Source: Clostridioides sp. ES-S-0010-02
GTDB taxonomy: Bacteria > Bacillota > Clostridia > Peptostreptococcales > Peptostreptococcaceae
Reading direction: 5' to 3'
NCBI GenBank assembly: GCA_020641055.1
Contig: CP067345.1
Location: forward strand, 71,001-135,000
DNA: 64,000 nucleotides
The position numbers and the translations under genes are program-made. A model generated the notes under the pieces. The model searched no databases. It was not told the origin of the DNA and saw only the letters and a program-made list of their open reading frames with translations. Shown one piece after another: positions 1 through 64,000 of the stretch (position 1 is its first letter; every line of letters starts with the position of its first letter).

Positions 1-286
1 AAAATGGGTCTTCATTTTTACCTTTTACTGAGTCTATTAACTCATCTAATTCATAATACTTATATTCACTTGCATAAGCTATTACACCTTGATGCGAATG
101 ACTTGTGCTTACTTCATCTAACTTATGTTTATCAACATATTGTATAATTATATTCTTCTCTTTGGCCATTCCTATTATTTTCTTAATTGAACCTTCTTTA
201 GCTGAGTTTGCAATTAATATTTTGTCTATTTCTCTATCACTCTTTATAGCTTCTATTACAGGATTTCTTCCTTCAATACTTGCCAA
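1..286 (-). CDS. rlmB: 23S rRNA 2'-O-ribose methyltransferase, TrmH/SpoU family (RlmB-like), N-terminal part
   Basis: Only the first 95 codons lie in the window; the gene continues past position 1. The product starts MASIEGRNPVIEAI, the typical opening of RlmB-type SpoU methyltransferases, whose small N-terminal L30e-like domain binds substrate RNA ahead of the knotted SAM domain (not visible here). The family methylates a guanosine ribose in the 23S peptidyl-transferase region. The start is read as TTG at 286-284 with AGGTGG eight bases upstream; an in-frame GTG at 295 is the alternative. The ribosome binding site overlaps the thyX stop codon, so the two are probably co-translated. The exact RNA target cannot be told from this fragment. 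Confidence 0.8.
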   Translation of the reverse strand, partial: MASIEGRNPVIEAIKSDREIDKILIANSAKEGSIKKIIGMAKEKNIIIQYVDKHKLDEVSTSHSHQGVIAYASEYKYYELDELIDSVKGKNEDPF

Positions 287-298
287 ACTATTCACCAC

Positions 299-1057
299 CT
301 ACAAGGATTTAAATTTTTCTCTAACTTGAACTATATCACCACAAGTCATAGTTCCTTCTGGACAACTTCCATTTACACAGCTTGGACCAGTCTTTTTAAA
401 TAATATAGGAGCAACTTTTTTAACTTCTCTTAACATTTCTACAGCTAAGTTTCTTATTTCCCATTGTGCTCTTTCACAGCATCTATGTTCAAAGAAATTA
501 AATAAACTTCTAGCGTTTATAGTAAATACCATTTTTGTTTCACATGCATTTGGAAATACATATCTAGCATCCTCTATTGCTTTTTTCTCAGCTTGTCTCT
601 TTGCTGTTTTCTCATTTTTTCCTTCTTTTATTAGTTCATCATAATGCTTATCAAATAATATCTCCACTAATTTGTCATAATCTTCTTGGTCCTTTTTCAT
701 TGAGTTAACAAATAACTCTTTTGCTTTTTCTATTTTATCTATTTCAGGAGGAATTATGTACTCAAATTGGTCTAATTTAACATATCTTTGACTTTGTTGT
801 GAAAAACTAGCTATACGATGTCTAACAATTTGATGCGAACAAGCTCTTGAAATACCTTCTATTGAAAACGTAAAAGATGCATGTTCTAATATTGAACCAT
901 GCCCTATATTTAATAACATATTTAAAAATTTTTCTATACTTTCTTCTGTTAAGTCTTTTTCTATTTCGTCTGTCCCAACTGGTGAATAACATAACTTAGC
1001 TGCCATAGCTATTACTTTTTCGGGTTCAGGTGTATGTGATATTAATTTTACTTTCAT
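299..1057 (-). CDS. thyX: FAD-dependent thymidylate synthase ThyX
   Basis: Makes dTMP from dUMP with methylenetetrahydrofolate and reduced FAD, in the cytosol. The ThyX signature [13 protein letters not shown] lies at residues 79-91 of a 252-residue protein, normal for the family. The reading frame is open for another 16 codons upstream, but I choose ATG 1057: AAAGGAC sits at a good distance, and the upstream ATG at 1105 is part of a TATAAT-like -10 box (1097-1102) just after the mrnC terminator. The C-terminus carries an unusual Cys-rich tail ([13 protein letters not shown]). The gene abuts rlmB downstream. Confidence 0.95.
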
Positions 1058-1112
1058 AAATTTTTGTCCTTTCTTATTACTAATTTCTATATATTTATTA
1101 TACATTAGTTAT

Positions 1113-1153
1113 AAAAAAAGTGTTGCCTTATTAATTATTATTAAGACAACACT
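1113..1153 (-). terminator. Rho-independent terminator after mrnC
   Basis: On the minus strand a hairpin with arms AGTGTTGTCTTAAT and TTAATAAGGCAACACT is followed directly by seven T residues. It separates the cysS-mrnC transcript from thyX, which has a -10-like TATAAT just after it. Confidence 0.85.
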
Positions 1154-1162
1154 CTTTAATAT

Positions 1163-1558
1163 TTACATATCTCTTTCAATAATTTTAATTCCTTTATTGA
1201 TAATATATTGAAGTCTCTCTATTTCATTATTCAAATACAAATATCCAATTAATGCTTCAAATCCAGTTGCATGTTTATAGTCTATAATATCTGCATTTTT
1301 AGGAGAAGTGTTTGATTTTTGATTTCTTCCCCTTTTATAAATTTTACTCTCTTCCTCTGTTAATTCACTTTCGATTTCATGAATTATTGATGCTTGAGCT
1401 TTAGCCTTTACATACTTTATGGCTAACTTATGCAAATCATTAACTTTTCGCTGTGTATTTTGTCTAATCAAGTGTTCTCTTATATATGTCTCATACACTG
1501 TATCACCTAAATATGCTAAAACTAGTGGTGACATAGTAACTAATTCAGTTTTTTCCAT
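1163..1558 (-). CDS. mrnC: Mini-ribonuclease 3 (MrnC)
   Basis: A 131-residue RNase III-like protein without a double-stranded RNA-binding domain. In Firmicutes MrnC matures the ends of 23S rRNA. The catalytic-domain motif LAYLGDTVYETYIREHL is near the N-terminus, with the acidic D and E expected of RNase III active sites; the second motif (GFEALIGYLYL) is toward the C-terminus. The frame extends to a GTG at 1576 overlapping cysS, but ATG 1558 has AAAGGGT at normal spacing. It lies 2 bp after cysS, as in many Firmicutes, and the pair ends at the terminator at 1113-1153. Confidence 0.92.
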   Translation of the reverse strand: MEKTELVTMSPLVLAYLGDTVYETYIREHLIRQNTQRKVNDLHKLAIKYVKAKAQASIIHEIESELTEEESKIYKRGRNQKSNTSPKNADIIDYKHATGFEALIGYLYLNNEIERLQYIINKGIKIIERDM

Positions 1559-1560
1559 TT

Positions 1561-2958
1561 TTATACCCTTTTCCACTTAACACCTTGTCTTGTGTCTTCT
1601 AGTACAATTCCCATATCTAATAATTGTTGTCTTATATCATCCGCTAATTGGAATTCTTTATTTTTCTTTGCGTCAGTTCTCTTTTGTATTAATTCTTCAA
1701 TGTCTTTATCTAGCACAGTATCCTTTTTCTTATTTACAATATTCAATACTCCTGTAAGCTCATTAAATTCATCTAAACACTTCTTAGCTAACTCTAAAGA
1801 AGAATTTTCGTCTACATTAGAATTTATCAACTTAGCCAATTCAAATATAATACTTACTGCATCTGCTGTATTAACATCATCATCCATAGCATCTATAAAT
1901 CTTTGTCTAAAGTTATCTAATTCTTTAACAAGCTCTACTTCTTTTTCTGTTAGAGATGATTCTTTTAAATTACTTAATGTAAACTCTAATTTTTCTTTGG
2001 TATTATACAATCTTTCAAGACCAGCTTTAGCTTGATTTAACATTTCATCACTAAAGTTTACTGGATTTCTATAATGTGCTGATAACATGAAAAATCTCAC
2101 TATTTCTAAATCATATAGCTTTGATATATCTCTTACTGTAAAGAAATTCCCTTTTGATTTACTCATTTTTTCATCATTTATATTTATATATCCATTATGC
2201 ATCCAATATTTTGAGAATGTTTTTCCACTTCTAGCTTCACTTTGTGCTATTTCGTTTTCATGGTGTGGGAATGTTAAATCTTGACCACCTGCATGTATAT
2301 CAATTGTCTCACCTAAGTATCTCTTAGACATAACAGAACATTCTATATGCCACCCTGGTCTACCTTCTCCCCAAGGACTCTCCCATCCTGGTTCTCCTTC
2401 TTTTTTTGCTTTCCAAAGAACAAAATCCATAGGATGTCTTTTTTGGTCATTAACTTCAATTCTAGCTCCAGCCTCTAAGTCTTCTTGTTTTTGGCCTGAA
2501 AGTTTTCCATATCCTTCAAATTTATTTGTATCAAAATATACATCGCCATTTACTGCATATGCATATCCTTTATCTTCTAATTCTTTTATAAAATCTATAA
2601 TTTGTTGTATATTATCTGTAACTTGAGGATGAACAGTAGCTCTCTTAATTCCTAATCCATCACAATCTACAAAATACTCTTTTATGTATTTAGTAGCAAC
2701 TTCTTCTGGAGATATTCCTTCTTCGTGGCTTCTATTTATAATCTTGTCATCAACATCTGTAAAGTTTTGTACATAAGTTACGTCATATCCTCTATACTCT
2801 AAATACCTTCTTAGAGTATCAAATATTATAAATGGTCTTGCATTACCTATGTGGATATAGTTATAAACTGTTGGACCACACACATACATTTTTACCTTTC
2901 CTTCTTCTAATGGAACAAATTCTTCTTTTGCTCTAGTTAATGTATTATAAACTTTCAC
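1561..2958 (-). CDS. cysS: Cysteinyl-tRNA synthetase
   Basis: Class I synthetase that charges tRNA-Cys. Counting from the chosen start, HIGN is at 36-39, the zinc-ligand Cys of CGPT near 27, further ligands (WHIEC, HHENE) near 205-236, and KMSKS at 264-268. Length is about 465 residues, normal for the family. GTG 2958 is preferred because AGGTGATGAGT places the Shine-Dalgarno eight bases ahead; ATG 2964 and GTG 2967 are in frame but too close to it. No T-box is visible upstream, unlike proS1 and serS in this window. Followed by mrnC. Confidence 0.95.
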   Translation of the reverse strand: MKVYNTLTRAKEEFVPLEEGKVKMYVCGPTVYNYIHIGNARPFIIFDTLRRYLEYRGYDVTYVQNFTDVDDKIINRSHEEGISPEEVATKYIKEYFVDCDGLGIKRATVHPQVTDNIQQIIDFIKELEDKGYAYAVNGDVYFDTNKFEGYGKLSGQKQEDLEAGARIEVNDQKRHPMDFVLWKAKKEGEPGWESPWGEGRPGWHIECSVMSKRYLGETIDIHAGGQDLTFPHHENEIAQSEARSGKTFSKYWMHNGYININDEKMSKSKGNFFTVRDISKLYDLEIVRFFMLSAHYRNPVNFSDEMLNQAKAGLERLYNTKEKLEFTLSNLKESSLTEKEVELVKELDNFRQRFIDAMDDDVNTADAVSIIFELAKLINSNVDENSSLELAKKCLDEFNELTGVLNIVNKKKDTVLDKDIEELIQKRTDAKKNKEFQLADDIRQQLLDMGIVLEDTRQGVKWKRV

Positions 2959-3099
2959 ACTCATCACCTCACTGTATTTTTATAAATTATTTTCTTAACA
3001 TCATATATTATATTATAGTTGAAAATTGCAATAAATAATAGTACTACTATCATTTTTCATACTATCCTTCAAATTACATAATAATACTATCACTATTTT

Positions 3100-3255
3100 C
3101 TATTGTTCCTCTAAAAATATCTTTTTTTGAGAAGAACATTTTTCAAAAGTCTCTTCTGTAATCATTTTTTCGTCTTTTAACTTTTCTAAAATTGTAACAT
3201 ATTCTAAGCATAGCTCCTTTAATTCCTTTTTAACATCATCAATATTACTATACAT
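3100..3255 (-). CDS. Small acidic/helical protein, 51 aa, function unknown
   Basis: An ATG at 3255 preceded by AAGGGGGTAA at ideal distance opens 51 codons to TAG at 3100. The product (MYSNIDDVKKELKELCLEY...FEKCSSQKKIFLEEQ) is rich in Lys/Glu with a heptad-like spacing of Leu/Ile, so it is probably a short helical or coiled-coil protein; it has two Cys. It stands alone between the gltX terminator and cysS. I recognise no family. The strong ribosome site and sensible composition argue for a real gene. Confidence 0.6.
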   Translation of the reverse strand: MYSNIDDVKKELKELCLEYVTILEKLKDEKMITEETFEKCSSQKKIFLEEQ

Positions 3256-3443
3256 AGTAATTACCCCCTTAATAATTAAATCAAACTAAAATAATAGATT
3301 ACCTTCTTCTATGCTTAATATTTTTATTAGTTTATTATTCATATTTTATTTATATTTTTGCTTTGCTTTTTATATATTAAATTTATTGACCTAAATACCT
3401 TCATTTTGTTAGCCATATCTTTTCACCAAATACTAACACAAAA

Positions 3444-3473
3444 AAAGTCCGCATCTAAATTAGCGGACTTTTA
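3444..3473 (-). terminator. Terminator after gltX
   Basis: AAAAGTCCGC and GCGGACTTTT form a perfect inverted repeat a few bases after the gltX stop; it can work in either direction. Confidence 0.85.
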
Positions 3474-3476
3474 TGA

Positions 3477-4958
3477 CTATAATATATGATTTTTTACATA
3501 AGCTATTCTATTTAAGCAAGTTTCTTTTCCTAAAACTTCCATTACTTTTGGTAAATCTGGGCCATGCATTTGTCCTGTCAAAATTATTCTTGACCCCATA
3601 AATAAATTTTTCCCTTTTATTTTATACTCTTTTTGTATCTCTTTAAGCATTGTTTGACCAAACTCAGCATTTAATATTTCTGCTTTTTCTATTTTTTCTT
3701 GTAAGGCATCTATTAAAGTAGGTATATGTTCTAATTTTAGGAAGTCACTTCCTTCTTCAGTTTCTATCTCTACATTATCTCCAAAGAATATACTCGCATG
3801 CTCAGTAACTTCTTTTACATATTGTAATTTTTCTTTAAGCACTGATATCATACTCTTTAAAAATTCATACTTACTAGTAGCTTCTGCTTCTGTTATAAAC
3901 CCATCTTCTATTAAAAATGGTATAGCTAAATCTGTTAGGTAAGCATCATCACCGTCTTTTATATAATGTTGATTAACCCAGTTTAACTTTTCAGTATCGA
4001 ATACCCCTCCACTTTTAGATACTCTTTCAACAGAGAAAGCTTTTTCTAACTCTTCCATTGTAAATAACTCTTGATTATCTTCTGGAGACCAACCAACTAA
4101 TGCTACATAGTTTACTAATCCTTCTGGTAAATATCCTTTTTTCTTAAAATCTTCAACTGCTACATCACCTTGTCTCTTACTTAATTTTTTCTTTTCTTTA
4201 TTAAGTATATTTGGTAAATGTACAAATACTGGCGCTTCCCATCCAAATGCTTCATATAAATAAACATGTTTTGGAGTAGATGATACCCACTCTTCTCCTC
4301 TTATAACATGTGTAATTTTCATTAGATAATCATCTACCACTACTGCAAAATGATAAGTTGGGAATCCATCTGTTTTCATCAAAACTTGGTCATCTAAATC
4401 ATTAGTATTGAATTCCATGTCTCCTCTAACTAAATCAGTAAATTTAATTATATGATTTTCTGGTAATTTTAATCTTATAACATATGGTACTCCTGCTTTT
4501 ATATTAGCTTCTACCTCTTCTTTAGATAAGTTTTTGCAGTGACCATCATATTTAGCAGTTTCTCCTGCTGCCTTTTGAGCATCTCTTACTTCATCCAATC
4601 TTTCCTTTGTACAGAAACAATAATAAGCTTTTCCACTATCTAAAAGTTGTTTTATATATTCTTGATATATATCTAATCTTTGAGATTGAATATATGGTCC
4701 ATATTCTCCTTTTTGTATTACTTTTTCATTATCATCTAATATAACTCCCTCATCATGATTGACGCCAGCCCATTTCATAGCATTAAGCATATTTTCTATA
4801 GCACCTTCTACCAATCTACTTTGGTCTGTATCTTCTACTCTTAATATATATTCTCCGCCCATTTTCTTTGCAAATAAATAGTTATATAAAGCAGTCCTTA
4901 AACTACCTATATGTACAAATCCTGTTGGACTTGGTGCAAACCTTACTCTTATATTCAT
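3477..4958 (-). CDS. gltX: Glutamyl-tRNA synthetase
   Basis: Class Ib synthetase that attaches Glu to tRNA-Glu. HIGS is at 16-19 within [16 protein letters not shown], and KLSKR at 258-262; the length of 493 residues is typical. CYCFC-like residues (YYCFCTKE, with a later C at 141) sit where many GltX carry a zinc site. Start ATG 4958 has AGGAGG seven to eight bases upstream. Transcribed alone: a terminator follows directly and there is a gap of over 200 bp before it. Whether it also charges tRNA-Gln cannot be told from the sequence alone. Confidence 0.96.
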
Positions 4959-5187
4959 TTTTACTTCCTCCTGATATTTTATTCAATATAACTATAATAT
5001 TAAACTAGTACATTGTTTTGCAAGTTTATTTTTAATCAAACTTAATAATAATATCCTTTTTATTCAAAAATACACATGTTTATTATATCAGAAAATACTA
5101 GATTTAATTTCATAAATCTTTCTTTTAATCCATTTATTTTTCCAAAAATTAAAGGTATTATTTATAACTATTCATAAATGCTTATTA
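4959..5187. other. Intergenic region upstream of gltX
   Basis: About 230 bp of AT-rich DNA. The gltX promoter should be here (TATAAT-like stretches are visible around 4990-5000) but I cannot pick one confidently. No T-box motif, no hairpin terminator and no ORF with a ribosome site. Confidence 0.4.
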
Positions 5188-5286
5188 TCAATTTTTTAGA
5201 AATCTATACAATAAATGTGATATCAAAAATAGTAATATAGTTCCTATAATTTGAAAAATCAAAAATACATCTACTGTAAATTTCAT
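5188..5286 (-). CDS. Possible 32-aa single-span membrane peptide
   Basis: ATG 5286 preceded by AGGAG at ten bases opens 32 codons to TGA at 5188. The product (MKFTVDVFLIFQIIGTILL...) is almost wholly hydrophobic in its first 24 residues and ends in a short basic tail (YRFLKN), the look of a small membrane protein. It follows the 5319-5846 gene by 32 bp and could share its transcript. No family recognised; a chance ORF in AT-rich DNA is a real alternative. Confidence 0.4.
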   Translation of the reverse strand: MKFTVDVFLIFQIIGTILLFLISHLLYRFLKN

Positions 5287-5318
5287 AACATTTAAACTCC
5301 TAAATCTATATTCTCTTT

Positions 5319-5846
5319 CTACATTATCATCTGTAATATATATATTTTTCTTTCATAATTTCTAACAATCAAAAGTAGTTCACTTCCATCCTCTTTTTTT
5401 ACATGCAAATAGTTATCACCTATGGATGTTTTTATAGGATAATTTCTAAATGCTTCTTCTATATGTTTCTTATGATTAGAATCGTCTTTAACATCACTTA
5501 AAGATAAAGTTTTACTTTTAAAATTTTTAACCTGCTCATTTATATTATTTATATTTTTATCATCTATACTATTACCTATATGTAAGTTTTTTATTTTATC
5601 AAATTTAGTATCTGAATATTTATAAATAATAAAACTTTCTCCATCTCCAAGGAAGCTTTCTTCTGATATTAATACTACCTTTTCCTCACTGGGTGAAGGT
5701 ATTTTGATGTCCCAATATTCATTAAATTCCTTTGTAGCATTGGATAAATAAACTGAAACCCACATCAATATGCAAACAAGTAAAAAAGAGCCGATAATTG
5801 TGATAACAATAATATTCAATGTTTTTTTTATACATTTATTAATCAT
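5319..5846 (-). CDS. Membrane-anchored hypothetical protein, 175 aa
   Basis: No family recognised. Residues about 8-34 form one hydrophobic N-terminal segment (NIIVITIIGSFLLVCILMWV), followed by a hydrophilic domain of about 140 residues that should face outside. The outer part is rich in Asp, Lys and Ser and has no Cys, so no metal or disulfide site is obvious. ATG 5846 has GGAG nine bases upstream. It sits between proS2 and gltX, apart from the translation genes in function, and may form a small unit with the 32-aa peptide downstream. Confidence 0.75.
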   Translation of the reverse strand: MINKCIKKTLNIIVITIIGSFLLVCILMWVSVYLSNATKEFNEYWDIKIPSPSEEKVVLISEESFLGDGESFIIYKYSDTKFDKIKNLHIGNSIDDKNINNINEQVKNFKSKTLSLSDVKDDSNHKKHIEEAFRNYPIKTSIGDNYLHVKKEDGSELLLIVRNYERKIYILQMIM

Positions 5847-5962
5847 CTTAGCATACTCCTTTATTTTTTAGGCACATATATTACATATTCTACCATAAGA
5901 ATAAAGTAAATTTAGATAATTATATTAAAATTATTATTAATCTTAACCGAATAGTAAAAAAC

Positions 5963-6008
5963 AAAAAACTGGGATGTAAAGTATTAAATACTTTACATCC
6001 CAGTTTTT
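5963..6008 (-). terminator. Strong terminator after proS2
   Basis: A perfect inverted repeat with arms AAAACTGGGATGTAAAGTAT and ATACTTTACATCCCAGTTTT, bordered by A and T runs, lies 30 bp after the proS2 stop. It is symmetrical and could also stop plus-strand transcription. Confidence 0.92.
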
Positions 6009-6037
6009 TGTTTTTACATTTATTTAAATATATGATT

Positions 6038-7483
6038 CTAGTATGCTTTTGCCATTACTACCATATGCTCTGCTTCTTTTCCACAATATACACACTTGTG
6101 ACCTAAGTTTTCTTGTTCAAAAGGTAAGCATCTTATAGTTGCCCCTGTTTCTTCCTTAACCTTTGCCTCACATTCAGCATCTCCACACCACATAGTTTTT
6201 ATGAATCCTGGTTTTTCTTCCAAAGCTGTTCTAAATTCATCCATATTTTCAACTACAGATGTGTTATCTTCTCTATGTTTTCTTGCTCTTTCAAACATAG
6301 CATTGTGTATAATATCAAATAAATCATATACAGCATCAGCTAATCCTTCTAAAGGCATAGCACTCTTTTCTAGAGTATCTCTTCTAAATATCATAGCTTG
6401 ATTATTTTCTATATCTTTTGGTCCAATTTCAATTCTTATTGGTACACCTTTCATTTCCCACTCATTAAATTTCCATCCAGTTGTATAGTTATCTCTATCA
6501 TCAACCTCTACTGTTACTCCTTTAGCTTTTAAATCTGCATATATTTTATCAACAGTTTCCATTACATTGCCTTTTTTAGCAGCTATAGGAACTATAACAA
6601 CTTGTATTGGAGCTACTCTTGGTGGTAAGACTAATCCTCTATTATCACTATGAGTCATTATAAGCCCACCTATAAGTCTTGTAGATGCTCCCCAAGATGT
6701 ATGATATGGATTAGCTAAGTTGCCTTCTCTATCTGCAAAAGTAATATCAAACGCTTTTGTAAAGTGTTGTCCTAAGAAGTGACTTGTACCTGATTGTAAT
6801 GCTTTCCCATCATGCATCATAGCTTCTATAGTATATGTTCTCTCACCACCTGCAAATTTTTCACTTTCACTTTTTTGACCAGATACAACTGGCATTGCAA
6901 GTAATTCTTCACATAAAGCTTTATATATTTCTAATTGTTGTATTGTTTCTTGTTGTGCTTCTTCTGCTGTTTCATGTAATGTATGACCTTCTTGCCATAA
7001 GAATTCAGATGTTCTTAAGAAAGGTCTAGTTGATTTTTCCCATCTAACAACTGAACACCATTGATTATAAAGATATGGTAACTCTCTATATGATTTTAGC
7101 CATTTAGCATACATTGTACATATTATAGTTTCTGAAGTAGGTCTTACACATAGTCTTTCTTCTAGTTTTTTATTTCCTCCATGTGTTACCCATGCAACTT
7201 CTGGAGCAAACCCCTCAACATGCTCTGCTTCTTTGTTTAATAAACTTTCTGGTATCAATAATGGAAAATAACAGTTTTTATGTCCAGTTTCTTTGAATTT
7301 TTTATCCATAAATTCTTGCATTTTTTCCCATAAAGCATATCCATATGGTTTTACAACCATAAATCCTTTTACTGGTGCATAATCAACTAAATCAGTCTTA
7401 GTTATAACATCTGTATACCATTGTGGAAAATCATCTTCCATCTTTGTTATTTCTTCAACAAATTGTTTTTCATTTTTTGCCAT
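6038..7483 (-). CDS. proS2: Prolyl-tRNA synthetase, archaeal/eukaryal-like type, no editing insert
   Basis: Class II synthetase for tRNA-Pro, 481 residues. Motif 2 region RPTSETIICTMYAKWLK and the C-terminal Cys-containing domain (CGDAEC...C...CVYC, roughly residues 430-470) mark the short archaeal-like ProRS type; it lacks the large editing insertion of the bacterial type. The frame extends to 7525, but ATG 7483 has AGGAGG eight bases upstream. It follows proS1, separated by a terminator, and has no T-box of its own, so it may be expressed by readthrough or from a separate promoter. The two enzymes belong to different ProRS subfamilies, so this is not a recent duplication. Confidence 0.94.
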   Translation of the reverse strand: MAKNEKQFVEEITKMEDDFPQWYTDVITKTDLVDYAPVKGFMVVKPYGYALWEKMQEFMDKKFKETGHKNCYFPLLIPESLLNKEAEHVEGFAPEVAWVTHGGNKKLEERLCVRPTSETIICTMYAKWLKSYRELPYLYNQWCSVVRWEKSTRPFLRTSEFLWQEGHTLHETAEEAQQETIQQLEIYKALCEELLAMPVVSGQKSESEKFAGGERTYTIEAMMHDGKALQSGTSHFLGQHFTKAFDITFADREGNLANPYHTSWGASTRLIGGLIMTHSDNRGLVLPPRVAPIQVVIVPIAAKKGNVMETVDKIYADLKAKGVTVEVDDRDNYTTGWKFNEWEMKGVPIRIEIGPKDIENNQAMIFRRDTLEKSAMPLEGLADAVYDLFDIIHNAMFERARKHREDNTSVVENMDEFRTALEEKPGFIKTMWCGDAECEAKVKEETGATIRCLPFEQENLGHKCVYCGKEAEHMVVMAKAY

Positions 7484-7525
7484 CTTAATTACCTCCTCAT
7501 TTATTATGTTTTTATACAAAAACAC

Positions 7526-7557
7526 CCTTTTATCTTTTTATATAGATAAAAGGGCAT
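7526..7557 (-). terminator. Terminator/attenuator between proS1 and proS2
   Basis: CCCTTTTATCT and AGATAAAAGGG form a hairpin on the minus strand, followed by TGTTTTTGT. It lies in the 120-bp gap between the two ProRS genes and probably limits co-transcription. Confidence 0.75.
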
Positions 7558-7605
7558 TTATAAAGTACAACTCTGATTATCTATACAGTAGCTTTCTTTA
7601 AATTA

Positions 7606-9321
7606 TTATCCTAACTTAACATTGTTTTTGATAAATTCTGCTTTTACTTTTTCACTTATTTCTTCTATTTTAATTAATTCTTTATCTTCTTCGTATCTAA
7701 GTTTAAATTCTACTTTACCTTCATCAATATTTTTACCTACTGTAATTCTCATAGGTATTCCTATTAATTCTGAATCATTGAATTTAACACCAATTCTTTC
7801 ATCTCTATCGTCTAACAAGACTTCTACACCCATATCTTGTAAATCATTATATATCTTTTCAGCTAATGACATTTGTTCCTCATTTTTCATATTTGCTGGA
7901 ACTATCACAACATGATATGGAGCTACTGATAAAGGCCAAATTATGCCTTTTTCATCATTATGTTGCTCAATTATAGCTGCTGCTGTTCTTTCTACACCTA
8001 TACCATAGCATCCCATTATTATAGGTTTTGATTTACCATCTCTATCAATAAAGTTTGCATTCATAGCTTCTGAGTATTTAGTTCCTAACTTAAATATATG
8101 TCCTACTTCAACACCTCTAGCTATTTCAAGAGGTTTACCACATACTATACATTTGTCACCTTCTTGAACATTTCTAAAGTCTCCAACTATACCCTCAAAA
8201 TCTCTTCCATAGTTAGCATTTCTTATATGATACTCAGTCTTATTAGCTCCAACAACTATATTTCTTTGCTCAACAATTTCTTTATCTATAAAGACATAAT
8301 CAGCATTTACTCCTATTGGTCCAGCAAACCCAACCTCTGCATTAGTTACTTTTCTTACAACGTCGTCTGTAGCAAGTGCAAATTCTATAACAGAACCTAT
8401 TGCATTAGATACTTTAACTTCATTAACCTCTCTATCTCCTCTTACAACAACTACAACTGTTTTCCCATCTGCTTCATACACTAAAGTCTTAGCAAATTTA
8501 TCTGGAGAAGCATTTAGGAATTCTTCTAATTCTTTTATTGTAGCTGCTCCTGGTGTATGAACTTCTTCTAATTCCTTCATTTCTTCTTTTTCTGATACTG
8601 CATTACAAGACTCTGCTCTTTCTACATTGGCTGCATAATCACATCCACTACAGAATACAACTTCATCTTCTCCAACTTCTGATTTAACCATAAATTCAGC
8701 TGATGTAGAACCTCCTATAGCTCCTGAATCTGCTTGAACTGGACTGTTATCTAATCCACATCTATCAAATATACTTACATATGCATCAAACATATCTTGA
8801 TATGATTTATCTAATCCTGCTTCATCTACATCAAAACTGTATGCATCCTTCATTGTAAAAGTCTTAGTTCTCATAACACCAAATCTTGGTCTTCTCTCAT
8901 CTCTATACTTAACTTGTATTTGATACAAATTAAGTGGTAATTGTTTATATGAAGTAATCTCTTGTCTTATTATGTCAGTAAAAGCTTCTTCATGTGTTGG
9001 CCCAAGGCAGTACTCTCTTTCTGTTCTATCTTTTAACCTAAACATTTCTGCACCCATAGCAGTCCATCTTCCAGATTCTTTCCACAATTCTGATGGAAGT
9101 AAAGCCGCACATAGTATTTCTTGACAATCTTTTTTATTTAATTCTTCTCTAATTATTTGCTCAATTTTTTTAAATACCCTTAACCCCATTGGCAATTGAT
9201 TATAAACCCCTGAAGTCATTTTTTTTATCATTCCTGACCTTACCATTAATTGATGGCTTGTAATTTCAGCATCTGCTGGAATCTCCTTCAATGTTGGCAT
9301 AAACATTTTAGACATTTTCAT
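7606..9321 (-). CDS. proS1: Prolyl-tRNA synthetase, bacterial type with editing domain
   Basis: Class II ProRS of 571 residues, normal for the bacterial type. The N-terminal [19 protein letters not shown] and motif 2 ([16 protein letters not shown]) are canonical; an insertion of about 180 residues (roughly 225-400) is the editing domain that removes mischarged Ala. It ends with the anticodon-binding domain. ATG 9321 follows AGGAGG by nine bases. A complete T-box leader precedes it, so expression should rise when tRNA-Pro is uncharged. Proline is also a main Stickland electron acceptor in this group, which makes control by free proline plausible; that link is inference. Confidence 0.96.
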
Positions 9322-9354
9322 TAATAAATTCCTCCTGAATATTGTTTTCCTGAA

Positions 9355-9590
9355 AATATAAAAAACCTCTCATCTCTATACAAGTATAGAGACGAAAGGT
9401 TTGATTTCCGCGGTACCACTCTAGTTAGCTATATAAATAGCTCTCTTTAGGGAATGTAACGGTTCCTACCGTAAAGATTTTTATACCTTTAAGCTAAAAG
9501 ACAGGTTCAAAGACTTCCTCTTGAAAACTCTCACCTCTGTTTTCTCTCTGTGAAGATTTCATCATTTTACTATTTCTTTATCATAGCTAA
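9355..9590 (-). promoter_or_regulatory. Proline T-box leader of proS1
   Basis: On the minus strand the leader contains the T-box sequence AGAGTGGTACCGCGG (about 9410-9425) followed by a terminator hairpin (GTCTCTATAC / GTATAGAGATGAGAGG, then TTTTTT). The likely specifier is CCT in GAACCTG at 9503-9505, a proline codon; it aligns with GAATCT in the serS leader of this window, where the codon changes to Ser. Uncharged tRNA-Pro is expected to stabilise the antiterminator. Confidence 0.92.
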
Positions 9591-9687
9591 TTTTATATTT
9601 ATATTAATTTTACTTAAATTCACATATTATAGATATTCTATATAGGCCTATTATTTGATATCCATTAAACTTATTACTAATAATATA

Positions 9688-10173
9688 TTAATTATTCTGA
9701 CTTGTCAATAATAATAAACAAATACTTTGTGAAGCTATTCCTTGTTTTGCACCTGTAAAACCAAGACCTTCTTCTGTAGTTGCTTTTATATTTATGTTTT
9801 CAATATCTGTATTTAAAACTTTTGCTATATTTTTTCTCATATTCTCAATGTGGGGAGCCATCTTAGGACTTTGAGCAATTATAGTACTATCTATATTTCC
9901 AATTTTATACCCTTTGCTTGTTATTAGATTATATACATGTTCTAGTAATTTCATACTATCTATTCCCTTATATTTTTTATCTGTATCTGGGAAATGCTTA
10001 CCTATATCGCCTAAAGCTAGTGCCCCCAAAATAGAATCCATTATTGCATGTATCAATACATCAGCATCAGAATGACCTAGTAAGCCCTTATCATGTGGTA
10101 TCTCTACTCCACCAATTATAAGTTTTCTTTCTTCTGCCAATTTGTGTACATCATATCCCAATCCTATTCTCAT
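9688..10173 (-). CDS. ispF: 2-C-methyl-D-erythritol 2,4-cyclodiphosphate synthase
   Basis: MEP-pathway enzyme that cyclises CDP-ME 2-phosphate to MEcPP with loss of CMP. The metal ligands are visible: D8 and H10 in GYDVHKL and H42 in [14 protein letters not shown] at 34-39 and the C-terminal [10 protein letters not shown] are also typical. 161 residues, normal length, acts as a trimer. Its ATG overlaps the ispD stop by four bases (ATGA), so the pair is translationally coupled. Confidence 0.96.
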
Positions 10174-10883
10174 ATAATTCTCCTTCTACTATTCACTTCA
10201 TCTCTTTTTTCCATGTTTAATATTTGTTCTGCTATATTTAAATCTTCTGGACTCGTTATTTTTATATTTTCATAAGAACCCATTACCATCGTAACACTTT
10301 GCCCTATATTTTCTACTAGCATTGAGTCATCTGTTCCATAATAGTTAGTCTTATACGCTTGTTCGTAAGCATTTATTATAAGATTATATTCAAAAGTTTG
10401 AGGGGTTTGTGCCGCCCACAATAGTCTTCTTTCTGGAGTTTCTTGTACTGTACCATCAGATACTATTTTTATAGTATCACTTACTGGTACACCTACAACT
10501 ACGGCCTTTTTTTCTTTAGCCATTTTTATAGATTCATTTATTATTCTGTGGTCTACAAAAGGTCTCGCTCCATCATGAATAAGTACTATATCACAATTTT
10601 TATCTAGTTTTTTTAATCCATTATATATTGAGTCTTGTCTTTCTTTTCCGCCATATGCTATTTTTATATTTTTAAAGTTATATTTATTTATTATATTTTC
10701 CTTAAAAAAATCTTCCTCTTCTTTTTTTATACATACCACAATTTCATCTATATTTATATTTTCGTAAAAAACTTGAATTGTATGCGCTATGATTTCTTTT
10801 TCTCTTAATTTTATGAACTGCTTATTTACGTCTAAGTTCATTCTCCTTCCACTTCCTGCCGCAACAATTATAACACTATACAT
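10170..10883 (-). CDS. ispD: 2-C-methyl-D-erythritol 4-phosphate cytidylyltransferase
   Basis: MEP-pathway step that joins CTP and MEP to give CDP-ME. The N-terminal VAAGSGRRM loop followed by NKQF is the nucleotide-binding signature; [11 protein letters not shown] and the C-terminal [10 protein letters not shown] are conserved in IspD. ATG 10883 (237 residues) is preceded by GAGGTGA at seven bases; the open frame reaching 10916 lacks such a site. Directly coupled to ispF. The pair precedes the proS1 leader, a common clostridial order. Confidence 0.95.
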
Positions 10884-10916
10884 GGTATCACCTCGTATTT
10901 TATTTTTACCTATCAT

Positions 10917-11111
10917 TTATTAAAACTTTTAATGTTTTTATATTTTAACCATCTGATTAATTATATATTAAATTTTCAGTTGTATAAATAGGTAATATCC
11001 ATTTTCTAACCTAAAATATGTGCATCTGTTGCAAATTATATTGATTTTTCAATGACTTCATCTTTTTATTTTACAACTTTGTAACAGTTTGTATATCTAT
11101 AAAAAATGTTT
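10917..11111. other. Intergenic region between lplA terminator and ispD
   Basis: About 195 bp of AT-rich DNA expected to hold the ispD promoter. I find no clear -35/-10 pair, hairpin or small gene. Confidence 0.3.
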
Positions 11112-11157
11112 AAACCTCTAGATTGATATAAAACAAGTTTATCAATCTAGAGGTTTT
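11112..11157 (-). terminator. Terminator after lplA
   Basis: AAACCTCTAGATTGATA and TATCAATCTAGAGGTTT (arms allow one offset base) flank a short loop right after the lplA stop; the repeat is symmetrical with A/T runs on both sides. Confidence 0.85.
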
Positions 11158-11160
11158 GTA

Positions 11161-12093
11161 TTAGAATATTAAATTAATTAAATCTATGTAATTCGGATAA
11201 TTTTCTAAAATATTGTTTTTTATTTCTTGTTTATCAAAATCTACTTCTATTAATTTATCCATATTGACTATACCATCTATACAAGAAATAAAACATTTTG
11301 ATATTTTCCATTTATTAACATGTAAATTGATTTTCCTTCTATTGTCAATTGGTAAAACTATTTGAAACTTAGGCGTTTTATTATATATCCATTCTGTTTT
11401 TTTATATTTATCTTCTACCAGATTGTATACACTTTTGATATCATCATCGTCTAATTCAATTTCTTTTATATTTTTTATATTATTTTTTATATAATCAACA
11501 CAATAATCTAAAAAATAGTTTATATCTTTTTTGAGTAGAAAATTAATATTTGTAACTTTACTTGAAACAGACTTAGTTGCCTTTGATTCTGTTGATTTAT
11601 CTGAATTTAAATACTTAGTTAATTTATTTAAATCTGAATCATAAAGAAGAGTTCCATGATAAAGAGAATTTTGCCTTTTTATAGATTGTGCAGAGCCAGA
11701 AATTTTTTTACCATTTAAAAATAAATCTTTTCTTTCTGTTATAGATACATTTAATCCCAATGATAAAAGCATACTTTGCATAAATTTAGTATGTTCTAAA
11801 AAATCGATTTCATGAAGATTCCTATTTTTTTGTATAAATGACATATTGATATTTCCTAAGTCATGATACACAGTACCTCCACCAGATATTCTTCTTAAAA
11901 TGGGAATTTCACCATTTTCAATAACATCATAATGTATCTCCTGATATGGATTTTGATTTTTTCCTATAAAAATAGATTCTTCATTTCTCCATATGATTAT
12001 GATATCATCATTATATTTCTCATTTAAAAATAGATACTCTTCTAGAGCTAAATTAAAGTAAGGATTGGTGTTTTTGTTTAATAAGTAATACAT
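11161..12093 (-). CDS. lplA: Lipoate-protein ligase A
   Basis: Activates free lipoate with ATP and attaches it to lipoyl domains. RRISGGGTVYHD at 67-78 is the lipoate/biotin ligase signature and GKKISGSAQ (K130 region) holds the catalytic lysine. 310 residues with the small C-terminal accessory domain. AAAAGGAG precedes ATG 12093. It has its own terminator. A likely client is the lipoyl domain on the acetoin complex E3 encoded 8 kb upstream; the glycine-cleavage H protein, if present, would be another. The pairing with the acetoin operon is inference. Confidence 0.93.
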   Translation of the reverse strand: MYYLLNKNTNPYFNLALEEYLFLNEKYNDDIIIIWRNEESIFIGKNQNPYQEIHYDVIENGEIPILRRISGGGTVYHDLGNINMSFIQKNRNLHEIDFLEHTKFMQSMLLSLGLNVSITERKDLFLNGKKISGSAQSIKRQNSLYHGTLLYDSDLNKLTKYLNSDKSTESKATKSVSSKVTNINFLLKKDINYFLDYCVDYIKNNIKNIKEIELDDDDIKSVYNLVEDKYKKTEWIYNKTPKFQIVLPIDNRRKINLHVNKWKISKCFISCIDGIVNMDKLIEVDFDKQEIKNNILENYPNYIDLINLIF

Positions 12094-12270
12094 AAAAATT
12101 CAGACTCCTTTTATATTTTATCTTACTATTTATTTTAAATTAAAATAAGTTTATATAGTATTTAACTTTAAATTATTCTTTCTAAATAATTAAACCTATT
12201 ATAACATAATACAACTCCTTACTATTACTGAACATCTGTGTTTTTTATTATTCTGAGAGTTTTATTAAAT

Positions 12271-12921
12271 TTACTTATCCTGACCATACACATTAAGAAA
12301 TACATTTCTAGCCCTTTGAACTTCTTCATCTGGTAATAATACTGGTGTCCCAATTGATTTTGCTAAATAATATACTTTTGCTGCATCTTCTAACATTACA
12401 GCTGCGGTAAGTGCATGCTTTACAGATGGACCAACTGCAATTACTCCATGATTTGCCAAAAGACATGCTCTCCTATTACCTATTACATCAATAACACATT
12501 TTCCCATCTGATTAGATGTTGGTGGTGAAAATTTTGCAACTGGAACTGAACCTCCTACCTCATTTGCAAGAGTTGTACTTGCACACTCTATAGACTCATT
12601 TAAAATTGCAAAGCAACTTGAATATGTAGAGTGTGTATGTATTATACTATTTATATCATCTCTATGTTTATATATATATAAGTGGTCTGGTGAATCTACT
12701 GATGCCTTCCATTTACCATCTACAGTATTTCCATCTATGTCTATTAAAACAATATCACTTGGTGTAAGATTTCTATAATCCATTCCACTTGGTGTGATTG
12801 CTATATATCCAGTTTCTTCATCTCTTCCACTTACATTTCCTCCTGTCAATGTAACCAAATTATAGTTTAGAAGGTCTAAAGACGCTTGTAATACCTCTTT
12901 TCTCAAATTTTCTAATAACAT
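12271..12921 (-). CDS. fucA: Class II aldolase/adducin-family sugar-phosphate aldolase (FucA-like)
   Basis: Zinc aldolase of 216 residues, typical of L-fuculose-phosphate aldolase and relatives that split a ketose 1-phosphate into DHAP and an aldehyde. Zinc ligands are H95 and H97 (HTHS) and H158 (NHG); the phosphate loop TGGNVSGR is at 26-33. At the position where E. coli FucA has its catalytic Glu (PSSE), I read SVDSPDH, so Asp may replace Glu; this alignment is by eye. GGGAGG precedes ATG 12921. It is the last gene of the PTS operon, so its substrate is probably the product of the imported polyol or sugar; which one cannot be told. Confidence 0.85.
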   Translation of the reverse strand: MLLENLRKEVLQASLDLLNYNLVTLTGGNVSGRDEETGYIAITPSGMDYRNLTPSDIVLIDIDGNTVDGKWKASVDSPDHLYIYKHRDDINSIIHTHSTYSSCFAILNESIECASTTLANEVGGSVPVAKFSPPTSNQMGKCVIDVIGNRRACLLANHGVIAVGPSVKHALTAAVMLEDAAKVYYLAKSIGTPVLLPDEEVQRARNVFLNVYGQDK

Positions 12922-13095
12922 TAGCTAAATCCTCCCATTTATTAGAAACATAGTTCTATATGTTCCTGTTATATATCTTACACAATAAGATTTTATTTCC
13001 GCTATTTTAATTGAAAATTCTAAAAAATCTTTATAAAATTTAAACTTATCTACTTATACTAAATATAAGCCAATTTTAATTTGAAATTTTCATTT

Positions 13096-13569
13096 TTATA
13101 GTTCATTACTCTTTAATCTTTTATTTCTAAATTTTAATGATTCTGGATGCAAACATTCTTCTAATTCAATAAAATAATTATATAGTTCTGTATTGTCATT
13201 AAACATGTTTGTTTTTATCCAATATCTCCCCTTAATAAAACTACCATCATTAATTTTTAGATACATTTTTTTGTCATGAAATTCTCTTATTCTTATTTTT
13301 TTTATATCTTTAATTTCATACTCATGTGTAGAATTAAATGAACTAAAATATATATATTTATTGTTCATAGTAATCATGTTAGGATTACTTGAGGATACAA
13401 AAGTATTAAATATTCCATAAGTACAAATAACTATCATCAAGCTATATATATTAATACTAGGATTTATATAATTATTAAATAGTGCATAAATCAATATTAA
13501 AATCATAAAAATCCCTGGTATTGTTACACTAACTATATATCTTTTAGAATCATATATATATTTTTTCAT
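13096..13569 (-). CDS. Small two-span membrane protein with possible PH-like cytosolic domain
   Basis: 157 residues. Two hydrophobic segments (about 12-32 and 41-58) are followed by a mostly beta-rich soluble part (KYIYFSSFNSTHEYEIKDIKKIRI...) resembling bacterial PH-like domains of membrane proteins; the family call is tentative. It lies between the PTS IIC gene and the aldolase in the same direction with an AAGGAG site before ATG 13569, so it is probably part of the operon, yet no role in sugar uptake is obvious. Confidence 0.7.
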   Translation of the reverse strand: MKKYIYDSKRYIVSVTIPGIFMILILIYALFNNYINPSINIYSLMIVICTYGIFNTFVSSSNPNMITMNNKYIYFSSFNSTHEYEIKDIKKIRIREFHDKKMYLKINDGSFIKGRYWIKTNMFNDNTELYNYFIELEECLHPESLKFRNKRLKSNEL

Positions 13570-13598
13570 AATTTATACACTCCTTAATAAAATTACAT

Positions 13599-14954
13599 TT
13601 AAGCTTCATCTTGTGTAGATAATACTTTATTTTCCTTTATTATTCTACTTCTATTATAGATAGCCATCCCTAAAGCTATAACTGCCAAAATTATTCCTCC
13701 AATTACTTTGTAATTCATAATTTTTACAAATACCCAGCTTAGTGGATTTGCTCCATCACAAATACTTGAAATCATAGTTGCTCCTTCAGGCATTTTAAAG
13801 CTTGCATTTAAAGCCATTTGAGTAAATAGTGGTGCTAAATTAGTTGCTATTAATAGCCCAGAAGTAATAATAACTATTCCTATTATTAAAGTTCTAAATA
13901 CATTTCCTTTTGTAATTGGAACGATTAAAACAAGTGCAAATGGTATTACAGCTAAATCTGCAAATGGTAAAACTTTATTACCTGGTAATATAGCTGCTAT
14001 AACTATAGTTAGAGGCACTAGTACTAATGCAACTGACAATGTAACAGGGTGTCCTATTCCTACTGCAGAATCTAAACCGATGTATATTTTACCTCTATTT
14101 TTAAATCTCTTTTCAATAAATTCTTGTGCTGCCTCTGATACTGGCAACAAACCTTCCATTAATAAAGCCGCCATTTTGGGAATTAGTATTAAAACAGCTC
14201 CCATAGTTATCCCTAACTGCAATATACCTTTTATGTCATACTTGGCTGCAATACCAATTATTATCCCTATTAAAGACCCCATTATTAAAGGTTCTCCAAA
14301 TAGGCCAAATTTTTTTTGTAATGTATCAGCATTTATTTCAATTTTATTTATCCCTGGAATCAAATCTAATACTTTATTTACAACTATAGCAATTGGAACA
14401 AATGCTTGTGTAAATCCATGAGGAAGAGATATACCTGGCATCCCTAAGTATTCTTCTATCCCTGGGGCTGTTAAGTCTGCCATTACTAAAACAATTACCA
14501 TATTTGCTACTGCTGCAAATACTCCCCACATAACACTTTGCGTAGCCCCTGCCACCAAAGCTCCTGTAAATGCAAAATGCCAGTAATCCCATATATCTAC
14601 ATCGACAGTTTGAGTTGTATTAGTAATTAACATAACTATATTTACTACAAGCCCTATTGGAATAATTAAAGCACCCACTGTTGATGCAAAAGCTATAGCT
14701 GATGCTGCTGGCCATCCAACATCTATTATGGATAGGCTTAATCCTAAGTTCTTAACCATTTGTTGTGTAGCTGGACCTAAGTTATCTGTTAACAAAGCTA
14801 TAATAGTATTAAGACCTATAAATCCAACTCCTACTGTTAAACCAGCTCTTAAAGATTTTCCAAGCTTTGTACCTAATATCAAGCCAAAAATACATATTAT
14901 TATTGGCATCATTACTTGTGCACCCAAACCAACAATGAAATTTAATATCGCCAT
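13599..14954 (-). CDS. gatC-like: PTS galactitol-family transporter subunit IIC
   Basis: Integral membrane channel of the EIIC-GAT family, 451 residues, with about ten to twelve hydrophobic segments. The opening (FIVGLGAQVMMPIIICIFGLI) and the motif GMPGISLPHGFTQAF are typical of GatC proteins. It receives phosphate from the IIB encoded next to it and moves its substrate in phosphorylated form. AGGAGG precedes ATG 14954. GAT-family systems carry galactitol, other polyols or related sugars; the adjacent aldolase fits a ketose-phosphate product. Exact substrate unknown. Confidence 0.9.
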   Translation of the reverse strand: MAILNFIVGLGAQVMMPIIICIFGLILGTKLGKSLRAGLTVGVGFIGLNTIIALLTDNLGPATQQMVKNLGLSLSIIDVGWPAASAIAFASTVGALIIPIGLVVNIVMLITNTTQTVDVDIWDYWHFAFTGALVAGATQSVMWGVFAAVANMVIVLVMADLTAPGIEEYLGMPGISLPHGFTQAFVPIAIVVNKVLDLIPGINKIEINADTLQKKFGLFGEPLIMGSLIGIIIGIAAKYDIKGILQLGITMGAVLILIPKMAALLMEGLLPVSEAAQEFIEKRFKNRGKIYIGLDSAVGIGHPVTLSVALVLVPLTIVIAAILPGNKVLPFADLAVIPFALVLIVPITKGNVFRTLIIGIVIITSGLLIATNLAPLFTQMALNASFKMPEGATMISSICDGANPLSWVFVKIMNYKVIGGIILAVIALGMAIYNRSRIIKENKVLSTQDEA

Positions 14955-15031
14955 CTAAATTTCCTCCTTCATTTAATTTTCAGTCTCTAAAACCGCAAGA
15001 TTTTAGAGACTATTTCATTTAAAAATTCAAA

Positions 15032-15319
15032 TTATAATTCTAATTTTTCAAGAACTTCTTTGATTAATTTATCCATTCCTACTCCAGTTAAAAAAGGCAG
15101 TCCATTTATTACAGGTGTTTTTATACTACTAGATATTTGTGTAGTACAGATTATTAAATCATAATCTGGTGCTTTTGAAGCTACCTCTACTACTTTACAT
15201 TGTGTAATACTAACCCTATCTAATTTACCAGCTTCTTCTAATGCCTTCTTTAACTTGTTTATAGCAATTGTTGAAGTACATACTCCTGTTCCACATGCAA
15301 CTAATATTTTTTTAGCCAC
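15032..15319 (-). CDS. gatB-like: PTS galactitol-family subunit IIB
   Basis: Cytosolic phosphocarrier of 95 residues. The phospho-acceptor Cys is C9 in ILVACGTGVCTST (a second Cys at 14). I start at GTG 15319: GGGGGTGA lies at proper distance, whereas the ATG at 15334 overlaps that ribosome site. It lies between IIA and IIC and accepts phosphate from IIA. The activator at the head of the operon carries a related GatB-like domain of its own. Confidence 0.9.
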   Translation of the reverse strand: MAKKILVACGTGVCTSTIAINKLKKALEEAGKLDRVSITQCKVVEVASKAPDYDLIICTTQISSSIKTPVINGLPFLTGVGMDKLIKEVLEKLEL

Positions 15320-15415
15320 ATTATTCACCCCCATTAAAATTATTTTATTTTTAAAGATATCTGTAATTAGAAATCTTTGATAACTTTTTATATTTTTAAT
15401 ACTATTTTTGTATGT

Positions 15416-15880
15416 TTAATTATTCAACTTAGAATTTAATAAATTACTTAAACTTTCTTCTCTTAAATCAATAATATTATTTAACATATTTTCATCTTGG
15501 AATATGGTCATAAGTCTTTCTAATAGTTGTAATTGCTCTTGTGGCTCTTTAACTGCCAGCATAAATATAACCTTTACATCAATTTCAGTGTCATCTGTAC
15601 CCATCATTATGAATTTTACAGGTTTATTTAATATGCCAATAGCTATCCCTGGTTCATTTACATGGACTATATCTGTATGCGGTATTGCTACTCCATAGAT
15701 TCCTGTTGGCAGTCCTGTAGCATATTTTTTCTCTCTTGCTATAACTGCTTCTATATAACTTTCTTTTACATATTGTTCGTCAAACAAACGTTGTCCTAAA
15801 AACTTCAAAGCATCTTCATTACTTGATACCTCAATATCTTTAAAAATTAAATTACTACTGATTATTTGCATTGACTCCAT
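15416..15880 (-). CDS. PTS subunit IIA, fructose/mannitol type (EIIA-2)
   Basis: Phosphotransfer protein of 154 residues with the active-site His at 68 in GVAIPHTD, the signature of EIIA-2 domains. It takes phosphate from HPr and hands it to IIB. Its start codon lies inside the end of the activator gene (26-bp overlap; ATG 15880, with ATG 15871 as alternative), so it is translationally coupled to the regulator. The regulator itself ends in a domain of the same kind. Confidence 0.92.
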   Translation of the reverse strand: MESMQIISSNLIFKDIEVSSNEDALKFLGQRLFDEQYVKESYIEAVIAREKKYATGLPTGIYGVAIPHTDIVHVNEPGIAIGILNKPVKFIMMGTDDTEIDVKVIFMLAVKEPQEQLQLLERLMTIFQDENMLNNIIDLREESLSNLLNSKLNN

Positions 15881-18806
15881 CTAATATCATCTCCCTAATA
15901 AAATCTCTATCTTTAATGTTTTTAATTTTTTTAAATTCATCTGTTTCTATAAATGTAAGTAGAGTATTCAATGGATTAAAACATTTCTGGTCTACAGCTA
16001 GTAGAAGTATTATTTTTACTTTGTTTTTACTCCATACAATAGGATTTTTTAAGATAGCTATGCTTATTGCTGGTCTGATTACATCAATCCCATCTGTATG
16101 AGGTATTGCTATTCCGTCTGACAACTCAGTTGGAAATAAATTATCTCTTTCCACTACTTTTTTATAGAAATTTTTTGTTACATAGCCTTTTTCTCTAAGT
16201 TTTTTGCTCATGTATTTAAGTACTTCTTCTTTTGATTTAATTTCTAAATCTACAAATATGTCTTCTTTTTGGATTAAATCAGATAATTCATATTTTTTAT
16301 TTGTTTTAGCAATTTGATTTGTATCAATTAAGTTATTTATTTGATTTAATTTTGTTTTATCATTAATGTCTACTAGGCTAAAAAATGGGATGTTTGGTAT
16401 CTGAGGGTCAATTGTTCCAACTATTGCGATTACATTTTTTTCATTACTTATTTGTTTTATCTCTAAATCAAGACTTGGATATTCAATCATACCAATAGTC
16501 TCTATATCAACCTTTTCATTTATCCCTTTAATGCTTTCCTCTAAACTTTGCTTTATCTTGCAAGCTCCTCCTAATCCAGTAATACATAATGTTACAATTA
16601 TAGGCTTTCTATTGTCTACTTTTGAGTTGTTCTCTTTGCTAACTTTATCTTTTACTAATGGCTCTATATTTTTAACTTCATCAACTATCTCATCTATTGT
16701 TAAATCTGGTAGAACTGCTCTTCGTATGACTTCTATACAGAGTAATGTATCAAATCTAGATATTGTTCTTATATCAATCCCTGTTTTTCCAGAGATAATA
16801 TCTCCAAAGTACGAAAGGGAACCCATATCAACTAATATAATTACTCCTCTTCCTTCATCAATATCTTTTATTACAGTAGTAGCTTCTTCAATCATTTCTT
16901 CTGGCTTTTTCTCAAATGGCATATCCAAATACCTTGCATGATTAATACCTAATAACTTATTGGTAACCTCACATACAGATGACGCGACTCTTCCATGAGC
17001 CATTAGAAGTACACCTATCTTTTTTTGTTCAGAAATTTCTCCTCTACTACTCATTTTAAAATATATTGCTATTATACCTATTTCTTCTTTTGGCAAATTT
17101 ATATTGTATCTTTCCTTTAAATGTTGTGCTACCTTTTCTGCTACAGAATACTCTAATGGATAGTTTCCTATTATCTCTTTTAAATGAGCATTTGATATTA
17201 CTTTTCCTTCTTTTAATCTTTCAAAAGCTGCTTTTAAATGAATTGCTAGACATAAGTGTAGATTTGGTTCTAATGAATTAAGATACTGTGATGCTATTTT
17301 GATTACTTCACAAGTTAACTCTACAATGTATTTTCCAACAATCGGACTTATATCAGGTAAATTCTCAGTGATAGAAACTTTCTTAACTTGTTTTATGTAC
17401 TTCTGAATACAGCTTTCTAATTCTCCTCCAACAATCCTGTTAATAACATCAAAGTCTAAACCTTGTTCTAATAAATCAATGTGTCTCCTTTCAGTAAGCT
17501 TGTATATTTCATCTGGGAAAGTATATATATCTTCATTTTTCTTTTCTATCTCAACTTGAAGGTCTGAATCTATAATTAAATCTCCATCTACATAATTTTC
17601 TATCTTTCCTCTACAATTTCTTATCCTTATTAGACCTTGTTTCACATACCCAGGTACATCTGATATATTTATAGTTACTTCTTTTTGTTTATTTGTAAGT
17701 TGATTTAATAGTCCTCTAGCACAAGCTACTTGAATATCACTTCTAAGCTGACCTACATTTCCTATACAATCGTAAAGCATAAGAGCTTTTAAGACATCTG
17801 ATTTTATGTGTATGTTTGCTCCCATTCGTTGGGCTTCTATCAAGAAAAAATTGTTTATAATGTCAAATCTTTCGTTTAATGGTCTTGCAACTAATTCTGG
17901 GATTTCAATTGTCACAGGTATACGTCTTTTAAAGGTATTAAGTAAATGAGAATCTATTGGCTCAGAAGTTGCAGAAATAATCATTACATTTATTTTATTT
18001 GTAAGCTTTGTTTCTCCTAATTTTCTAACCATTCCTTTATCAATCAATTGAAAGAGTATTTCTTGACCTTCATAAGGCAATCTATGTATTTCATCTATAA
18101 ACAATATACCCCCATCTGCTTTTGATACTAATCCTTCTTTAGTTTCATCAGCTCCTGTAAAAGCACCCTTAACATGACCAAATAATTGAGATAACAAAAG
18201 TTGTGGATTTTCTGAGTAGTCTGCTGCATTGAAAACTATAAACGGTGCATTTTTAGGAAATCTAGATGATTCTACTGCAAAGTTATACATGCACTCTGCT
18301 AACTCGCTTTTTCCAACACCAGTTGGACCCATAATAATAGTATGCAACCCATGGGGAGGATAAAGTATAGCTGCCTTAGCTAATTTGACGATTGTACTTA
18401 AACTTCCAGTACTTCCTATTAATTTATCAAAGGCCACATCTATTTTTTCTTCTTTAGCATTTAGTTCCTCTTTTTTATCATCATTTTCTTTATCATGTTT
18501 TAAATCACCAGAATCTTGGATTTCTTTTAAATACTGTATAACTGTAAATCTTGATACAGTAAATCCAATACTATTTAATCTTCTTGTTATATCATTTTTA
18601 TTTATATTTTTTTCTTCTTTTACAATATCTTTTATAGCTTTAATCAAAACAACTTTTCTTCTTTGTCTAGAATCTTCTATTTTTAATTCATTTCTTAAAA
18701 AGGTAACGTCTTCTCTTCGAATATTTAACATACTTGAAATTGCTTCATCTGTTAAAGGATTTTTCTTATCTTCATTTTCAATTAAGCTTTTTATTCTTTG
18801 CCTCAT
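15855..18806 (-). CDS. LevR-type sigma-54-dependent activator with PRD and PTS domains
   Basis: 983 residues. In order: N-terminal winged-helix DNA-binding part (about 1-100); AAA+ domain with Walker A GPTGVGKS (160-167), sigma-54 contact loop GAFTGA (214-219) and Walker B GGILFIDE (232-239); PTS regulation domain (about 485-590, H517/H523); EIIA-Man-like domain with H604 (MAHGR); GatB-like domain with C741/C749; C-terminal EIIA-2 domain with H903 (AIPHTD). It should open sigma-54 promoters in response to PTS phosphorylation state. The gene is first in the PTS operon and sits directly behind a sigma-54 promoter, which implies autogenous activation. AAGGAGGG precedes ATG 18806. Confidence 0.95.
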   Translation of the reverse strand: MRQRIKSLIENEDKKNPLTDEAISSMLNIRREDVTFLRNELKIEDSRQRRKVVLIKAIKDIVKEEKNINKNDITRRLNSIGFTVSRFTVIQYLKEIQDSGDLKHDKENDDKKEELNAKEEKIDVAFDKLIGSTGSLSTIVKLAKAAILYPPHGLHTIIMGPTGVGKSELAECMYNFAVESSRFPKNAPFIVFNAADYSENPQLLLSQLFGHVKGAFTGADETKEGLVSKADGGILFIDEIHRLPYEGQEILFQLIDKGMVRKLGETKLTNKINVMIISATSEPIDSHLLNTFKRRIPVTIEIPELVARPLNERFDIINNFFLIEAQRMGANIHIKSDVLKALMLYDCIGNVGQLRSDIQVACARGLLNQLTNKQKEVTINISDVPGYVKQGLIRIRNCRGKIENYVDGDLIIDSDLQVEIEKKNEDIYTFPDEIYKLTERRHIDLLEQGLDFDVINRIVGGELESCIQKYIKQVKKVSITENLPDISPIVGKYIVELTCEVIKIASQYLNSLEPNLHLCLAIHLKAAFERLKEGKVISNAHLKEIIGNYPLEYSVAEKVAQHLKERYNINLPKEEIGIIAIYFKMSSRGEISEQKKIGVLLMAHGRVASSVCEVTNKLLGINHARYLDMPFEKKPEEMIEEATTVIKDIDEGRGVIILVDMGSLSYFGDIISGKTGIDIRTISRFDTLLCIEVIRRAVLPDLTIDEIVDEVKNIEPLVKDKVSKENNSKVDNRKPIIVTLCITGLGGACKIKQSLEESIKGINEKVDIETIGMIEYPSLDLEIKQISNEKNVIAIVGTIDPQIPNIPFFSLVDINDKTKLNQINNLIDTNQIAKTNKKYELSDLIQKEDIFVDLEIKSKEEVLKYMSKKLREKGYVTKNFYKKVVERDNLFPTELSDGIAIPHTDGIDVIRPAISIAILKNPIVWSKNKVKIILLLAVDQKCFNPLNTLLTFIETDEFKKIKNIKDRDFIREMILDGVNANNQ

Positions 18807-18836
18807 TTCTAATTGTCCCTCCTTACTATTTATATA

Positions 18837-18852
18837 AGCAACTTACATGCCA
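18837..18852 (-). promoter_or_regulatory. Sigma-54 promoter of the PTS operon
   Basis: The minus strand reads TGGCATGTAAGTTGCT, matching the -24/-12 consensus TGGCACG-N4-TTGCW at all but one position, with exactly ten bases between GG and GC. It ends 31 bp before the activator start codon. A TGGCAC half-site further upstream (about 18868-18873) lacks the -12 GC. Confidence 0.88.
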
Positions 18853-19100
18853 CATAGTGTTTTTTTTGTGCCATTTTTTACTTCATAAACTTATAACGTT
18901 TAAATTAAGCTATTCTTTTATTTAAATATTAAGAAAATTTTTTTTATTTTTCACAAATAATACTTTCGTAAAAAACAAAAAAATCTTTTCTCTTAAATTT
19001 TTCTGTAATAAATCTAAAATGACACCCTTATTCTATATTACTATCTTTTTTGTACAACAAAAACTACAAATAACCTTATGATATATTTTTCCAAAAAGAA
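18853..19100. other. Upstream region of the PTS operon
   Basis: About 250 bp, very AT-rich. Binding sites for the LevR-type activator are expected 80-150 bp upstream of the sigma-54 promoter. Repeated A/T runs and a GTG-T8-GTGCCA stretch are visible but no clear dyad can be named. Confidence 0.35.
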
Positions 19101-19140
19101 ACCCCTTTTGTATAAATAAATACATTTATACAAAAGGGGT
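19101..19140 (-). terminator. Terminator after the acetoin operon
   Basis: ACCCCTTTTGTATAAAT and ATTTATACAAAAGGGGT form a long perfect stem; on the minus strand it is followed by TTTCTTTTT. It lies 55 bp after the E3 gene. Confidence 0.9.
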
Positions 19141-19195
19141 ATGGCTAAGTGAGTTTTTAAAGATTTTATATATTATATAAACTTAGGTTAATAGC

Positions 19196-20926
19196 TTATT
19201 TTTTTGGTAAATGTAAGCATTCACCACTTACATCTGCTAAAGCTTCCATCAGAGCTTCTGAAGTACATGGGTGACCAAAAATCAAGTCACTAGCTTCATC
19301 AGCAGGTATTTCTAATGCTTTAAATGATGCTGCATGATTTATAAGTTCTGCTACACCATATCCAAACATATGCACACCTAAAATTTCCCCATACTTAGCA
19401 TCTGATATTACTTTTACATATCCTTGCTCTTGTCCAGAAGCTAAAGCTCTTCCATTTCCAGCAAAGTTAAATTTACCAATTTTTATATTATATTTTTGTT
19501 TAGCATCTTCTTCTGTAAGTCCAACTGATGCAACCTCTGGAACTGTATAAACACAACTAGGTAATGCACTTAAATCTGCTTCTTCATTCATACCTAAAGC
19601 ATTTGAAGCTGCTACTTCTCCCATTTTAAAAGCTGCATGAGCTAGCATTATACCTCCAGTAACATCACCTACTGCATATATACTTGGTACACTTGTTTCC
19701 ATTTTGCTATTTACAACTATTGAACCTCTATCTATTTTAATATCTAAGTCTTCTACACCAGATAGATTAGCTTGTCTTCCTATAGCATATAGACCTAAAT
19801 CTGCCTTTATTGGTTCTTCTCCTTCAATACATACTATTATTTTATTTCCTTCTTCTTTAAATTCAGAAACTTTCTTTTCAGTTAATATAGTTATTCCCTT
19901 TTTCTTAAGTGAATCTCTTAAAGACTGGCTCAATTCTTTATCCATTCTTGGAATTATTCTGTCTTCCATTTCTATTATAGTTACTTTAGAACCTCTTGAG
20001 TTGAATATCTCTGCAAATTCACAACCTATTACTCCACCACCAATTATTACTAACTCTTCTGGTACTATGTCTAAATCTAAAGCTTCTGTACTAGTTATTA
20101 TTAATTTTGATTCTATTCCTTTTATTGGTAAGATTCTCACCTTAGAACCAGTGGCAATTATTGTATTTTCTGTATCTAAAACTTTTCCATCTGATAATAT
20201 TACTTTATGGGCTTCTTTAACAGTAGCTTTAAGATTAAAGACATCTACACCTCTGCTTTTTAACAATCCACCAACACCAGCTGTAAGTTTTTTTACTACT
20301 CTATTTTTATACTTTATAGCCTTTTTTATATCTTGTTCCTTATCAACAGATACTTTTACACCTCTTTTTGATAATTGTTCAATTTCTTCTAATATTTCTA
20401 CTGTTTTTACATAAGTTTTTGTAGGAATGCAACCTCTATTTAGGCAAGTTCCTCCTAATGTGTCCTCTTCTACTAATGCAACTTTGCCTCCTAATATAGC
20501 TGATTTTAGTGCTGATAAATACCCTCCAGGTCCTCCACCTACTACTACCACATCATAATCATGATTACTCTCTTTTTTAATTGTCTTTTCTTCTTTTATT
20601 TCTATTTTTTCTGTTTCAACAATTAAATCTTCTTTTGATACGTTTCCAGATAAGTATTTAGCCTTTATTTCTTCTTGCTTTTCTCCCTTTTCTGCTATTA
20701 CACCTATTACTGTAAATACTGGTAATACTTCTCCTTCTTCTTTATGTATAATTGCAGCAAGTATACCTTCTCCTTCTGATTCTATTTCCATGTTGACTTT
20801 ATCTGTTGTTATCTCTAGTATAGGTTCTCCAATTTTTACTTCTTCGCCTTCTTGTTTTAGCCAAGATACTATAGTACCTTCTTCCATAGCTACTCCAGCT
20901 TTTGGCATTATGACTTCTACTGACAT
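19196..20926 (-). CDS. acoL: Dihydrolipoamide dehydrogenase (E3) with N-terminal lipoyl domain
   Basis: 576 residues against about 460 for plain E3. The extra N-terminus (1-80) is a lipoyl domain with the modified Lys at 43 (TTDKVNMEIES), joined by a charged linker (about 85-120, KEEKTIKKESNH). The flavoenzyme follows: FAD loop VVVVGGGPGG at 126-135, redox disulfide C161/C166 (GGTCLNRGCIPT), a second nucleotide-binding loop (VIIGGGVIGCEFAE) and a C-terminal dimer domain with the catalytic His (HPCTSEALMEA). It reoxidises dihydrolipoyl groups with NAD+. The E2 of this operon has no lipoyl domain, so this one appears to serve the whole complex. AGGAGG precedes ATG 20926. Confidence 0.95.
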   Translation of the reverse strand: MSVEVIMPKAGVAMEEGTIVSWLKQEGEEVKIGEPILEITTDKVNMEIESEGEGILAAIIHKEEGEVLPVFTVIGVIAEKGEKQEEIKAKYLSGNVSKEDLIVETEKIEIKEEKTIKKESNHDYDVVVVGGGPGGYLSALKSAILGGKVALVEEDTLGGTCLNRGCIPTKTYVKTVEILEEIEQLSKRGVKVSVDKEQDIKKAIKYKNRVVKKLTAGVGGLLKSRGVDVFNLKATVKEAHKVILSDGKVLDTENTIIATGSKVRILPIKGIESKLIITSTEALDLDIVPEELVIIGGGVIGCEFAEIFNSRGSKVTIIEMEDRIIPRMDKELSQSLRDSLKKKGITILTEKKVSEFKEEGNKIIVCIEGEEPIKADLGLYAIGRQANLSGVEDLDIKIDRGSIVVNSKMETSVPSIYAVGDVTGGIMLAHAAFKMGEVAASNALGMNEEADLSALPSCVYTVPEVASVGLTEEDAKQKYNIKIGKFNFAGNGRALASGQEQGYVKVISDAKYGEILGVHMFGYGVAELINHAASFKALEIPADEASDLIFGHPCTSEALMEALADVSGECLHLPKK

Positions 20927-21083
20927 AGGCTATCCTCCTATTTATTTTTTATATATTTTAGTTAATCATCTTATATTCATACAGATATCTTTTACATACA
21001 ATAATTTTAAATCTAGTAAAATTAAATACATCTTTTTATGTGGTCTATTCAATCTATTTACATAAAGAGTAAAATATCAAAAC

Positions 21084-22130
21084 CTATACGAGCATTGCTA
21101 ATGGATTTTCTAATAATTCTTTTAAATCTTTTAAGAATTTTGCTGCTACTGTACCATCTATTATTCTATGGTCTGATGTTAATGATAAATTCATTATAGG
21201 TTTTATTTTAGCCTCTCCATTTACTGGCACAAACTTATCTTGAGTTGCTCCTACCCCAAGTATCGCACTTGAAGGCATATTTATTATAGGTGTAAATGTC
21301 GTTATACCATACATTCCAACATTGCTTATAGTAAATGTATTACCTTCTTGGTCTGCTGGTAGAAGCTTTCCTGTTTTTACTTTTTCAGCAAGTTCTTTGC
21401 TTTCTTTGGCTATTTCTTTTAGCGATTTTTCATTTACATTTTTTACTACTGGGACATATAAACCTTCATCTAGTCCAACAGCAATAGCTATATTTATATC
21501 TTTATATCTAAATATTCCATTATCTGTCCATGCTGAATTTAATGCTTGATGCTTTGGAAGTACTCTAGATACAGCCATTACTATTAAATCTGTCATTGTT
21601 AATTTTACTCCAGTTGATTCTTTTACTGTATCTATTAATTTTGCTCTAAGTTCTTTAAGTTCTGTAGCATCTACCTCTATATTGAATGTAAATACAGGAG
21701 CACTGAAGTAGCTTTCTGACATTCGTTTTGCTACAGTTGCTCTCATTGGATTTGGCTTTTCGAACTCTCCTTCTACTGTATTAAACGTACTTAAATTCTC
21801 ATGTTTTGATTTTATTTCTTTTGTTTCGTTAGATTTAGATACATCAGTTGATACGATAGTCTCTTGTGTATGTGCCTTTTCTATATCTGATTTTTTTATT
21901 TTTCTATTGTATCCAGTACCTACAACATTTTCTAAATCTATATTTAAATCCTCTGCTATCCTTTTTGCTAAAGGAGTTGCTTTTACTTTATTATTTTCTA
22001 GATAGTTTAACACATCCACTAGATGTATTCTTCCATTTTCTCCACTTCCAACCAGCCAATCTAACTCTATATTGTCTTTTCTTGCTTGGTTTTTGGCTGC
22101 TGGTGTGGCTTTTACTTTATTTGCCACCAT
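21084..22130 (-). CDS. acoC: Acyltransferase (E2) of acetoin dehydrogenase complex, lacking a lipoyl domain
   Basis: 348 residues. There is no lipoyl domain; the N-terminus begins straight away with two peripheral-subunit-binding repeats: KVKATPAAKNQARKDNIEL (about 5-45) and KVKATPLAKRIAEDLNIDL (about 48-88). After a linker, the catalytic acetyltransferase core (about 125-348) is complete with TSDHRIIDG (His 321, Asp 325). It should transfer the acetyl group from a lipoyl arm to CoA, but the arm must come from elsewhere, most simply the E3. GGGGGG precedes ATG 22130; the gene follows E1beta by 12 bp, so loss of a lipoyl part by a wrong start is unlikely. Confidence 0.93.
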   Translation of the reverse strand: MVANKVKATPAAKNQARKDNIELDWLVGSGENGRIHLVDVLNYLENNKVKATPLAKRIAEDLNIDLENVVGTGYNRKIKKSDIEKAHTQETIVSTDVSKSNETKEIKSKHENLSTFNTVEGEFEKPNPMRATVAKRMSESYFSAPVFTFNIEVDATELKELRAKLIDTVKESTGVKLTMTDLIVMAVSRVLPKHQALNSAWTDNGIFRYKDINIAIAVGLDEGLYVPVVKNVNEKSLKEIAKESKELAEKVKTGKLLPADQEGNTFTISNVGMYGITTFTPIINMPSSAILGVGATQDKFVPVNGEAKIKPIMNLSLTSDHRIIDGTVAAKFLKDLKELLENPLAMLV

Positions 22131-22142
22131 TTCTATCCCCCC

Positions 22143-23129
22143 TTATCTAACAATTAAAGATTTTATTGCATCTTCTATTTCATCAATTCTTGGGACTACT
22201 GCTTTTTCTAGCTCTGGATTATATGGTATTGGCACATCTTTTCCACATATTCTTTTTACTGGTGCATCTAAATAATCAAATGATTCACTTTCTGTTATTA
22301 ATGCTGATATTTCTCCACCTAGACCACCAGTCTTAGATGCTTCATGGCAAATTAAAACTCTACCAGTTTTACATACACTCTTTATGATTGTCTCTTTATC
22401 TAATGGATATAAAGTTCTTAAATCTATAATTTCTACATCTATATTTTCTTTTGATAGGTTTTCTGCAGCTTCTTCAACACTTTGTAACATCCTTCCATAA
22501 GTGATTACTGTAACATCAGAACCTTCTTTTTTAATATCTGCATTTCCAATATCAATTACATAATCTCCCTCTGGGACAATTCCTTTTTTTCTATATAACA
22601 ATTTGTTTTCAACAAATATTACTGGATTATTGTCTCTTATAGCTGCTTTTAATAATCCCTTAGCATCTGCTGGTGTTGAAGGTGCAACCACTTTTACTCC
22701 TGGTACATGACAAAACCATGCTTCCAAACTTTGTGAATGTTGTTCTGCTGAACCAGTTCCAGAACCTCCAGGACATCTAACAACCATTGGAACCTGAGCC
22801 TTCCCACCAAACATATATCTCATTTTTGCTGCTTGATTTACAATCGCGTCCATAGATATTGTAACAAAATCCATAAACATTACTTCCATAATCGGTCTTA
22901 ACCCAGTTGCCGCTGCACCTGCTGCTGCACCTGCTATAGCTGCCTCTGATATAGGAGTATCTCTTACTCTTTCTGGTCCAAATTCATCTATCATTCCCAC
23001 TGATACGCCAAATGCTCCTCCATATATCCCTATATCTTCTCCCATAAATATTACATTTTCATCTCTTCTCATTTCTTCTGACATTGCTTCTTTTATTGCT
23101 TGTGCATATGTTAATTCTCTTGTACTCAT
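22143..23129 (-). CDS. acoB: Acetoin dehydrogenase E1 beta subunit
   Basis: 328 residues, transketolase-like pyrimidine-binding domain and C-terminal domain of two-subunit 2-oxo acid/acetoin dehydrogenases. Typical segments: [52 protein letters not shown]. Together with the alpha subunit it binds thiamine diphosphate and cleaves acetoin to acetaldehyde plus an acetyl group on lipoate. GAGGAAAA precedes ATG 23129; it follows the alpha subunit by 24 bp. Confidence 0.92.
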
Positions 23130-23153
23130 TTTTATTTTCCTCCTTTACTATTT

Positions 23154-24116
23154 TTAGTCTGCATATACATCATCTAATAAAGATTCTATTTTTGGATTTG
23201 GGCTATTTTGAGCAAATTCTACTGCATCTTCTATTGATTTTTTAGCAAAATCTTCAATTATATCTAATTCATTTTCATTTGCCATATTATTTTCTATAAG
23301 ATAATTTCTTAAAAATTTTATAGGGTCTTTTGCCTTCCACGATTCTATCTCTTCTTTCGTTCTATATACATTTGCATCTGATTTTGAATGACCTAGCCAT
23401 CTATAGGTCCTACTTTCAATTAATACAGGCCCTTCCCCTCTTCTACATTTTTCAGCAGCTTTTTGTACTGTTTCATATACTTCTATTGGATTATATCCAT
23501 CTATTGATATTCCTTCTATACCATAAGATGCTGCTCTTGTTGCAACACTATCTATATTCATGTGACGTTTTATACTTGTTGACATGCCATATAGGTTGTT
23601 TTCACAATAAAATATTATTGGTAATTTCCATATTGATGACAAGTTTATTCCCTCATGAAATGTACCTTCATTTGATGCACCATCACCAAAACTACATAAA
23701 ACTATTTTTCCTGTCTTTTTATATTGTTGTGTAAGTGCAGCGCCAGGAGCTATAGTAAGACCTCCACCTACGACTCCATTTGCTCCTAAGTTACCTGACT
23801 CAATATCTGCTATATGCATTGAGCCTCCTTTTCCTTTACAAAATCCAGTTTCTTTTCCCATAAGCTCAGCCATCATTTTATTTAAATCTATTCCCATTCC
23901 TATAAATTGGCTATGACCTCTATGAGTTAATGAAACCAAATCTCCTTTTTCTAGTGCCATTACTGCGGCTACACTTGAAGCTTCTTGACCTACTGATAAA
24001 TGAGTTGTTCCATGTACCATACCTCTTGCAAAAAACCAACTAACTTTCTCTTCAAACTTTCTAGCTTGATTCATTCTCTTATACATTTCAAGTAATGTTT
24101 CTTTTGATAATGTCAT
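23154..24116 (-). CDS. acoA: Acetoin dehydrogenase E1 alpha subunit
   Basis: 320 residues with the thiamine-diphosphate motif GDGASNEGTFHE...CENN (about 145-180). MVHGTTHLSVGQEASSVAA near residue 35 is characteristic of acetoin/branched-chain E1 alpha. The acetoin assignment rests on overall likeness and operon form; another 2-oxo acid substrate is possible. AGGAGG precedes ATG 24116. It is the first enzyme gene, after the regulator. Confidence 0.9.
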   Translation of the reverse strand: MTLSKETLLEMYKRMNQARKFEEKVSWFFARGMVHGTTHLSVGQEASSVAAVMALEKGDLVSLTHRGHSQFIGMGIDLNKMMAELMGKETGFCKGKGGSMHIADIESGNLGANGVVGGGLTIAPGAALTQQYKKTGKIVLCSFGDGASNEGTFHEGINLSSIWKLPIIFYCENNLYGMSTSIKRHMNIDSVATRAASYGIEGISIDGYNPIEVYETVQKAAEKCRRGEGPVLIESRTYRWLGHSKSDANVYRTKEEIESWKAKDPIKFLRNYLIENNMANENELDIIEDFAKKSIEDAVEFAQNSPNPKIESLLDDVYAD

Positions 24117-24153
24117 ATCAATTCCCTCCTATTAATTTTTATCTATATTTCTA

Positions 24154-25107
24154 TTAGTCACAATCTTCTAATAATTCAAGTGCTAAACTGTGATTAATTG
24201 CTAAGCTATTTATAAATTTGGCTTTTAATGATGCTTTTATTGCTTCTATCTTTTCATCTCCTGAAGCAACACCTATTGTTCTTTTTATCTTTTTTAAATC
24301 ATTTAGTTTTACCCCTAGTACCCTTTGATTAAATTCAAGTATAGAAGTTTTTCCTTCCTTATCAAAAGCTTGCAAACAAATTGCGCCTATTGAGTTATAC
24401 TTTTTTAAATCATCTATATCTTCTTCATGCATATATCCAGAAGCCATTATTGTTGAGTTTAAACTCATAGGATTTCCTATACCTACAATTGCAATAGTTG
24501 TTTTATCTATTAAGTCTAGTACTTCTTTAATTTTTTCATCCTTACAAAGCTTTTCTTTTGTAGATAAATCAGACATCACAGCAGGAGCATGTAATAACTT
24601 AAAATCTCCTCCAAAAGCTCTTGCTAAACTTACAGCTATTTGATTTGCGTGTATATCTATTTCATTATCTCCAATTCCTCCTAGTAAAGGTATGAACGTA
24701 ACATTTTTACAGTTGCTTTTTTCTACATATCTAGGAATTTCTTTTAGAGTTGTTCCTATGGAAACCCCAATTATATCATTTTCTTTTACTACTCTGGTAA
24801 GATATTCAGACACAGCTCTTGCTAATTCTTGTTTTTGTGTTAATGAGTCTTGTTTATCATCTACCACTATTACTTCTTTCAATTTATATTTTCTTTCTAA
24901 ACTTCTTTCTATTTTTTGATAGTCATTTTTTAAAACATCAACTATTTGTATTTTTACTATTCCTTGCTCAAAAGCTTCTTTTAATATTCTTGATATTGTT
25001 GGTCTTGATATTCCCAATTGATTCGCTATTTCTTGTTGATTCAAATTATCTTCATAATAAAGTGAACAACACTTCATCATTAACCTTAAGTCTCCAATTT
25101 TTTTCAT
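24154..25107 (-). CDS. SorC/DeoR-type transcriptional regulator of the acetoin operon
   Basis: 317 residues. The N-terminal helix-turn-helix (about 8-55) reads QQEIANQLGISRPTISRILKE; the rest is a sugar-binding-type SorC effector domain (VIGVSIGTTLKEIPRY, TTIAIVGIGNPMS). ATG 25107 has GGAGGAAGG just upstream; the open frame to 25137 lacks a site. It heads the operon behind a sigma-A promoter. Acetoin operons are more often driven by the sigma-54 activator AcoR, so this class of regulator is notable. The effector is unknown. Confidence 0.87.
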   Translation of the reverse strand: MKKIGDLRLMMKCCSLYYEDNLNQQEIANQLGISRPTISRILKEAFEQGIVKIQIVDVLKNDYQKIERSLERKYKLKEVIVVDDKQDSLTQKQELARAVSEYLTRVVKENDIIGVSIGTTLKEIPRYVEKSNCKNVTFIPLLGGIGDNEIDIHANQIAVSLARAFGGDFKLLHAPAVMSDLSTKEKLCKDEKIKEVLDLIDKTTIAIVGIGNPMSLNSTIMASGYMHEEDIDDLKKYNSIGAICLQAFDKEGKTSILEFNQRVLGVKLNDLKKIKRTIGVASGDEKIEAIKASLKAKFINSLAINHSLALELLEDCD

Positions 25108-25180
25108 TTCCCTTCCTCCAAAATCAAGATTTTTCAATTATTTTTACATTTGTTCAATGATTTTACTTAATTTCAATAAC

Positions 25181-25210
25181 ATTATAGAAGGGGTTCGTAT
25201 AAAAAGTCAA
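25181..25210 (-). promoter_or_regulatory. Sigma-A promoter of the acetoin operon
   Basis: Minus strand: TTGACT (25210-25205), an 18-base spacer, then TATAAT (25186-25181), about 75 bp before the regulator start. TTGAA-containing stretches between promoter and gene could be operators but no clean dyad was found. Confidence 0.8.
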
Positions 25211-25320
25211 CTGTTTTTTTTGTGTAATTAAAAATAAGTTATTACATTAAATTAAGGAATACTTTTTTTTATTTCTTGTTTGACCACTTTACCTGATAAT
25301 TTGCTCAATAAGTATTTTGT

Positions 25321-25893
25321 CTAAAGGAAATTATACAATCGCCAAAAAAGATTTTACTAAAGATGGTAAACTAAAATTGTACTATTTTATGTATAAAGAA
25401 ATTATTATAAATATAAAGGCATTAAGCAATAAACTTTAAGAAACTGAGATTGAACGAGAATAACTTGAAGTTTCAAAAACTCATTGACTTGCTGATATAT
25501 CATATGATTTGAAAACACTATTATCATATATCACAGGATATTCATATCTAATGCTTAATAAAAACTACCGCTTTAGTGAAGAAGAAAGCATGATATTTTT
25601 AGATAATATATATAAAAAGTGAGTATATAATGAAAAGTTAATAGACAATTTAAGTCTGACATTTTTTATAGATTTTTCTGGAAAAATACAGCTTAAACAT
25701 ACACAATTTGAAATGATTGCCTTTCTTCAAAACCTTATTGCCAATGTTGCCAATAATCCAAAATCTGAAAAGCAGATATTTGGATTTCATACAGATTTAG
25801 AACATTTACATTAATACTACTGACAATGGTGTTGGAATAAACACGGAGAAAAGGTACATCATTTCAAATTACATTAAAACAAGATAAAGTTTA
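25321..25893 (+). pseudogene. Decayed sensor histidine kinase remnant
   Basis: The plus strand encodes pieces of a histidine kinase broken by stops and a frameshift. Around 25476-25560 it reads LADISYDLKTLLSYITGYSYLML, clearly an H-box (usually DISHDLKTPL) with the phospho-acceptor His replaced by Tyr. In-frame TAA and TGA codons lie on both sides. Further on, LQNLIANVANN resembles the N-box start, DNGVGI appears after a frame change (about 25820-25840), and GTSFQITLKQDKV just before 25893 resembles the kinase C-terminus. Most of the ATPase domain is missing. No response regulator is adjacent. Confidence 0.75.
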
Positions 25894-25905
25894 AATTATT
25901 ATATA

Positions 25906-25937
25906 AAAATCCCAAGTTAAAATAAACTTGGGATTTT
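25906..25937. terminator. Bidirectional terminator
   Basis: AAAAATCCCAAGTT and AACTTGGGATTTTT form a perfect stem between the kinase remnant (plus) and the phosphatase-like membrane gene (minus); A and T runs on both sides allow it to serve both. Confidence 0.88.
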
Positions 25938-26040
25938 TGTGTAATAATTAATTTTTGTAAAATTTTTTCTTTAAAGTTATTTTGTCAAAATAAATTCAAA
26001 TTAACATATCATCAATATTTATATAGAGACTATATGTAAC

Positions 26041-28218
26041 TTATTCTTTTAATACTATCAGATTTATACTTAATATAATCATAGCTACAATTACATAAAT
26101 AAAAGCTGTAGCTGATGATACAATTCCAGAATCATTTACTAAAAGAGTTACAAAGCATCCTGCTATTGACGCTATAAATCCTTTAAATATAATTGGATAT
26201 TCATCAATTAATTGTTTAAAGTATCTAATCTGATTAATCATAAGAACTAAGATAACCCCTATCCCAGTTAATAGTATATTTACCCATGCACTGGTTTGAG
26301 CTAGTTTCAAGTTCATTTCTATCTTTCTGCTAAATGTTTGTATTATTTCTCCTGGTCCATTAAAGTAAACTTCTTTTACAAACATACCTAAATGTGAGTT
26401 GCTTCCTGAAATCATATCTATAGCTACAAAGGCGCCTAAAACAAGCAATACTGCTACACCTAATAATACAACTTTTTTAAAGTCTATTTTTACATTATAT
26501 ATCAATAGTATAAATAGTAAAAATGCAACACATTCAGAAATAGCAGTTCCAACATTTGCACCCATAGCTGGAGATGCACTCGTAATTAAGATAACTAAAG
26601 AAAATACTATTACAGACCACTTTGGTATCTTTTTATATGTAAGCAAAATCGCAAATGTAAATATTGCACTACCTATTGCCACTCCTTGATATTCATTTCC
26701 TACTCCGTAGTATCTAGCCCCAATTATACAATCATAACTCATTACATTACTTTTCATTAAATATGAACCAAATGCAGAATCAATAACCATAATCAATATA
26801 GTTAAACCTGTAAAGAATAACATATTTTTTAAATCATTCTTTATCAGAACTTTGCTTATTAAGTATATAGTAAGTGTTATTATAATTATTCCTAAAGATA
26901 TTGCTACTGGTGTTTTAAAATTCATTATTGGAGTTATCATAAATGATAATGGCATTACTATTCCTATTTTTAGAAATTCTTTTAATATAAAAAATATTGT
27001 TTCTTTGTGATTTTTCGATATATGCTTTCTAAATAGAATTAGAATCATAGCAACTATCCATGACAAAAATACTATACTTACAAATCCATTAAGTATTGTA
27101 GACCTTATGCTTGAAACAGATACTATCTTTTGGTATTCATCCATCAGATACTCTTTATTATCATCTCTGTTAATAAGTTCATACTTCTTTCCAACCATAT
27201 TTTGATTTTTTATATCAAAGTTATTTAATATCTCAGCTCCAACATCTAGATTAGTAACAATACCTTCTCTTCTAGTAGTTGAAGATGATAACATCCCTTT
27301 TCCATTGCCATTTAATTTTATTATTGGAGAAAGCCTTCTTTTATTTTTATAATCTAAATCACTTGGAAATGCACTAGCTATGTAAACAGTATCATTTTCT
27401 CCAACCATAGAAAATATATTTTTTAAATATTCATCTATGTTTTTTTCTATCTTGTCTTTCATGTTTTTATATGTTTTTTCATTCAAGTTAGATTTATATA
27501 AATCTAACCTATATGTATCTCCAAGTTCTACAAAAACTACATCACTATTTTTATAAGCTTCTTTAGTTTCAGCAACAAGCTTAGTGTAATCAGTTGATAT
27601 TCCATAAGGCATAGATAAATCTTTTTTATTGATATTATCTACATTTCCGTAAGAAATTCTACCATACTCATCCATAGCTGTTAAGCATAAGTTTCTATTT
27701 TTTACAAGTTTACCATTTTCAACTATATCTGCATTTCCTAATACAGATGTTTTTAATTTATTTTCAGATAAACTTTGACCTAATGAACCTAATGTAGAAC
27801 CATATTCTCCAAAGTTTAGATTCTCATTTATTGACATATTTATAGTCAAATCATTTATACCTTTTGCTTTCTTACCTGTAGCTGATTCAAAAACTATATT
27901 TCTATCTTTGCTTGAGCTTTCAAAATTAATATCTTCTTCATTAGCTACATTGGCTCTTCCTCCAGCACCCATACTGGCATATGACCTTCTATCATCACTA
28001 CCTTTATCGCCTCTTATGTTCATCAAGCCAATATATCCTCTATCTTCTAGCTCTTCTCTCAATGATTTTATTCTTAACATATTGTTCATACTAGTTCTAT
28101 TCATATCTATAAATATTACTTTTCCATGCGTTGGTATATCATCTGCAAAGCTATACTGGCTCATCGATGTTAATATTATGATAAATGTTGCTAAGAAAGA
28201 TATAATCTTTTTTCTCAT
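26041..28218 (-). CDS. Exported alkaline-phosphatase-like domain fused to multispanning membrane domain
   Basis: 725 residues. A signal peptide (MRKKIISFLATFIIILTSMSQYSFA) leads into an outside domain of about 350 residues that has the general look of the alkaline-phosphatase superfamily (VIFIDMNRTS near the start, VVFVELGDTYRLDLY, DTVYIASAFPSD), though a Thr/Ser nucleophile and metal-ligand set is not plainly recognisable. From about residue 385 on there are roughly ten membrane segments. GGGAG precedes ATG 28218. Function unknown; a role in the cell envelope is likely from topology. It is separate from its neighbours by terminators on both sides. Confidence 0.8.
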   Translation of the reverse strand: MRKKIISFLATFIIILTSMSQYSFADDIPTHGKVIFIDMNRTSMNNMLRIKSLREELEDRGYIGLMNIRGDKGSDDRRSYASMGAGGRANVANEEDINFESSSKDRNIVFESATGKKAKGINDLTINMSINENLNFGEYGSTLGSLGQSLSENKLKTSVLGNADIVENGKLVKNRNLCLTAMDEYGRISYGNVDNINKKDLSMPYGISTDYTKLVAETKEAYKNSDVVFVELGDTYRLDLYKSNLNEKTYKNMKDKIEKNIDEYLKNIFSMVGENDTVYIASAFPSDLDYKNKRRLSPIIKLNGNGKGMLSSSTTRREGIVTNLDVGAEILNNFDIKNQNMVGKKYELINRDDNKEYLMDEYQKIVSVSSIRSTILNGFVSIVFLSWIVAMILILFRKHISKNHKETIFFILKEFLKIGIVMPLSFMITPIMNFKTPVAISLGIIIITLTIYLISKVLIKNDLKNMLFFTGLTILIMVIDSAFGSYLMKSNVMSYDCIIGARYYGVGNEYQGVAIGSAIFTFAILLTYKKIPKWSVIVFSLVILITSASPAMGANVGTAISECVAFLLFILLIYNVKIDFKKVVLLGVAVLLVLGAFVAIDMISGSNSHLGMFVKEVYFNGPGEIIQTFSRKIEMNLKLAQTSAWVNILLTGIGVILVLMINQIRYFKQLIDEYPIIFKGFIASIAGCFVTLLVNDSGIVSSATAFIYVIVAMIILSINLIVLKE

Positions 28219-28288
28219 AAATTCTCCCTGCTTTCTGATTTAAATCCTCACACTTAAGAATACATTAAACATTGTCGTTATAAACAAA

Positions 28289-28328
28289 TAAATTTGGACC
28301 ATCTATTTATAATAAACAGCCCAAATTT
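28289..28328 (-). terminator. Possible terminator after the PIN/TRAM gene
   Basis: AAATTTGG and CCAAATTT flank a 24-base loop just after the stop; a weak stem, but placed correctly for the radA-disA-PIN/TRAM transcript. Confidence 0.5.
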
Positions 28329-28346
28329 TAGGTTTATTTGAATATA

Positions 28347-29441
28347 TCAATTTTTAGGTTTTGCAAATATCATTCTACCAGCAGGAGTTTGAAGAACAGA
28401 AGTTACTAAAACTTTTATAGTCTCATTCATATGTTTTCTTCCTCCATCAACAACTATCATAGTTCCATCATCTAGATATGCAACACCCTGTTGAGCTTCT
28501 TTTCCTTCTTTAACCACTTGGACAACCATATCTTCACCTGGTATTGCAACTGGTTTTATAGCATTAGCCAACTCATTTATATTTAATACTTCAACACCTT
28601 GAAATTGAGCAACCTTATTTAAGTTATAATCATTAGTAACAACTTTTCCATTTAATACTTGGGCAAGCTTTAATAATTTACTATCAACTTCTGCTATATC
28701 ATCAAAGTCCCTTTCACTTATTTCAACCTCTATATTTAATTCTTTCTGAATTATATTTAATATATCCAGACCTCTTCTACCTCTTACTCTTTTCAAATCA
28801 TCTGAAGAATCTGCAATATGTCTTAATTCTTCCAAAACAAAAGCAGGAATAATAAGTTTTCCTTCTATAAATCCTGTTTTACAAATATCAGCTATCCTTC
28901 CATCAATTATTACACTTGTATCTAATACTTTTGGAGGTATCGCCTTTACTTCTTTTTTATTATCTTTATCCTTATCCTTATCTTTAATAGGATTTGCCAA
29001 TCTTCCTAATTTTCCAATATTAAATAAATCATTTTTACTTTTAAGCGCAACTTTCATTCCAAGATATCCTAGGAATAAATATAATAGTAATGATAATATT
29101 CCACCTACTATTGGTATTCTATTTACTAGCCCACTTAATAAATATGCAATTACAAATCCTACTATAAGACCCATAGACCCTAATAATATATCTGTTTGAG
29201 GATATTTTGATAGTTCTTTATCCACAACTTTAGCAATTTCTTTTGTTCTATTCACAACCCATGGCTCTATAAGATATCCTAAAATAGCTATTACTATACC
29301 TGCTACTACAGCTGCTATATAACCATAAGTTTCTTTTCCAAATGTTAATATTTCAAAATCTCTCATCAATGTTAAATAGGTCGTTATACCTATCGTAAAT
29401 CCAAGTAAAATAAACAATATCCTTGTTACTTTCCTTATCAA
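28347..29441 (-). CDS. Membrane-anchored PIN/TRAM-domain protein (YacL-like)
   Basis: 364 residues. Four hydrophobic segments lie in 1-130, followed by a PIN nuclease-fold domain (about 172-285; LDTSVIIDGRIADI, with acidic residues placed as in PIN active sites, and NDYNLNKVAQ) and a C-terminal TRAM RNA-binding domain (about 300-360). The start is TTG 29441 with GGGGGTG upstream. The family lies next to disA/radA in many Firmicutes and is thought to act on RNA or DNA; the actual substrate is unsettled. Confidence 0.88.
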   Translation of the reverse strand: MIRKVTRILFILLGFTIGITTYLTLMRDFEILTFGKETYGYIAAVVAGIVIAILGYLIEPWVVNRTKEIAKVVDKELSKYPQTDILLGSMGLIVGFVIAYLLSGLVNRIPIVGGILSLLLYLFLGYLGMKVALKSKNDLFNIGKLGRLANPIKDKDKDKDNKKEVKAIPPKVLDTSVIIDGRIADICKTGFIEGKLIIPAFVLEELRHIADSSDDLKRVRGRRGLDILNIIQKELNIEVEISERDFDDIAEVDSKLLKLAQVLNGKVVTNDYNLNKVAQFQGVEVLNINELANAIKPVAIPGEDMVVQVVKEGKEAQQGVAYLDDGTMIVVDGGRKHMNETIKVLVTSVLQTPAGRMIFAKPKN

Positions 29442-29529
29442 TGCTTCACCCCCTAGTTATACTTATCTATTATAGACCAAAGTGTATATTATATTCAAGA
29501 AAAAAGTAGTAAAATTCACTTAAAATTCA

Positions 29530-30600
29530 TTATATGTGTCTATCTAATAATACTAATTGTTTCATTTTTATAAGTCCATTTTTTATATATGTTGCTCTTA
29601 TTTCACCTATTCCTTCAACTTCATCTAACTCTTCAATAGACGCATCCAATATTTCTTGAAAGTTTTCAAAATAATTTACTAAGTTTTCTATTATTGCTGT
29701 TGGTAGTCTATGTATTTTGCTAAGAATTCTATAGCCTCTTGTTTTTATAGGCATATCCATACTTTCTGAAAATCCACTATACCCTAATAGTTTTGCCATA
29801 TTAAATAATTCTATTAGTTCTTCTGAATTTAAATTTTTAACTTTTTTCATAAGTTCTTTTATTTCAGTATTTTCTTTGTTATAATCTTTGAATATTAATT
29901 TCTGATCTATTCTAGTTGTACCCATTAATTCCTCTAATTGCATGCTTACTAAAGTTCCTTCATCCCCCAATTCTATCACATATTTTTCAATTATACTTGT
30001 AACTCTCATTACCATTTCCATTTTCTGCATGACTAACGCTACATCATAAATAGTTACCAAATCATTAAACTCTAAAGCATTTAAATTAGTTATAGCTTGG
30101 TCTAATACTGTTTTATATTTTTCTAAAGTTTGTATTGCTTGATTTGCCTTAGTAAATATCTTAGATATATCTTCGACCACATACTTCTCATTTCCTCTAT
30201 AAACTGTTATAACATTTCTTCTTTGTGAAATTCCTATAACTATAGCACCAGTTTGTTTTGCTACTCTTTCTGCCGTTCTATGTCTAGTTCCAGTTTCTGA
30301 CGTTTCTATAAAGTAATCTGGTATAAGTTGTGCATTAGCAAATAATATTTTCTTTACATCACCACTTAAAACTATCGCTCCATCCATTTTGGCTAATTCA
30401 TATAGATATGATGGTGAATACTCTGCATTTATAGCAAATCCTCCATCTACTATTTTCATTACATCTTCATTTGTTGCAATTACAATTAAACCGCCAGTCT
30501 TAGCTCTTAGCACATTGTTTAGGCCTAATCTAAGAGGGGTTCCAGGAGATATCATTTTTAATGCATATAGCATATTTTTGTTATCCAAAAAATTCTCCAT
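29530..30600 (-). CDS. disA: DNA-integrity scanning diadenylate cyclase DisA
   Basis: Makes cyclic di-AMP from two ATP while scanning DNA for branched structures. The DAC domain shows DGA at 73-75 and RHR at 106-108 (GTRHRTAER); a helical linker follows and the C-terminus has helix-hairpin-helix motifs (LDEVEGIGEIRATYI). ATG 30600 (356 residues) has GGGAGG upstream; the open frame to 30660 overlaps radA and is not used. It starts 2 bp after radA, so the two are co-translated. Confidence 0.95.
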   Translation of the reverse strand: MENFLDNKNMLYALKMISPGTPLRLGLNNVLRAKTGGLIVIATNEDVMKIVDGGFAINAEYSPSYLYELAKMDGAIVLSGDVKKILFANAQLIPDYFIETSETGTRHRTAERVAKQTGAIVIGISQRRNVITVYRGNEKYVVEDISKIFTKANQAIQTLEKYKTVLDQAITNLNALEFNDLVTIYDVALVMQKMEMVMRVTSIIEKYVIELGDEGTLVSMQLEELMGTTRIDQKLIFKDYNKENTEIKELMKKVKNLNSEELIELFNMAKLLGYSGFSESMDMPIKTRGYRILSKIHRLPTAIIENLVNYFENFQEILDASIEELDEVEGIGEIRATYIKNGLIKMKQLVLLDRHI

Positions 30601-30602
30601 AT

Positions 30603-31976
30603 TTATTGATTCCTCCCAAGTACTATATTTATAGCTTGTCTTAAGTTGTCTACTGGCCATATTTCTATACCTTTAGTATCTTTTACAACATCATAATTAC
30701 TTCTAGGAACTACTATCTTTTTAAAGCCAAGTTTTTTGCACTCAGCAATTCTTTTTTCTATAAAACTTACTGATCTAACTTCTCCTGTAAGTCCTACCTC
30801 TCCTGTAACAGCTATATCTTCATCTATAGGTATATTTCTAAAGCTAGATGCTACAGAAATAGCTATTCCTAAGTCAATCGAAGGTTCATTTATCTTTATA
30901 CCTCCAACTATATTTATATATACATCTTGGTTTTGTATTTGCAGACCAACACGTTTTTCTAAGACTGCTAATAACATACCAACTCTATTATAATCTACTC
31001 CTGTAGATGTTCTTCTTGCTATACCAAAACTTGTTGGTGAAACTAATGCTTGTAATTCAAGTAGCATTGGTCTTGTACCTTCTACAGTGGATATTATGAC
31101 TGAACCTGCTACATCTTTTGGTTTTTCAGATATCAAAATCTTAGATGGGTTATCAAGCTCTACTAATCCCAAGTCCCTCATTTCAAATACTCCAAGCTCA
31201 TTTGTTGAACCAAATCTATTTTTAACAGCCCTTACTAATCTATATGTATTATATCTTTCACCTTCAAAATATAAAACAGTATCAACCATATGCTCTAATA
31301 ATTTTGGACCTGCTAGTGAACCTTCTTTGGTTACATGACCAACTATGAATGTTGAAATTCCCATTTTTTTAGAAATCTTCATGAATTTTGAAGTACCTTC
31401 TTTAATTTGGCTGACAGTGCCTGGTGCTGAAGATATTTCTGGACTAAAGACAGTTTGAATTGAGTCTAGAATTATTAATTGTGGATTTACACTTTCTAAA
31501 TAAGATTCAATTATACTCAAATTATTTTCAGCAAATATATATAAATTTTCTGAATTAATACCTAATCTTTTTGCTCTCATTTTTATCTGTGATTCTGATT
31601 CTTCTCCAGTTATATATAAAACAGTCTTTCCTAAATTAGCTACATTACTAGAGACTTGAATTAAAAGTGTGGATTTACCTATACCAGGGTCTCCACCAAC
31701 AAGTACTAGAGAACCTTTAACTATCCCTCCACCAAGAACTCTATCTAATTCTTTTATGTCTGTTGTAAACCTTTCTTCTTCTTTACTCTCTATTGAAGTT
31801 ATACTAACTGGTTTAGATGAAGATTTATCTATTATAAAGACCTCTTTTTTTGTGCTTTTTTGATCTACTTCTTCTACAAATGTATTCCATTTTGTACACT
31901 CTGGACATTTTCCAAGCCACTTAGCTGTTTCATATCCACAAGATTGACATACATATTTAGTTTTTATTTTTGCCAT
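30603..31976 (-). CDS. radA: DNA repair protein RadA (Sms)
   Basis: Branch-migration ATPase in recombination, 457 residues. N-terminal zinc finger C10/C13/C24/C27; RecA-like core with Walker A GGDPGIGKST (about 94-103) and the RadA signature KNRFG (about 250); C-terminal Lon-like domain (GGIKINEPSIDLGIA, VTGEVGLTGEVR). AAGGATG precedes ATG 31976. Followed by disA. Confidence 0.96.
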   Translation of the reverse strand: MAKIKTKYVCQSCGYETAKWLGKCPECTKWNTFVEEVDQKSTKKEVFIIDKSSSKPVSITSIESKEEERFTTDIKELDRVLGGGIVKGSLVLVGGDPGIGKSTLLIQVSSNVANLGKTVLYITGEESESQIKMRAKRLGINSENLYIFAENNLSIIESYLESVNPQLIILDSIQTVFSPEISSAPGTVSQIKEGTSKFMKISKKMGISTFIVGHVTKEGSLAGPKLLEHMVDTVLYFEGERYNTYRLVRAVKNRFGSTNELGVFEMRDLGLVELDNPSKILISEKPKDVAGSVIISTVEGTRPMLLELQALVSPTSFGIARRTSTGVDYNRVGMLLAVLEKRVGLQIQNQDVYINIVGGIKINEPSIDLGIAISVASSFRNIPIDEDIAVTGEVGLTGEVRSVSFIEKRIAECKKLGFKKIVVPRSNYDVVKDTKGIEIWPVDNLRQAINIVLGRNQ

Positions 31977-32060
31977 ATTTTAATCATCCTTAATTTATTA
32001 TTATATACTATAATTTTAGCATATGTGAAAGATAATAGGTAAAGATTAAAAAAAATAATT

Positions 32061-32094
32061 AAGGGCAATGAATTATTTTAGATTCATTGCCCTT
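32061..32094 (-). terminator. Terminator of the ctsR-mcsA-mcsB-clpC operon
   Basis: AAGGGCAATGAAT and ATTCATTGCCCTT with a 7-8 base loop, followed on the minus strand by AATTATTTTTTTT. Confidence 0.92.
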
Positions 32095-32155
32095 AAAATT
32101 TTCTTTAAACCCTAAAGCTTATATCTATAAGATTTTAAAATGCAACTCTATTGAA

Positions 32156-34603
32156 TTATTTAGTTTCAAAAACTATTTTTTCATCTTTAACTTTTGCTAT
32201 TATATTACTTCCTTTTTTTACATCGCCTCTTAAAATCGCTTCAGATAACTCATCTTCTAGTTCTTTTTGTAAGGCTCTTTTAAGAGGTCTTGCTCCATAT
32301 TCCAAATCAAATCCAGATTTAGAAATTAATTTTATAGCTTCATCACTCATTTCTAGTTTTATATCCATATCTTTTAGTCTTTCTTGTAATTTATCTACCA
32401 TTAAAATTACTATTTTAGATATATGCTCTGTATTTAATGAATGGAAAACTATTATATCATCTATTCTATTTAAAAACTCTGGTCTGAATCTTTGCTTTAA
32501 TTCACCCATTATGTTTTCTTTCATTTTTTCATATTGAGACTTTTCTTCTTCATCTCCTTTAGCTATACTAAACCCTAAAGTTTTTTGTCTACCAATTGTA
32601 GATGCACCAACATTTGATGTCATTATCACAATCGTATTCTTAAAATCAACAGTTCTTCCTTTTGAATCTGTTAATCTACCATCATCTAGAATTTGTAATA
32701 GAATATTAAACACATCTGGATGAGCTTTCTCTATCTCATCAAATAAAATAACTGAATATGGGTTTCTTCTTACTTTTTCAGTTAATTGACCTCCTTCATC
32801 ATGACCTATATAACCAGGAGGTGAACCTATCATTCTTGATACAGCATGTTTTTCCATATATTCAGACATATCAATTCTTATTATTTGATTTTCATCTCCA
32901 AATTGCACTTCTGCTAATGCCTTAGATAACTCTGTTTTCCCTACTCCTGTAGGTCCTAAAAATAAGAATGAGCCGATTGGTCTATTAGGGTCCTTAAGAC
33001 CTGCTCTTGACCTTCTTATTGCCTTGGAAATAGATTTTACTGCTTGCTCTTGACCTATAACTCTATTGTGTAAGATTTCTTCAAGTTTTAAGAGTCTATC
33101 AGCTTCTTCCTCAAGAATTTTATTAACAGGTATTCCTGTCCATAAACCTACTACTTCAGCAATGACTTCTCCATCAACTAAATCAGAATGTTTAGATGAC
33201 TTATTCCATCTTTCTCTAACATCTTCTAATTGTTTTTTAAGTATGCCTTGTTCATCTCTTATTTTTGCTGCTTTCTCAAAATCTTGGCATCTTACTGCCT
33301 CTTCTTTTTCTTTATCTATATTTTCTATTTCTAATTCTAATTTTTTTATTTCGGCTGGAGGAGTATTTTCCTTTAGCCTCACTTTTGATGCAGCTTCATC
33401 AATCAAATCTATAGCTTTATCTGGTAGATATCTATCTGATATATATCTAGTTGATAATTCTACAGCTGTTTTTATAGCATCATCAGTTATTTTAACTTTG
33501 TGATGAGCTTCATATTTATCTCTCAATCCTTCTAATATTTTTATTGAATCTTCTTTACTTGGTTCATCCACCATAACTGGTTGGAATCTTCTTTCTAGTG
33601 CAGAGTCTTTTTCAACATGCTTTCTATACTCATCTATTGTTGTTGCACCTATAACTTGTATTTCTCCTCTAGCTAATGCAGGTTTTAATATATTTGACGC
33701 ATCTATAGATCCTTCTCCTGTAGACCCAGCTCCTATTATGGTATGCATCTCATCTATAAATAAAATTATATTTCCATTTTTAACAACTTCATCTACAACT
33801 TCTTTAATTCTTTCTTCAAATTCTCCTCTATACTTAGCACCAGCTAATAATGAACCCATCTCTAAAGAATACAAAGTTTTACTTTTTAGTGTTTCTGGAA
33901 CATTTCCTAATGCTATATTTGTTGCTAAACCTTCAGCTATAGCTGTTTTACCTACTCCTGGGTCTCCTATTAGCACAGGGTTGTTTTTAGTTCTTCTACT
34001 TAATATTTGTATAACTCTTTGTATTTCTTTTTCTCTTCCTATAACAGGGTCTATTTTATTTTGTTTTGCATATAGTGTAAGATTTCTTCCATATTTATCG
34101 AGAATCTTGGACTCTGTTTGATTTTGGTTGCCCGTGTAACTATTTTCTGATTTATATTGATTATTATCACTCATACCCATCATATCAATTGTTAATTGGG
34201 CTAGAGTTCTGTCATTTACACCTGCATAGTTCAAAACTTTATTAGCTATTCCTTCTCCTTCTTGAATAATAGCTAATAATATATGCTCAGTTCCTATATA
34301 ATTTGTTTTTAATTTATTTGCAAACATTCCTGATAGTTCCAATATTTGTTTACTTCTTGGGCTTAATACTATGTCTTCTGGAATTCCTTCGCCCTTACCT
34401 TCCATATCAATTATTTTGCCTTCTAAATAAGCCTCTGTAAATCCAACTTTACTTAGAACTTTGGCGGCTATTCCTTCTTCTTCTTTTAAAAGCCCTAAAA
34501 GTATATGCTCGCTTCCAACAATATTATGCCCTAAGTTTTTAGCAGACTCAAACGCTAAATCAATTGCTTTTTTAGCTCTTTGTGTAAATCTATTGAAGTT
34601 CAT
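32156..34603 (-). CDS. clpC: AAA+ unfoldase ClpC
   Basis: 815 residues. Two N-terminal Clp repeats (1-150), first AAA+ domain with GDPGVGKTAIAEG, middle UVR-containing coiled coil (about 410-470, EEAVRCQDFEKAAKIRDEQ), second AAA+ domain with GPTGVGKTELSKA and LFDEIEKAHPDVFN. It partners ClpP to degrade proteins, including those marked by McsB arginine phosphorylation. GAGGAGGG precedes ATG 34603. The start overlaps the mcsB end by 14 bp. Controlled by CtsR. Confidence 0.97.
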   Translation of the reverse strand: MNFNRFTQRAKKAIDLAFESAKNLGHNIVGSEHILLGLLKEEEGIAAKVLSKVGFTEAYLEGKIIDMEGKGEGIPEDIVLSPRSKQILELSGMFANKLKTNYIGTEHILLAIIQEGEGIANKVLNYAGVNDRTLAQLTIDMMGMSDNNQYKSENSYTGNQNQTESKILDKYGRNLTLYAKQNKIDPVIGREKEIQRVIQILSRRTKNNPVLIGDPGVGKTAIAEGLATNIALGNVPETLKSKTLYSLEMGSLLAGAKYRGEFEERIKEVVDEVVKNGNIILFIDEMHTIIGAGSTGEGSIDASNILKPALARGEIQVIGATTIDEYRKHVEKDSALERRFQPVMVDEPSKEDSIKILEGLRDKYEAHHKVKITDDAIKTAVELSTRYISDRYLPDKAIDLIDEAASKVRLKENTPPAEIKKLELEIENIDKEKEEAVRCQDFEKAAKIRDEQGILKKQLEDVRERWNKSSKHSDLVDGEVIAEVVGLWTGIPVNKILEEEADRLLKLEEILHNRVIGQEQAVKSISKAIRRSRAGLKDPNRPIGSFLFLGPTGVGKTELSKALAEVQFGDENQIIRIDMSEYMEKHAVSRMIGSPPGYIGHDEGGQLTEKVRRNPYSVILFDEIEKAHPDVFNILLQILDDGRLTDSKGRTVDFKNTIVIMTSNVGASTIGRQKTLGFSIAKGDEEEKSQYEKMKENIMGELKQRFRPEFLNRIDDIIVFHSLNTEHISKIVILMVDKLQERLKDMDIKLEMSDEAIKLISKSGFDLEYGARPLKRALQKELEDELSEAILRGDVKKGSNIIAKVKDEKIVFETK

Positions 34604-35615
34604 AATTTATCCCTCCTCTTAATTTTTCCAAAGTTTCTCTAATGTATGTTGCTCTATTTATATCTCTATTTTCAACATCATCACTCTTATACATTATTGA
34701 CTGATGTGCTGGTTGTATACCTATCATAAGTTGTTCTATAGATTTTAAATCTAGTTTTTTTATATAGTTCATTTCTATTCCCATTTTTATATTTGATAGA
34801 TGGCTCATTGCCTCTGAACTACTCATTACCCTTGAATTTTCAAGTGTTCCTATTGACCTAAATATTTTATCTTCTAATTTTATACCCAATTTTTTTTGTA
34901 AGATTTCTCTGGCTTTCACTTCTTTTGAAATTGCATCCTTTGTAAGACCACTTACATTCTCTATAATATTAGACTCTGTTCTTCCAAGCGTAAGCTGATT
35001 AGATATTTGGTATATATTTCCCAATGCTTCTGTTCGCTCTCCATATATACCTCTTATTGCTATACCTATTTGTGATGAAATCTTATAAAGTTCATCCATA
35101 TAGCCTAATTGACTCAATGCAGGCAAGTGCATCATTACAGAAGCTCTCATTCCAGTTCCCGTGTTAGTTGGGCAAGATGTTAGATAACCCAAGTTTGTGC
35201 TAAATGCATACTCTAAATTTGATTCTAATAAATCATCTATCTCATTTGCTATGTTATAAGCATTTTCTAAATTTAAATCATCACACATAGTTTGTATTCT
35301 TATATGGTCTTCTTCATTTATCATTATACTTACAGTTTTATCTTTTTTTACTATAACAGCACTTTTATCATTTTCTGCTAAGTCTGGACTTATCATATGC
35401 TCTTCAACCATGAGCATCTTTTTAGATTGGTCTAAATCTTCAATCTTATAGAAATCAAACTCTTCTTTATGTTCTAAACTAGAATTCATAAATGCATTTT
35501 TTACCTTTTCTATTATTTCCATAGCACACTCTTTATCTAACCTATTTGGAAAAGGATAATTGCTCAAGTTCCTAGCCAGCCTAACTCTTGATTTCATGAC
35601 TATATTCTCTTTCAT
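34590..35615 (-). CDS. mcsB: Protein-arginine kinase McsB
   Basis: 341 residues of the phosphagen-kinase fold. RVRLARNLSNYPFP (N-terminal ATP-site arginines) and TSCPTNTGTGMRASVMMHLP hold the conserved catalytic Cys and binding loop. It phosphorylates Arg residues on damaged proteins and CtsR, with McsA as activator. GGAGTGA precedes ATG 35615, 15 bp after mcsA. Confidence 0.95.
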   Translation of the reverse strand: MKENIVMKSRVRLARNLSNYPFPNRLDKECAMEIIEKVKNAFMNSSLEHKEEFDFYKIEDLDQSKKMLMVEEHMISPDLAENDKSAVIVKKDKTVSIMINEEDHIRIQTMCDDLNLENAYNIANEIDDLLESNLEYAFSTNLGYLTSCPTNTGTGMRASVMMHLPALSQLGYMDELYKISSQIGIAIRGIYGERTEALGNIYQISNQLTLGRTESNIIENVSGLTKDAISKEVKAREILQKKLGIKLEDKIFRSIGTLENSRVMSSSEAMSHLSNIKMGIEMNYIKKLDLKSIEQLMIGIQPAHQSIMYKSDDVENRDINRATYIRETLEKLRGGINYELQ

Positions 35616-35630
35616 AATATCACTCCAATC

Positions 35631-36125
35631 TTAGTCAATAGAGCCTTTTAAATACTTAATCTTATCTCTAAATTGAGCAGCTAATTCATACTCTTCATTT
35701 TTTATAGCTCTATCCAAATCTTCTTTTAATTCTCTAATCTCATTTTCTACACTTATTTTATAAAAAGATTTTTTAGGTGCCTTACCTATATGTTCTATAT
35801 GACCATGTATATTTTGAAGCATTGGATTTACTTGACTACTAAATGCATTGTAACATTCACTGCATCCAAATCTTCCATTATTCTTAAATTCACTATATGT
35901 CATATTACATTTTTGGCAAACTAACTTTTCTTCAAGCTCTTTTTTAGGTTGAAATCCTAAGTTGGAAAATATATCCATCATTGAAAAAGGCATATCTAAA
36001 TTAAAATTCATCTCTGTATTTTCTTTAGCACATTCACTACACAGATACATTTCTGTCTTTTCTCCATTGACTATTTTATTATAATATACAGATGCTTTAT
36101 TTTTATTGCATTTTTGACATAGCAT
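35631..36125 (-). CDS. mcsA: McsB activator McsA, zinc-finger/UVR protein
   Basis: 164 residues with two CxxC zinc sites at the N-terminus (CQKC...CSEC) and two more in the middle (CQKC...CSEC, about 70-95), then a UVR motif (LKEDLDRAIKNEEYELAAQF). Required for McsB kinase activity in Firmicutes. AGGAGTG precedes ATG 36125; it lies 6 bp after ctsR. Confidence 0.94.
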   Translation of the reverse strand: MLCQKCNKNKASVYYNKIVNGEKTEMYLCSECAKENTEMNFNLDMPFSMMDIFSNLGFQPKKELEEKLVCQKCNMTYSEFKNNGRFGCSECYNAFSSQVNPMLQNIHGHIEHIGKAPKKSFYKISVENEIRELKEDLDRAIKNEEYELAAQFRDKIKYLKGSID

Positions 36126-36131
36126 AAATTA

Positions 36132-36596
36132 TCACTCCTCTATACTAAATACTCCTATTATTATATTCTTTAAAACATTAGACCTTACCTTCTCTTTTAA
36201 TTCATATACTGGCATACATAATGATTTATCATCTATTGCATATAATATTAGTTTTAATTCTCTTTCACTAATTAAGTCTGATTCTCTCAAACTTTCTACC
36301 AACTCTTTTGCTTTCTTATAGGATATTTGGCTTCCTATCCTTTCGTTTAGTATTTCTCTAATATGTCCATCTTTGCTTCTTCGTATTTTTTCTATCTGAA
36401 CATATCCTCCGCCACCTTTTTTGCTTTCTATATAATAACCTTTATCTATGGTAAACCTTGTTGTTAAAACATAATTTATTTGTGATGGTGCACAACTAAA
36501 CAAGTTTGCTAGTTCATTTCTTTGAATCTGTATACTATTATCCTCTTCCATCAAATCTTTAATAAATTTTTCAATTATATCTGTCATAGTTGCCAT
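36132..36596 (-). CDS. ctsR: Transcriptional repressor CtsR
   Basis: 154 residues. The N-terminal winged helix (NELANLFSCAPSQINYVLTTRFT) and the beta-wing GYYIESKKGGGGYVQI are the CtsR signature; the C-terminal part dimerises. It represses clp genes and is inactivated by heat or by McsB. First gene of the operon, with its own operator upstream, so self-repressing. GGTGATAT precedes ATG 36596. Confidence 0.96.
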   Translation of the reverse strand: MATMTDIIEKFIKDLMEEDNSIQIQRNELANLFSCAPSQINYVLTTRFTIDKGYYIESKKGGGGYVQIEKIRRSKDGHIREILNERIGSQISYKKAKELVESLRESDLISERELKLILYAIDDKSLCMPVYELKEKVRSNVLKNIIIGVFSIEE

Positions 36597-36620
36597 TTAT
36601 ATCACCACACACCTTTTTAT

Positions 36621-36637
36621 TTTGACTTTCTTTGACT
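36621..36637 (-). promoter_or_regulatory. CtsR operator
   Basis: The minus strand reads AGTCAAAGAAAGTCAAA, a direct heptad repeat that fits the CtsR consensus RGTCAAANANRGTCAAA. It lies 25 bp before ctsR; a -10-like TAAAAT is just upstream (about 36642-36647). Confidence 0.93.
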
Positions 36638-36660
36638 ACTATTTTACACCTATTATTTAA

Positions 36661-37087
36661 ATTTTTAAAGCCCTAAATTGTGTAAATTTATTTTTTTCAT
36701 AATAATTTAAATGAGGTGTCCATCTTTTGTTAAGTATAATCTTCTACTTCTTACATTTATAACAATTAAGTCTTAAAATTATTGGTTATTAATTGATTTT
36801 TAATGTATCTATACCTTGTATTTGTAAATATACCTTCATATCATTATTATTAAACATTTCTAAAAATAATAATATAAAAAGATACTTTCTTTTATTAAAA
36901 CAGTTTAAGAAAGTATCTTTTATTCTTCACATTTTTTATTACTTTAATTTGGTTTTTTCTTGTTTTTTATAAAAACACATAAAAACTAGATATACACTTC
37001 TTTAAAATAAGTATATACCTAGTTTTAATTACAAAATTATTTTACATAATAGATGGATATTAATTATTTAATGTTCTATCTTCTTTA
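36661..37087. other. Intergenic region with two inverted repeats between fusA2 and ctsR
   Basis: This 430-bp stretch has no supported ORF. Two stems are visible: AAAAGATACTTTCTT/AAGAAAGTATCTTTT (36878-36921), and a looser AAAACTAG..TATAC../..GTATA..CTAGTTTT (36984-37025). Both are followed by T-rich runs on the minus strand and probably end the fusA2 transcript twice. A short RNA between them is possible but unsupported. Confidence 0.55.
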
Positions 37088-39016
37088 TTACTTTGCAGTA
37101 GCTAGTCCAATTATTTTTTCTGCAAATTGTGATGGAACCTCTCCATATCTTTCTAATTCCATTTCAAAATACCCTCTACCTTGTGTCATTGCTCTTAAAT
37201 CTATTGCATATTTAAATGTTTCTGCTTGTGGAGCCTCTGCAAATATTATTTGTTTTCCTTTATTATCTGGCTCCATACCAAATATTTTACCTCTTCTCTT
37301 GTTTATATCTCCCATAACATCTCCCATATATTCTTCTGGAACAGTTATCTTAAGTTTCATAATAGGCTCTAATAATATTGGATGAGCTTCCTCCATACCT
37401 TTTTTAAATGCTGCACTTGCTGCCATCTTAAAAGCCATTTCAGAAGAGTCTACATCATGGTATGAACCATCATAAAGTGTAGCCTTTATATTTGTAACAG
37501 GGAAACCAGCCAATACTCCTTTTTGCATAGAATCTTTTAAACCTTTTTCTACTGCTGGTATATATTGTTTTGGTACAGACCCACCAAATATTTCTTCTGT
37601 AAATTCAAAATCAGATTCACATCTTTCAAATCTTATCTTTACATCTCCATATTGACCATGGCCACCTGATTGTTTCTTATGCTTACCTTGTACATCAGCT
37701 GTTTCCTTTATAGTTTCTCTATAAGGAACTTTAAGGTCATTTAATTCAACATCTACCCCGAACTTATCTTTCATTTTATTTTTAATTGTTTTTATATGAA
37801 GCTCCCCTTGTCCTCCTAAAAGAGCTTGTTTTGTCTCTGTATTTCTATACCAATGTAATGTAGGGTCTTCCTCTACAAGTTTGTTTAATACAGCAGCTAC
37901 CTTTTCTTCATCACCCTTATTCTTAGGATTAACAGCATAATATATTTGTGGTTTAGGGAAGTCTATCTTATCTAAAGCTTCTGCATCTTTATCTACAGAT
38001 ATAGTATCTCCTGTCTTTAGAGAATTAACTTTAGTTACAACTACTACATCACCAGCCTTAGCTTTGTCTATTTCAACTAACTCACTATTTCTCAATGTAT
38101 ATATGTTAGCTATTTTTTCTTTTATGTTTTTGTTTATATTAAAAACTTCTTTATCTTTAGAAATTGCACCTTGAGTAATTTTTATATATGACATTTTTCC
38201 TACAAATGGGTCAACCATAGTTTTAAATACTAATCCTTTAAATGGCTTACTCTCTTCTGTAAATATAGGTTCTAGATAATTTGATATTGTATCTAATATT
38301 TCTTTTGTTCCTATATTATTTATAGTTGAACCACATATTACAGGTATAATATCTCCTCTTTGTATACCTATAACAATACCTTTTTGGATTTCTTCTGTAG
38401 TTAACTCTTCTCCATTAAAATACTTATCTAATATTTGGTCATCTGTTTCTGCTATAAGTTCCATTAAAGCTTCTTTTACACTCATAGCTTGTTCTTTAAA
38501 TTCACCTTCTAAATCATCTATATTTTCAAATACATTATGTAACTTGACAAAGTTTTTATCTTTGTATATAGGACTTATCATTGGAACTATCTTATTATTG
38601 TATTTTTCTCTTAACATTGCTATTGCATCTTTATATCTTGCTTTTTCATTATCTATTTTATTTATAAACATTATCTTAGGAATACTCTCAGTTAGTTCTA
38701 ATGATTTCTCTGTACCAACTTGAATAGGTGCTGTTGCATCTATTACTATTATTGCTGCATCACTTGCTCTAAGAGATGATACAACATCTCCGCTAAAGTC
38801 AAAATATCCTGGTGTATCCAATAAGTTAAACTTATAGTCATTATATTCTATAGGTATTAATCCCATACTATAAGTCATATTTACCTTGTCAGTTAATTTA
38901 GGTATCTTATTAGTGTTTGCTGTGTAAGCTATAGTTTCGATTAGATTTGTTTTACCACATCCGCTATGTCCTAATACTGCTACATTTCTCAACATATTAC
39001 TATCATAAACCTTCAT
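37088..39016 (-). CDS. fusA2: EF-G-like translation GTPase paralogue with altered switch motifs
   Basis: 642 residues, slightly shorter than EF-G. The P-loop is GHSGCGKT at 16-23, unlike the GH(I/V)DAGKTT of true EF-G, and the switch I RGITI motif is absent (the region reads TYSMGLIPIEY). G3 DTPGYFDF and G4 NKID are present. Domains II-V are recognisable, including the domain IV segment QSGGHGQYGDVKIRFE. It should bind GTP and probably ribosomes, but its role is unknown. Start ATG 39016 follows GGTGGG by seven bases. Monocistronic. Confidence 0.88.
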   Translation of the reverse strand: MKVYDSNMLRNVAVLGHSGCGKTNLIETIAYTANTNKIPKLTDKVNMTYSMGLIPIEYNDYKFNLLDTPGYFDFSGDVVSSLRASDAAIIVIDATAPIQVGTEKSLELTESIPKIMFINKIDNEKARYKDAIAMLREKYNNKIVPMISPIYKDKNFVKLHNVFENIDDLEGEFKEQAMSVKEALMELIAETDDQILDKYFNGEELTTEEIQKGIVIGIQRGDIIPVICGSTINNIGTKEILDTISNYLEPIFTEESKPFKGLVFKTMVDPFVGKMSYIKITQGAISKDKEVFNINKNIKEKIANIYTLRNSELVEIDKAKAGDVVVVTKVNSLKTGDTISVDKDAEALDKIDFPKPQIYYAVNPKNKGDEEKVAAVLNKLVEEDPTLHWYRNTETKQALLGGQGELHIKTIKNKMKDKFGVDVELNDLKVPYRETIKETADVQGKHKKQSGGHGQYGDVKIRFERCESDFEFTEEIFGGSVPKQYIPAVEKGLKDSMQKGVLAGFPVTNIKATLYDGSYHDVDSSEMAFKMAASAAFKKGMEEAHPILLEPIMKLKITVPEEYMGDVMGDINKRRGKIFGMEPDNKGKQIIFAEAPQAETFKYAIDLRAMTQGRGYFEMELERYGEVPSQFAEKIIGLATAK

Positions 39017-39193
39017 ATAAGCACCCACCTTTTAAATTTATGTATTTTCTCTTAGCTGTTATTTCCTAAGAAATAGTCTAGAAAATGTTTATTATTTTTA
39101 GAATTTTTAGATAACATTTTCCTTACTAGCTTTATTTCTACATAGGGATATAATTTTCCTCTTTTTTTTAACAAATATTTAATTTAAACAAAT

Positions 39194-39238
39194 AAAAACA
39201 CTCTAAATATTTAATAAAAATATTTTAGAGTGTTTTAT
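39194..39238 (-). terminator. Terminator after pyc
   Basis: AAAACACTCTAAAATATT and its near complement AATATTTAGAGTGTTTT border a short loop 20 bp after the pyc stop, with T runs on the minus strand. Confidence 0.85.
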
Positions 39239-39255
39239 AAGTTGTTTCAATTCAA

Positions 39256-42200
39256 TTATTTCATTATCATTAATAGTTGTTTATCTTCAACCATATCATC
39301 TTCTTTTACTTTAATTGATTTAATTACTCCATCAGTTTTAGCAACTATTATAGTTTCCATTTTCATTGCTTCTATAACTATTAATGGTTGATTTGCTTTT
39401 ACTTCATCTTCTTCTTTAACCATTATTTTTATAACTTTTCCTGGTATACTTGCTCCGATTTGAAGTGGATCATTCATATCAGCTTTCTCAACATTAGTAA
39501 CTTTTCCAGAGAAGTTTCTATCTTTTATTTCCACTTCTCTAACCATTCCATTTAATTCAAAGCCTATAGTTCTAAATCCATCTTCTTTAACTTCACCAAT
39601 TTCAACTAATCTTATTGTTAATACTTTACCTTCTTCTATTTCTACTTCACATTCTTCATTTTTATTTAATCCATAGAAGAATACATCACTTTCAAGTTTA
39701 GATATATCATTATAATGTTGTAAATGTTTAATATAGTCTTCATAAACTTTTGGATATAAAGCATAACTTATAACATTTCTTATATTTGCATTTATATCAT
39801 ATTTTTCATTTAGATATTTTGCTATGTCATCAAAATCTTCTGCTGGTAATAGTGAACCAGGTCTTACTGTAATAGCTTCTTCGCCTTTTAAAACTACTTC
39901 TTGTAAATCTTTTGGGACTCCACCTTCTGGTTGACCAATCATACCTTTACAGTAGTCTACAACAGAATCTGGGAATGATAAGTTCTTACCTTCTTCTATT
40001 ATATTATTTTTATCTAATTTATTTTTAGTCATAAAGATAGCTAAATCTCCTACAACTTTTGAAGATGGTGTTACTTTTATTATATCTCCTACAACTTCAT
40101 TAGCTTCTTTATATTTTTCTTTAACTTCATCAAATCTATTAACTAATCCTAAACTATCAGCTTGAGGTTTTAAGTTTGTATATTGACCTCCTGGTATTTC
40201 AAAATTGTATATTTCTGCACAAGAGTTAGTTAAGTCACTTTCAAATTTATTATAGACTTTTCTTAAATCTTTATAGTATTTTCCTAACTCATCATATCCA
40301 AATAAATCTATACCTGTATCTCTTTCTGTATTTTTAAGAGCTTCTACTATTGCATTAAGTGATGGTTGACTTGTAAGTCCTGCCATAGATTCTAATGCAG
40401 CATCAATTATATCTACACCAGCTTCTGATGCCATCAAACAAGTTGCCACACCATTTCCACTTGTATCATGAGTGTGTAAATGTATTGGTGCTTTTACATT
40501 TTTCTTTAGTTCTTTAACTAATGTATAAGCAGAATATGGTTTAAGAAGTCCTGACATATCTTTTATTGCTATTATGTCTGCTCCTAAACTTTCTAACTCT
40601 TTTGCCATCTTAATATAATATTCTAAATCATATTTAGTTTTAGTCTTATCTAATATATCACCTGTATAACACATAGTTGCTTCAACTATTTTTCCAGTTT
40701 CTAAAGCTGTATTAATAGATGGTTTCATATTTTCAACCCAGTTTAATGAGTCAAATATTCTAAATACATCTATTCCTTGTTTAGCAGACTCTTTTGTAAA
40801 TTCTTCTATTACATTATCTGGATAGTTTTTATATCCAACTCCATTTGATGCTCTAAGCAACATTTGGAACATTATACTTGGTATTTCTTCTCTTAGTTTT
40901 TGTAATCTACGCCAAGGTGACTCTTTTAAGAATCTATATGCAACATCATAAGTAGCTCCACCCCACATTTCAAGTGAGAATAAATCTTTTTGATATTTTT
41001 CTGTTGGTTTAGCAGCTTTTAATAAATCATATGTTCTTAATCTTGTTGCCAATAATGATTGATGTGCATCTCTCATTGTTGTATCTGTTAATAATAGTCT
41101 TTTATCATTTTTTATTTTTTCTATATATGCAGATTTACCTAACTTATCAAAAAGTATCTTACTTCCTTCTGCCTTTGAACCATCTTTATTCATTCTTGGT
41201 TCATGTAACGCATCAAATAATGGTTTTTCTTGACAAGCGTTATCATTTACAATTACATCACCTATAAATTGAAGTAATTTTGTTCCTCTATCTTTACTTT
41301 CTGTTATTTCAAATAAATCTGGATTTTCATCTATAAATTTAGTACTACATTTACCATTTGAGAATATAGGATTATTTAAGACATTAACTAAGAATCCTAC
41401 ATTAGTCTTAACACCTCTAACTCTAAGTTCTTTTATAGATCTTATAGTTTTGTTTATTGCTCCTTGGAATGTTCTATCCCAAGATATTGTCTTAACCAGT
41501 AAACTATCATAGTGAGGACTTATGTTTGCTCCTGTAAATCCATTTCCACCATCTAGTCTTATACCAAATCCTGAACCAGTTCTATAAACTTGAATTTTAC
41601 CTGTGTCTGGCATAAATCTATTTTTAGGGTCTTCTGTAGTTATTCTACATTGGATAGAATACCCTCTTATTTCAACATCATCTTGTGATTTTATATTTAT
41701 TTCTTCACTATCTAGGCTGTATCCTTGAGCTATTAATATTTGACTTTGAACTATATCTATTCCTGTAACCATTTCTGTTACAGTATGCTCAACTTGTACT
41801 CTTGTATTCATTTCTATAAAATAATGACCACCATTTGCATCTACTAAGAATTCTAGTGTGCCTGCATTAGAATAGCCTACATATTTTGATAACTTGACTG
41901 CATCATCACATATTTCTTTTCTTACTTTTTCATCTAATGAAAATGCTGGTGCATACTCTATTATCTTTTGATGTCTTCTTTGAACAGAACAATCTCTTTC
42001 GTATAAATGAACTATATTTCCATAGTTATCCCCTAATATTTGAACTTCTATATGTTTTGGGTCAGCTATATATTTTTCTATGAATATAATATCTTCACCA
42101 AAAGCTTTTCTTGATTCACTACAAGCAGTTTCATATTCAAGCTCTAAATCTTTTTCATGATGTACGATTCTCATACCTCTACCGCCACCACCATTAGATG

Positions 42201-42687
42201 CTTTTATCATAACAGGATAACCTATTTTATTTGCAACTTCTTTTGCTTCTTCAGTACTTCTTATTGCTTTTTCCACCCCTGGTATAGTTTGAACATTAAC
42301 TTCTTTTGCAATTTTTTTAGAATTTATCTTATCGCCCATCATATTCATTACTTTAGATGATGGACCTATAAAAGTAATTCCATTTTCTTCACATTTACGA
42401 GCAAATTCTGCATTTTCTGCTAGAAAACCATATCCTGGATGTATAGCGTCAACTTTTTTTCTCTTTGCTAAGTCTATTATTCCATCCATATCTAAGTATG
42501 CATCTATTGGACCTTTGCCTTCCCCTATTAAATATGATTCATCTGCTTTTGTTCTAAATAATCCGTATTTATCTTCTTTACTATATATACCAACACTTTT
42601 TATCCCCAATTCTGAACAGGCTCTAAATATTCTTATAGCTATTTCGCCTCTATTAGCTACTAGTATTTTATTAAACTTTTTAAGCAT
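39256..42687 (-). CDS. pyc: Pyruvate carboxylase
   Basis: 1143 residues: biotin carboxylase (1-450; ATP-grasp loop KASNGGGGRGMR, EMNTRVQVEHTVTE), carboxyltransferase TIM barrel (about 535-820; DTTMRDAHQSLLATRLR, metal site HLHTHDTSGNG), and the C-terminal biotinyl domain with Lys 1109 in EAMKMET. Makes oxaloacetate from pyruvate and bicarbonate, feeding aspartate synthesis and partial TCA reactions. AAAGGAGAAG precedes ATG 42687. Transcribed alone. Confidence 0.97.
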   Translation of the reverse strand: MLKKFNKILVANRGEIAIRIFRACSELGIKSVGIYSKEDKYGLFRTKADESYLIGEGKGPIDAYLDMDGIIDLAKRKKVDAIHPGYGFLAENAEFARKCEENGITFIGPSSKVMNMMGDKINSKKIAKEVNVQTIPGVEKAIRSTEEAKEVANKIGYPVMIKASNGGGGRGMRIVHHEKDLELEYETACSESRKAFGEDIIFIEKYIADPKHIEVQILGDNYGNIVHLYERDCSVQRRHQKIIEYAPAFSLDEKVRKEICDDAVKLSKYVGYSNAGTLEFLVDANGGHYFIEMNTRVQVEHTVTEMVTGIDIVQSQILIAQGYSLDSEEINIKSQDDVEIRGYSIQCRITTEDPKNRFMPDTGKIQVYRTGSGFGIRLDGGNGFTGANISPHYDSLLVKTISWDRTFQGAINKTIRSIKELRVRGVKTNVGFLVNVLNNPIFSNGKCSTKFIDENPDLFEITESKDRGTKLLQFIGDVIVNDNACQEKPLFDALHEPRMNKDGSKAEGSKILFDKLGKSAYIEKIKNDKRLLLTDTTMRDAHQSLLATRLRTYDLLKAAKPTEKYQKDLFSLEMWGGATYDVAYRFLKESPWRRLQKLREEIPSIMFQMLLRASNGVGYKNYPDNVIEEFTKESAKQGIDVFRIFDSLNWVENMKPSINTALETGKIVEATMCYTGDILDKTKTKYDLEYYIKMAKELESLGADIIAIKDMSGLLKPYSAYTLVKELKKNVKAPIHLHTHDTSGNGVATCLMASEAGVDIIDAALESMAGLTSQPSLNAIVEALKNTERDTGIDLFGYDELGKYYKDLRKVYNKFESDLTNSCAEIYNFEIPGGQYTNLKPQADSLGLVNRFDEVKEKYKEANEVVGDIIKVTPSSKVVGDLAIFMTKNKLDKNNIIEEGKNLSFPDSVVDYCKGMIGQPEGGVPKDLQEVVLKGEEAITVRPGSLLPAEDFDDIAKYLNEKYDINANIRNVISYALYPKVYEDYIKHLQHYNDISKLESDVFFYGLNKNEECEVEIEEGKVLTIRLVEIGEVKEDGFRTIGFELNGMVREVEIKDRNFSGKVTNVEKADMNDPLQIGASIPGKVIKIMVKEEDEVKANQPLIVIEAMKMETIIVAKTDGVIKSIKVKEDDMVEDKQLLMIMK

Positions 42688-42990
42688 ACTCTATTCTTCT
42701 CCTTTATTGTTTGTGTAATATTAAAGATTATAGACTAAAATACTTTATTTTTGAAGATGTTTAAGCAAGTTCCTTAATTAATAAGATAAATTTATAAATA
42801 TATATAATTTTTAGACTGTATAAACTCAATTTACCTCACTAAAATTAAGGGGTTTTTTATGGGATTTCAGACAAACTTGTGTGAAAATTTCTACAATTGA
42901 CCTTATTTTATACTATTTTTTTCTCTGTTTACATAATTATTTTCATCTTTACGTAATATTTCACATACTTTTCTCAATATAGTTCATATC
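42688..42990. other. Intergenic region upstream of pyc
   Basis: About 300 bp between the small gene at 42991 and pyc. It should contain the pyc promoter; only weak -10-like stretches are visible. No hairpin of note and no T-box or other leader I recognise. Confidence 0.35.
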
Positions 42991-43404
42991 TTAATCTATC
43001 TGTCTTAACAAACGTTTTATTACATCAGAAAGTTTTAGATGACCTAAATCTGCATATGCTATAACTAGTATTATTTTTACTACTCCTTCTACCTCATCTA
43101 ATTTATATGCTCTAGCATTTATTATTGTGTACTTTGGCATAAGTTCTTCTAAACCTAGTGCAAGTTCATCAGATAAAGTCATATATTCATCAAATTTTTC
43201 CTCATCAGATAAAGTCATATATTCATCTTGCTCACTTATAATAGTATCTAAATAATCCATATTTATACTTAACTGATAAGCTATTACGTCCTCTCTTTTT
43301 GTGCTTTTACTCAAATCCTTTTCAACTTTGAACTTACTATTCTTATCTATTATTATTTTAAGTTCTTCACTATCAACTATTTCATTTCCTATAATTATAT
43401 ACAA
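42991..43404 (-). CDS. Hypothetical protein with an in-frame 12-residue repeat, 137 aa
   Basis: No family recognised. The protein is acidic and probably soluble. The segment DEYMTLSDE occurs twice, 12 residues apart (around 61-84), matching a 36-bp direct duplication in the DNA. The start is TTG 43404, with AGGAGG eight bases upstream. It lies 40 bp after the terminator of the big rRNA/tRNA operon and before pyc in the same direction. Nothing indicates its function. Confidence 0.75.
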   Translation of the reverse strand: MYIIIGNEIVDSEELKIIIDKNSKFKVEKDLSKSTKREDVIAYQLSINMDYLDTIISEQDEYMTLSDEEKFDEYMTLSDELALGLEELMPKYTIINARAYKLDEVEGVVKIILVIAYADLGHLKLSDVIKRLLRQID

Positions 43405-43445
43405 ACTTTTTACCTCCTAAATATAAATCTTTTTTAATCAAAAAT

Positions 43446-43474
43446 AAAACCTCTAGTAAAATTACTAGAGGTTT
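43446..43474 (-). terminator. Terminator of the rRNA-tRNA operon
   Basis: AAACCTCTAGTAA and TTACTAGAGGTTT form a tight hairpin, followed on the minus strand by TATTTTT. It lies right after the last tRNA gene and is the first terminator-like hairpin seen after the 5S. Confidence 0.9.
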
Positions 43475-43478
43475 GCAC

Positions 43479-43554
43479 TGGTGGGATTAACAGGGCTCGA
43501 ACCTGTGACCCCCTGCTTGTAAGGCAGGTGCTCTCCCAGCTGAGCTATAATCCC
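43479..43554 (-). tRNA. tRNA-Val(TAC)
   Basis: Clover-leaf with anticodon loop CTTACAA; acceptor GGGATTA/TAATCCC, encoded CCA. Last gene of the array; differs in the acceptor stem from the other two Val genes (GGGATCA). Confidence 0.97.
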
Positions 43555-43566
43555 TCGATGTTTATA

Positions 43567-43643
43567 TGGTGCGCCCAAAGGGACTCGAACCCCTAACCTT
43601 CTGATTCGTAGTCAGACACTCTATCCAGTTGAGCTATGAGCGC
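43567..43643 (-). tRNA. tRNA-Arg(ACG)
   Basis: Anticodon loop CTACGAA; the A34 is expected to be edited to inosine by TadA, encoded at 57617. Encoded CCA. Single copy, outside the duplicated block. Confidence 0.97.
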
Positions 43644-43650
43644 ATTTTAT

Positions 43651-43724
43651 TGGAGGCGACACCCAGATTCGAACTGGGGATCAAGGAGTTGCAGTCCACT
43701 GCCTTACCACTTGGCTATGTCGCC
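43651..43724 (-). tRNA. tRNA-Cys(GCA), block A
   Basis: Anticodon loop CTGCAAC, acceptor GGCGACA/TGTCGCC, encoded CCA. First of block A by coordinate; repeated at 45514. Confidence 0.96.
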
Positions 43725-43731
43725 ACCTTTT

Positions 43732-43807
43732 TGGTGATCTATCCGCGACTCGAACGCGGGACACCCTGATTAAAAGTCAGGTGCTCTACCGACTGAGCTA
43801 ATAGACC
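43732..43807 (-). tRNA. tRNA-Lys(TTT), block A
   Basis: Anticodon loop CTTTTAA, encoded CCA. Identical to the genes at 44257 and 45595. Confidence 0.97.
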
Positions 43808-43815
43808 ATATTAGT

Positions 43816-43893
43816 TGGGGTGGATAATGAGAGTCGAACTCACGACCTCCAGAGCCACAATCTGGCGCTCTAACCAACTGAGCTATACCCACC
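43816..43893 (-). tRNA. tRNA-His(GTG), block A
   Basis: Anticodon loop TTGTGGC. The extra G at -1 is encoded opposite discriminator C73, as expected for tRNA-His. Encoded CCA. Confidence 0.97.
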
Positions 43894-43913
43894 ATATATC
43901 TTCAAATTTAATG

Positions 43914-43990
43914 TGGTGGGCCATCAGGGACTCGAACCCCAGACCTACCGGTTATGAGCCGGGCGCTCTAACCAACTGAGCTAATGGCCC
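43914..43990 (-). tRNA. tRNA with CAT anticodon, probably Ile2 (lysidine), block A
   Basis: Anticodon loop CTCATAA with acceptor GGGCCAT. Not the initiator (which starts with unpaired C and is at 45250) and unlike the elongator Met at 44006. By elimination the C34 is probably converted to lysidine to read AUA. Confidence 0.85.
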
Positions 43991-44005
43991 ACATTAAATT
44001 TTTAG

Positions 44006-44079
44006 TAGCGGTAATAGGAGTCGAACCTATGACCTTTCGGGTATGAACCGAACGCTCTAGCCAACTAAGCTATACCGCC
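44006..44079 (-). tRNA. tRNA-Met(CAT), elongator, block A
   Basis: Anticodon loop TTCATAC, acceptor GGCGGTA ending in a G-U first pair. CCA is not encoded; the bases after the discriminator are CTA. Confidence 0.93.
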
Positions 44080-44086
44080 ATATTCT

Positions 44087-44162
44087 TGGTGCCCAGAGGC
44101 GGAATCGAACCACCGACACGGGGATTTTCAGTCCCCTGCTCTACCGACTGAGCTATCTGGGC
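44087..44162 (-). tRNA. tRNA-Phe(GAA), block A
   Basis: Anticodon loop CTGAAAA, acceptor GCCCAGA, encoded CCA. Confidence 0.97.
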
Positions 44163-44165
44163 ATT

Positions 44166-44254
44166 TGGCGGAGAGGGTGGGATTCGAACCCACGGCCCCT
44201 TTCGAAGTCACTGGTTTTCAAGACCAGCTCCTTAAACCACTCGGACACCTCTCC
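44166..44254 (-). tRNA. tRNA-Ser(TGA), block A
   Basis: Long variable arm, anticodon loop CTTGAAA, discriminator G, encoded CCA; 89 nt. Confidence 0.97.
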
Positions 44255-44256
44255 AT

Positions 44257-44332
44257 TGGTGATCTATCCGCGACTCGAACGCGGGACACCCTGATTAAAA
44301 GTCAGGTGCTCTACCGACTGAGCTAATAGACC
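44257..44332 (-). tRNA. tRNA-Lys(TTT), third copy, block A
   Basis: Same sequence as the genes at 43732 and 45595, including short flanks. In block B this place is held by Lys(CTT), so the gene was probably copied in here. Confidence 0.97.
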
Positions 44333-44343
44333 ATATTTTTATT

Positions 44344-44419
44344 TGGCTGGGGATGCAGGACTCGAACCTACGCATACATGAGTCAAAGTCATGTGCCTTA
44401 CCGACTTGGCTAATCCCCA
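44344..44419 (-). tRNA. tRNA-Gln(TTG), block A
   Basis: Anticodon loop CTTTGAC, starts with T1 paired to A72, encoded CCA. Differs from 46305 by one base in the T loop. Confidence 0.96.
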
Positions 44420-44428
44420 ATATATATG

Positions 44429-44505
<77 letters not shown>

Positions 44506-44528
44506 ACATTGCAATATAAACATAAATT

Positions 44529-44603
44529 TGGAGCGGGAAACGAGATTCGAACTCGCGACTTCAACCTTGGCAAGGTTGCGCTCTACCACTGAACTATTCC
44601 CGC
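44529..44603 (-). tRNA. tRNA-Gly(GCC), only in block A
   Basis: Anticodon loop TTGCCAA, acceptor GCGGGAA, encoded CCA. No counterpart in block B. Confidence 0.97.
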
Positions 44604-44626
44604 TCGTTTATTAAATTAAATAAAAA

Positions 44627-44710
44627 TGGTGCGGATGAAGGGAGTCGAACCCCCACGCCAATGGCGCTAGATCCTAAGTCTAGTGCGTCTGCCAATTCCG
44701 CCACATCCGC
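44627..44710 (-). tRNA. tRNA-Leu(TAG), block A
   Basis: Long variable arm, anticodon loop CTTAGGA, encoded CCA. Confidence 0.96.
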
Positions 44711-44719
44711 GCATTTTTT

Positions 44720-44804
44720 TGGTGGAGGATGGTGGATTCGAACCACCGAAGTCGATGACAACAGATTTACAGTCTGCCCCCTTTGGCCGCTCGGGAAATC
44801 CTCC
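44720..44804 (-). tRNA. tRNA-Tyr(GTA), block A
   Basis: Long variable arm, anticodon loop CTGTAAA, encoded CCA. Confidence 0.97.
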
Positions 44805-44818
44805 GTATTAATTTTACA

Positions 44819-44893
44819 TGGAGCTGGTGATAGGAATCGAACCTACAACCTGCTGATTACAAGTCAGCTGCTCTACCGTTGAGCCACACCAGC
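44819..44893 (-). tRNA. tRNA-Thr(TGT), block A
   Basis: Anticodon loop CTTGTAA, acceptor GCTGGTG, encoded CCA. Confidence 0.97.
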
Positions 44894-44911
44894 ATTTTTT
44901 ATATTTTATTT

Positions 44912-44988
44912 TGGCGACCTGGAAGGGGTTCGAACCCTCGACCTCCAGCGTGACAGGCTGGCATTCTAACCAACTGAACTACCAGGCC
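44912..44988 (-). tRNA. tRNA-Asp(GTC), block A
   Basis: Anticodon loop CTGTCAC, discriminator G, encoded CCA. Confidence 0.97.
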
Positions 44989-44993
44989 GCAAA

Positions 44994-45069
44994 TGGTGGG
45001 ACCAGCAGGGCTCGAACCTGCGACCCCCTGCTTGTAAGGCAGGTGCTCTCCCAGCTGAGCTATGATCCC
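44994..45069 (-). tRNA. tRNA-Val(TAC), block A
   Basis: Anticodon loop CTTACAA, acceptor GGGATCA, encoded CCA. Confidence 0.97.
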
Positions 45070-45076
45070 ATTTTTT

Positions 45077-45150
45077 TGGAGCGGGTGAAGGGGATCGAAC
45101 CCTCACAGCTGGCTTGGAAGGCCAGAACTCTACCATTGAGCTACACCCGC
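45077..45150 (-). tRNA. tRNA-Gly(TCC), block A
   Basis: Anticodon loop CTTCCAA, acceptor GCGGGTG, encoded CCA. Confidence 0.97.
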
Positions 45151-45167
45151 TTATTTAATTGTTTTTT

Positions 45168-45242
45168 TGGTGACTCGTAGGGGAATTGAACCCCTGTTAC
45201 CGCCGTGAAAGGGCGGTGTCTTAACCTCTTGACCAACGAGCC
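45168..45242 (-). tRNA. tRNA-Glu(TTC), block A
   Basis: Anticodon loop CTTTCAC, acceptor GGCTCGT, encoded CCA. Confidence 0.97.
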
Positions 45243-45249
45243 ATTTTAA

Positions 45250-45325
<76 letters not shown>

Positions 45326-45341
45326 ATATTATTTTATAAAG

Positions 45342-45427
45342 TGCCGAAGACCGGAATCGAACCGGTACGAGAGGTAAGTCCCGCAGGATTTTAAGTCCTG
45401 TGCGTCTGCCAGTTCCGCCACTTCGGC
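45342..45427 (-). tRNA. tRNA-Leu(TAA), block A
   Basis: Long variable arm, anticodon loop CTTAAAA. CCA not encoded (CTT follows the discriminator). Confidence 0.95.
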
Positions 45428-45432
45428 TTTTT

Positions 45433-45507
45433 TGGCTCCAAGGGTGGGGCTCGAACCCACAGCCTACCGGTTAACAGCCGGTTGCTCCACCGTTGAGCTA
45501 CCTTGGA
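45433..45507 (-). tRNA. tRNA-Asn(GTT), block A
   Basis: Anticodon loop CTGTTAA, discriminator G, encoded CCA. Last gene of block A by coordinate. Confidence 0.97.
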
Positions 45508-45513
45508 ATATTT

Positions 45514-45587
45514 TGGAGGCGACACCCAGATTCGAACTGGGGATCAAGGAGTTGCAGTCCACTGCCTTACCACTTGGCTATGTCGCC
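45514..45587 (-). tRNA. tRNA-Cys(GCA), block B
   Basis: Repeat of 43651; begins block B by coordinate. Confidence 0.96.
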
Positions 45588-45594
45588 GCCTTTT

Positions 45595-45670
45595 TGGTGA
45601 TCTATCCGCGACTCGAACGCGGGACACCCTGATTAAAAGTCAGGTGCTCTACCGACTGAGCTAATAGACC
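45595..45670 (-). tRNA. tRNA-Lys(TTT), block B
   Basis: Repeat of 43732 with the same flanks. Confidence 0.97.
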
Positions 45671-45678
45671 ATATTAGT

Positions 45679-45756
45679 TGGGGTGGATAATGAGAGTCGA
45701 ACTCACGACCTCCAGAGCCACAATCTGGCGCTCTAACCAACTGAGCTATACCCACC
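45679..45756 (-). tRNA. tRNA-His(GTG), block B
   Basis: Repeat of 43816, with encoded G-1 and C73. Confidence 0.97.
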
Positions 45757-45763
45757 ATTATAT

Positions 45764-45840
45764 TGGTCGAGGTGAAGGGACTCGAACCCCCGGCCCCATG
45801 GTCCCAAACCATGTGCGCTACCAAACTGCGCTACACCTCG
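45764..45840 (-). tRNA. tRNA-Pro(TGG), only in block B
   Basis: Anticodon loop TTTGGGA, acceptor CGAGGTG, encoded CCA. Absent at the same place in block A, where only a short AT spacer lies. Substrate of the two ProRS and ligand for the proS1 T-box. Confidence 0.97.
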
Positions 45841-45859
45841 AAATTTTGTTAATTTAATG

Positions 45860-45936
45860 TGGTGGGCCATCAGGGACTCGAACCCCAGACCTACCGGTTA
45901 TGAGCCGGGCGCTCTAACCAACTGAGCTAATGGCCC
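45860..45936 (-). tRNA. tRNA with CAT anticodon, probably Ile2, block B
   Basis: Repeat of 43914; same reasoning. Confidence 0.85.
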
Positions 45937-45950
45937 ACATTAAATTTTAG

Positions 45951-46024
45951 TAGCGGTAATAGGAGTCGAACCTATGACCTTTCGGGTATGAACCGAACGC
46001 TCTAGCCAACTAAGCTATACCGCC
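45951..46024 (-). tRNA. tRNA-Met(CAT), elongator, block B
   Basis: Repeat of 44006; CCA not encoded. Confidence 0.93.
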
Positions 46025-46031
46025 ATATTCT

Positions 46032-46107
46032 TGGTGCCCAGAGGCGGAATCGAACCACCGACACGGGGATTTTCAGTCCCCTGCTCTACCGACTGAGCTA
46101 TCTGGGC
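46032..46107 (-). tRNA. tRNA-Phe(GAA), block B
   Basis: Repeat of 44087. Confidence 0.97.
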
Positions 46108-46110
46108 ATT

Positions 46111-46199
46111 TGGCGGAGAGGGTGGGATTCGAACCCACGGCCCCTTTCGAAGTCACTGGTTTTCAAGACCAGCTCCTTAAACCACTCGGACACCTCTCC
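46111..46199 (-). tRNA. tRNA-Ser(TGA), block B
   Basis: Repeat of 44166. Confidence 0.97.
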
Positions 46200-46214
46200 A
46201 TATTCTACTTCCAA

Positions 46215-46287
46215 TGATTCATCCGAGGATCGAACTCGGGACACCCTGATTAAGAGTCAGGTGCTCTGCCAGCTGAGCTAATGAACC
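46215..46287 (-). tRNA. tRNA-Lys(CTT), only in block B
   Basis: Anticodon loop CTCTTAA, acceptor GGTTCAT/ATGAATC. CCA not encoded (TTG follows the discriminator). Occupies the place held by Lys(TTT) in block A. Confidence 0.94.
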
Positions 46288-46304
46288 TTAACTTTAATAT
46301 TTAA

Positions 46305-46380
46305 TGGCTGGGGATGCAGGACTTGAACCTACGCATACATGAGTCAAAGTCATGTGCCTTACCGACTTGGCTAATCCCCA
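46305..46380 (-). tRNA. tRNA-Gln(TTG), block B
   Basis: Repeat of 44344 with one T-loop change (GTTCAAG for GTTCGAG). Confidence 0.96.
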
Positions 46381-46387
46381 ATATATG

Positions 46388-46464
<77 letters not shown>

Positions 46465-46494
46465 ACAATAAATATGTATAAATTAAATAAAAAA

Positions 46495-46578
46495 TGGTGC
46501 GGATGAAGGGAGTCGAACCCCCACGCCAATGGCGCTAGATCCTAAGTCTAGTGCGTCTGCCAATTCCGCCACATCCGC
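46495..46578 (-). tRNA. tRNA-Leu(TAG), block B
   Basis: Repeat of 44627. No Gly(GCC) gene precedes it here, unlike in block A. Confidence 0.96.
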
Positions 46579-46587
46579 GCATTTTTT

Positions 46588-46672
46588 TGGTGGAGGATGG
46601 TGGATTCGAACCACCGAAGTCGATGACAACAGATTTACAGTCTGCCCCCTTTGGCCGCTCGGGAAATCCTCC
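46588..46672 (-). tRNA. tRNA-Tyr(GTA), block B
   Basis: Repeat of 44720. Confidence 0.97.
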
Positions 46673-46686
46673 GTATTAATTTTACA

Positions 46687-46761
46687 TGGAGCTGGTGATA
46701 GGAATCGAACCTACAACCTGCTGATTACAAGTCAGCTGCTCTACCGTTGAGCCACACCAGC
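46687..46761 (-). tRNA. tRNA-Thr(TGT), block B
   Basis: Repeat of 44819. Confidence 0.97.
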
Positions 46762-46779
46762 ATTTTTTATATTTTATTT

Positions 46780-46856
46780 TGGCGACCTGGAAGGGGTTCG
46801 AACCCTCGACCTCCAGCGTGACAGGCTGGCATTCTAACCAACTGAACTACCAGGCC
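46780..46856 (-). tRNA. tRNA-Asp(GTC), block B
   Basis: Repeat of 44912. Confidence 0.97.
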
Positions 46857-46861
46857 GCAAA

Positions 46862-46937
46862 TGGTGGGACCAGCAGGGCTCGAACCTGCGACCCCCTGCT
46901 TGTAAGGCAGGTGCTCTCCCAGCTGAGCTATGATCCC
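46862..46937 (-). tRNA. tRNA-Val(TAC), block B
   Basis: Repeat of 44994. Confidence 0.97.
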
Positions 46938-46944
46938 ATTTTTT

Positions 46945-47018
46945 TGGAGCGGGTGAAGGGGATCGAACCCTCACAGCTGGCTTGGAAGGCCAGAACTCTA
47001 CCATTGAGCTACACCCGC
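46945..47018 (-). tRNA. tRNA-Gly(TCC), block B
   Basis: Repeat of 45077. Confidence 0.97.
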
Positions 47019-47035
47019 TTATTTAATTGTTTTTT

Positions 47036-47110
47036 TGGTGACTCGTAGGGGAATTGAACCCCTGTTACCGCCGTGAAAGGGCGGTGTCTTAACCTCTTGA
47101 CCAACGAGCC
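47036..47110 (-). tRNA. tRNA-Glu(TTC), block B
   Basis: Repeat of 45168. Confidence 0.97.
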
Positions 47111-47117
47111 ATTTTAA

Positions 47118-47193
<76 letters not shown>

Positions 47194-47208
47194 ATATTGT
47201 TTTATAAG

Positions 47209-47294
47209 TGCCGAAGACCGGAATCGAACCGGTACGAGAGGTAAGTCCCGCAGGATTTTAAGTCCTGTGCGTCTGCCAGTTCCGCCACTTCGGC
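47209..47294 (-). tRNA. tRNA-Leu(TAA), block B
   Basis: Repeat of 45342; CCA not encoded. Confidence 0.95.
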
Positions 47295-47300
47295 TTTTTT

Positions 47301-47375
47301 TGGCTCCAAGGGTGGGGCTCGAACCCACAGCCTACCGGTTAACAGCCGGTTGCTCCACCGTTGAGCTACCTTGGA
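47301..47375 (-). tRNA. tRNA-Asn(GTT), block B
   Basis: Repeat of 45433. First tRNA transcribed, 7 bp after the 5S. Confidence 0.97.
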
Positions 47376-47381
47376 ATATTC

Positions 47382-47498
<117 letters not shown>

Positions 47499-47682
47499 TA
47501 TTGCCTATTTATAAGACAAGTATTATATTAACATCTTTATTTTTAAATGTCAATACTTTTAAAGTACTAAATAATAATAGTTTTTTATTAAATATCTTCT
47601 ATTAATTGAAGTTAGTACTTTACATAGAGTTAACACTCTAAAAACTACATATATATTTTAATCAATAAACATCAAATAATAT
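47499..47682. other. 23S-5S spacer, operon 1
   Basis: About 184 bp of AT-rich spacer with no tRNA gene. The 23S-proximal 70 bp match the second operon (61790-61888 region); the rest differs in length and sequence. Confidence 0.7.
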
Positions 47683-52355
<4,673 letters not shown>

Positions 52356-52493
52356 AAAAGTTTATCAGGCTCAGATACTATTGTTATCTAAATATCTGGC
52401 TTTATGGTTTGTTTCTTGTTTTTATAAATTAACCTACTGTTTAATTTTCAAAGTTCATTTTTCATGTCTGCCCTTTTCTTAAGGACAAGTAAT

Positions 52494-52522
52494 ACTATAT
52501 CAGCTTTATTTGTCTAAGTCAA
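52494..52522 (-). promoter_or_regulatory. rRNA operon promoter
   Basis: Minus strand TTGACT (52522-52517), 17-base spacer, TATAGT (52499-52494), about 140 bp before the 16S. It should drive the whole 16S-23S-5S-tRNA transcript. Confidence 0.88.
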
Positions 52523-52850
52523 TATAATTTTTTATTTTTTTTAAGATTTTTAATTTTTCTATGTTTTATCAGCTTAACTCTCAGAAATTAATAATAAACA
52601 AAAGTCTCTATTTCATAGGACTAATATATATTTTATGCCCAATTTTCCTTTTTATTCTATATTTAAATTTTTTATTTGTAGCAATACACATTTTTTTAAA
52701 ATTAATTTACATTTCTTTCACTTGTAATTTTTGTAATCTTGTATTAGATTATTATTAAAAAATGATTTATCAATAATTTGATTGAGAACGACATTTTTAC
52801 ACATCAAAATATTATATAAATACTATGCTACATTTTAGGAGGATTTTATT
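52523..52850. other. Intergenic region between rrn promoter and glycosyltransferase
   Basis: About 330 bp, extremely AT-rich. An A/T-rich UP-type element for the rRNA promoter is plausible at 52523-52560. The plus-strand glycosyltransferase promoter should lie near 52780-52835 but is not clear. I see no gene. Confidence 0.4.
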
Positions 52851-54056
52851 ATGAGCAAGAAAGTATTAATCATGTCTGCTTCTACAGGTGGTGGACATAA
52901 TAGAGCGGCTCTAGCTATTAAAGAAGAACTTACATCCAAAACAATTGATGGAGAGCCAGTTGAGTGCGAAATAATAGATAGTTTGAAATTAGTCAATAAC
53001 ATAATGGATAAAATAATTTCAAGAGGATATGAAAAATCCGCCATATATACACCCAAAGCATATGGAAGTGTATATAGATTATCTGAAACAAACCTTTTAT
53101 CGAAAAATGAATTTAAAGATAATCTAATCATTACATTTATGGCAAAAAAATTTAAAAAACTAATTAAAAACACTAAGCCAGATTTAATTATAGGTACACA
53201 TCCTTTTCCAATGATTGCTCTAAGTACATTGAAAAAAAATTTTAACTTACATAATAATGAAATAAATGCTTCTACTGATCATTTTTATAAGCATCATACA
53301 AGTACTATTAATGTTCCTCCACTTATTTCTGTACTAACTGATTATACTACTCATTCCACATGGATACAAAATGAGATTGACTACTATATTGTTGGTCATG
53401 AGTATGTAAAGGAATTATTAGTATTTGATGGAGTCGAGCCTAGCAAAATTAGAACATTTGGAATCCCTGTTGAAAAATCATTCCACTCTCATAGAGATAA
53501 AAAAATTGTTCTTTCTGAACTAAATTTATCTCCTGATAAATTAACTGTTTTACTTATGGGTGGCAGTTTTGGAGCTGGGAATATAAAAGAAACTCTTGAT
53601 GAGTTATTAGATACAGATAGAGATTTTCAGATACTTGTAATAACTGGTAGAAATGAAAGTTTAAAAGAGAAAATTGAAAAAAAACTTGTATCTCGTTATC
53701 ATGACAAAAATGTATGTGTACTTGGATACACTAATAAAATGAATGATATTTTAGCTTCTATCGATGTTTTAGTCAGTAAGCCTGGTGGACTTACTACAAC
53801 TGAAGCACTATTAAAAGATGTACCCATGATAGTTCCATATTATATCCCTGGACAAGAAGAAGAAAATCTTGATTTCTTATCCAATTGTGGTGCAGCACTT
53901 AGAACTACAAAGAAATATAATTTATCAATATTATTAAAAGTTTTAATAGATGACTCTAGTAGGCTAGAAATGTTAAAGAAAAATATAAAATCTATAAGAA
54001 AGTCAAATTCAGCCCAAAACATAGCTAATTTAGTATTAAGTATAATTTCTGATTAA
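52851..54056 (+). CDS. Diacylglycerol glycosyltransferase-like enzyme (MGDG synthase/UgtP family)
   Basis: 401 residues, GT28/MurG-like fold. The N-terminal half (MSKKVLIMSASTGGGHNRAA) is the MGDG-synthase domain and the C-terminal half carries the UDP-sugar site with SKPGGLTTTEALLKDVPMI and PGQEEEN. It probably adds glucose or galactose to diacylglycerol at the membrane, making glycolipids or lipoteichoic-acid anchors; sugar and acceptor are inferred from the family. AGGAGG precedes ATG 52851. The only intact plus-strand protein gene here; divergent from the rRNA operon. Confidence 0.9.
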   Translation: MSKKVLIMSASTGGGHNRAALAIKEELTSKTIDGEPVECEIIDSLKLVNNIMDKIISRGYEKSAIYTPKAYGSVYRLSETNLLSKNEFKDNLIITFMAKKFKKLIKNTKPDLIIGTHPFPMIALSTLKKNFNLHNNEINASTDHFYKHHTSTINVPPLISVLTDYTTHSTWIQNEIDYYIVGHEYVKELLVFDGVEPSKIRTFGIPVEKSFHSHRDKKIVLSELNLSPDKLTVLLMGGSFGAGNIKETLDELLDTDRDFQILVITGRNESLKEKIEKKLVSRYHDKNVCVLGYTNKMNDILASIDVLVSKPGGLTTTEALLKDVPMIVPYYIPGQEEENLDFLSNCGAALRTTKKYNLSILLKVLIDDSSRLEMLKKNIKSIRKSNSAQNIANLVLSIISD

Positions 54057-54066
54057 TAAAATAAAT

Positions 54067-54100
54067 AAAATCCCTATAGTATACCTATTAGGGATTTTTT
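54067..54100 (+). terminator. Terminator after the glycosyltransferase
   Basis: AAATCCCTA(T)AG...CTATTAGGGATTTTTT hairpin with a T run, 12 bp after the stop. Confidence 0.87.
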
Positions 54101-54120
54101 ATCTTCTAATTATTTAATTG

Positions 54121-54342
54121 CTAGATTGGTTCATAAAAATCTTCTTCATAATCATACTGATAGTTTTTATAGTTATTTCTGAATTCAGTATTTTTATTTT
54201 TTGGAGTTTTCTTAGTTTTTTTCTTGTTAGAAAAACTTATCTCCTCAAAATCATCATATTTAGGCTTGTCTTTTGATTTCATTTTTTTAATTCTTTTTTC
54301 TTTCATTGCATTATGTTCTTCTAAGTTCATAATTGGTTTCAT
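54121..54342 (-). CDS. Small Lys-rich hypothetical protein, 73 aa
   Basis: Highly charged (basic centre KKKTKKTPKNKN, acidic/aromatic tail YDYEEDFYEPI), no membrane segment, probably disordered. AGGGGTG precedes ATG 54342 at good spacing. Stands alone between recR and the glycosyltransferase, converging on the latter. No family recognised; nucleic-acid or ribosome binding would fit the charge but is a guess. Confidence 0.7.
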   Translation of the reverse strand: MKPIMNLEEHNAMKEKRIKKMKSKDKPKYDDFEEISFSNKKKTKKTPKNKNTEFRNNYKNYQYDYEEDFYEPI

Positions 54343-54456
54343 GTTGCACCCCTATCAAAATTTTTAAATGATTTATACAACAAATTATACAATACAGAAG
54401 AAATTTATTCAATAAATCTAAATCAAAATTAATCTGAATTTAACTCCAAAAAATTA

Positions 54457-54485
54457 CAAAAATCGAGGTAGTAACCTCGATTTTT
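54457..54485 (-). terminator. Terminator of the dnaX-ybaB-recR unit
   Basis: AAAATCGAGGT and ACCTCGATTTTT hairpin that begins at the recR stop codon. Confidence 0.85.
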
Positions 54486-55083
54486 ATATTTCTCTTCTGC
54501 CTTCCAATGCTTTCGATATTGTAACTTCATCTGCATATTCTAAATCGCCTCCAACAGGAAGACCATGAGCTATCCTAGTAACTTTGATTCCCATTGGCTT
54601 TACTAATCTTGCAATATACATAGCTGTAGCTTCTCCTTCAATAGTAGGATTTGTAGCCATTATTATTTCTCTTACATCTTGATTACCAAGCCTTTGTATA
54701 AGCTCTTTTATTTTTAGCATATCTGGTCCAATACCATCCATTGGAGAAATAACCCCATTTAATACATGATATTGCCCTTTAAACTCTCTTATTCTCTCCA
54801 TAGCTGCAACATCTCTCGGATCTTCTACCACACATATAGTACTAGAATCCCTATTCTTATTTGAGCACATACTACATGGGTCTGTATCTGTTATATTGCA
54901 ACAAATTGAACAATACTTTATCTCTCTTTTTGCATCTATAATTGCCTTAGATAAAGCCTCCACATCATTAGTATTCATATTAATAATATGAAAAGCCAAC
55001 CTTTGAGCAGTCTTTCTTCCAACTCCTGGAAGCTTTGAAAATTCTTCTATTAGTCTCGTTATCGGACCTGTATAAACTTGCAT
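54484..55083 (-). CDS. recR: Recombination mediator RecR
   Basis: 199 residues: helix-hairpin-helix ([16 protein letters not shown]), C4 zinc finger (about 54-70, [16 protein letters not shown]), Toprim domain ([13 protein letters not shown]...[16 protein letters not shown]) and a Walker-B-like end. Loads RecA with RecO. ATG 55083 has AGGTGA upstream; GTG 55092 is in frame but part of that site. Confidence 0.96.
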
Positions 55084-55095
55084 AAATATCACCTA

Positions 55096-55488
<393 letters not shown>

Positions 55489-55504
55489 TCATAATAGTAT
55501 TTTA

Positions 55505-57142
55505 TTATTTACTTTCATTTTCATCAATACTATCTTTTATTTCTAGTATCTCTTCGTTTACTATGTTCTTTAGTATCTCTTCACCAATGTCTTTTTTTTC
55601 TTTAACTTCAAGATTTATATCTTTGACTTCTGATGACAATACTATTTTTACACTAAAGCTTCTATTTAAAACTTCTCTTATAGTCTTCTCTAGATAATTT
55701 ATTGTATCTGGGGAGCTTAATCTAGTTTTTGCAAAATCAAATTTATCATCAAATATTACATATAACATGTTAGAATATACATTAAAACTTTTTACCTCAC
55801 TTAAAAGAGCGTATATTGGCATTTTTTTATCTTTTTTAATTTGTTTAAGTATATTTTTCCATGATGATTCTATAAGTAGAACATCTTCATTTTTTACCTC
55901 TTCATAAACTATACTTTCTTTTTTTGAATCTATTTCTCTATTATCCTCATATTCCTTTTCTTTACCACTATCATTATTTGTAATTTTAAAGCTACCCATT
56001 TCAATCATTTTTTCCAAATTCTCAACCCTTTTAATAAGAGCTTCTTTACTTTCATCAAACATTGGCTGAGCAATCTTCATTATAGTTATTTCTACTAAGA
56101 TTCTTGGATTTGAAGATGATTTTATATCATCTTGAGTTGTTGACAGTATATTTAAAATTCTTATTAAATCATTCATATCTATGTCCTCAGATTGAGATTT
56201 AAGTTGCTCTATAGTTTCTTCTGGTAATGAGATTATTTCATCTAATTCTGATGATACTTTGCAAACCATTAAATTTCTAAAATGGTCTATTAAATCATTT
56301 ATAAGGTTTCTTATATCTTTACCCCATAAAACAAATTCATTTAATATTTCAAGAGATTTTTTAGTATCTTGTGCTACAATACATTGAGACAACTCAAATA
56401 ATTGTTCTATATTCACGCTTCCCATCAACTCAACAACATCTTTATAGTCTACTGTATTTTCTCCAAATGATATACACTGATCTAATATGCTAAGAGCATC
56501 TCTAAGTGCTCCTTGAGAGTTTCTAGATATCAGATTAAGAGCTTTTTCATCTATGTCAATTCCTTCATCTTCACAAATTTTTTTCATCCTAAGAGTCATA
56601 TCTTTAACAGTAACTCTTTTAAAATCGTATCTTTGGCAACGTGATAAAATAGTTGCAGGTATCTTATGAGGTTCCGTAGTAGCTAATATAAAGATTACAT
56701 ATGAGGGAGGTTCTTCTAATGTCTTTAACAATGCATTAAAAGCTCCTTGAGACAACATATGAACCTCATCTATTATATATACTTTATATTTAGCATTAGC
56801 TGGAGAATATTTTACACTTTCTCTAAGCTCTCTTATATCATCTACACTATTATTTGATGCTGCATCTATTTCTACAACATCCATTGTATTATCTTTTAAT
56901 ATTGATTCACATATTTCACACTCATTACAAGGTTCTTCATTCAATTTATTTAAACAATTTACTGCTCTTGAAAAAATTTTTGCAGTAGATGTCTTTCCAG
57001 TACCTCTTGTACCACAAAACAAATAGGCATGTCCTATATTATCATTGTATATTTGATTTTTTAAAGTCTTAATAATATGTTCTTGACCAACAACATCATC
57101 AAATCTTTGTGGCCTATATGCTCTATATAATGCTTTATGCAT
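55505..57142 (-). CDS. dnaX: DNA polymerase III subunits gamma/tau
   Basis: 545 residues. AAA+ clamp-loader core: CGTRGTGKTSTAKIF Walker A (about 43-57), zinc Cys (C64...CNEC...C), VYIIDEVHMLSQGAFNALLKTLEEPP, sensor 1 ILATTEPHKIP and SRCQRYDF. The remaining 200 residues form the variable tau part with an acidic coil. AGAGAGGT precedes ATG 57142. No A-run slippage site was identified. Confidence 0.96.
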   Translation of the reverse strand: MHKALYRAYRPQRFDDVVGQEHIIKTLKNQIYNDNIGHAYLFCGTRGTGKTSTAKIFSRAVNCLNKLNEEPCNECEICESILKDNTMDVVEIDAASNNSVDDIRELRESVKYSPANAKYKVYIIDEVHMLSQGAFNALLKTLEEPPSYVIFILATTEPHKIPATILSRCQRYDFKRVTVKDMTLRMKKICEDEGIDIDEKALNLISRNSQGALRDALSILDQCISFGENTVDYKDVVELMGSVNIEQLFELSQCIVAQDTKKSLEILNEFVLWGKDIRNLINDLIDHFRNLMVCKVSSELDEIISLPEETIEQLKSQSEDIDMNDLIRILNILSTTQDDIKSSSNPRILVEITIMKIAQPMFDESKEALIKRVENLEKMIEMGSFKITNNDSGKEKEYEDNREIDSKKESIVYEEVKNEDVLLIESSWKNILKQIKKDKKMPIYALLSEVKSFNVYSNMLYVIFDDKFDFAKTRLSSPDTINYLEKTIREVLNRSFSVKIVLSSEVKDINLEVKEKKDIGEEILKNIVNEEILEIKDSIDENESK

Positions 57143-57171
57143 CTTTTTACCTCTCTTTAGTAAAATTAATA

Positions 57172-57200
57172 AAAAAATCCCTCATTATCTAAGGGATTAG
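57172..57200 (-). terminator. Terminator of the SRP RNA
   Basis: Minus strand AATCCCTTAGATAATGAGGGATT then TTTTTT, right after the 3' end of the RNA. Confidence 0.85.
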
Positions 57201-57217
57201 TCTTTTATATATTAAAT

Positions 57218-57484
57218 GCTGTACACCATCTATCGACTTAATTCCATAGGCGTTACCAAAACAGTTAGCTCAACTTAGGCACCCCCGCGGCACACAAAAG
57301 TGATCACTTACCGCTGCTTCCTTCCGGATCTGACGGGGTTCATGAGCTTTCATTGCGCAGGACCTAAGCATCAACACCACTTATTCAGGGCGGCCCTACA
57401 AAAAATAAGCCTTTAGATGGAATTCAATCCTGCTATAGCGGATTGCAGGTTACAGGGCACCGCTACCTCCCCATCTAGTACAGC
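57218..57484 (-). ncRNA. ffs: Signal recognition particle RNA, large Gram-positive type (scRNA)
   Basis: About 267 nt whose ends pair (GCTGTAC.../...GTACAGC). The Ffh-binding domain IV shows the conserved CCGGAAGGAAGCAGCGG region (about 57312-57328), and the 5' part carries an Alu-like domain (GGGGAGGTAGCGGTGCCCTGTAACC). It lies between tadA and dnaX, as in Bacillus. Confidence 0.95.
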
Positions 57485-57524
57485 AAAATTACAACCATAT
57501 TTAATTACTTTTATTTATTGTTTC

Positions 57525-57616
57525 TGGCGGAGAGAGTGGGATTTGAACCCACGATACAGTTTTACCCATATACTCGCTTTCCAGGCGAGCGCCTTCGACC
57601 ACTCGACCACCTCTCC
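57525..57616 (-). tRNA. tRNA-Ser(GGA)
   Basis: Long variable arm, anticodon loop CTGGAAA, discriminator G, encoded CCA; 92 nt. Between tadA (1 bp away) and the SRP RNA, the place of a Ser tRNA in many Firmicutes. Confidence 0.97.
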
Positions 57617-58072
57617 TTAATCTCTTTTTCTTAATGCCTTAAAAAATTCTTGCAATATGATCGAGCATTCTTCTTGCAAAACATCAAAAGCCACTTTTAC
57701 ATTATTATTATCAAAATAATCTAATTTAAACTCATGCTGTTTCTCTATATATGAATTTTTTATATGTCTTGTCCCTATTATAAGCTTTTTTATTCTAGAA
57801 TTAACTATTGCACCACTACACATTATACAAGGCTCTAGTGTAACATACAAATCACAATCTGTCAATCTCCATCCACCTAATTTTTCTGATGCTTGCTTTA
57901 TCGCTAAAATTTCTGCATGAGCTGTAGAATCTTTCAATGTTTCTGTAAGGTTATGAGCCCTTGCTATTATCTGATTATCTTTAACTATAACAGCACCTAT
58001 TGGTGTTTCTCTCTTATTATATGCTTTATATGCTTCTTTTAATGCTTCTTTCATATAAAATGAACTTTCCAT
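57617..58072 (-). CDS. tadA: tRNA adenosine(34) deaminase TadA
   Basis: 151 residues, zinc deaminase fold: HAE at 52-54 with catalytic Glu, PCIMC at 81-85 supplying the other zinc ligands. Converts A34 of tRNA-Arg(ACG) to inosine; that tRNA is at 43567. ATG 58072 follows GGGAGG at a rather short distance; ATG 58054 and the open frame to 58084 are alternatives. Confidence 0.94.
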   Translation of the reverse strand: MESSFYMKEALKEAYKAYNKRETPIGAVIVKDNQIIARAHNLTETLKDSTAHAEILAIKQASEKLGGWRLTDCDLYVTLEPCIMCSGAIVNSRIKKLIIGTRHIKNSYIEKQHEFKLDYFDNNNVKVAFDVLQEECSIILQEFFKALRKRD

Positions 58073-58084
58073 AATTCCTCCCAA

Positions 58085-58391
58085 AACTTATAACAAACTT
58101 ATCTTATCATAATTCATTTTATAATTCAACTTAATTTTATTTTGTTTATTTAATATATTGCTATACATAGCTACATTTAATTTAAATTAACCTAAAAAAA
58201 TTTTTTCAACGTCTAATTAAATGTTGATTTATGAAAATATTTAGCTTTTTATGATGAATATTCTATTATATATATTAACATAAAAAAGTTATGAAATTAT
58301 TAAATCTCATAACTTTTTCTAATTTACTATTTACTTACAGTATATTTTTAATCTTAAAATATATTATCACTTATATAATATTAATACATAA
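58085..58391. other. Intergenic region between tadA and serS with serS terminator
   Basis: About 300 bp. A hairpin AAAAAGTTATGA...TCATAACTTTTT at 58282-58318 serves as the serS terminator. The rest is AT-rich and should hold the promoter of tadA and following RNAs; I find nothing else. Confidence 0.6.
58282..58318 (-). terminator. Terminator after serS
   Basis: Inverted repeat AAAAAGTTATGA / TCATAACTTTTT about 75 bp after the serS stop. Confidence 0.82.
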
Positions 58392-59663
58392 TTATTTTAT
58401 AACATCAACACCCATATAAGGTCTTAATTCTTCTGGAACCACTACAGAGCCATCTGCTTGTTGATAATTTTCTAATATAGCAGCTAAACATCTTCCTATA
58501 GCCAATCCAGAACCATTTAATGTATGAACATATTCTGCTTTTGATTTTTTATCCCTTTTAAATCTTATTCCCGCTCTTCTTGCTTGGAAATCTTCAAAGT
58601 TTGAACAAGAAGATATTTCTACATATCTATTATAACTTGGCATCCAAACTTCTAAATCATATTTAAAAGCAGCTGTAAATCCTAAGTCTCCTGTACATAT
58701 TCTTACAACTCTATATGGAAGACCTAACATTTGTAACATAGTTTCAGCATCATGAGTTAATGATTCTAATTCCTTATAAGAATCCTCTGGTTTAACAAAT
58801 TTAACTAATTCAACTTTATTGAATTGATGCTGTCTAACTAAACCTCTTGTGTCTCTTCCTGCTGAACCAGCTTCAGATCTAAAGCAAGGAGTATATGCAC
58901 AATATTTTATTGGAAGTTCTGCAACATCTAATATCTCATTAGCATGTATATTTGTCACAGGTACTTCAGCTGTTGGTATTAAGAAATACTCTAGCCCTTC
59001 TATTTTAAACATATCTTCCTCAAATTTAGGAAGTTGGCCAGTGCCTATAAAACTATTTCTATTAGCCATAAATGGAGGTAAAACTTCTGTATATCCATGT
59101 TTAGCTGTATGAGTATTTAAGAAGAAATTCATTAAAGATCTTTCTAATCTAGCACCTAATCCTCTATATAAAGTAAATCTTGAACCAGTTATTTTTCCAG
59201 CTGTTTCAAAGTCTAATATCCCTAAACCAGTTCCTATATCCCAGTGAGCTTTATGTTCAAAATCAAATTTTGTAGGTTCTCCCCAAGTTCTTACTTGAAC
59301 ATTATCTTCATCTGTTTCACCTTGTGGCACATCTGGATGAGGTACATTTGGAATTCTCATCAATGCATATTCCATTTTTCCTTCAACTTCTTTTACTTTC
59401 TCATCAATACCTTTTATCTTGTCTGATAATTCTTTTAATCTTGCTTTTTCCTCTTCTACATCTTTTCCTTCTTTTATTAATTGTGGTATCTTTTTAGAGT
59501 TTACATTTAATTCATTTTTCATAACTTCAACTTCTTGAAGTATCTCTCTTCTTTTATTATCTAATTCCACTACAGCATCAAGGTCGAATTCTTTTTCGCC
59601 TCTTATTTCCATAGCTTTTTTAATATCATCTAAATTTTCTCTTATTCTTTTAATATCTAACAT
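58392..59663 (-). CDS. serS: Seryl-tRNA synthetase
   Basis: 423 residues, class II. The N-terminal 105 residues form the long antiparallel coiled coil that grips the tRNA-Ser variable arm; motif 2 is [21 protein letters not shown] and motif 3 [26 protein letters not shown] precedes ATG 59663. Preceded by a Ser T-box leader and followed by a terminator, so monocistronic. Confidence 0.97.
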
Positions 59664-59769
59664 ATTAATTCCTCCTAATAATTTTTATAATATAAATTAA
59701 TAATTCCAATTTAAATTAAAACATTTTTAACTGCAAATTCTTAGTTTAAACAAATTTTGAAAATAAAAA

Positions 59770-59990
59770 AAGACCTCCGTTTACCCTATAAAAGGGACGA
59801 AAATCTTTTATCCGCGTTGCCACCCTAATTGATTATACCCATATGTACAATCCTCTCAGACCTGTAACGTAGGTAAACGTCTAGCTTTAACTAGAAGCTC
59901 TAGAGTAGATTCAAAAACCATTGTAATGAGTTCTCACCATCCACTCATTCTCTGAATACAACCTGTTTTTTACTATTTTCTTTCAATGCT
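59770..59990 (-). promoter_or_regulatory. Serine T-box leader of serS
   Basis: T-box sequence AGGGTGGCAACGCGG (about 59812-59827, minus strand) followed by a terminator hairpin (GACCTCCGTTTACCC region) and a T run. Likely specifier TCT in GAATCTAC at 59917-59919, a Ser codon. Uncharged tRNA-Ser should switch serS on. Confidence 0.93.
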
Positions 59991-60017
59991 TTTAACTAAT
60001 TGTTTTATTTGATAATC

Positions 60018-60046
60018 ATTATATTATATATATTAACATCTTTCAA
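60018..60046 (-). promoter_or_regulatory. Sigma-A promoter of serS
   Basis: Minus strand TTGAAA (60046-60041), 17-base spacer, TATAAT (60023-60018), just before the T-box leader. Confidence 0.8.
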
Positions 60047-60121
60047 TACTATTATTCAATTTTTTTTAGAATTTTCTTTAATTTGTTATCTTGAATTTGA
60101 TTTTTTTGTTTAATTAAAATA

Positions 60122-61003
60122 TTATCTTTTATCTAAAGAATTTAAATTACTTGTGTTATTAAACAATAATGAAGCAGGAATAAATGGAACTTCTATTTTA
60201 TTTTCATCAAATTTCTTTTTAACTTTTTCCATTATATCAAAGTATACATCCCAGTAATCATCAGTTTTAACCCAAGGCCTAGCAACTATTTGCATAGTAT
60301 TATTACCTATAGAGTTTAACCCTATGATTGGCTTTGGATCATCTAGTATCCTTTTTTCATTTGTAAAAATTTCATTTAATATAGATTTAACCATATCTAT
60401 ATCGCTGTCATAAGAAATATTATACGAAAAATCTATTCTTCTTTTATTTTGATGTGTGTAATTAATTATATTATTACTTGTCAATTGAAAATTTGGTATT
60501 ATTATAGTTTTATTATCTGGAGTTTTAAGAACAGTGCTAAATATTTGTATATCAGAAACTGTACCTTCCACACCTGACCCTTGAATATAATCACCTATAT
60601 TGAATGGCTTAAAAAACAAAATAATCATGCCTGAACCTAGGTTTGATAATATTTCTTTAAATGCTAATCCTATACTAAATCCAGCTGCTCCTAAGACCGC
60701 TACAACTGATGTAGTTTGTATTCCTATAATACCTAAACTTATCAGTGATATGATGGATAGCATTGATATATATATACCATATACAATAAAATTATTTACA
60801 CCTTTACTCATTCCATATTTAATTAGAAATTTAGAAACCATCTTTCTTACTATCTTAGCTATATAAATACCTATTATAAATATTGTTATTGCATATATAA
60901 TATTTGGTATATTATCACTGAAATTATTAAGCATATTTTCTAAAGTTCTCTTCGTTATATTACTATTTGTTGAAGTAGTCTTAGCCAATGACAAAAAATT
61001 CAT
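60122..61003 (-). CDS. MscS-family mechanosensitive channel
   Basis: 293 residues: three hydrophobic segments (about 32-52, 75-95, 100-122), the pore helix VVAVLGAAGFSIGLAFKEILSNLGSGMIILFFKPF typical in content of MscS TM3, and a cytosolic beta domain beginning GDYIQGSGVEGTVSDI. Opens under membrane tension to release solutes. AAGGAGG precedes ATG 61003; it lies 11 bp after the NiaR-type regulator, so the two are probably one operon. Confidence 0.92.
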   Translation of the reverse strand: MNFLSLAKTTSTNSNITKRTLENMLNNFSDNIPNIIYAITIFIIGIYIAKIVRKMVSKFLIKYGMSKGVNNFIVYGIYISMLSIISLISLGIIGIQTTSVVAVLGAAGFSIGLAFKEILSNLGSGMIILFFKPFNIGDYIQGSGVEGTVSDIQIFSTVLKTPDNKTIIIPNFQLTSNNIINYTHQNKRRIDFSYNISYDSDIDMVKSILNEIFTNEKRILDDPKPIIGLNSIGNNTMQIVARPWVKTDDYWDVYFDIMEKVKKKFDENKIEVPFIPASLLFNNTSNLNSLDKR

Positions 61004-61014
61004 TTAACTCCTCC

Positions 61015-61524
61015 TTATGATAATATTCCACTGTCATCTAGTTTTTTTATTATATCTTCAATAGTTTTTTCTTTGAGTGCTTCAATTGTATGAATATGAC
61101 TACATTCTGTTAAAACTGATAATTGTTTAAACTCATTTGTTTCAACTTTTATCATAAAATCATCTATATCCATTTTAGAATAAATATTAAGTTCCGCAGT
61201 TATTTGACCATATGTCGGATGATTTACAATAACATCTTTTACAATTCCACCCAAATCTACAATAATTCTTAGTTCTTCATAAATTTCTTGGGGATTTCTA
61301 TGATTTTTACATTTTATTTGTCTGGAAAAATATGGTTGATTATATATTATATATCCTTGAGGTGTCGCTATTATTTCAAAACCTTTAGCTCTTATAAGCG
61401 CTATATCTTGTACTATTACTTGTCTGCTTACATTTAATAGCTCTGCTAGCACTCCACCTTTTACAGGATGCTTGGATTCCTTTAAAATATCTATTAATTT
61501 GTTTCTTCTTTCATTAGAATTCAT
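61015..61524 (-). CDS. niaR: NiaR-type transcriptional repressor (HTH plus 3H domain)
   Basis: 169 residues. N-terminal winged helix (VKGGVLAELLNVSRQVIVQDIALIR, about 20-45) and a C-terminal 3H domain with conserved His 75, 102 and 143/145, which bind metal and nicotinic acid in the family. It controls NAD precursor uptake or synthesis genes in Firmicutes. No NAD gene is next to it here; the mechanosensitive channel follows. GAAGGTATG precedes ATG 61524. Confidence 0.87.
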   Translation of the reverse strand: MNSNERRNKLIDILKESKHPVKGGVLAELLNVSRQVIVQDIALIRAKGFEIIATPQGYIIYNQPYFSRQIKCKNHRNPQEIYEELRIIVDLGGIVKDVIVNHPTYGQITAELNIYSKMDIDDFMIKVETNEFKQLSVLTECSHIHTIEALKEKTIEDIIKKLDDSGILS

Positions 61525-61655
61525 ATCATACCTTCTTTCTAAATCAAAACTTTTTGTCTATATTATATAATTCTATATTTTATCTTAGTATAAATCAATA
61601 CAGAGTTTATATTCTGTTTAATTTTAGATTTTATAGCAAACAATAAAAAAAGACT

Positions 61656-61772
<117 letters not shown>

Positions 61773-61888
61773 TAATCTCTATGCTTAATATTACTATTAA
61801 GTTTTTGAAACTAATAAAACTAGATTCTTTAGAGTTATCACTCTAAAAACTACATATATATTTTAATCAATGAACATCAAATAAATAT
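61773..61888. other. 23S-5S spacer, operon 2
   Basis: About 116 bp, shorter than the 184 bp of operon 1; the part next to the 23S is nearly the same in both. No tRNA. Confidence 0.7.

Positions 61889-64000
<2,112 letters not shown>

Follow-up and report, generated by a model that had tools for sequence, protein, structure and literature searches.

A Clostridioides dehydrogenase operon with a lipoyl domain on E3 and none on E2

The operon described here most probably (we put the probability at about 0.84) encodes a working E1-E2-E3 complex whose sole lipoyl swinging arm, judging from the encoded domains, would be carried by E3, whereas in textbook complexes the arm belongs to E2. It is located in the window, that is, the whole stretch of 64,000 nucleotides that was analysed. 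The source organism is a relative of Clostridioides difficile. The relevant features, in order of transcription from the promoter-like site onwards and with the ligase gene last, are the following.

25181..25210, minus strand: promoter-like site ahead of the regulator, 11/12 (scan: 30 sites, 34.8 expected from shuffles)
24154..25137, minus strand: transcription regulator with a sugar-binding domain (Pfam Sugar-bind, E 7e-68), first gene of the operon, presumably SorC/DeoR-like
23154..24116, minus strand: E1 alpha, thiamine-diphosphate dehydrogenase, 320 residues (Pfam E1_dh, E 8.2e-86)
22143..23129, minus strand: E1 beta, 328 residues (Pfam Transket_pyr and Transketolase_C)
21084..22130, minus strand: E2 without lipoyl domain, 348 residues, two peripheral-subunit-binding domains (PSBDs) and acyltransferase core (Pfam; full-length NF011416 match)
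22005..22115, minus strand: E2 PSBD 1, residues 6-42
21879..21986, minus strand: E2 PSBD 2, residues 49-84
21090..21755, minus strand: E2 acyltransferase core, residues 126-347, with DHRIIDG (Pfam 2-oxoacid_dh, E 1.8e-78)
19196..20926, minus strand: E3, dihydrolipoyl dehydrogenase with N-terminal lipoyl domain, 576 residues (TIGR01350, over cut-off)
20696..20917, minus strand: E3 lipoyl domain, residues 4-77
20798..20800, minus strand: codon of E3 Lys43, predicted lipoylation site
20561..20695, minus strand: E3 linker, residues 78-122, 45 residues, presumed flexible
19208..20560, minus strand: FAD/NAD/dimerisation part of E3, residues 123-573
19101..19140, minus strand: terminator-like hairpin of 18 pairs behind E3 (scan: 2 such sites, 1.9 expected from shuffles)
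11161..12093, minus strand: LplA, lipoate--protein ligase, possible loader of the arm (TIGR00545, 283 bits, cut-off 280)

E1 alpha, E1 beta, the E2 core and E3 are thus held by one operon, as in 2-oxoacid and acetoin dehydrogenase complexes. For the two E1 subunits, the nearest NCBIfam models are those of pyruvate dehydrogenase: TIGR03182 for E1 alpha, with a score under its cut-off, and NF006667 for E1 beta, whose cut-off is passed. The label "acetoin" comes from C. difficile 630, whose genes are called acoA/B/C/L in the available part of PMC9210968; the complex is predicted to be an acetoin or 2-oxoacid dehydrogenase, acetoin being a name-based assignment of its substrate. A search of a phage collection returned 20 records, each below 60% identity.

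When the E2 protein was searched with Pfam, E3_binding was found in two stretches, followed by 2-oxoacid_dh, and no Biotin_lipoyl match was obtained in this protein, either at the N terminus, where a textbook E2 carries its lipoyl domain, or elsewhere. Catalytically competent subunits are expected to contain HxxxDG in E2, and a redox disulphide and a His-Glu motif in E3. These were all found: DHRIIDG in E2, and GGTCLNRGC and HPCTSE in E3, the last being read by eye as the regular expression missed it. The E1 beta stop codon is separated from the E2 ATG by 12 bases, in which a G-rich ribosome-binding site is located, and the whole E2 open frame comprises 352 codons. Therefore, no longer E2 start can reach a lipoyl domain, as the preliminary description had anticipated, and a hidden domain on an extended E2 is ruled out. 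A free lipoyl protein inside the operon was likewise rejected, no intergenic ORF of at least 70 residues being found on the coding strand. A structured RNA in the 157 bases that separate E2 from E3 was considered and discarded (the folding is poorer than that of shuffles, z +1.96, with 198 of 200 shuffles at least as good); in the alignment of these bases, conservation is highest at the ribosome-binding-site end.

For the E3 protein, Pfam detected Biotin_lipoyl at residues 4-68 (E 5.5e-14, 52.2 bits), followed by Pyr_redox_2 and the dimerisation domain. The TTDKVN motif places the target lysine at residue 43. A lysine occupies the aligned lipoylation column in 126 of 127 lipoyl matches; the sole exception, located behind the L162 core, was rejected as a false match, which leaves the class of L162 unchanged. 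The E3 lipoyl domain matches 24 distinct PDB sequences, nearly all of them from E2 or protein X. The operon therefore combines a lipoyl domain with its target lysine on E3 with an E2 devoid of one. On both proteins, the domain search agrees with what had been described beforehand, namely an E2 that opens with PSBDs and keeps an intact acyltransferase core, and an E3 made of one lipoyl domain ahead of a complete flavoenzyme.

The same E2 was found in 8/8 Clostridioides genomes (71 genomes of the family were searched), and the architecture of E2 and E3 is alike in all eight. Seven pairs, with the window in every pair and L113 left out, gave dN/dS values of 0.06-0.11 for the E2 core and 0.00-0.07 for the E3 lipoyl domain, which is conserved more strongly than any other part of E3; the E3 linker is 69-73% identical in six of these comparisons and 93% identical to L111. 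With the same E2 and a conserved E3 lipoyl domain in all eight genomes, the arrangement is not due to chance. It could be argued that the operon is decaying, the E2 lipoyl domain having been lost by degradation so that the complex is inactive or E3 alone is used, as this E2 lacks a domain present in 77 of the 95 PSBD-bearing E2s of our comparative sample. However, the four enzyme genes are open over their full length with their catalytic motifs kept, the dN/dS values are low and the architecture is the same in all eight Clostridioides genomes. Furthermore, in the available part of PMC9210968, the RNA values of acoA to acoL move together in C. difficile 630. Decay is accordingly considered extremely unlikely.

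Outside the operon, the genome of the window holds GcvH and a second E2, which bears a lipoyl domain (C1:986971-988236). One of these proteins could supply the arm in trans, the E3 lipoyl domain being then accessory, and further lipoyl-bearing frames of E2 size were found in 7 of the 11 non-Clostridioides genomes that share this architecture. A lipoyl E2 elsewhere in the genome was the counter-evidence named in the preliminary description; it does exist, but the locus that holds it is a different one, complete with an E1 alpha, an E1 beta and a plain E3 of its own. In addition, the lipoyl domain of this second E2 shares only 44% identity with that of the window E3, and the protein is missing from two of the eight Clostridioides genomes in which the window operon is kept. 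In these two genomes (G004 and G006), each with one E2 matched by the window E2, the lipoyl search found no lipoyl domain on any E2; the E2-E3 block of G004 agrees with that of a named C. difficile record in 2937 of 2944 bases. All 11 genomes outside the genus have, by Pfam, an E2 without and an E3 with a lipoyl domain, and in three of them (G564, G647 and G951) Biotin_lipoyl matched, apart from E3, only a frame of biotin-carrier size, so that no lipoyl E2 was detected there (GcvH was sought in the window genome only). Supply of the arm in trans is thus regarded as unlikely.

The comparison across relatives was made on 102 neighbourhoods of the same class with 103 E2 ORFs, consisting of the window, L013, and 80 and 20 regions, each taken from a longer listing; short frames were picked for 10/20 regions in one batch and 8/20 in another, and no prevalence can be derived from them. 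In this sample the pairing was all-or-none: a PSBD-bearing E2 without lipoyl domain adjoined a lipoyl-bearing E3 in 18/18 cases (11/11 when the seven congeners were collapsed onto the window), against 22/71 for a lipoyl-bearing E2 (collapsed counts, Fisher p 1.4e-5). The table behind this test has 82 rows, left after dropping eight ORFs without PSBD (six beside a free lipoyl ORF, in L127, L128, L129, L144 and twice in L130; the lipoyl E2 of L125; and the contig-edge fragment L126), six without a same-strand E3 within 5 kb (L118, L151, L152, L156, L158 and L197) and the seven congeners. Among the ORFs dropped here, three that lack a lipoyl domain (L126, L144 and one of those in L130) do lie within 5 kb of a plain E3. 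On a quick tree, the E2 lipoyl state changed at least seven times, four changes being forced by strong branches; corrected for shared descent, only four independent pairs are left, none of them opposite, with a median sign-test p of 0.5. Among PSBD-bearing E2s, two PSBDs were present in 62/77 of those with a lipoyl domain and in 17/18 of those without, so the PSBD pair is not special to the window complex. The earlier expectation that a lipoyl E3 usually has a lipoyl E2 beside it holds only narrowly in this sample, since 22 of 40 lipoyl-E3 operons have such an E2 and 18 do not, eight of the latter being from Clostridioides in a sample enriched for short E2s.

In the 22 operons with two arms, as in the window, a lipoyl-linker-E3 adjoins E2 and the two E1 chains are encoded close by; they differ from the window in that their E2 retains its own lipoyl domain. 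As a tree of lipoyl domains has few columns and long branches, pairwise identities were used instead. The E2/E3 lipoyl pair of one operon was the best match in 15/22 operons (ties counted) and not in the other 7; the mean identity is 84% within operons versus 53% across operons, and reaches 100% in protein and 97% in DNA. Such likeness suggests that the roles of the two domains may be interchangeable. The E3 domain could also have another job, beside or instead of catalysis, as a self-contained redox relay, in regulation or as an antioxidant, since the lipoyl tethered to E3 could in principle be reduced by E3 itself; in the same direction, Hakansson and Smith 2007 reportedly speak, in their title, of a pneumococcal E3 "harboring its own substrate". 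This reading, which leaves unexplained both the likeness within operons and the occurrence of PSBD-bearing E2s without lipoyl domain only beside a lipoyl E3, seems very unlikely to us. Domain content, the two congeners, the 18/18 pairing and the low dN/dS values favour the proposal, already made in the preliminary description, that an E3-borne arm serves the complex; the interpretation given there is, as a whole, partly supported.

If the complex works with its arm on E3, a lipoate ligase would attach lipoate to Lys43. LplA of the window is a possible loader; two more ligase-type genes are present in the genome, where no LipA was found over the cut-off. The E2 core would act as scaffold and as the place of acyl transfer, and E3 and probably E1 would be docked by the two PSBDs of E2. 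Tethered to the docked E3 dimer by the linker, the lipoyl domain would pick up an acetyl group at E1, hand it to CoA at a site of the E2 core and be re-oxidised by an active site of E3. The geometry of such a complex may differ from that of textbook complexes, as the preliminary description argued. In the most likely history, a lipoyl domain was copied onto E3 at a time when that of E2 was still in place, and the E2 domain, by then redundant, would have been lost later, in the Clostridioides ancestor. More tentatively, and with greater doubt than belief, the complex may be "inverted": E3 would be the mobile arm carrier, with E1 and the arm-bearing E3 docked side by side on the two PSBDs of each E2 chain, and E2 might drop its lipoyl domain only after E3 had gained one, gene conversion keeping the copies interchangeable until one was lost. 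The number of arms would then be set by the occupancy of E3 and not by the copy number of E2.

An E3-borne arm is already described in other bacteria, and the layout of a lipoyl-less E2 already has an NCBI model, NF011416. Matic et al. 2003 is reportedly the work cited for the lipoyl-E3 system of Mycoplasma hyopneumoniae. In the available part of PMC7873978, PdhD, an E3 of this organism, is the lipoylated protein on blots of cells, its K42 is lipoylated in vitro by the ligase Mhp-LplJ (LC-MS/MS), and the lipoyl domain of the pyruvate dehydrogenase complex is located on E3, as in the window. That complex acts on pyruvate, unlike the acetoin label of ours, and the likeness drawn here concerns E3. 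For E2, NF011416 (PRK14843, a dihydrolipoamide acetyltransferase of 347 positions) is colinear with the window protein over its full length from residue 1, with a score of 345 bits where the cut-off is 429; the layout is the same, and the protein is not filed as that equivalog. In this family, which we take to be streptococcal, G951 is the only one of 398 genomes over the cut-off, and it resembles the window in its 347-residue E2 (PSBD-PSBD-core without lipoyl domain), its 568-residue lipoyl-E3 and an LplA next door. The Clostridium magnum acetoin dehydrogenase system, reportedly that of Krueger et al. 1994, is also clostridial and is likened here by the title of that work.

The recurrent pairing of E2 and E3 is the part of these results worth keeping, as it provides a natural test of where a lipoyl arm can be tethered. 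Judging from the comparison of relatives, the arm may move from one subunit to another provided that one copy remains in the operon. In the C. difficile-type genome G004, the protein named dihydrolipoyl dehydrogenase carries the only arm that was found for an E1-E2-E3 complex, so an anti-lipoate blot should show E3, at an estimated 62 kDa or so, and not E2.

The operon under study is encoded on the minus strand of the window, and the order of its five genes is identical in a C. difficile record:

24154-25137, minus strand, regulator (first in operon order)
23154-24116, minus strand, E1 alpha (second)
22143-23129, minus strand, E1 beta (third)
21084-22130, minus strand, E2 (fourth)
19196-20926, minus strand, E3 (fifth)

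When E2 was searched against Pfam (E 0.001), two E3_binding domains (peripheral-subunit-binding domains, PSBDs) and an acyltransferase domain were matched, and no further domain, lipoyl included, was found at this threshold. Its start lies 12 bases after the E1 beta stop. In E3, residues 4-68 match Biotin_lipoyl and are followed, after a linker of 45 residues, by a complete dihydrolipoyl dehydrogenase. Taken alone, the E3 lipoyl domain matched 24 distinct PDB sequences with a best E of 4.4e-27, and nearly all of these are E2 or protein X. The preliminary description, which placed a lipoyl domain on E3 and none on the operon E2, was thus borne out by Pfam and is strengthened by the relatives. 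Lys43 of E3, which it had singled out, aligns with the conserved Lys column of the lipoyl domains in the comparison set. Lys occupies this column in all E2 and E3 domains of operons carrying a lipoyl domain on both proteins (two-arm operons; 22/22 each), in 20/20 E3-only operons, in 6/6 free lipoyl proteins and in 56 of 57 domains from operons where only E2 bears the arm; the odd one out is a false match.

The window covers positions 71,001-135,000 of a genome in one contig (4.26 Mb). The genome belongs to Clostridioides: the window E2 is 88-89% identical to those of the four named relatives found, all C. difficile strains. Since E3 is 88.5-88.7% identical to the best 12 C. difficile records in a plasmid collection, the host is probably a sister species and not C. 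difficile itself. These PLSDB records (L231 and 11 others, 96-150 kb) are filed as C. difficile plasmids. NZ_CP149712.1, the one record of the 12 inspected, is marked circular and contains the complete operon, PTS genes and the lplA, ispD, ispF and prolyl-tRNA ligase genes; it looks like a plasmid-labelled chromosome segment or an excised circle. For C. difficile 630, acoA, acoB, acoC and acoL are tabulated with consecutive locus numbers and similar RNA responses (PMC9210968).

A lipoyl E2 elsewhere in the genome, which the preliminary description had held to speak against an arm on E3 alone, does exist, in a separate locus with its own E1s and E3:

C1:984996-992267 of the genome (extracted as L013:8997-16268), a further E1-E1-E2-E3 locus, in which E2 carries a lipoyl domain as normal

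This second E2 (421 residues: lipoyl domain, one PSBD and core) is preceded by E1 alpha and E1 beta, and a plain 466-residue E3 lies downstream after two other ORFs. Judged by eye, the surrounding ORFs resemble purine or xanthine metabolism. GcvH is also present in the window genome, the only one searched for it. The second E2 was present in 6/8 Clostridioides genomes, the window's own counted, and was not found in the other two, G004 and G006. There, the lipoyl search returned a 160-codon and an 1144-codon frame, whose lengths suit a biotin carrier and pyruvate carboxylase, respectively, together with the operon E3 and two weak matches in frames of 272 and 421 codons. Weak matches in frames of these two sizes occur also where the second E2 exists, so they do not correspond to it. 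In G004 and G006, no lipoyl-bearing protein belonging to an E1-E2-E3 complex was thus found other than the operon E3. Of the 2944 bases in the E2-E3 block of G004, 2937 are shared with a C. difficile record.

Home-made profile HMMs were used to assign domains to E1, E2, E3 and lipoate ligase across 102 neighbourhoods, chosen in part for short E2 frames. PSBDs without a lipoyl domain were found in 18 of 103 E2 ORFs, and a lipoyl E3 adjoined every one of the 18 (10 outside Clostridioides and 8 within it, the window among these). After 7 Clostridioides had been collapsed, a lipoyl E3 was the partner of 11/11 lipoyl-less PSBD-bearing E2s versus 22/71 lipoyl E2s (Fisher p 1.4e-5, a significance inflated by relatedness among the E2s). 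The 21 E2 rows left out of this table include three core ORFs that have neither lipoyl domain nor PSBD and lie beside a plain E3; two of them adjoin a free lipoyl ORF and one is a contig-edge fragment. In a separate Pfam search of the 10 genomes from outside Clostridioides and of genome G951, E2 gave no lipoyl match and E3 one or two in 11/11; other lipoyl-bearing frames of E2 size in 7 of these 11 slightly lower confidence in the arm being on E3 only. Two PSBDs are common and not peculiar to lipoyl-less E2s (17/18, and 62/77 PSBD-bearing lipoyl E2s).

Other layouts were also observed. At loci L139 and L140, an E3 of 669 and 679 aa, respectively, with two tandem lipoyl domains lies beside a lipoyl-less E2, in which a single PSBD was detected for L140. 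At L127, L128, L129, L130 and L144, from genomes of the same order or class, the E2 is a core of 237-256 aa that lacks both PSBD and lipoyl domain, and it adjoins a separate lipoyl protein (78-94 aa); E1 alpha and E1 beta come immediately afterwards in L127-L130 and lie about 4 kb off in L144. To judge from gene layout, this is a third way of detaching the arm.

A quickly built tree from 95 E2 cores required at least 7 changes of E2 state, and well-supported branches force 4 of these. A pair test removing shared descent gave 4 pairs, too few for significance, and 0 in the opposite direction. The Clostridioides E2s fall within a supported group of 18 that includes 7 from two-arm operons, 2 from operons whose only arm is on E2 and 1 with no E3 in reach. 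Loss of the E2 arm after gain on E3 would suit this composition, for which we infer root and direction. Where both arms exist (22 operons), E2 and E3 lipoyl domains average 84% identity within an operon versus 53% across operons; in 15/22, counting ties, no domain matches better than the own partner. In L147 the two domains are identical as protein and 97% identical as DNA; in L148 the values are 99% and 96%. Such likeness would be accounted for by gene conversion or by recent copying that happened repeatedly, and the high own-pair identity suggests shared partners for the E3-borne and E2-borne domains. Among Clostridioides (7 comparisons, the window in all), dN/dS was 0.00-0.07 for the E3 lipoyl domain and 0.06-0.11 for the E2 core, values which indicate strong constraint on both. 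The E3 linker is looser (0.16-0.64, identity 69-93%), and PSBD2 gave 0.22-0.37 versus a tighter 0.12-0.20 for PSBD1.

A lipoate ligase gene lies at 11161-12093 of the window, and two more ligase-type genes were found elsewhere in the genome. Matches to lipoyl synthase in this genome stayed below the cut-off of 310 bits (31 for the best), which makes salvage of lipoate probable. A ligase ORF was present in 20/102 neighbourhoods, and in 4/18 of those with a lipoyl-less E2. Between operon and ligase gene (12271-18806) lie PTS genes, a gene resembling class II aldolases and one for an activator of sigma-54 type, in which PRD and PTS domains are present; the gene order of this stretch is matched in NZ_CP149712.1. 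In the cycle that we infer beyond domain content, Lys43 would be loaded by a lipoate ligase, E3 would dock onto a PSBD of E2, and the lipoyl domain, on its 45-residue linker, would shuttle among E1, the E2 core and E3.

In M. hyopneumoniae, E3 (PdhD) is the lipoylated protein on blots, and Mhp-LplJ, a ligase, modifies its K42 in vitro; the same source lists lipoyl domains borne by E3 for Alcaligenes eutrophus and Neisseria meningitidis and by E1 for Zymomonas mobilis (PMC7873978). A 347-position NCBIfam E2 model aligns over the full length of the window E2 with a score below its cut-off, which only G951 exceeded among 398 genomes of the phylum. In G951, a lipoyl-less E2, a lipoyl E3 and a ligase occur together at one locus, which we take to be the streptococcal arrangement. 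The title of Hakansson and Smith (2007) reportedly concerns the pneumococcal E3, and that of Matic et al. (2003), cited in the M. hyopneumoniae work, is said to concern a novel lipoyl domain arrangement. No paper among the literature matches listed, with subscription literature largely outside their scope, deals with how lipoyl domains are arranged in the Clostridioides complex. The arm on E3 only is of a known kind, of which the Clostridioides complex is a new instance, less novel than the preliminary description held. The recurrent E2/E3 pattern in the class was not seen stated among the literature matches listed.
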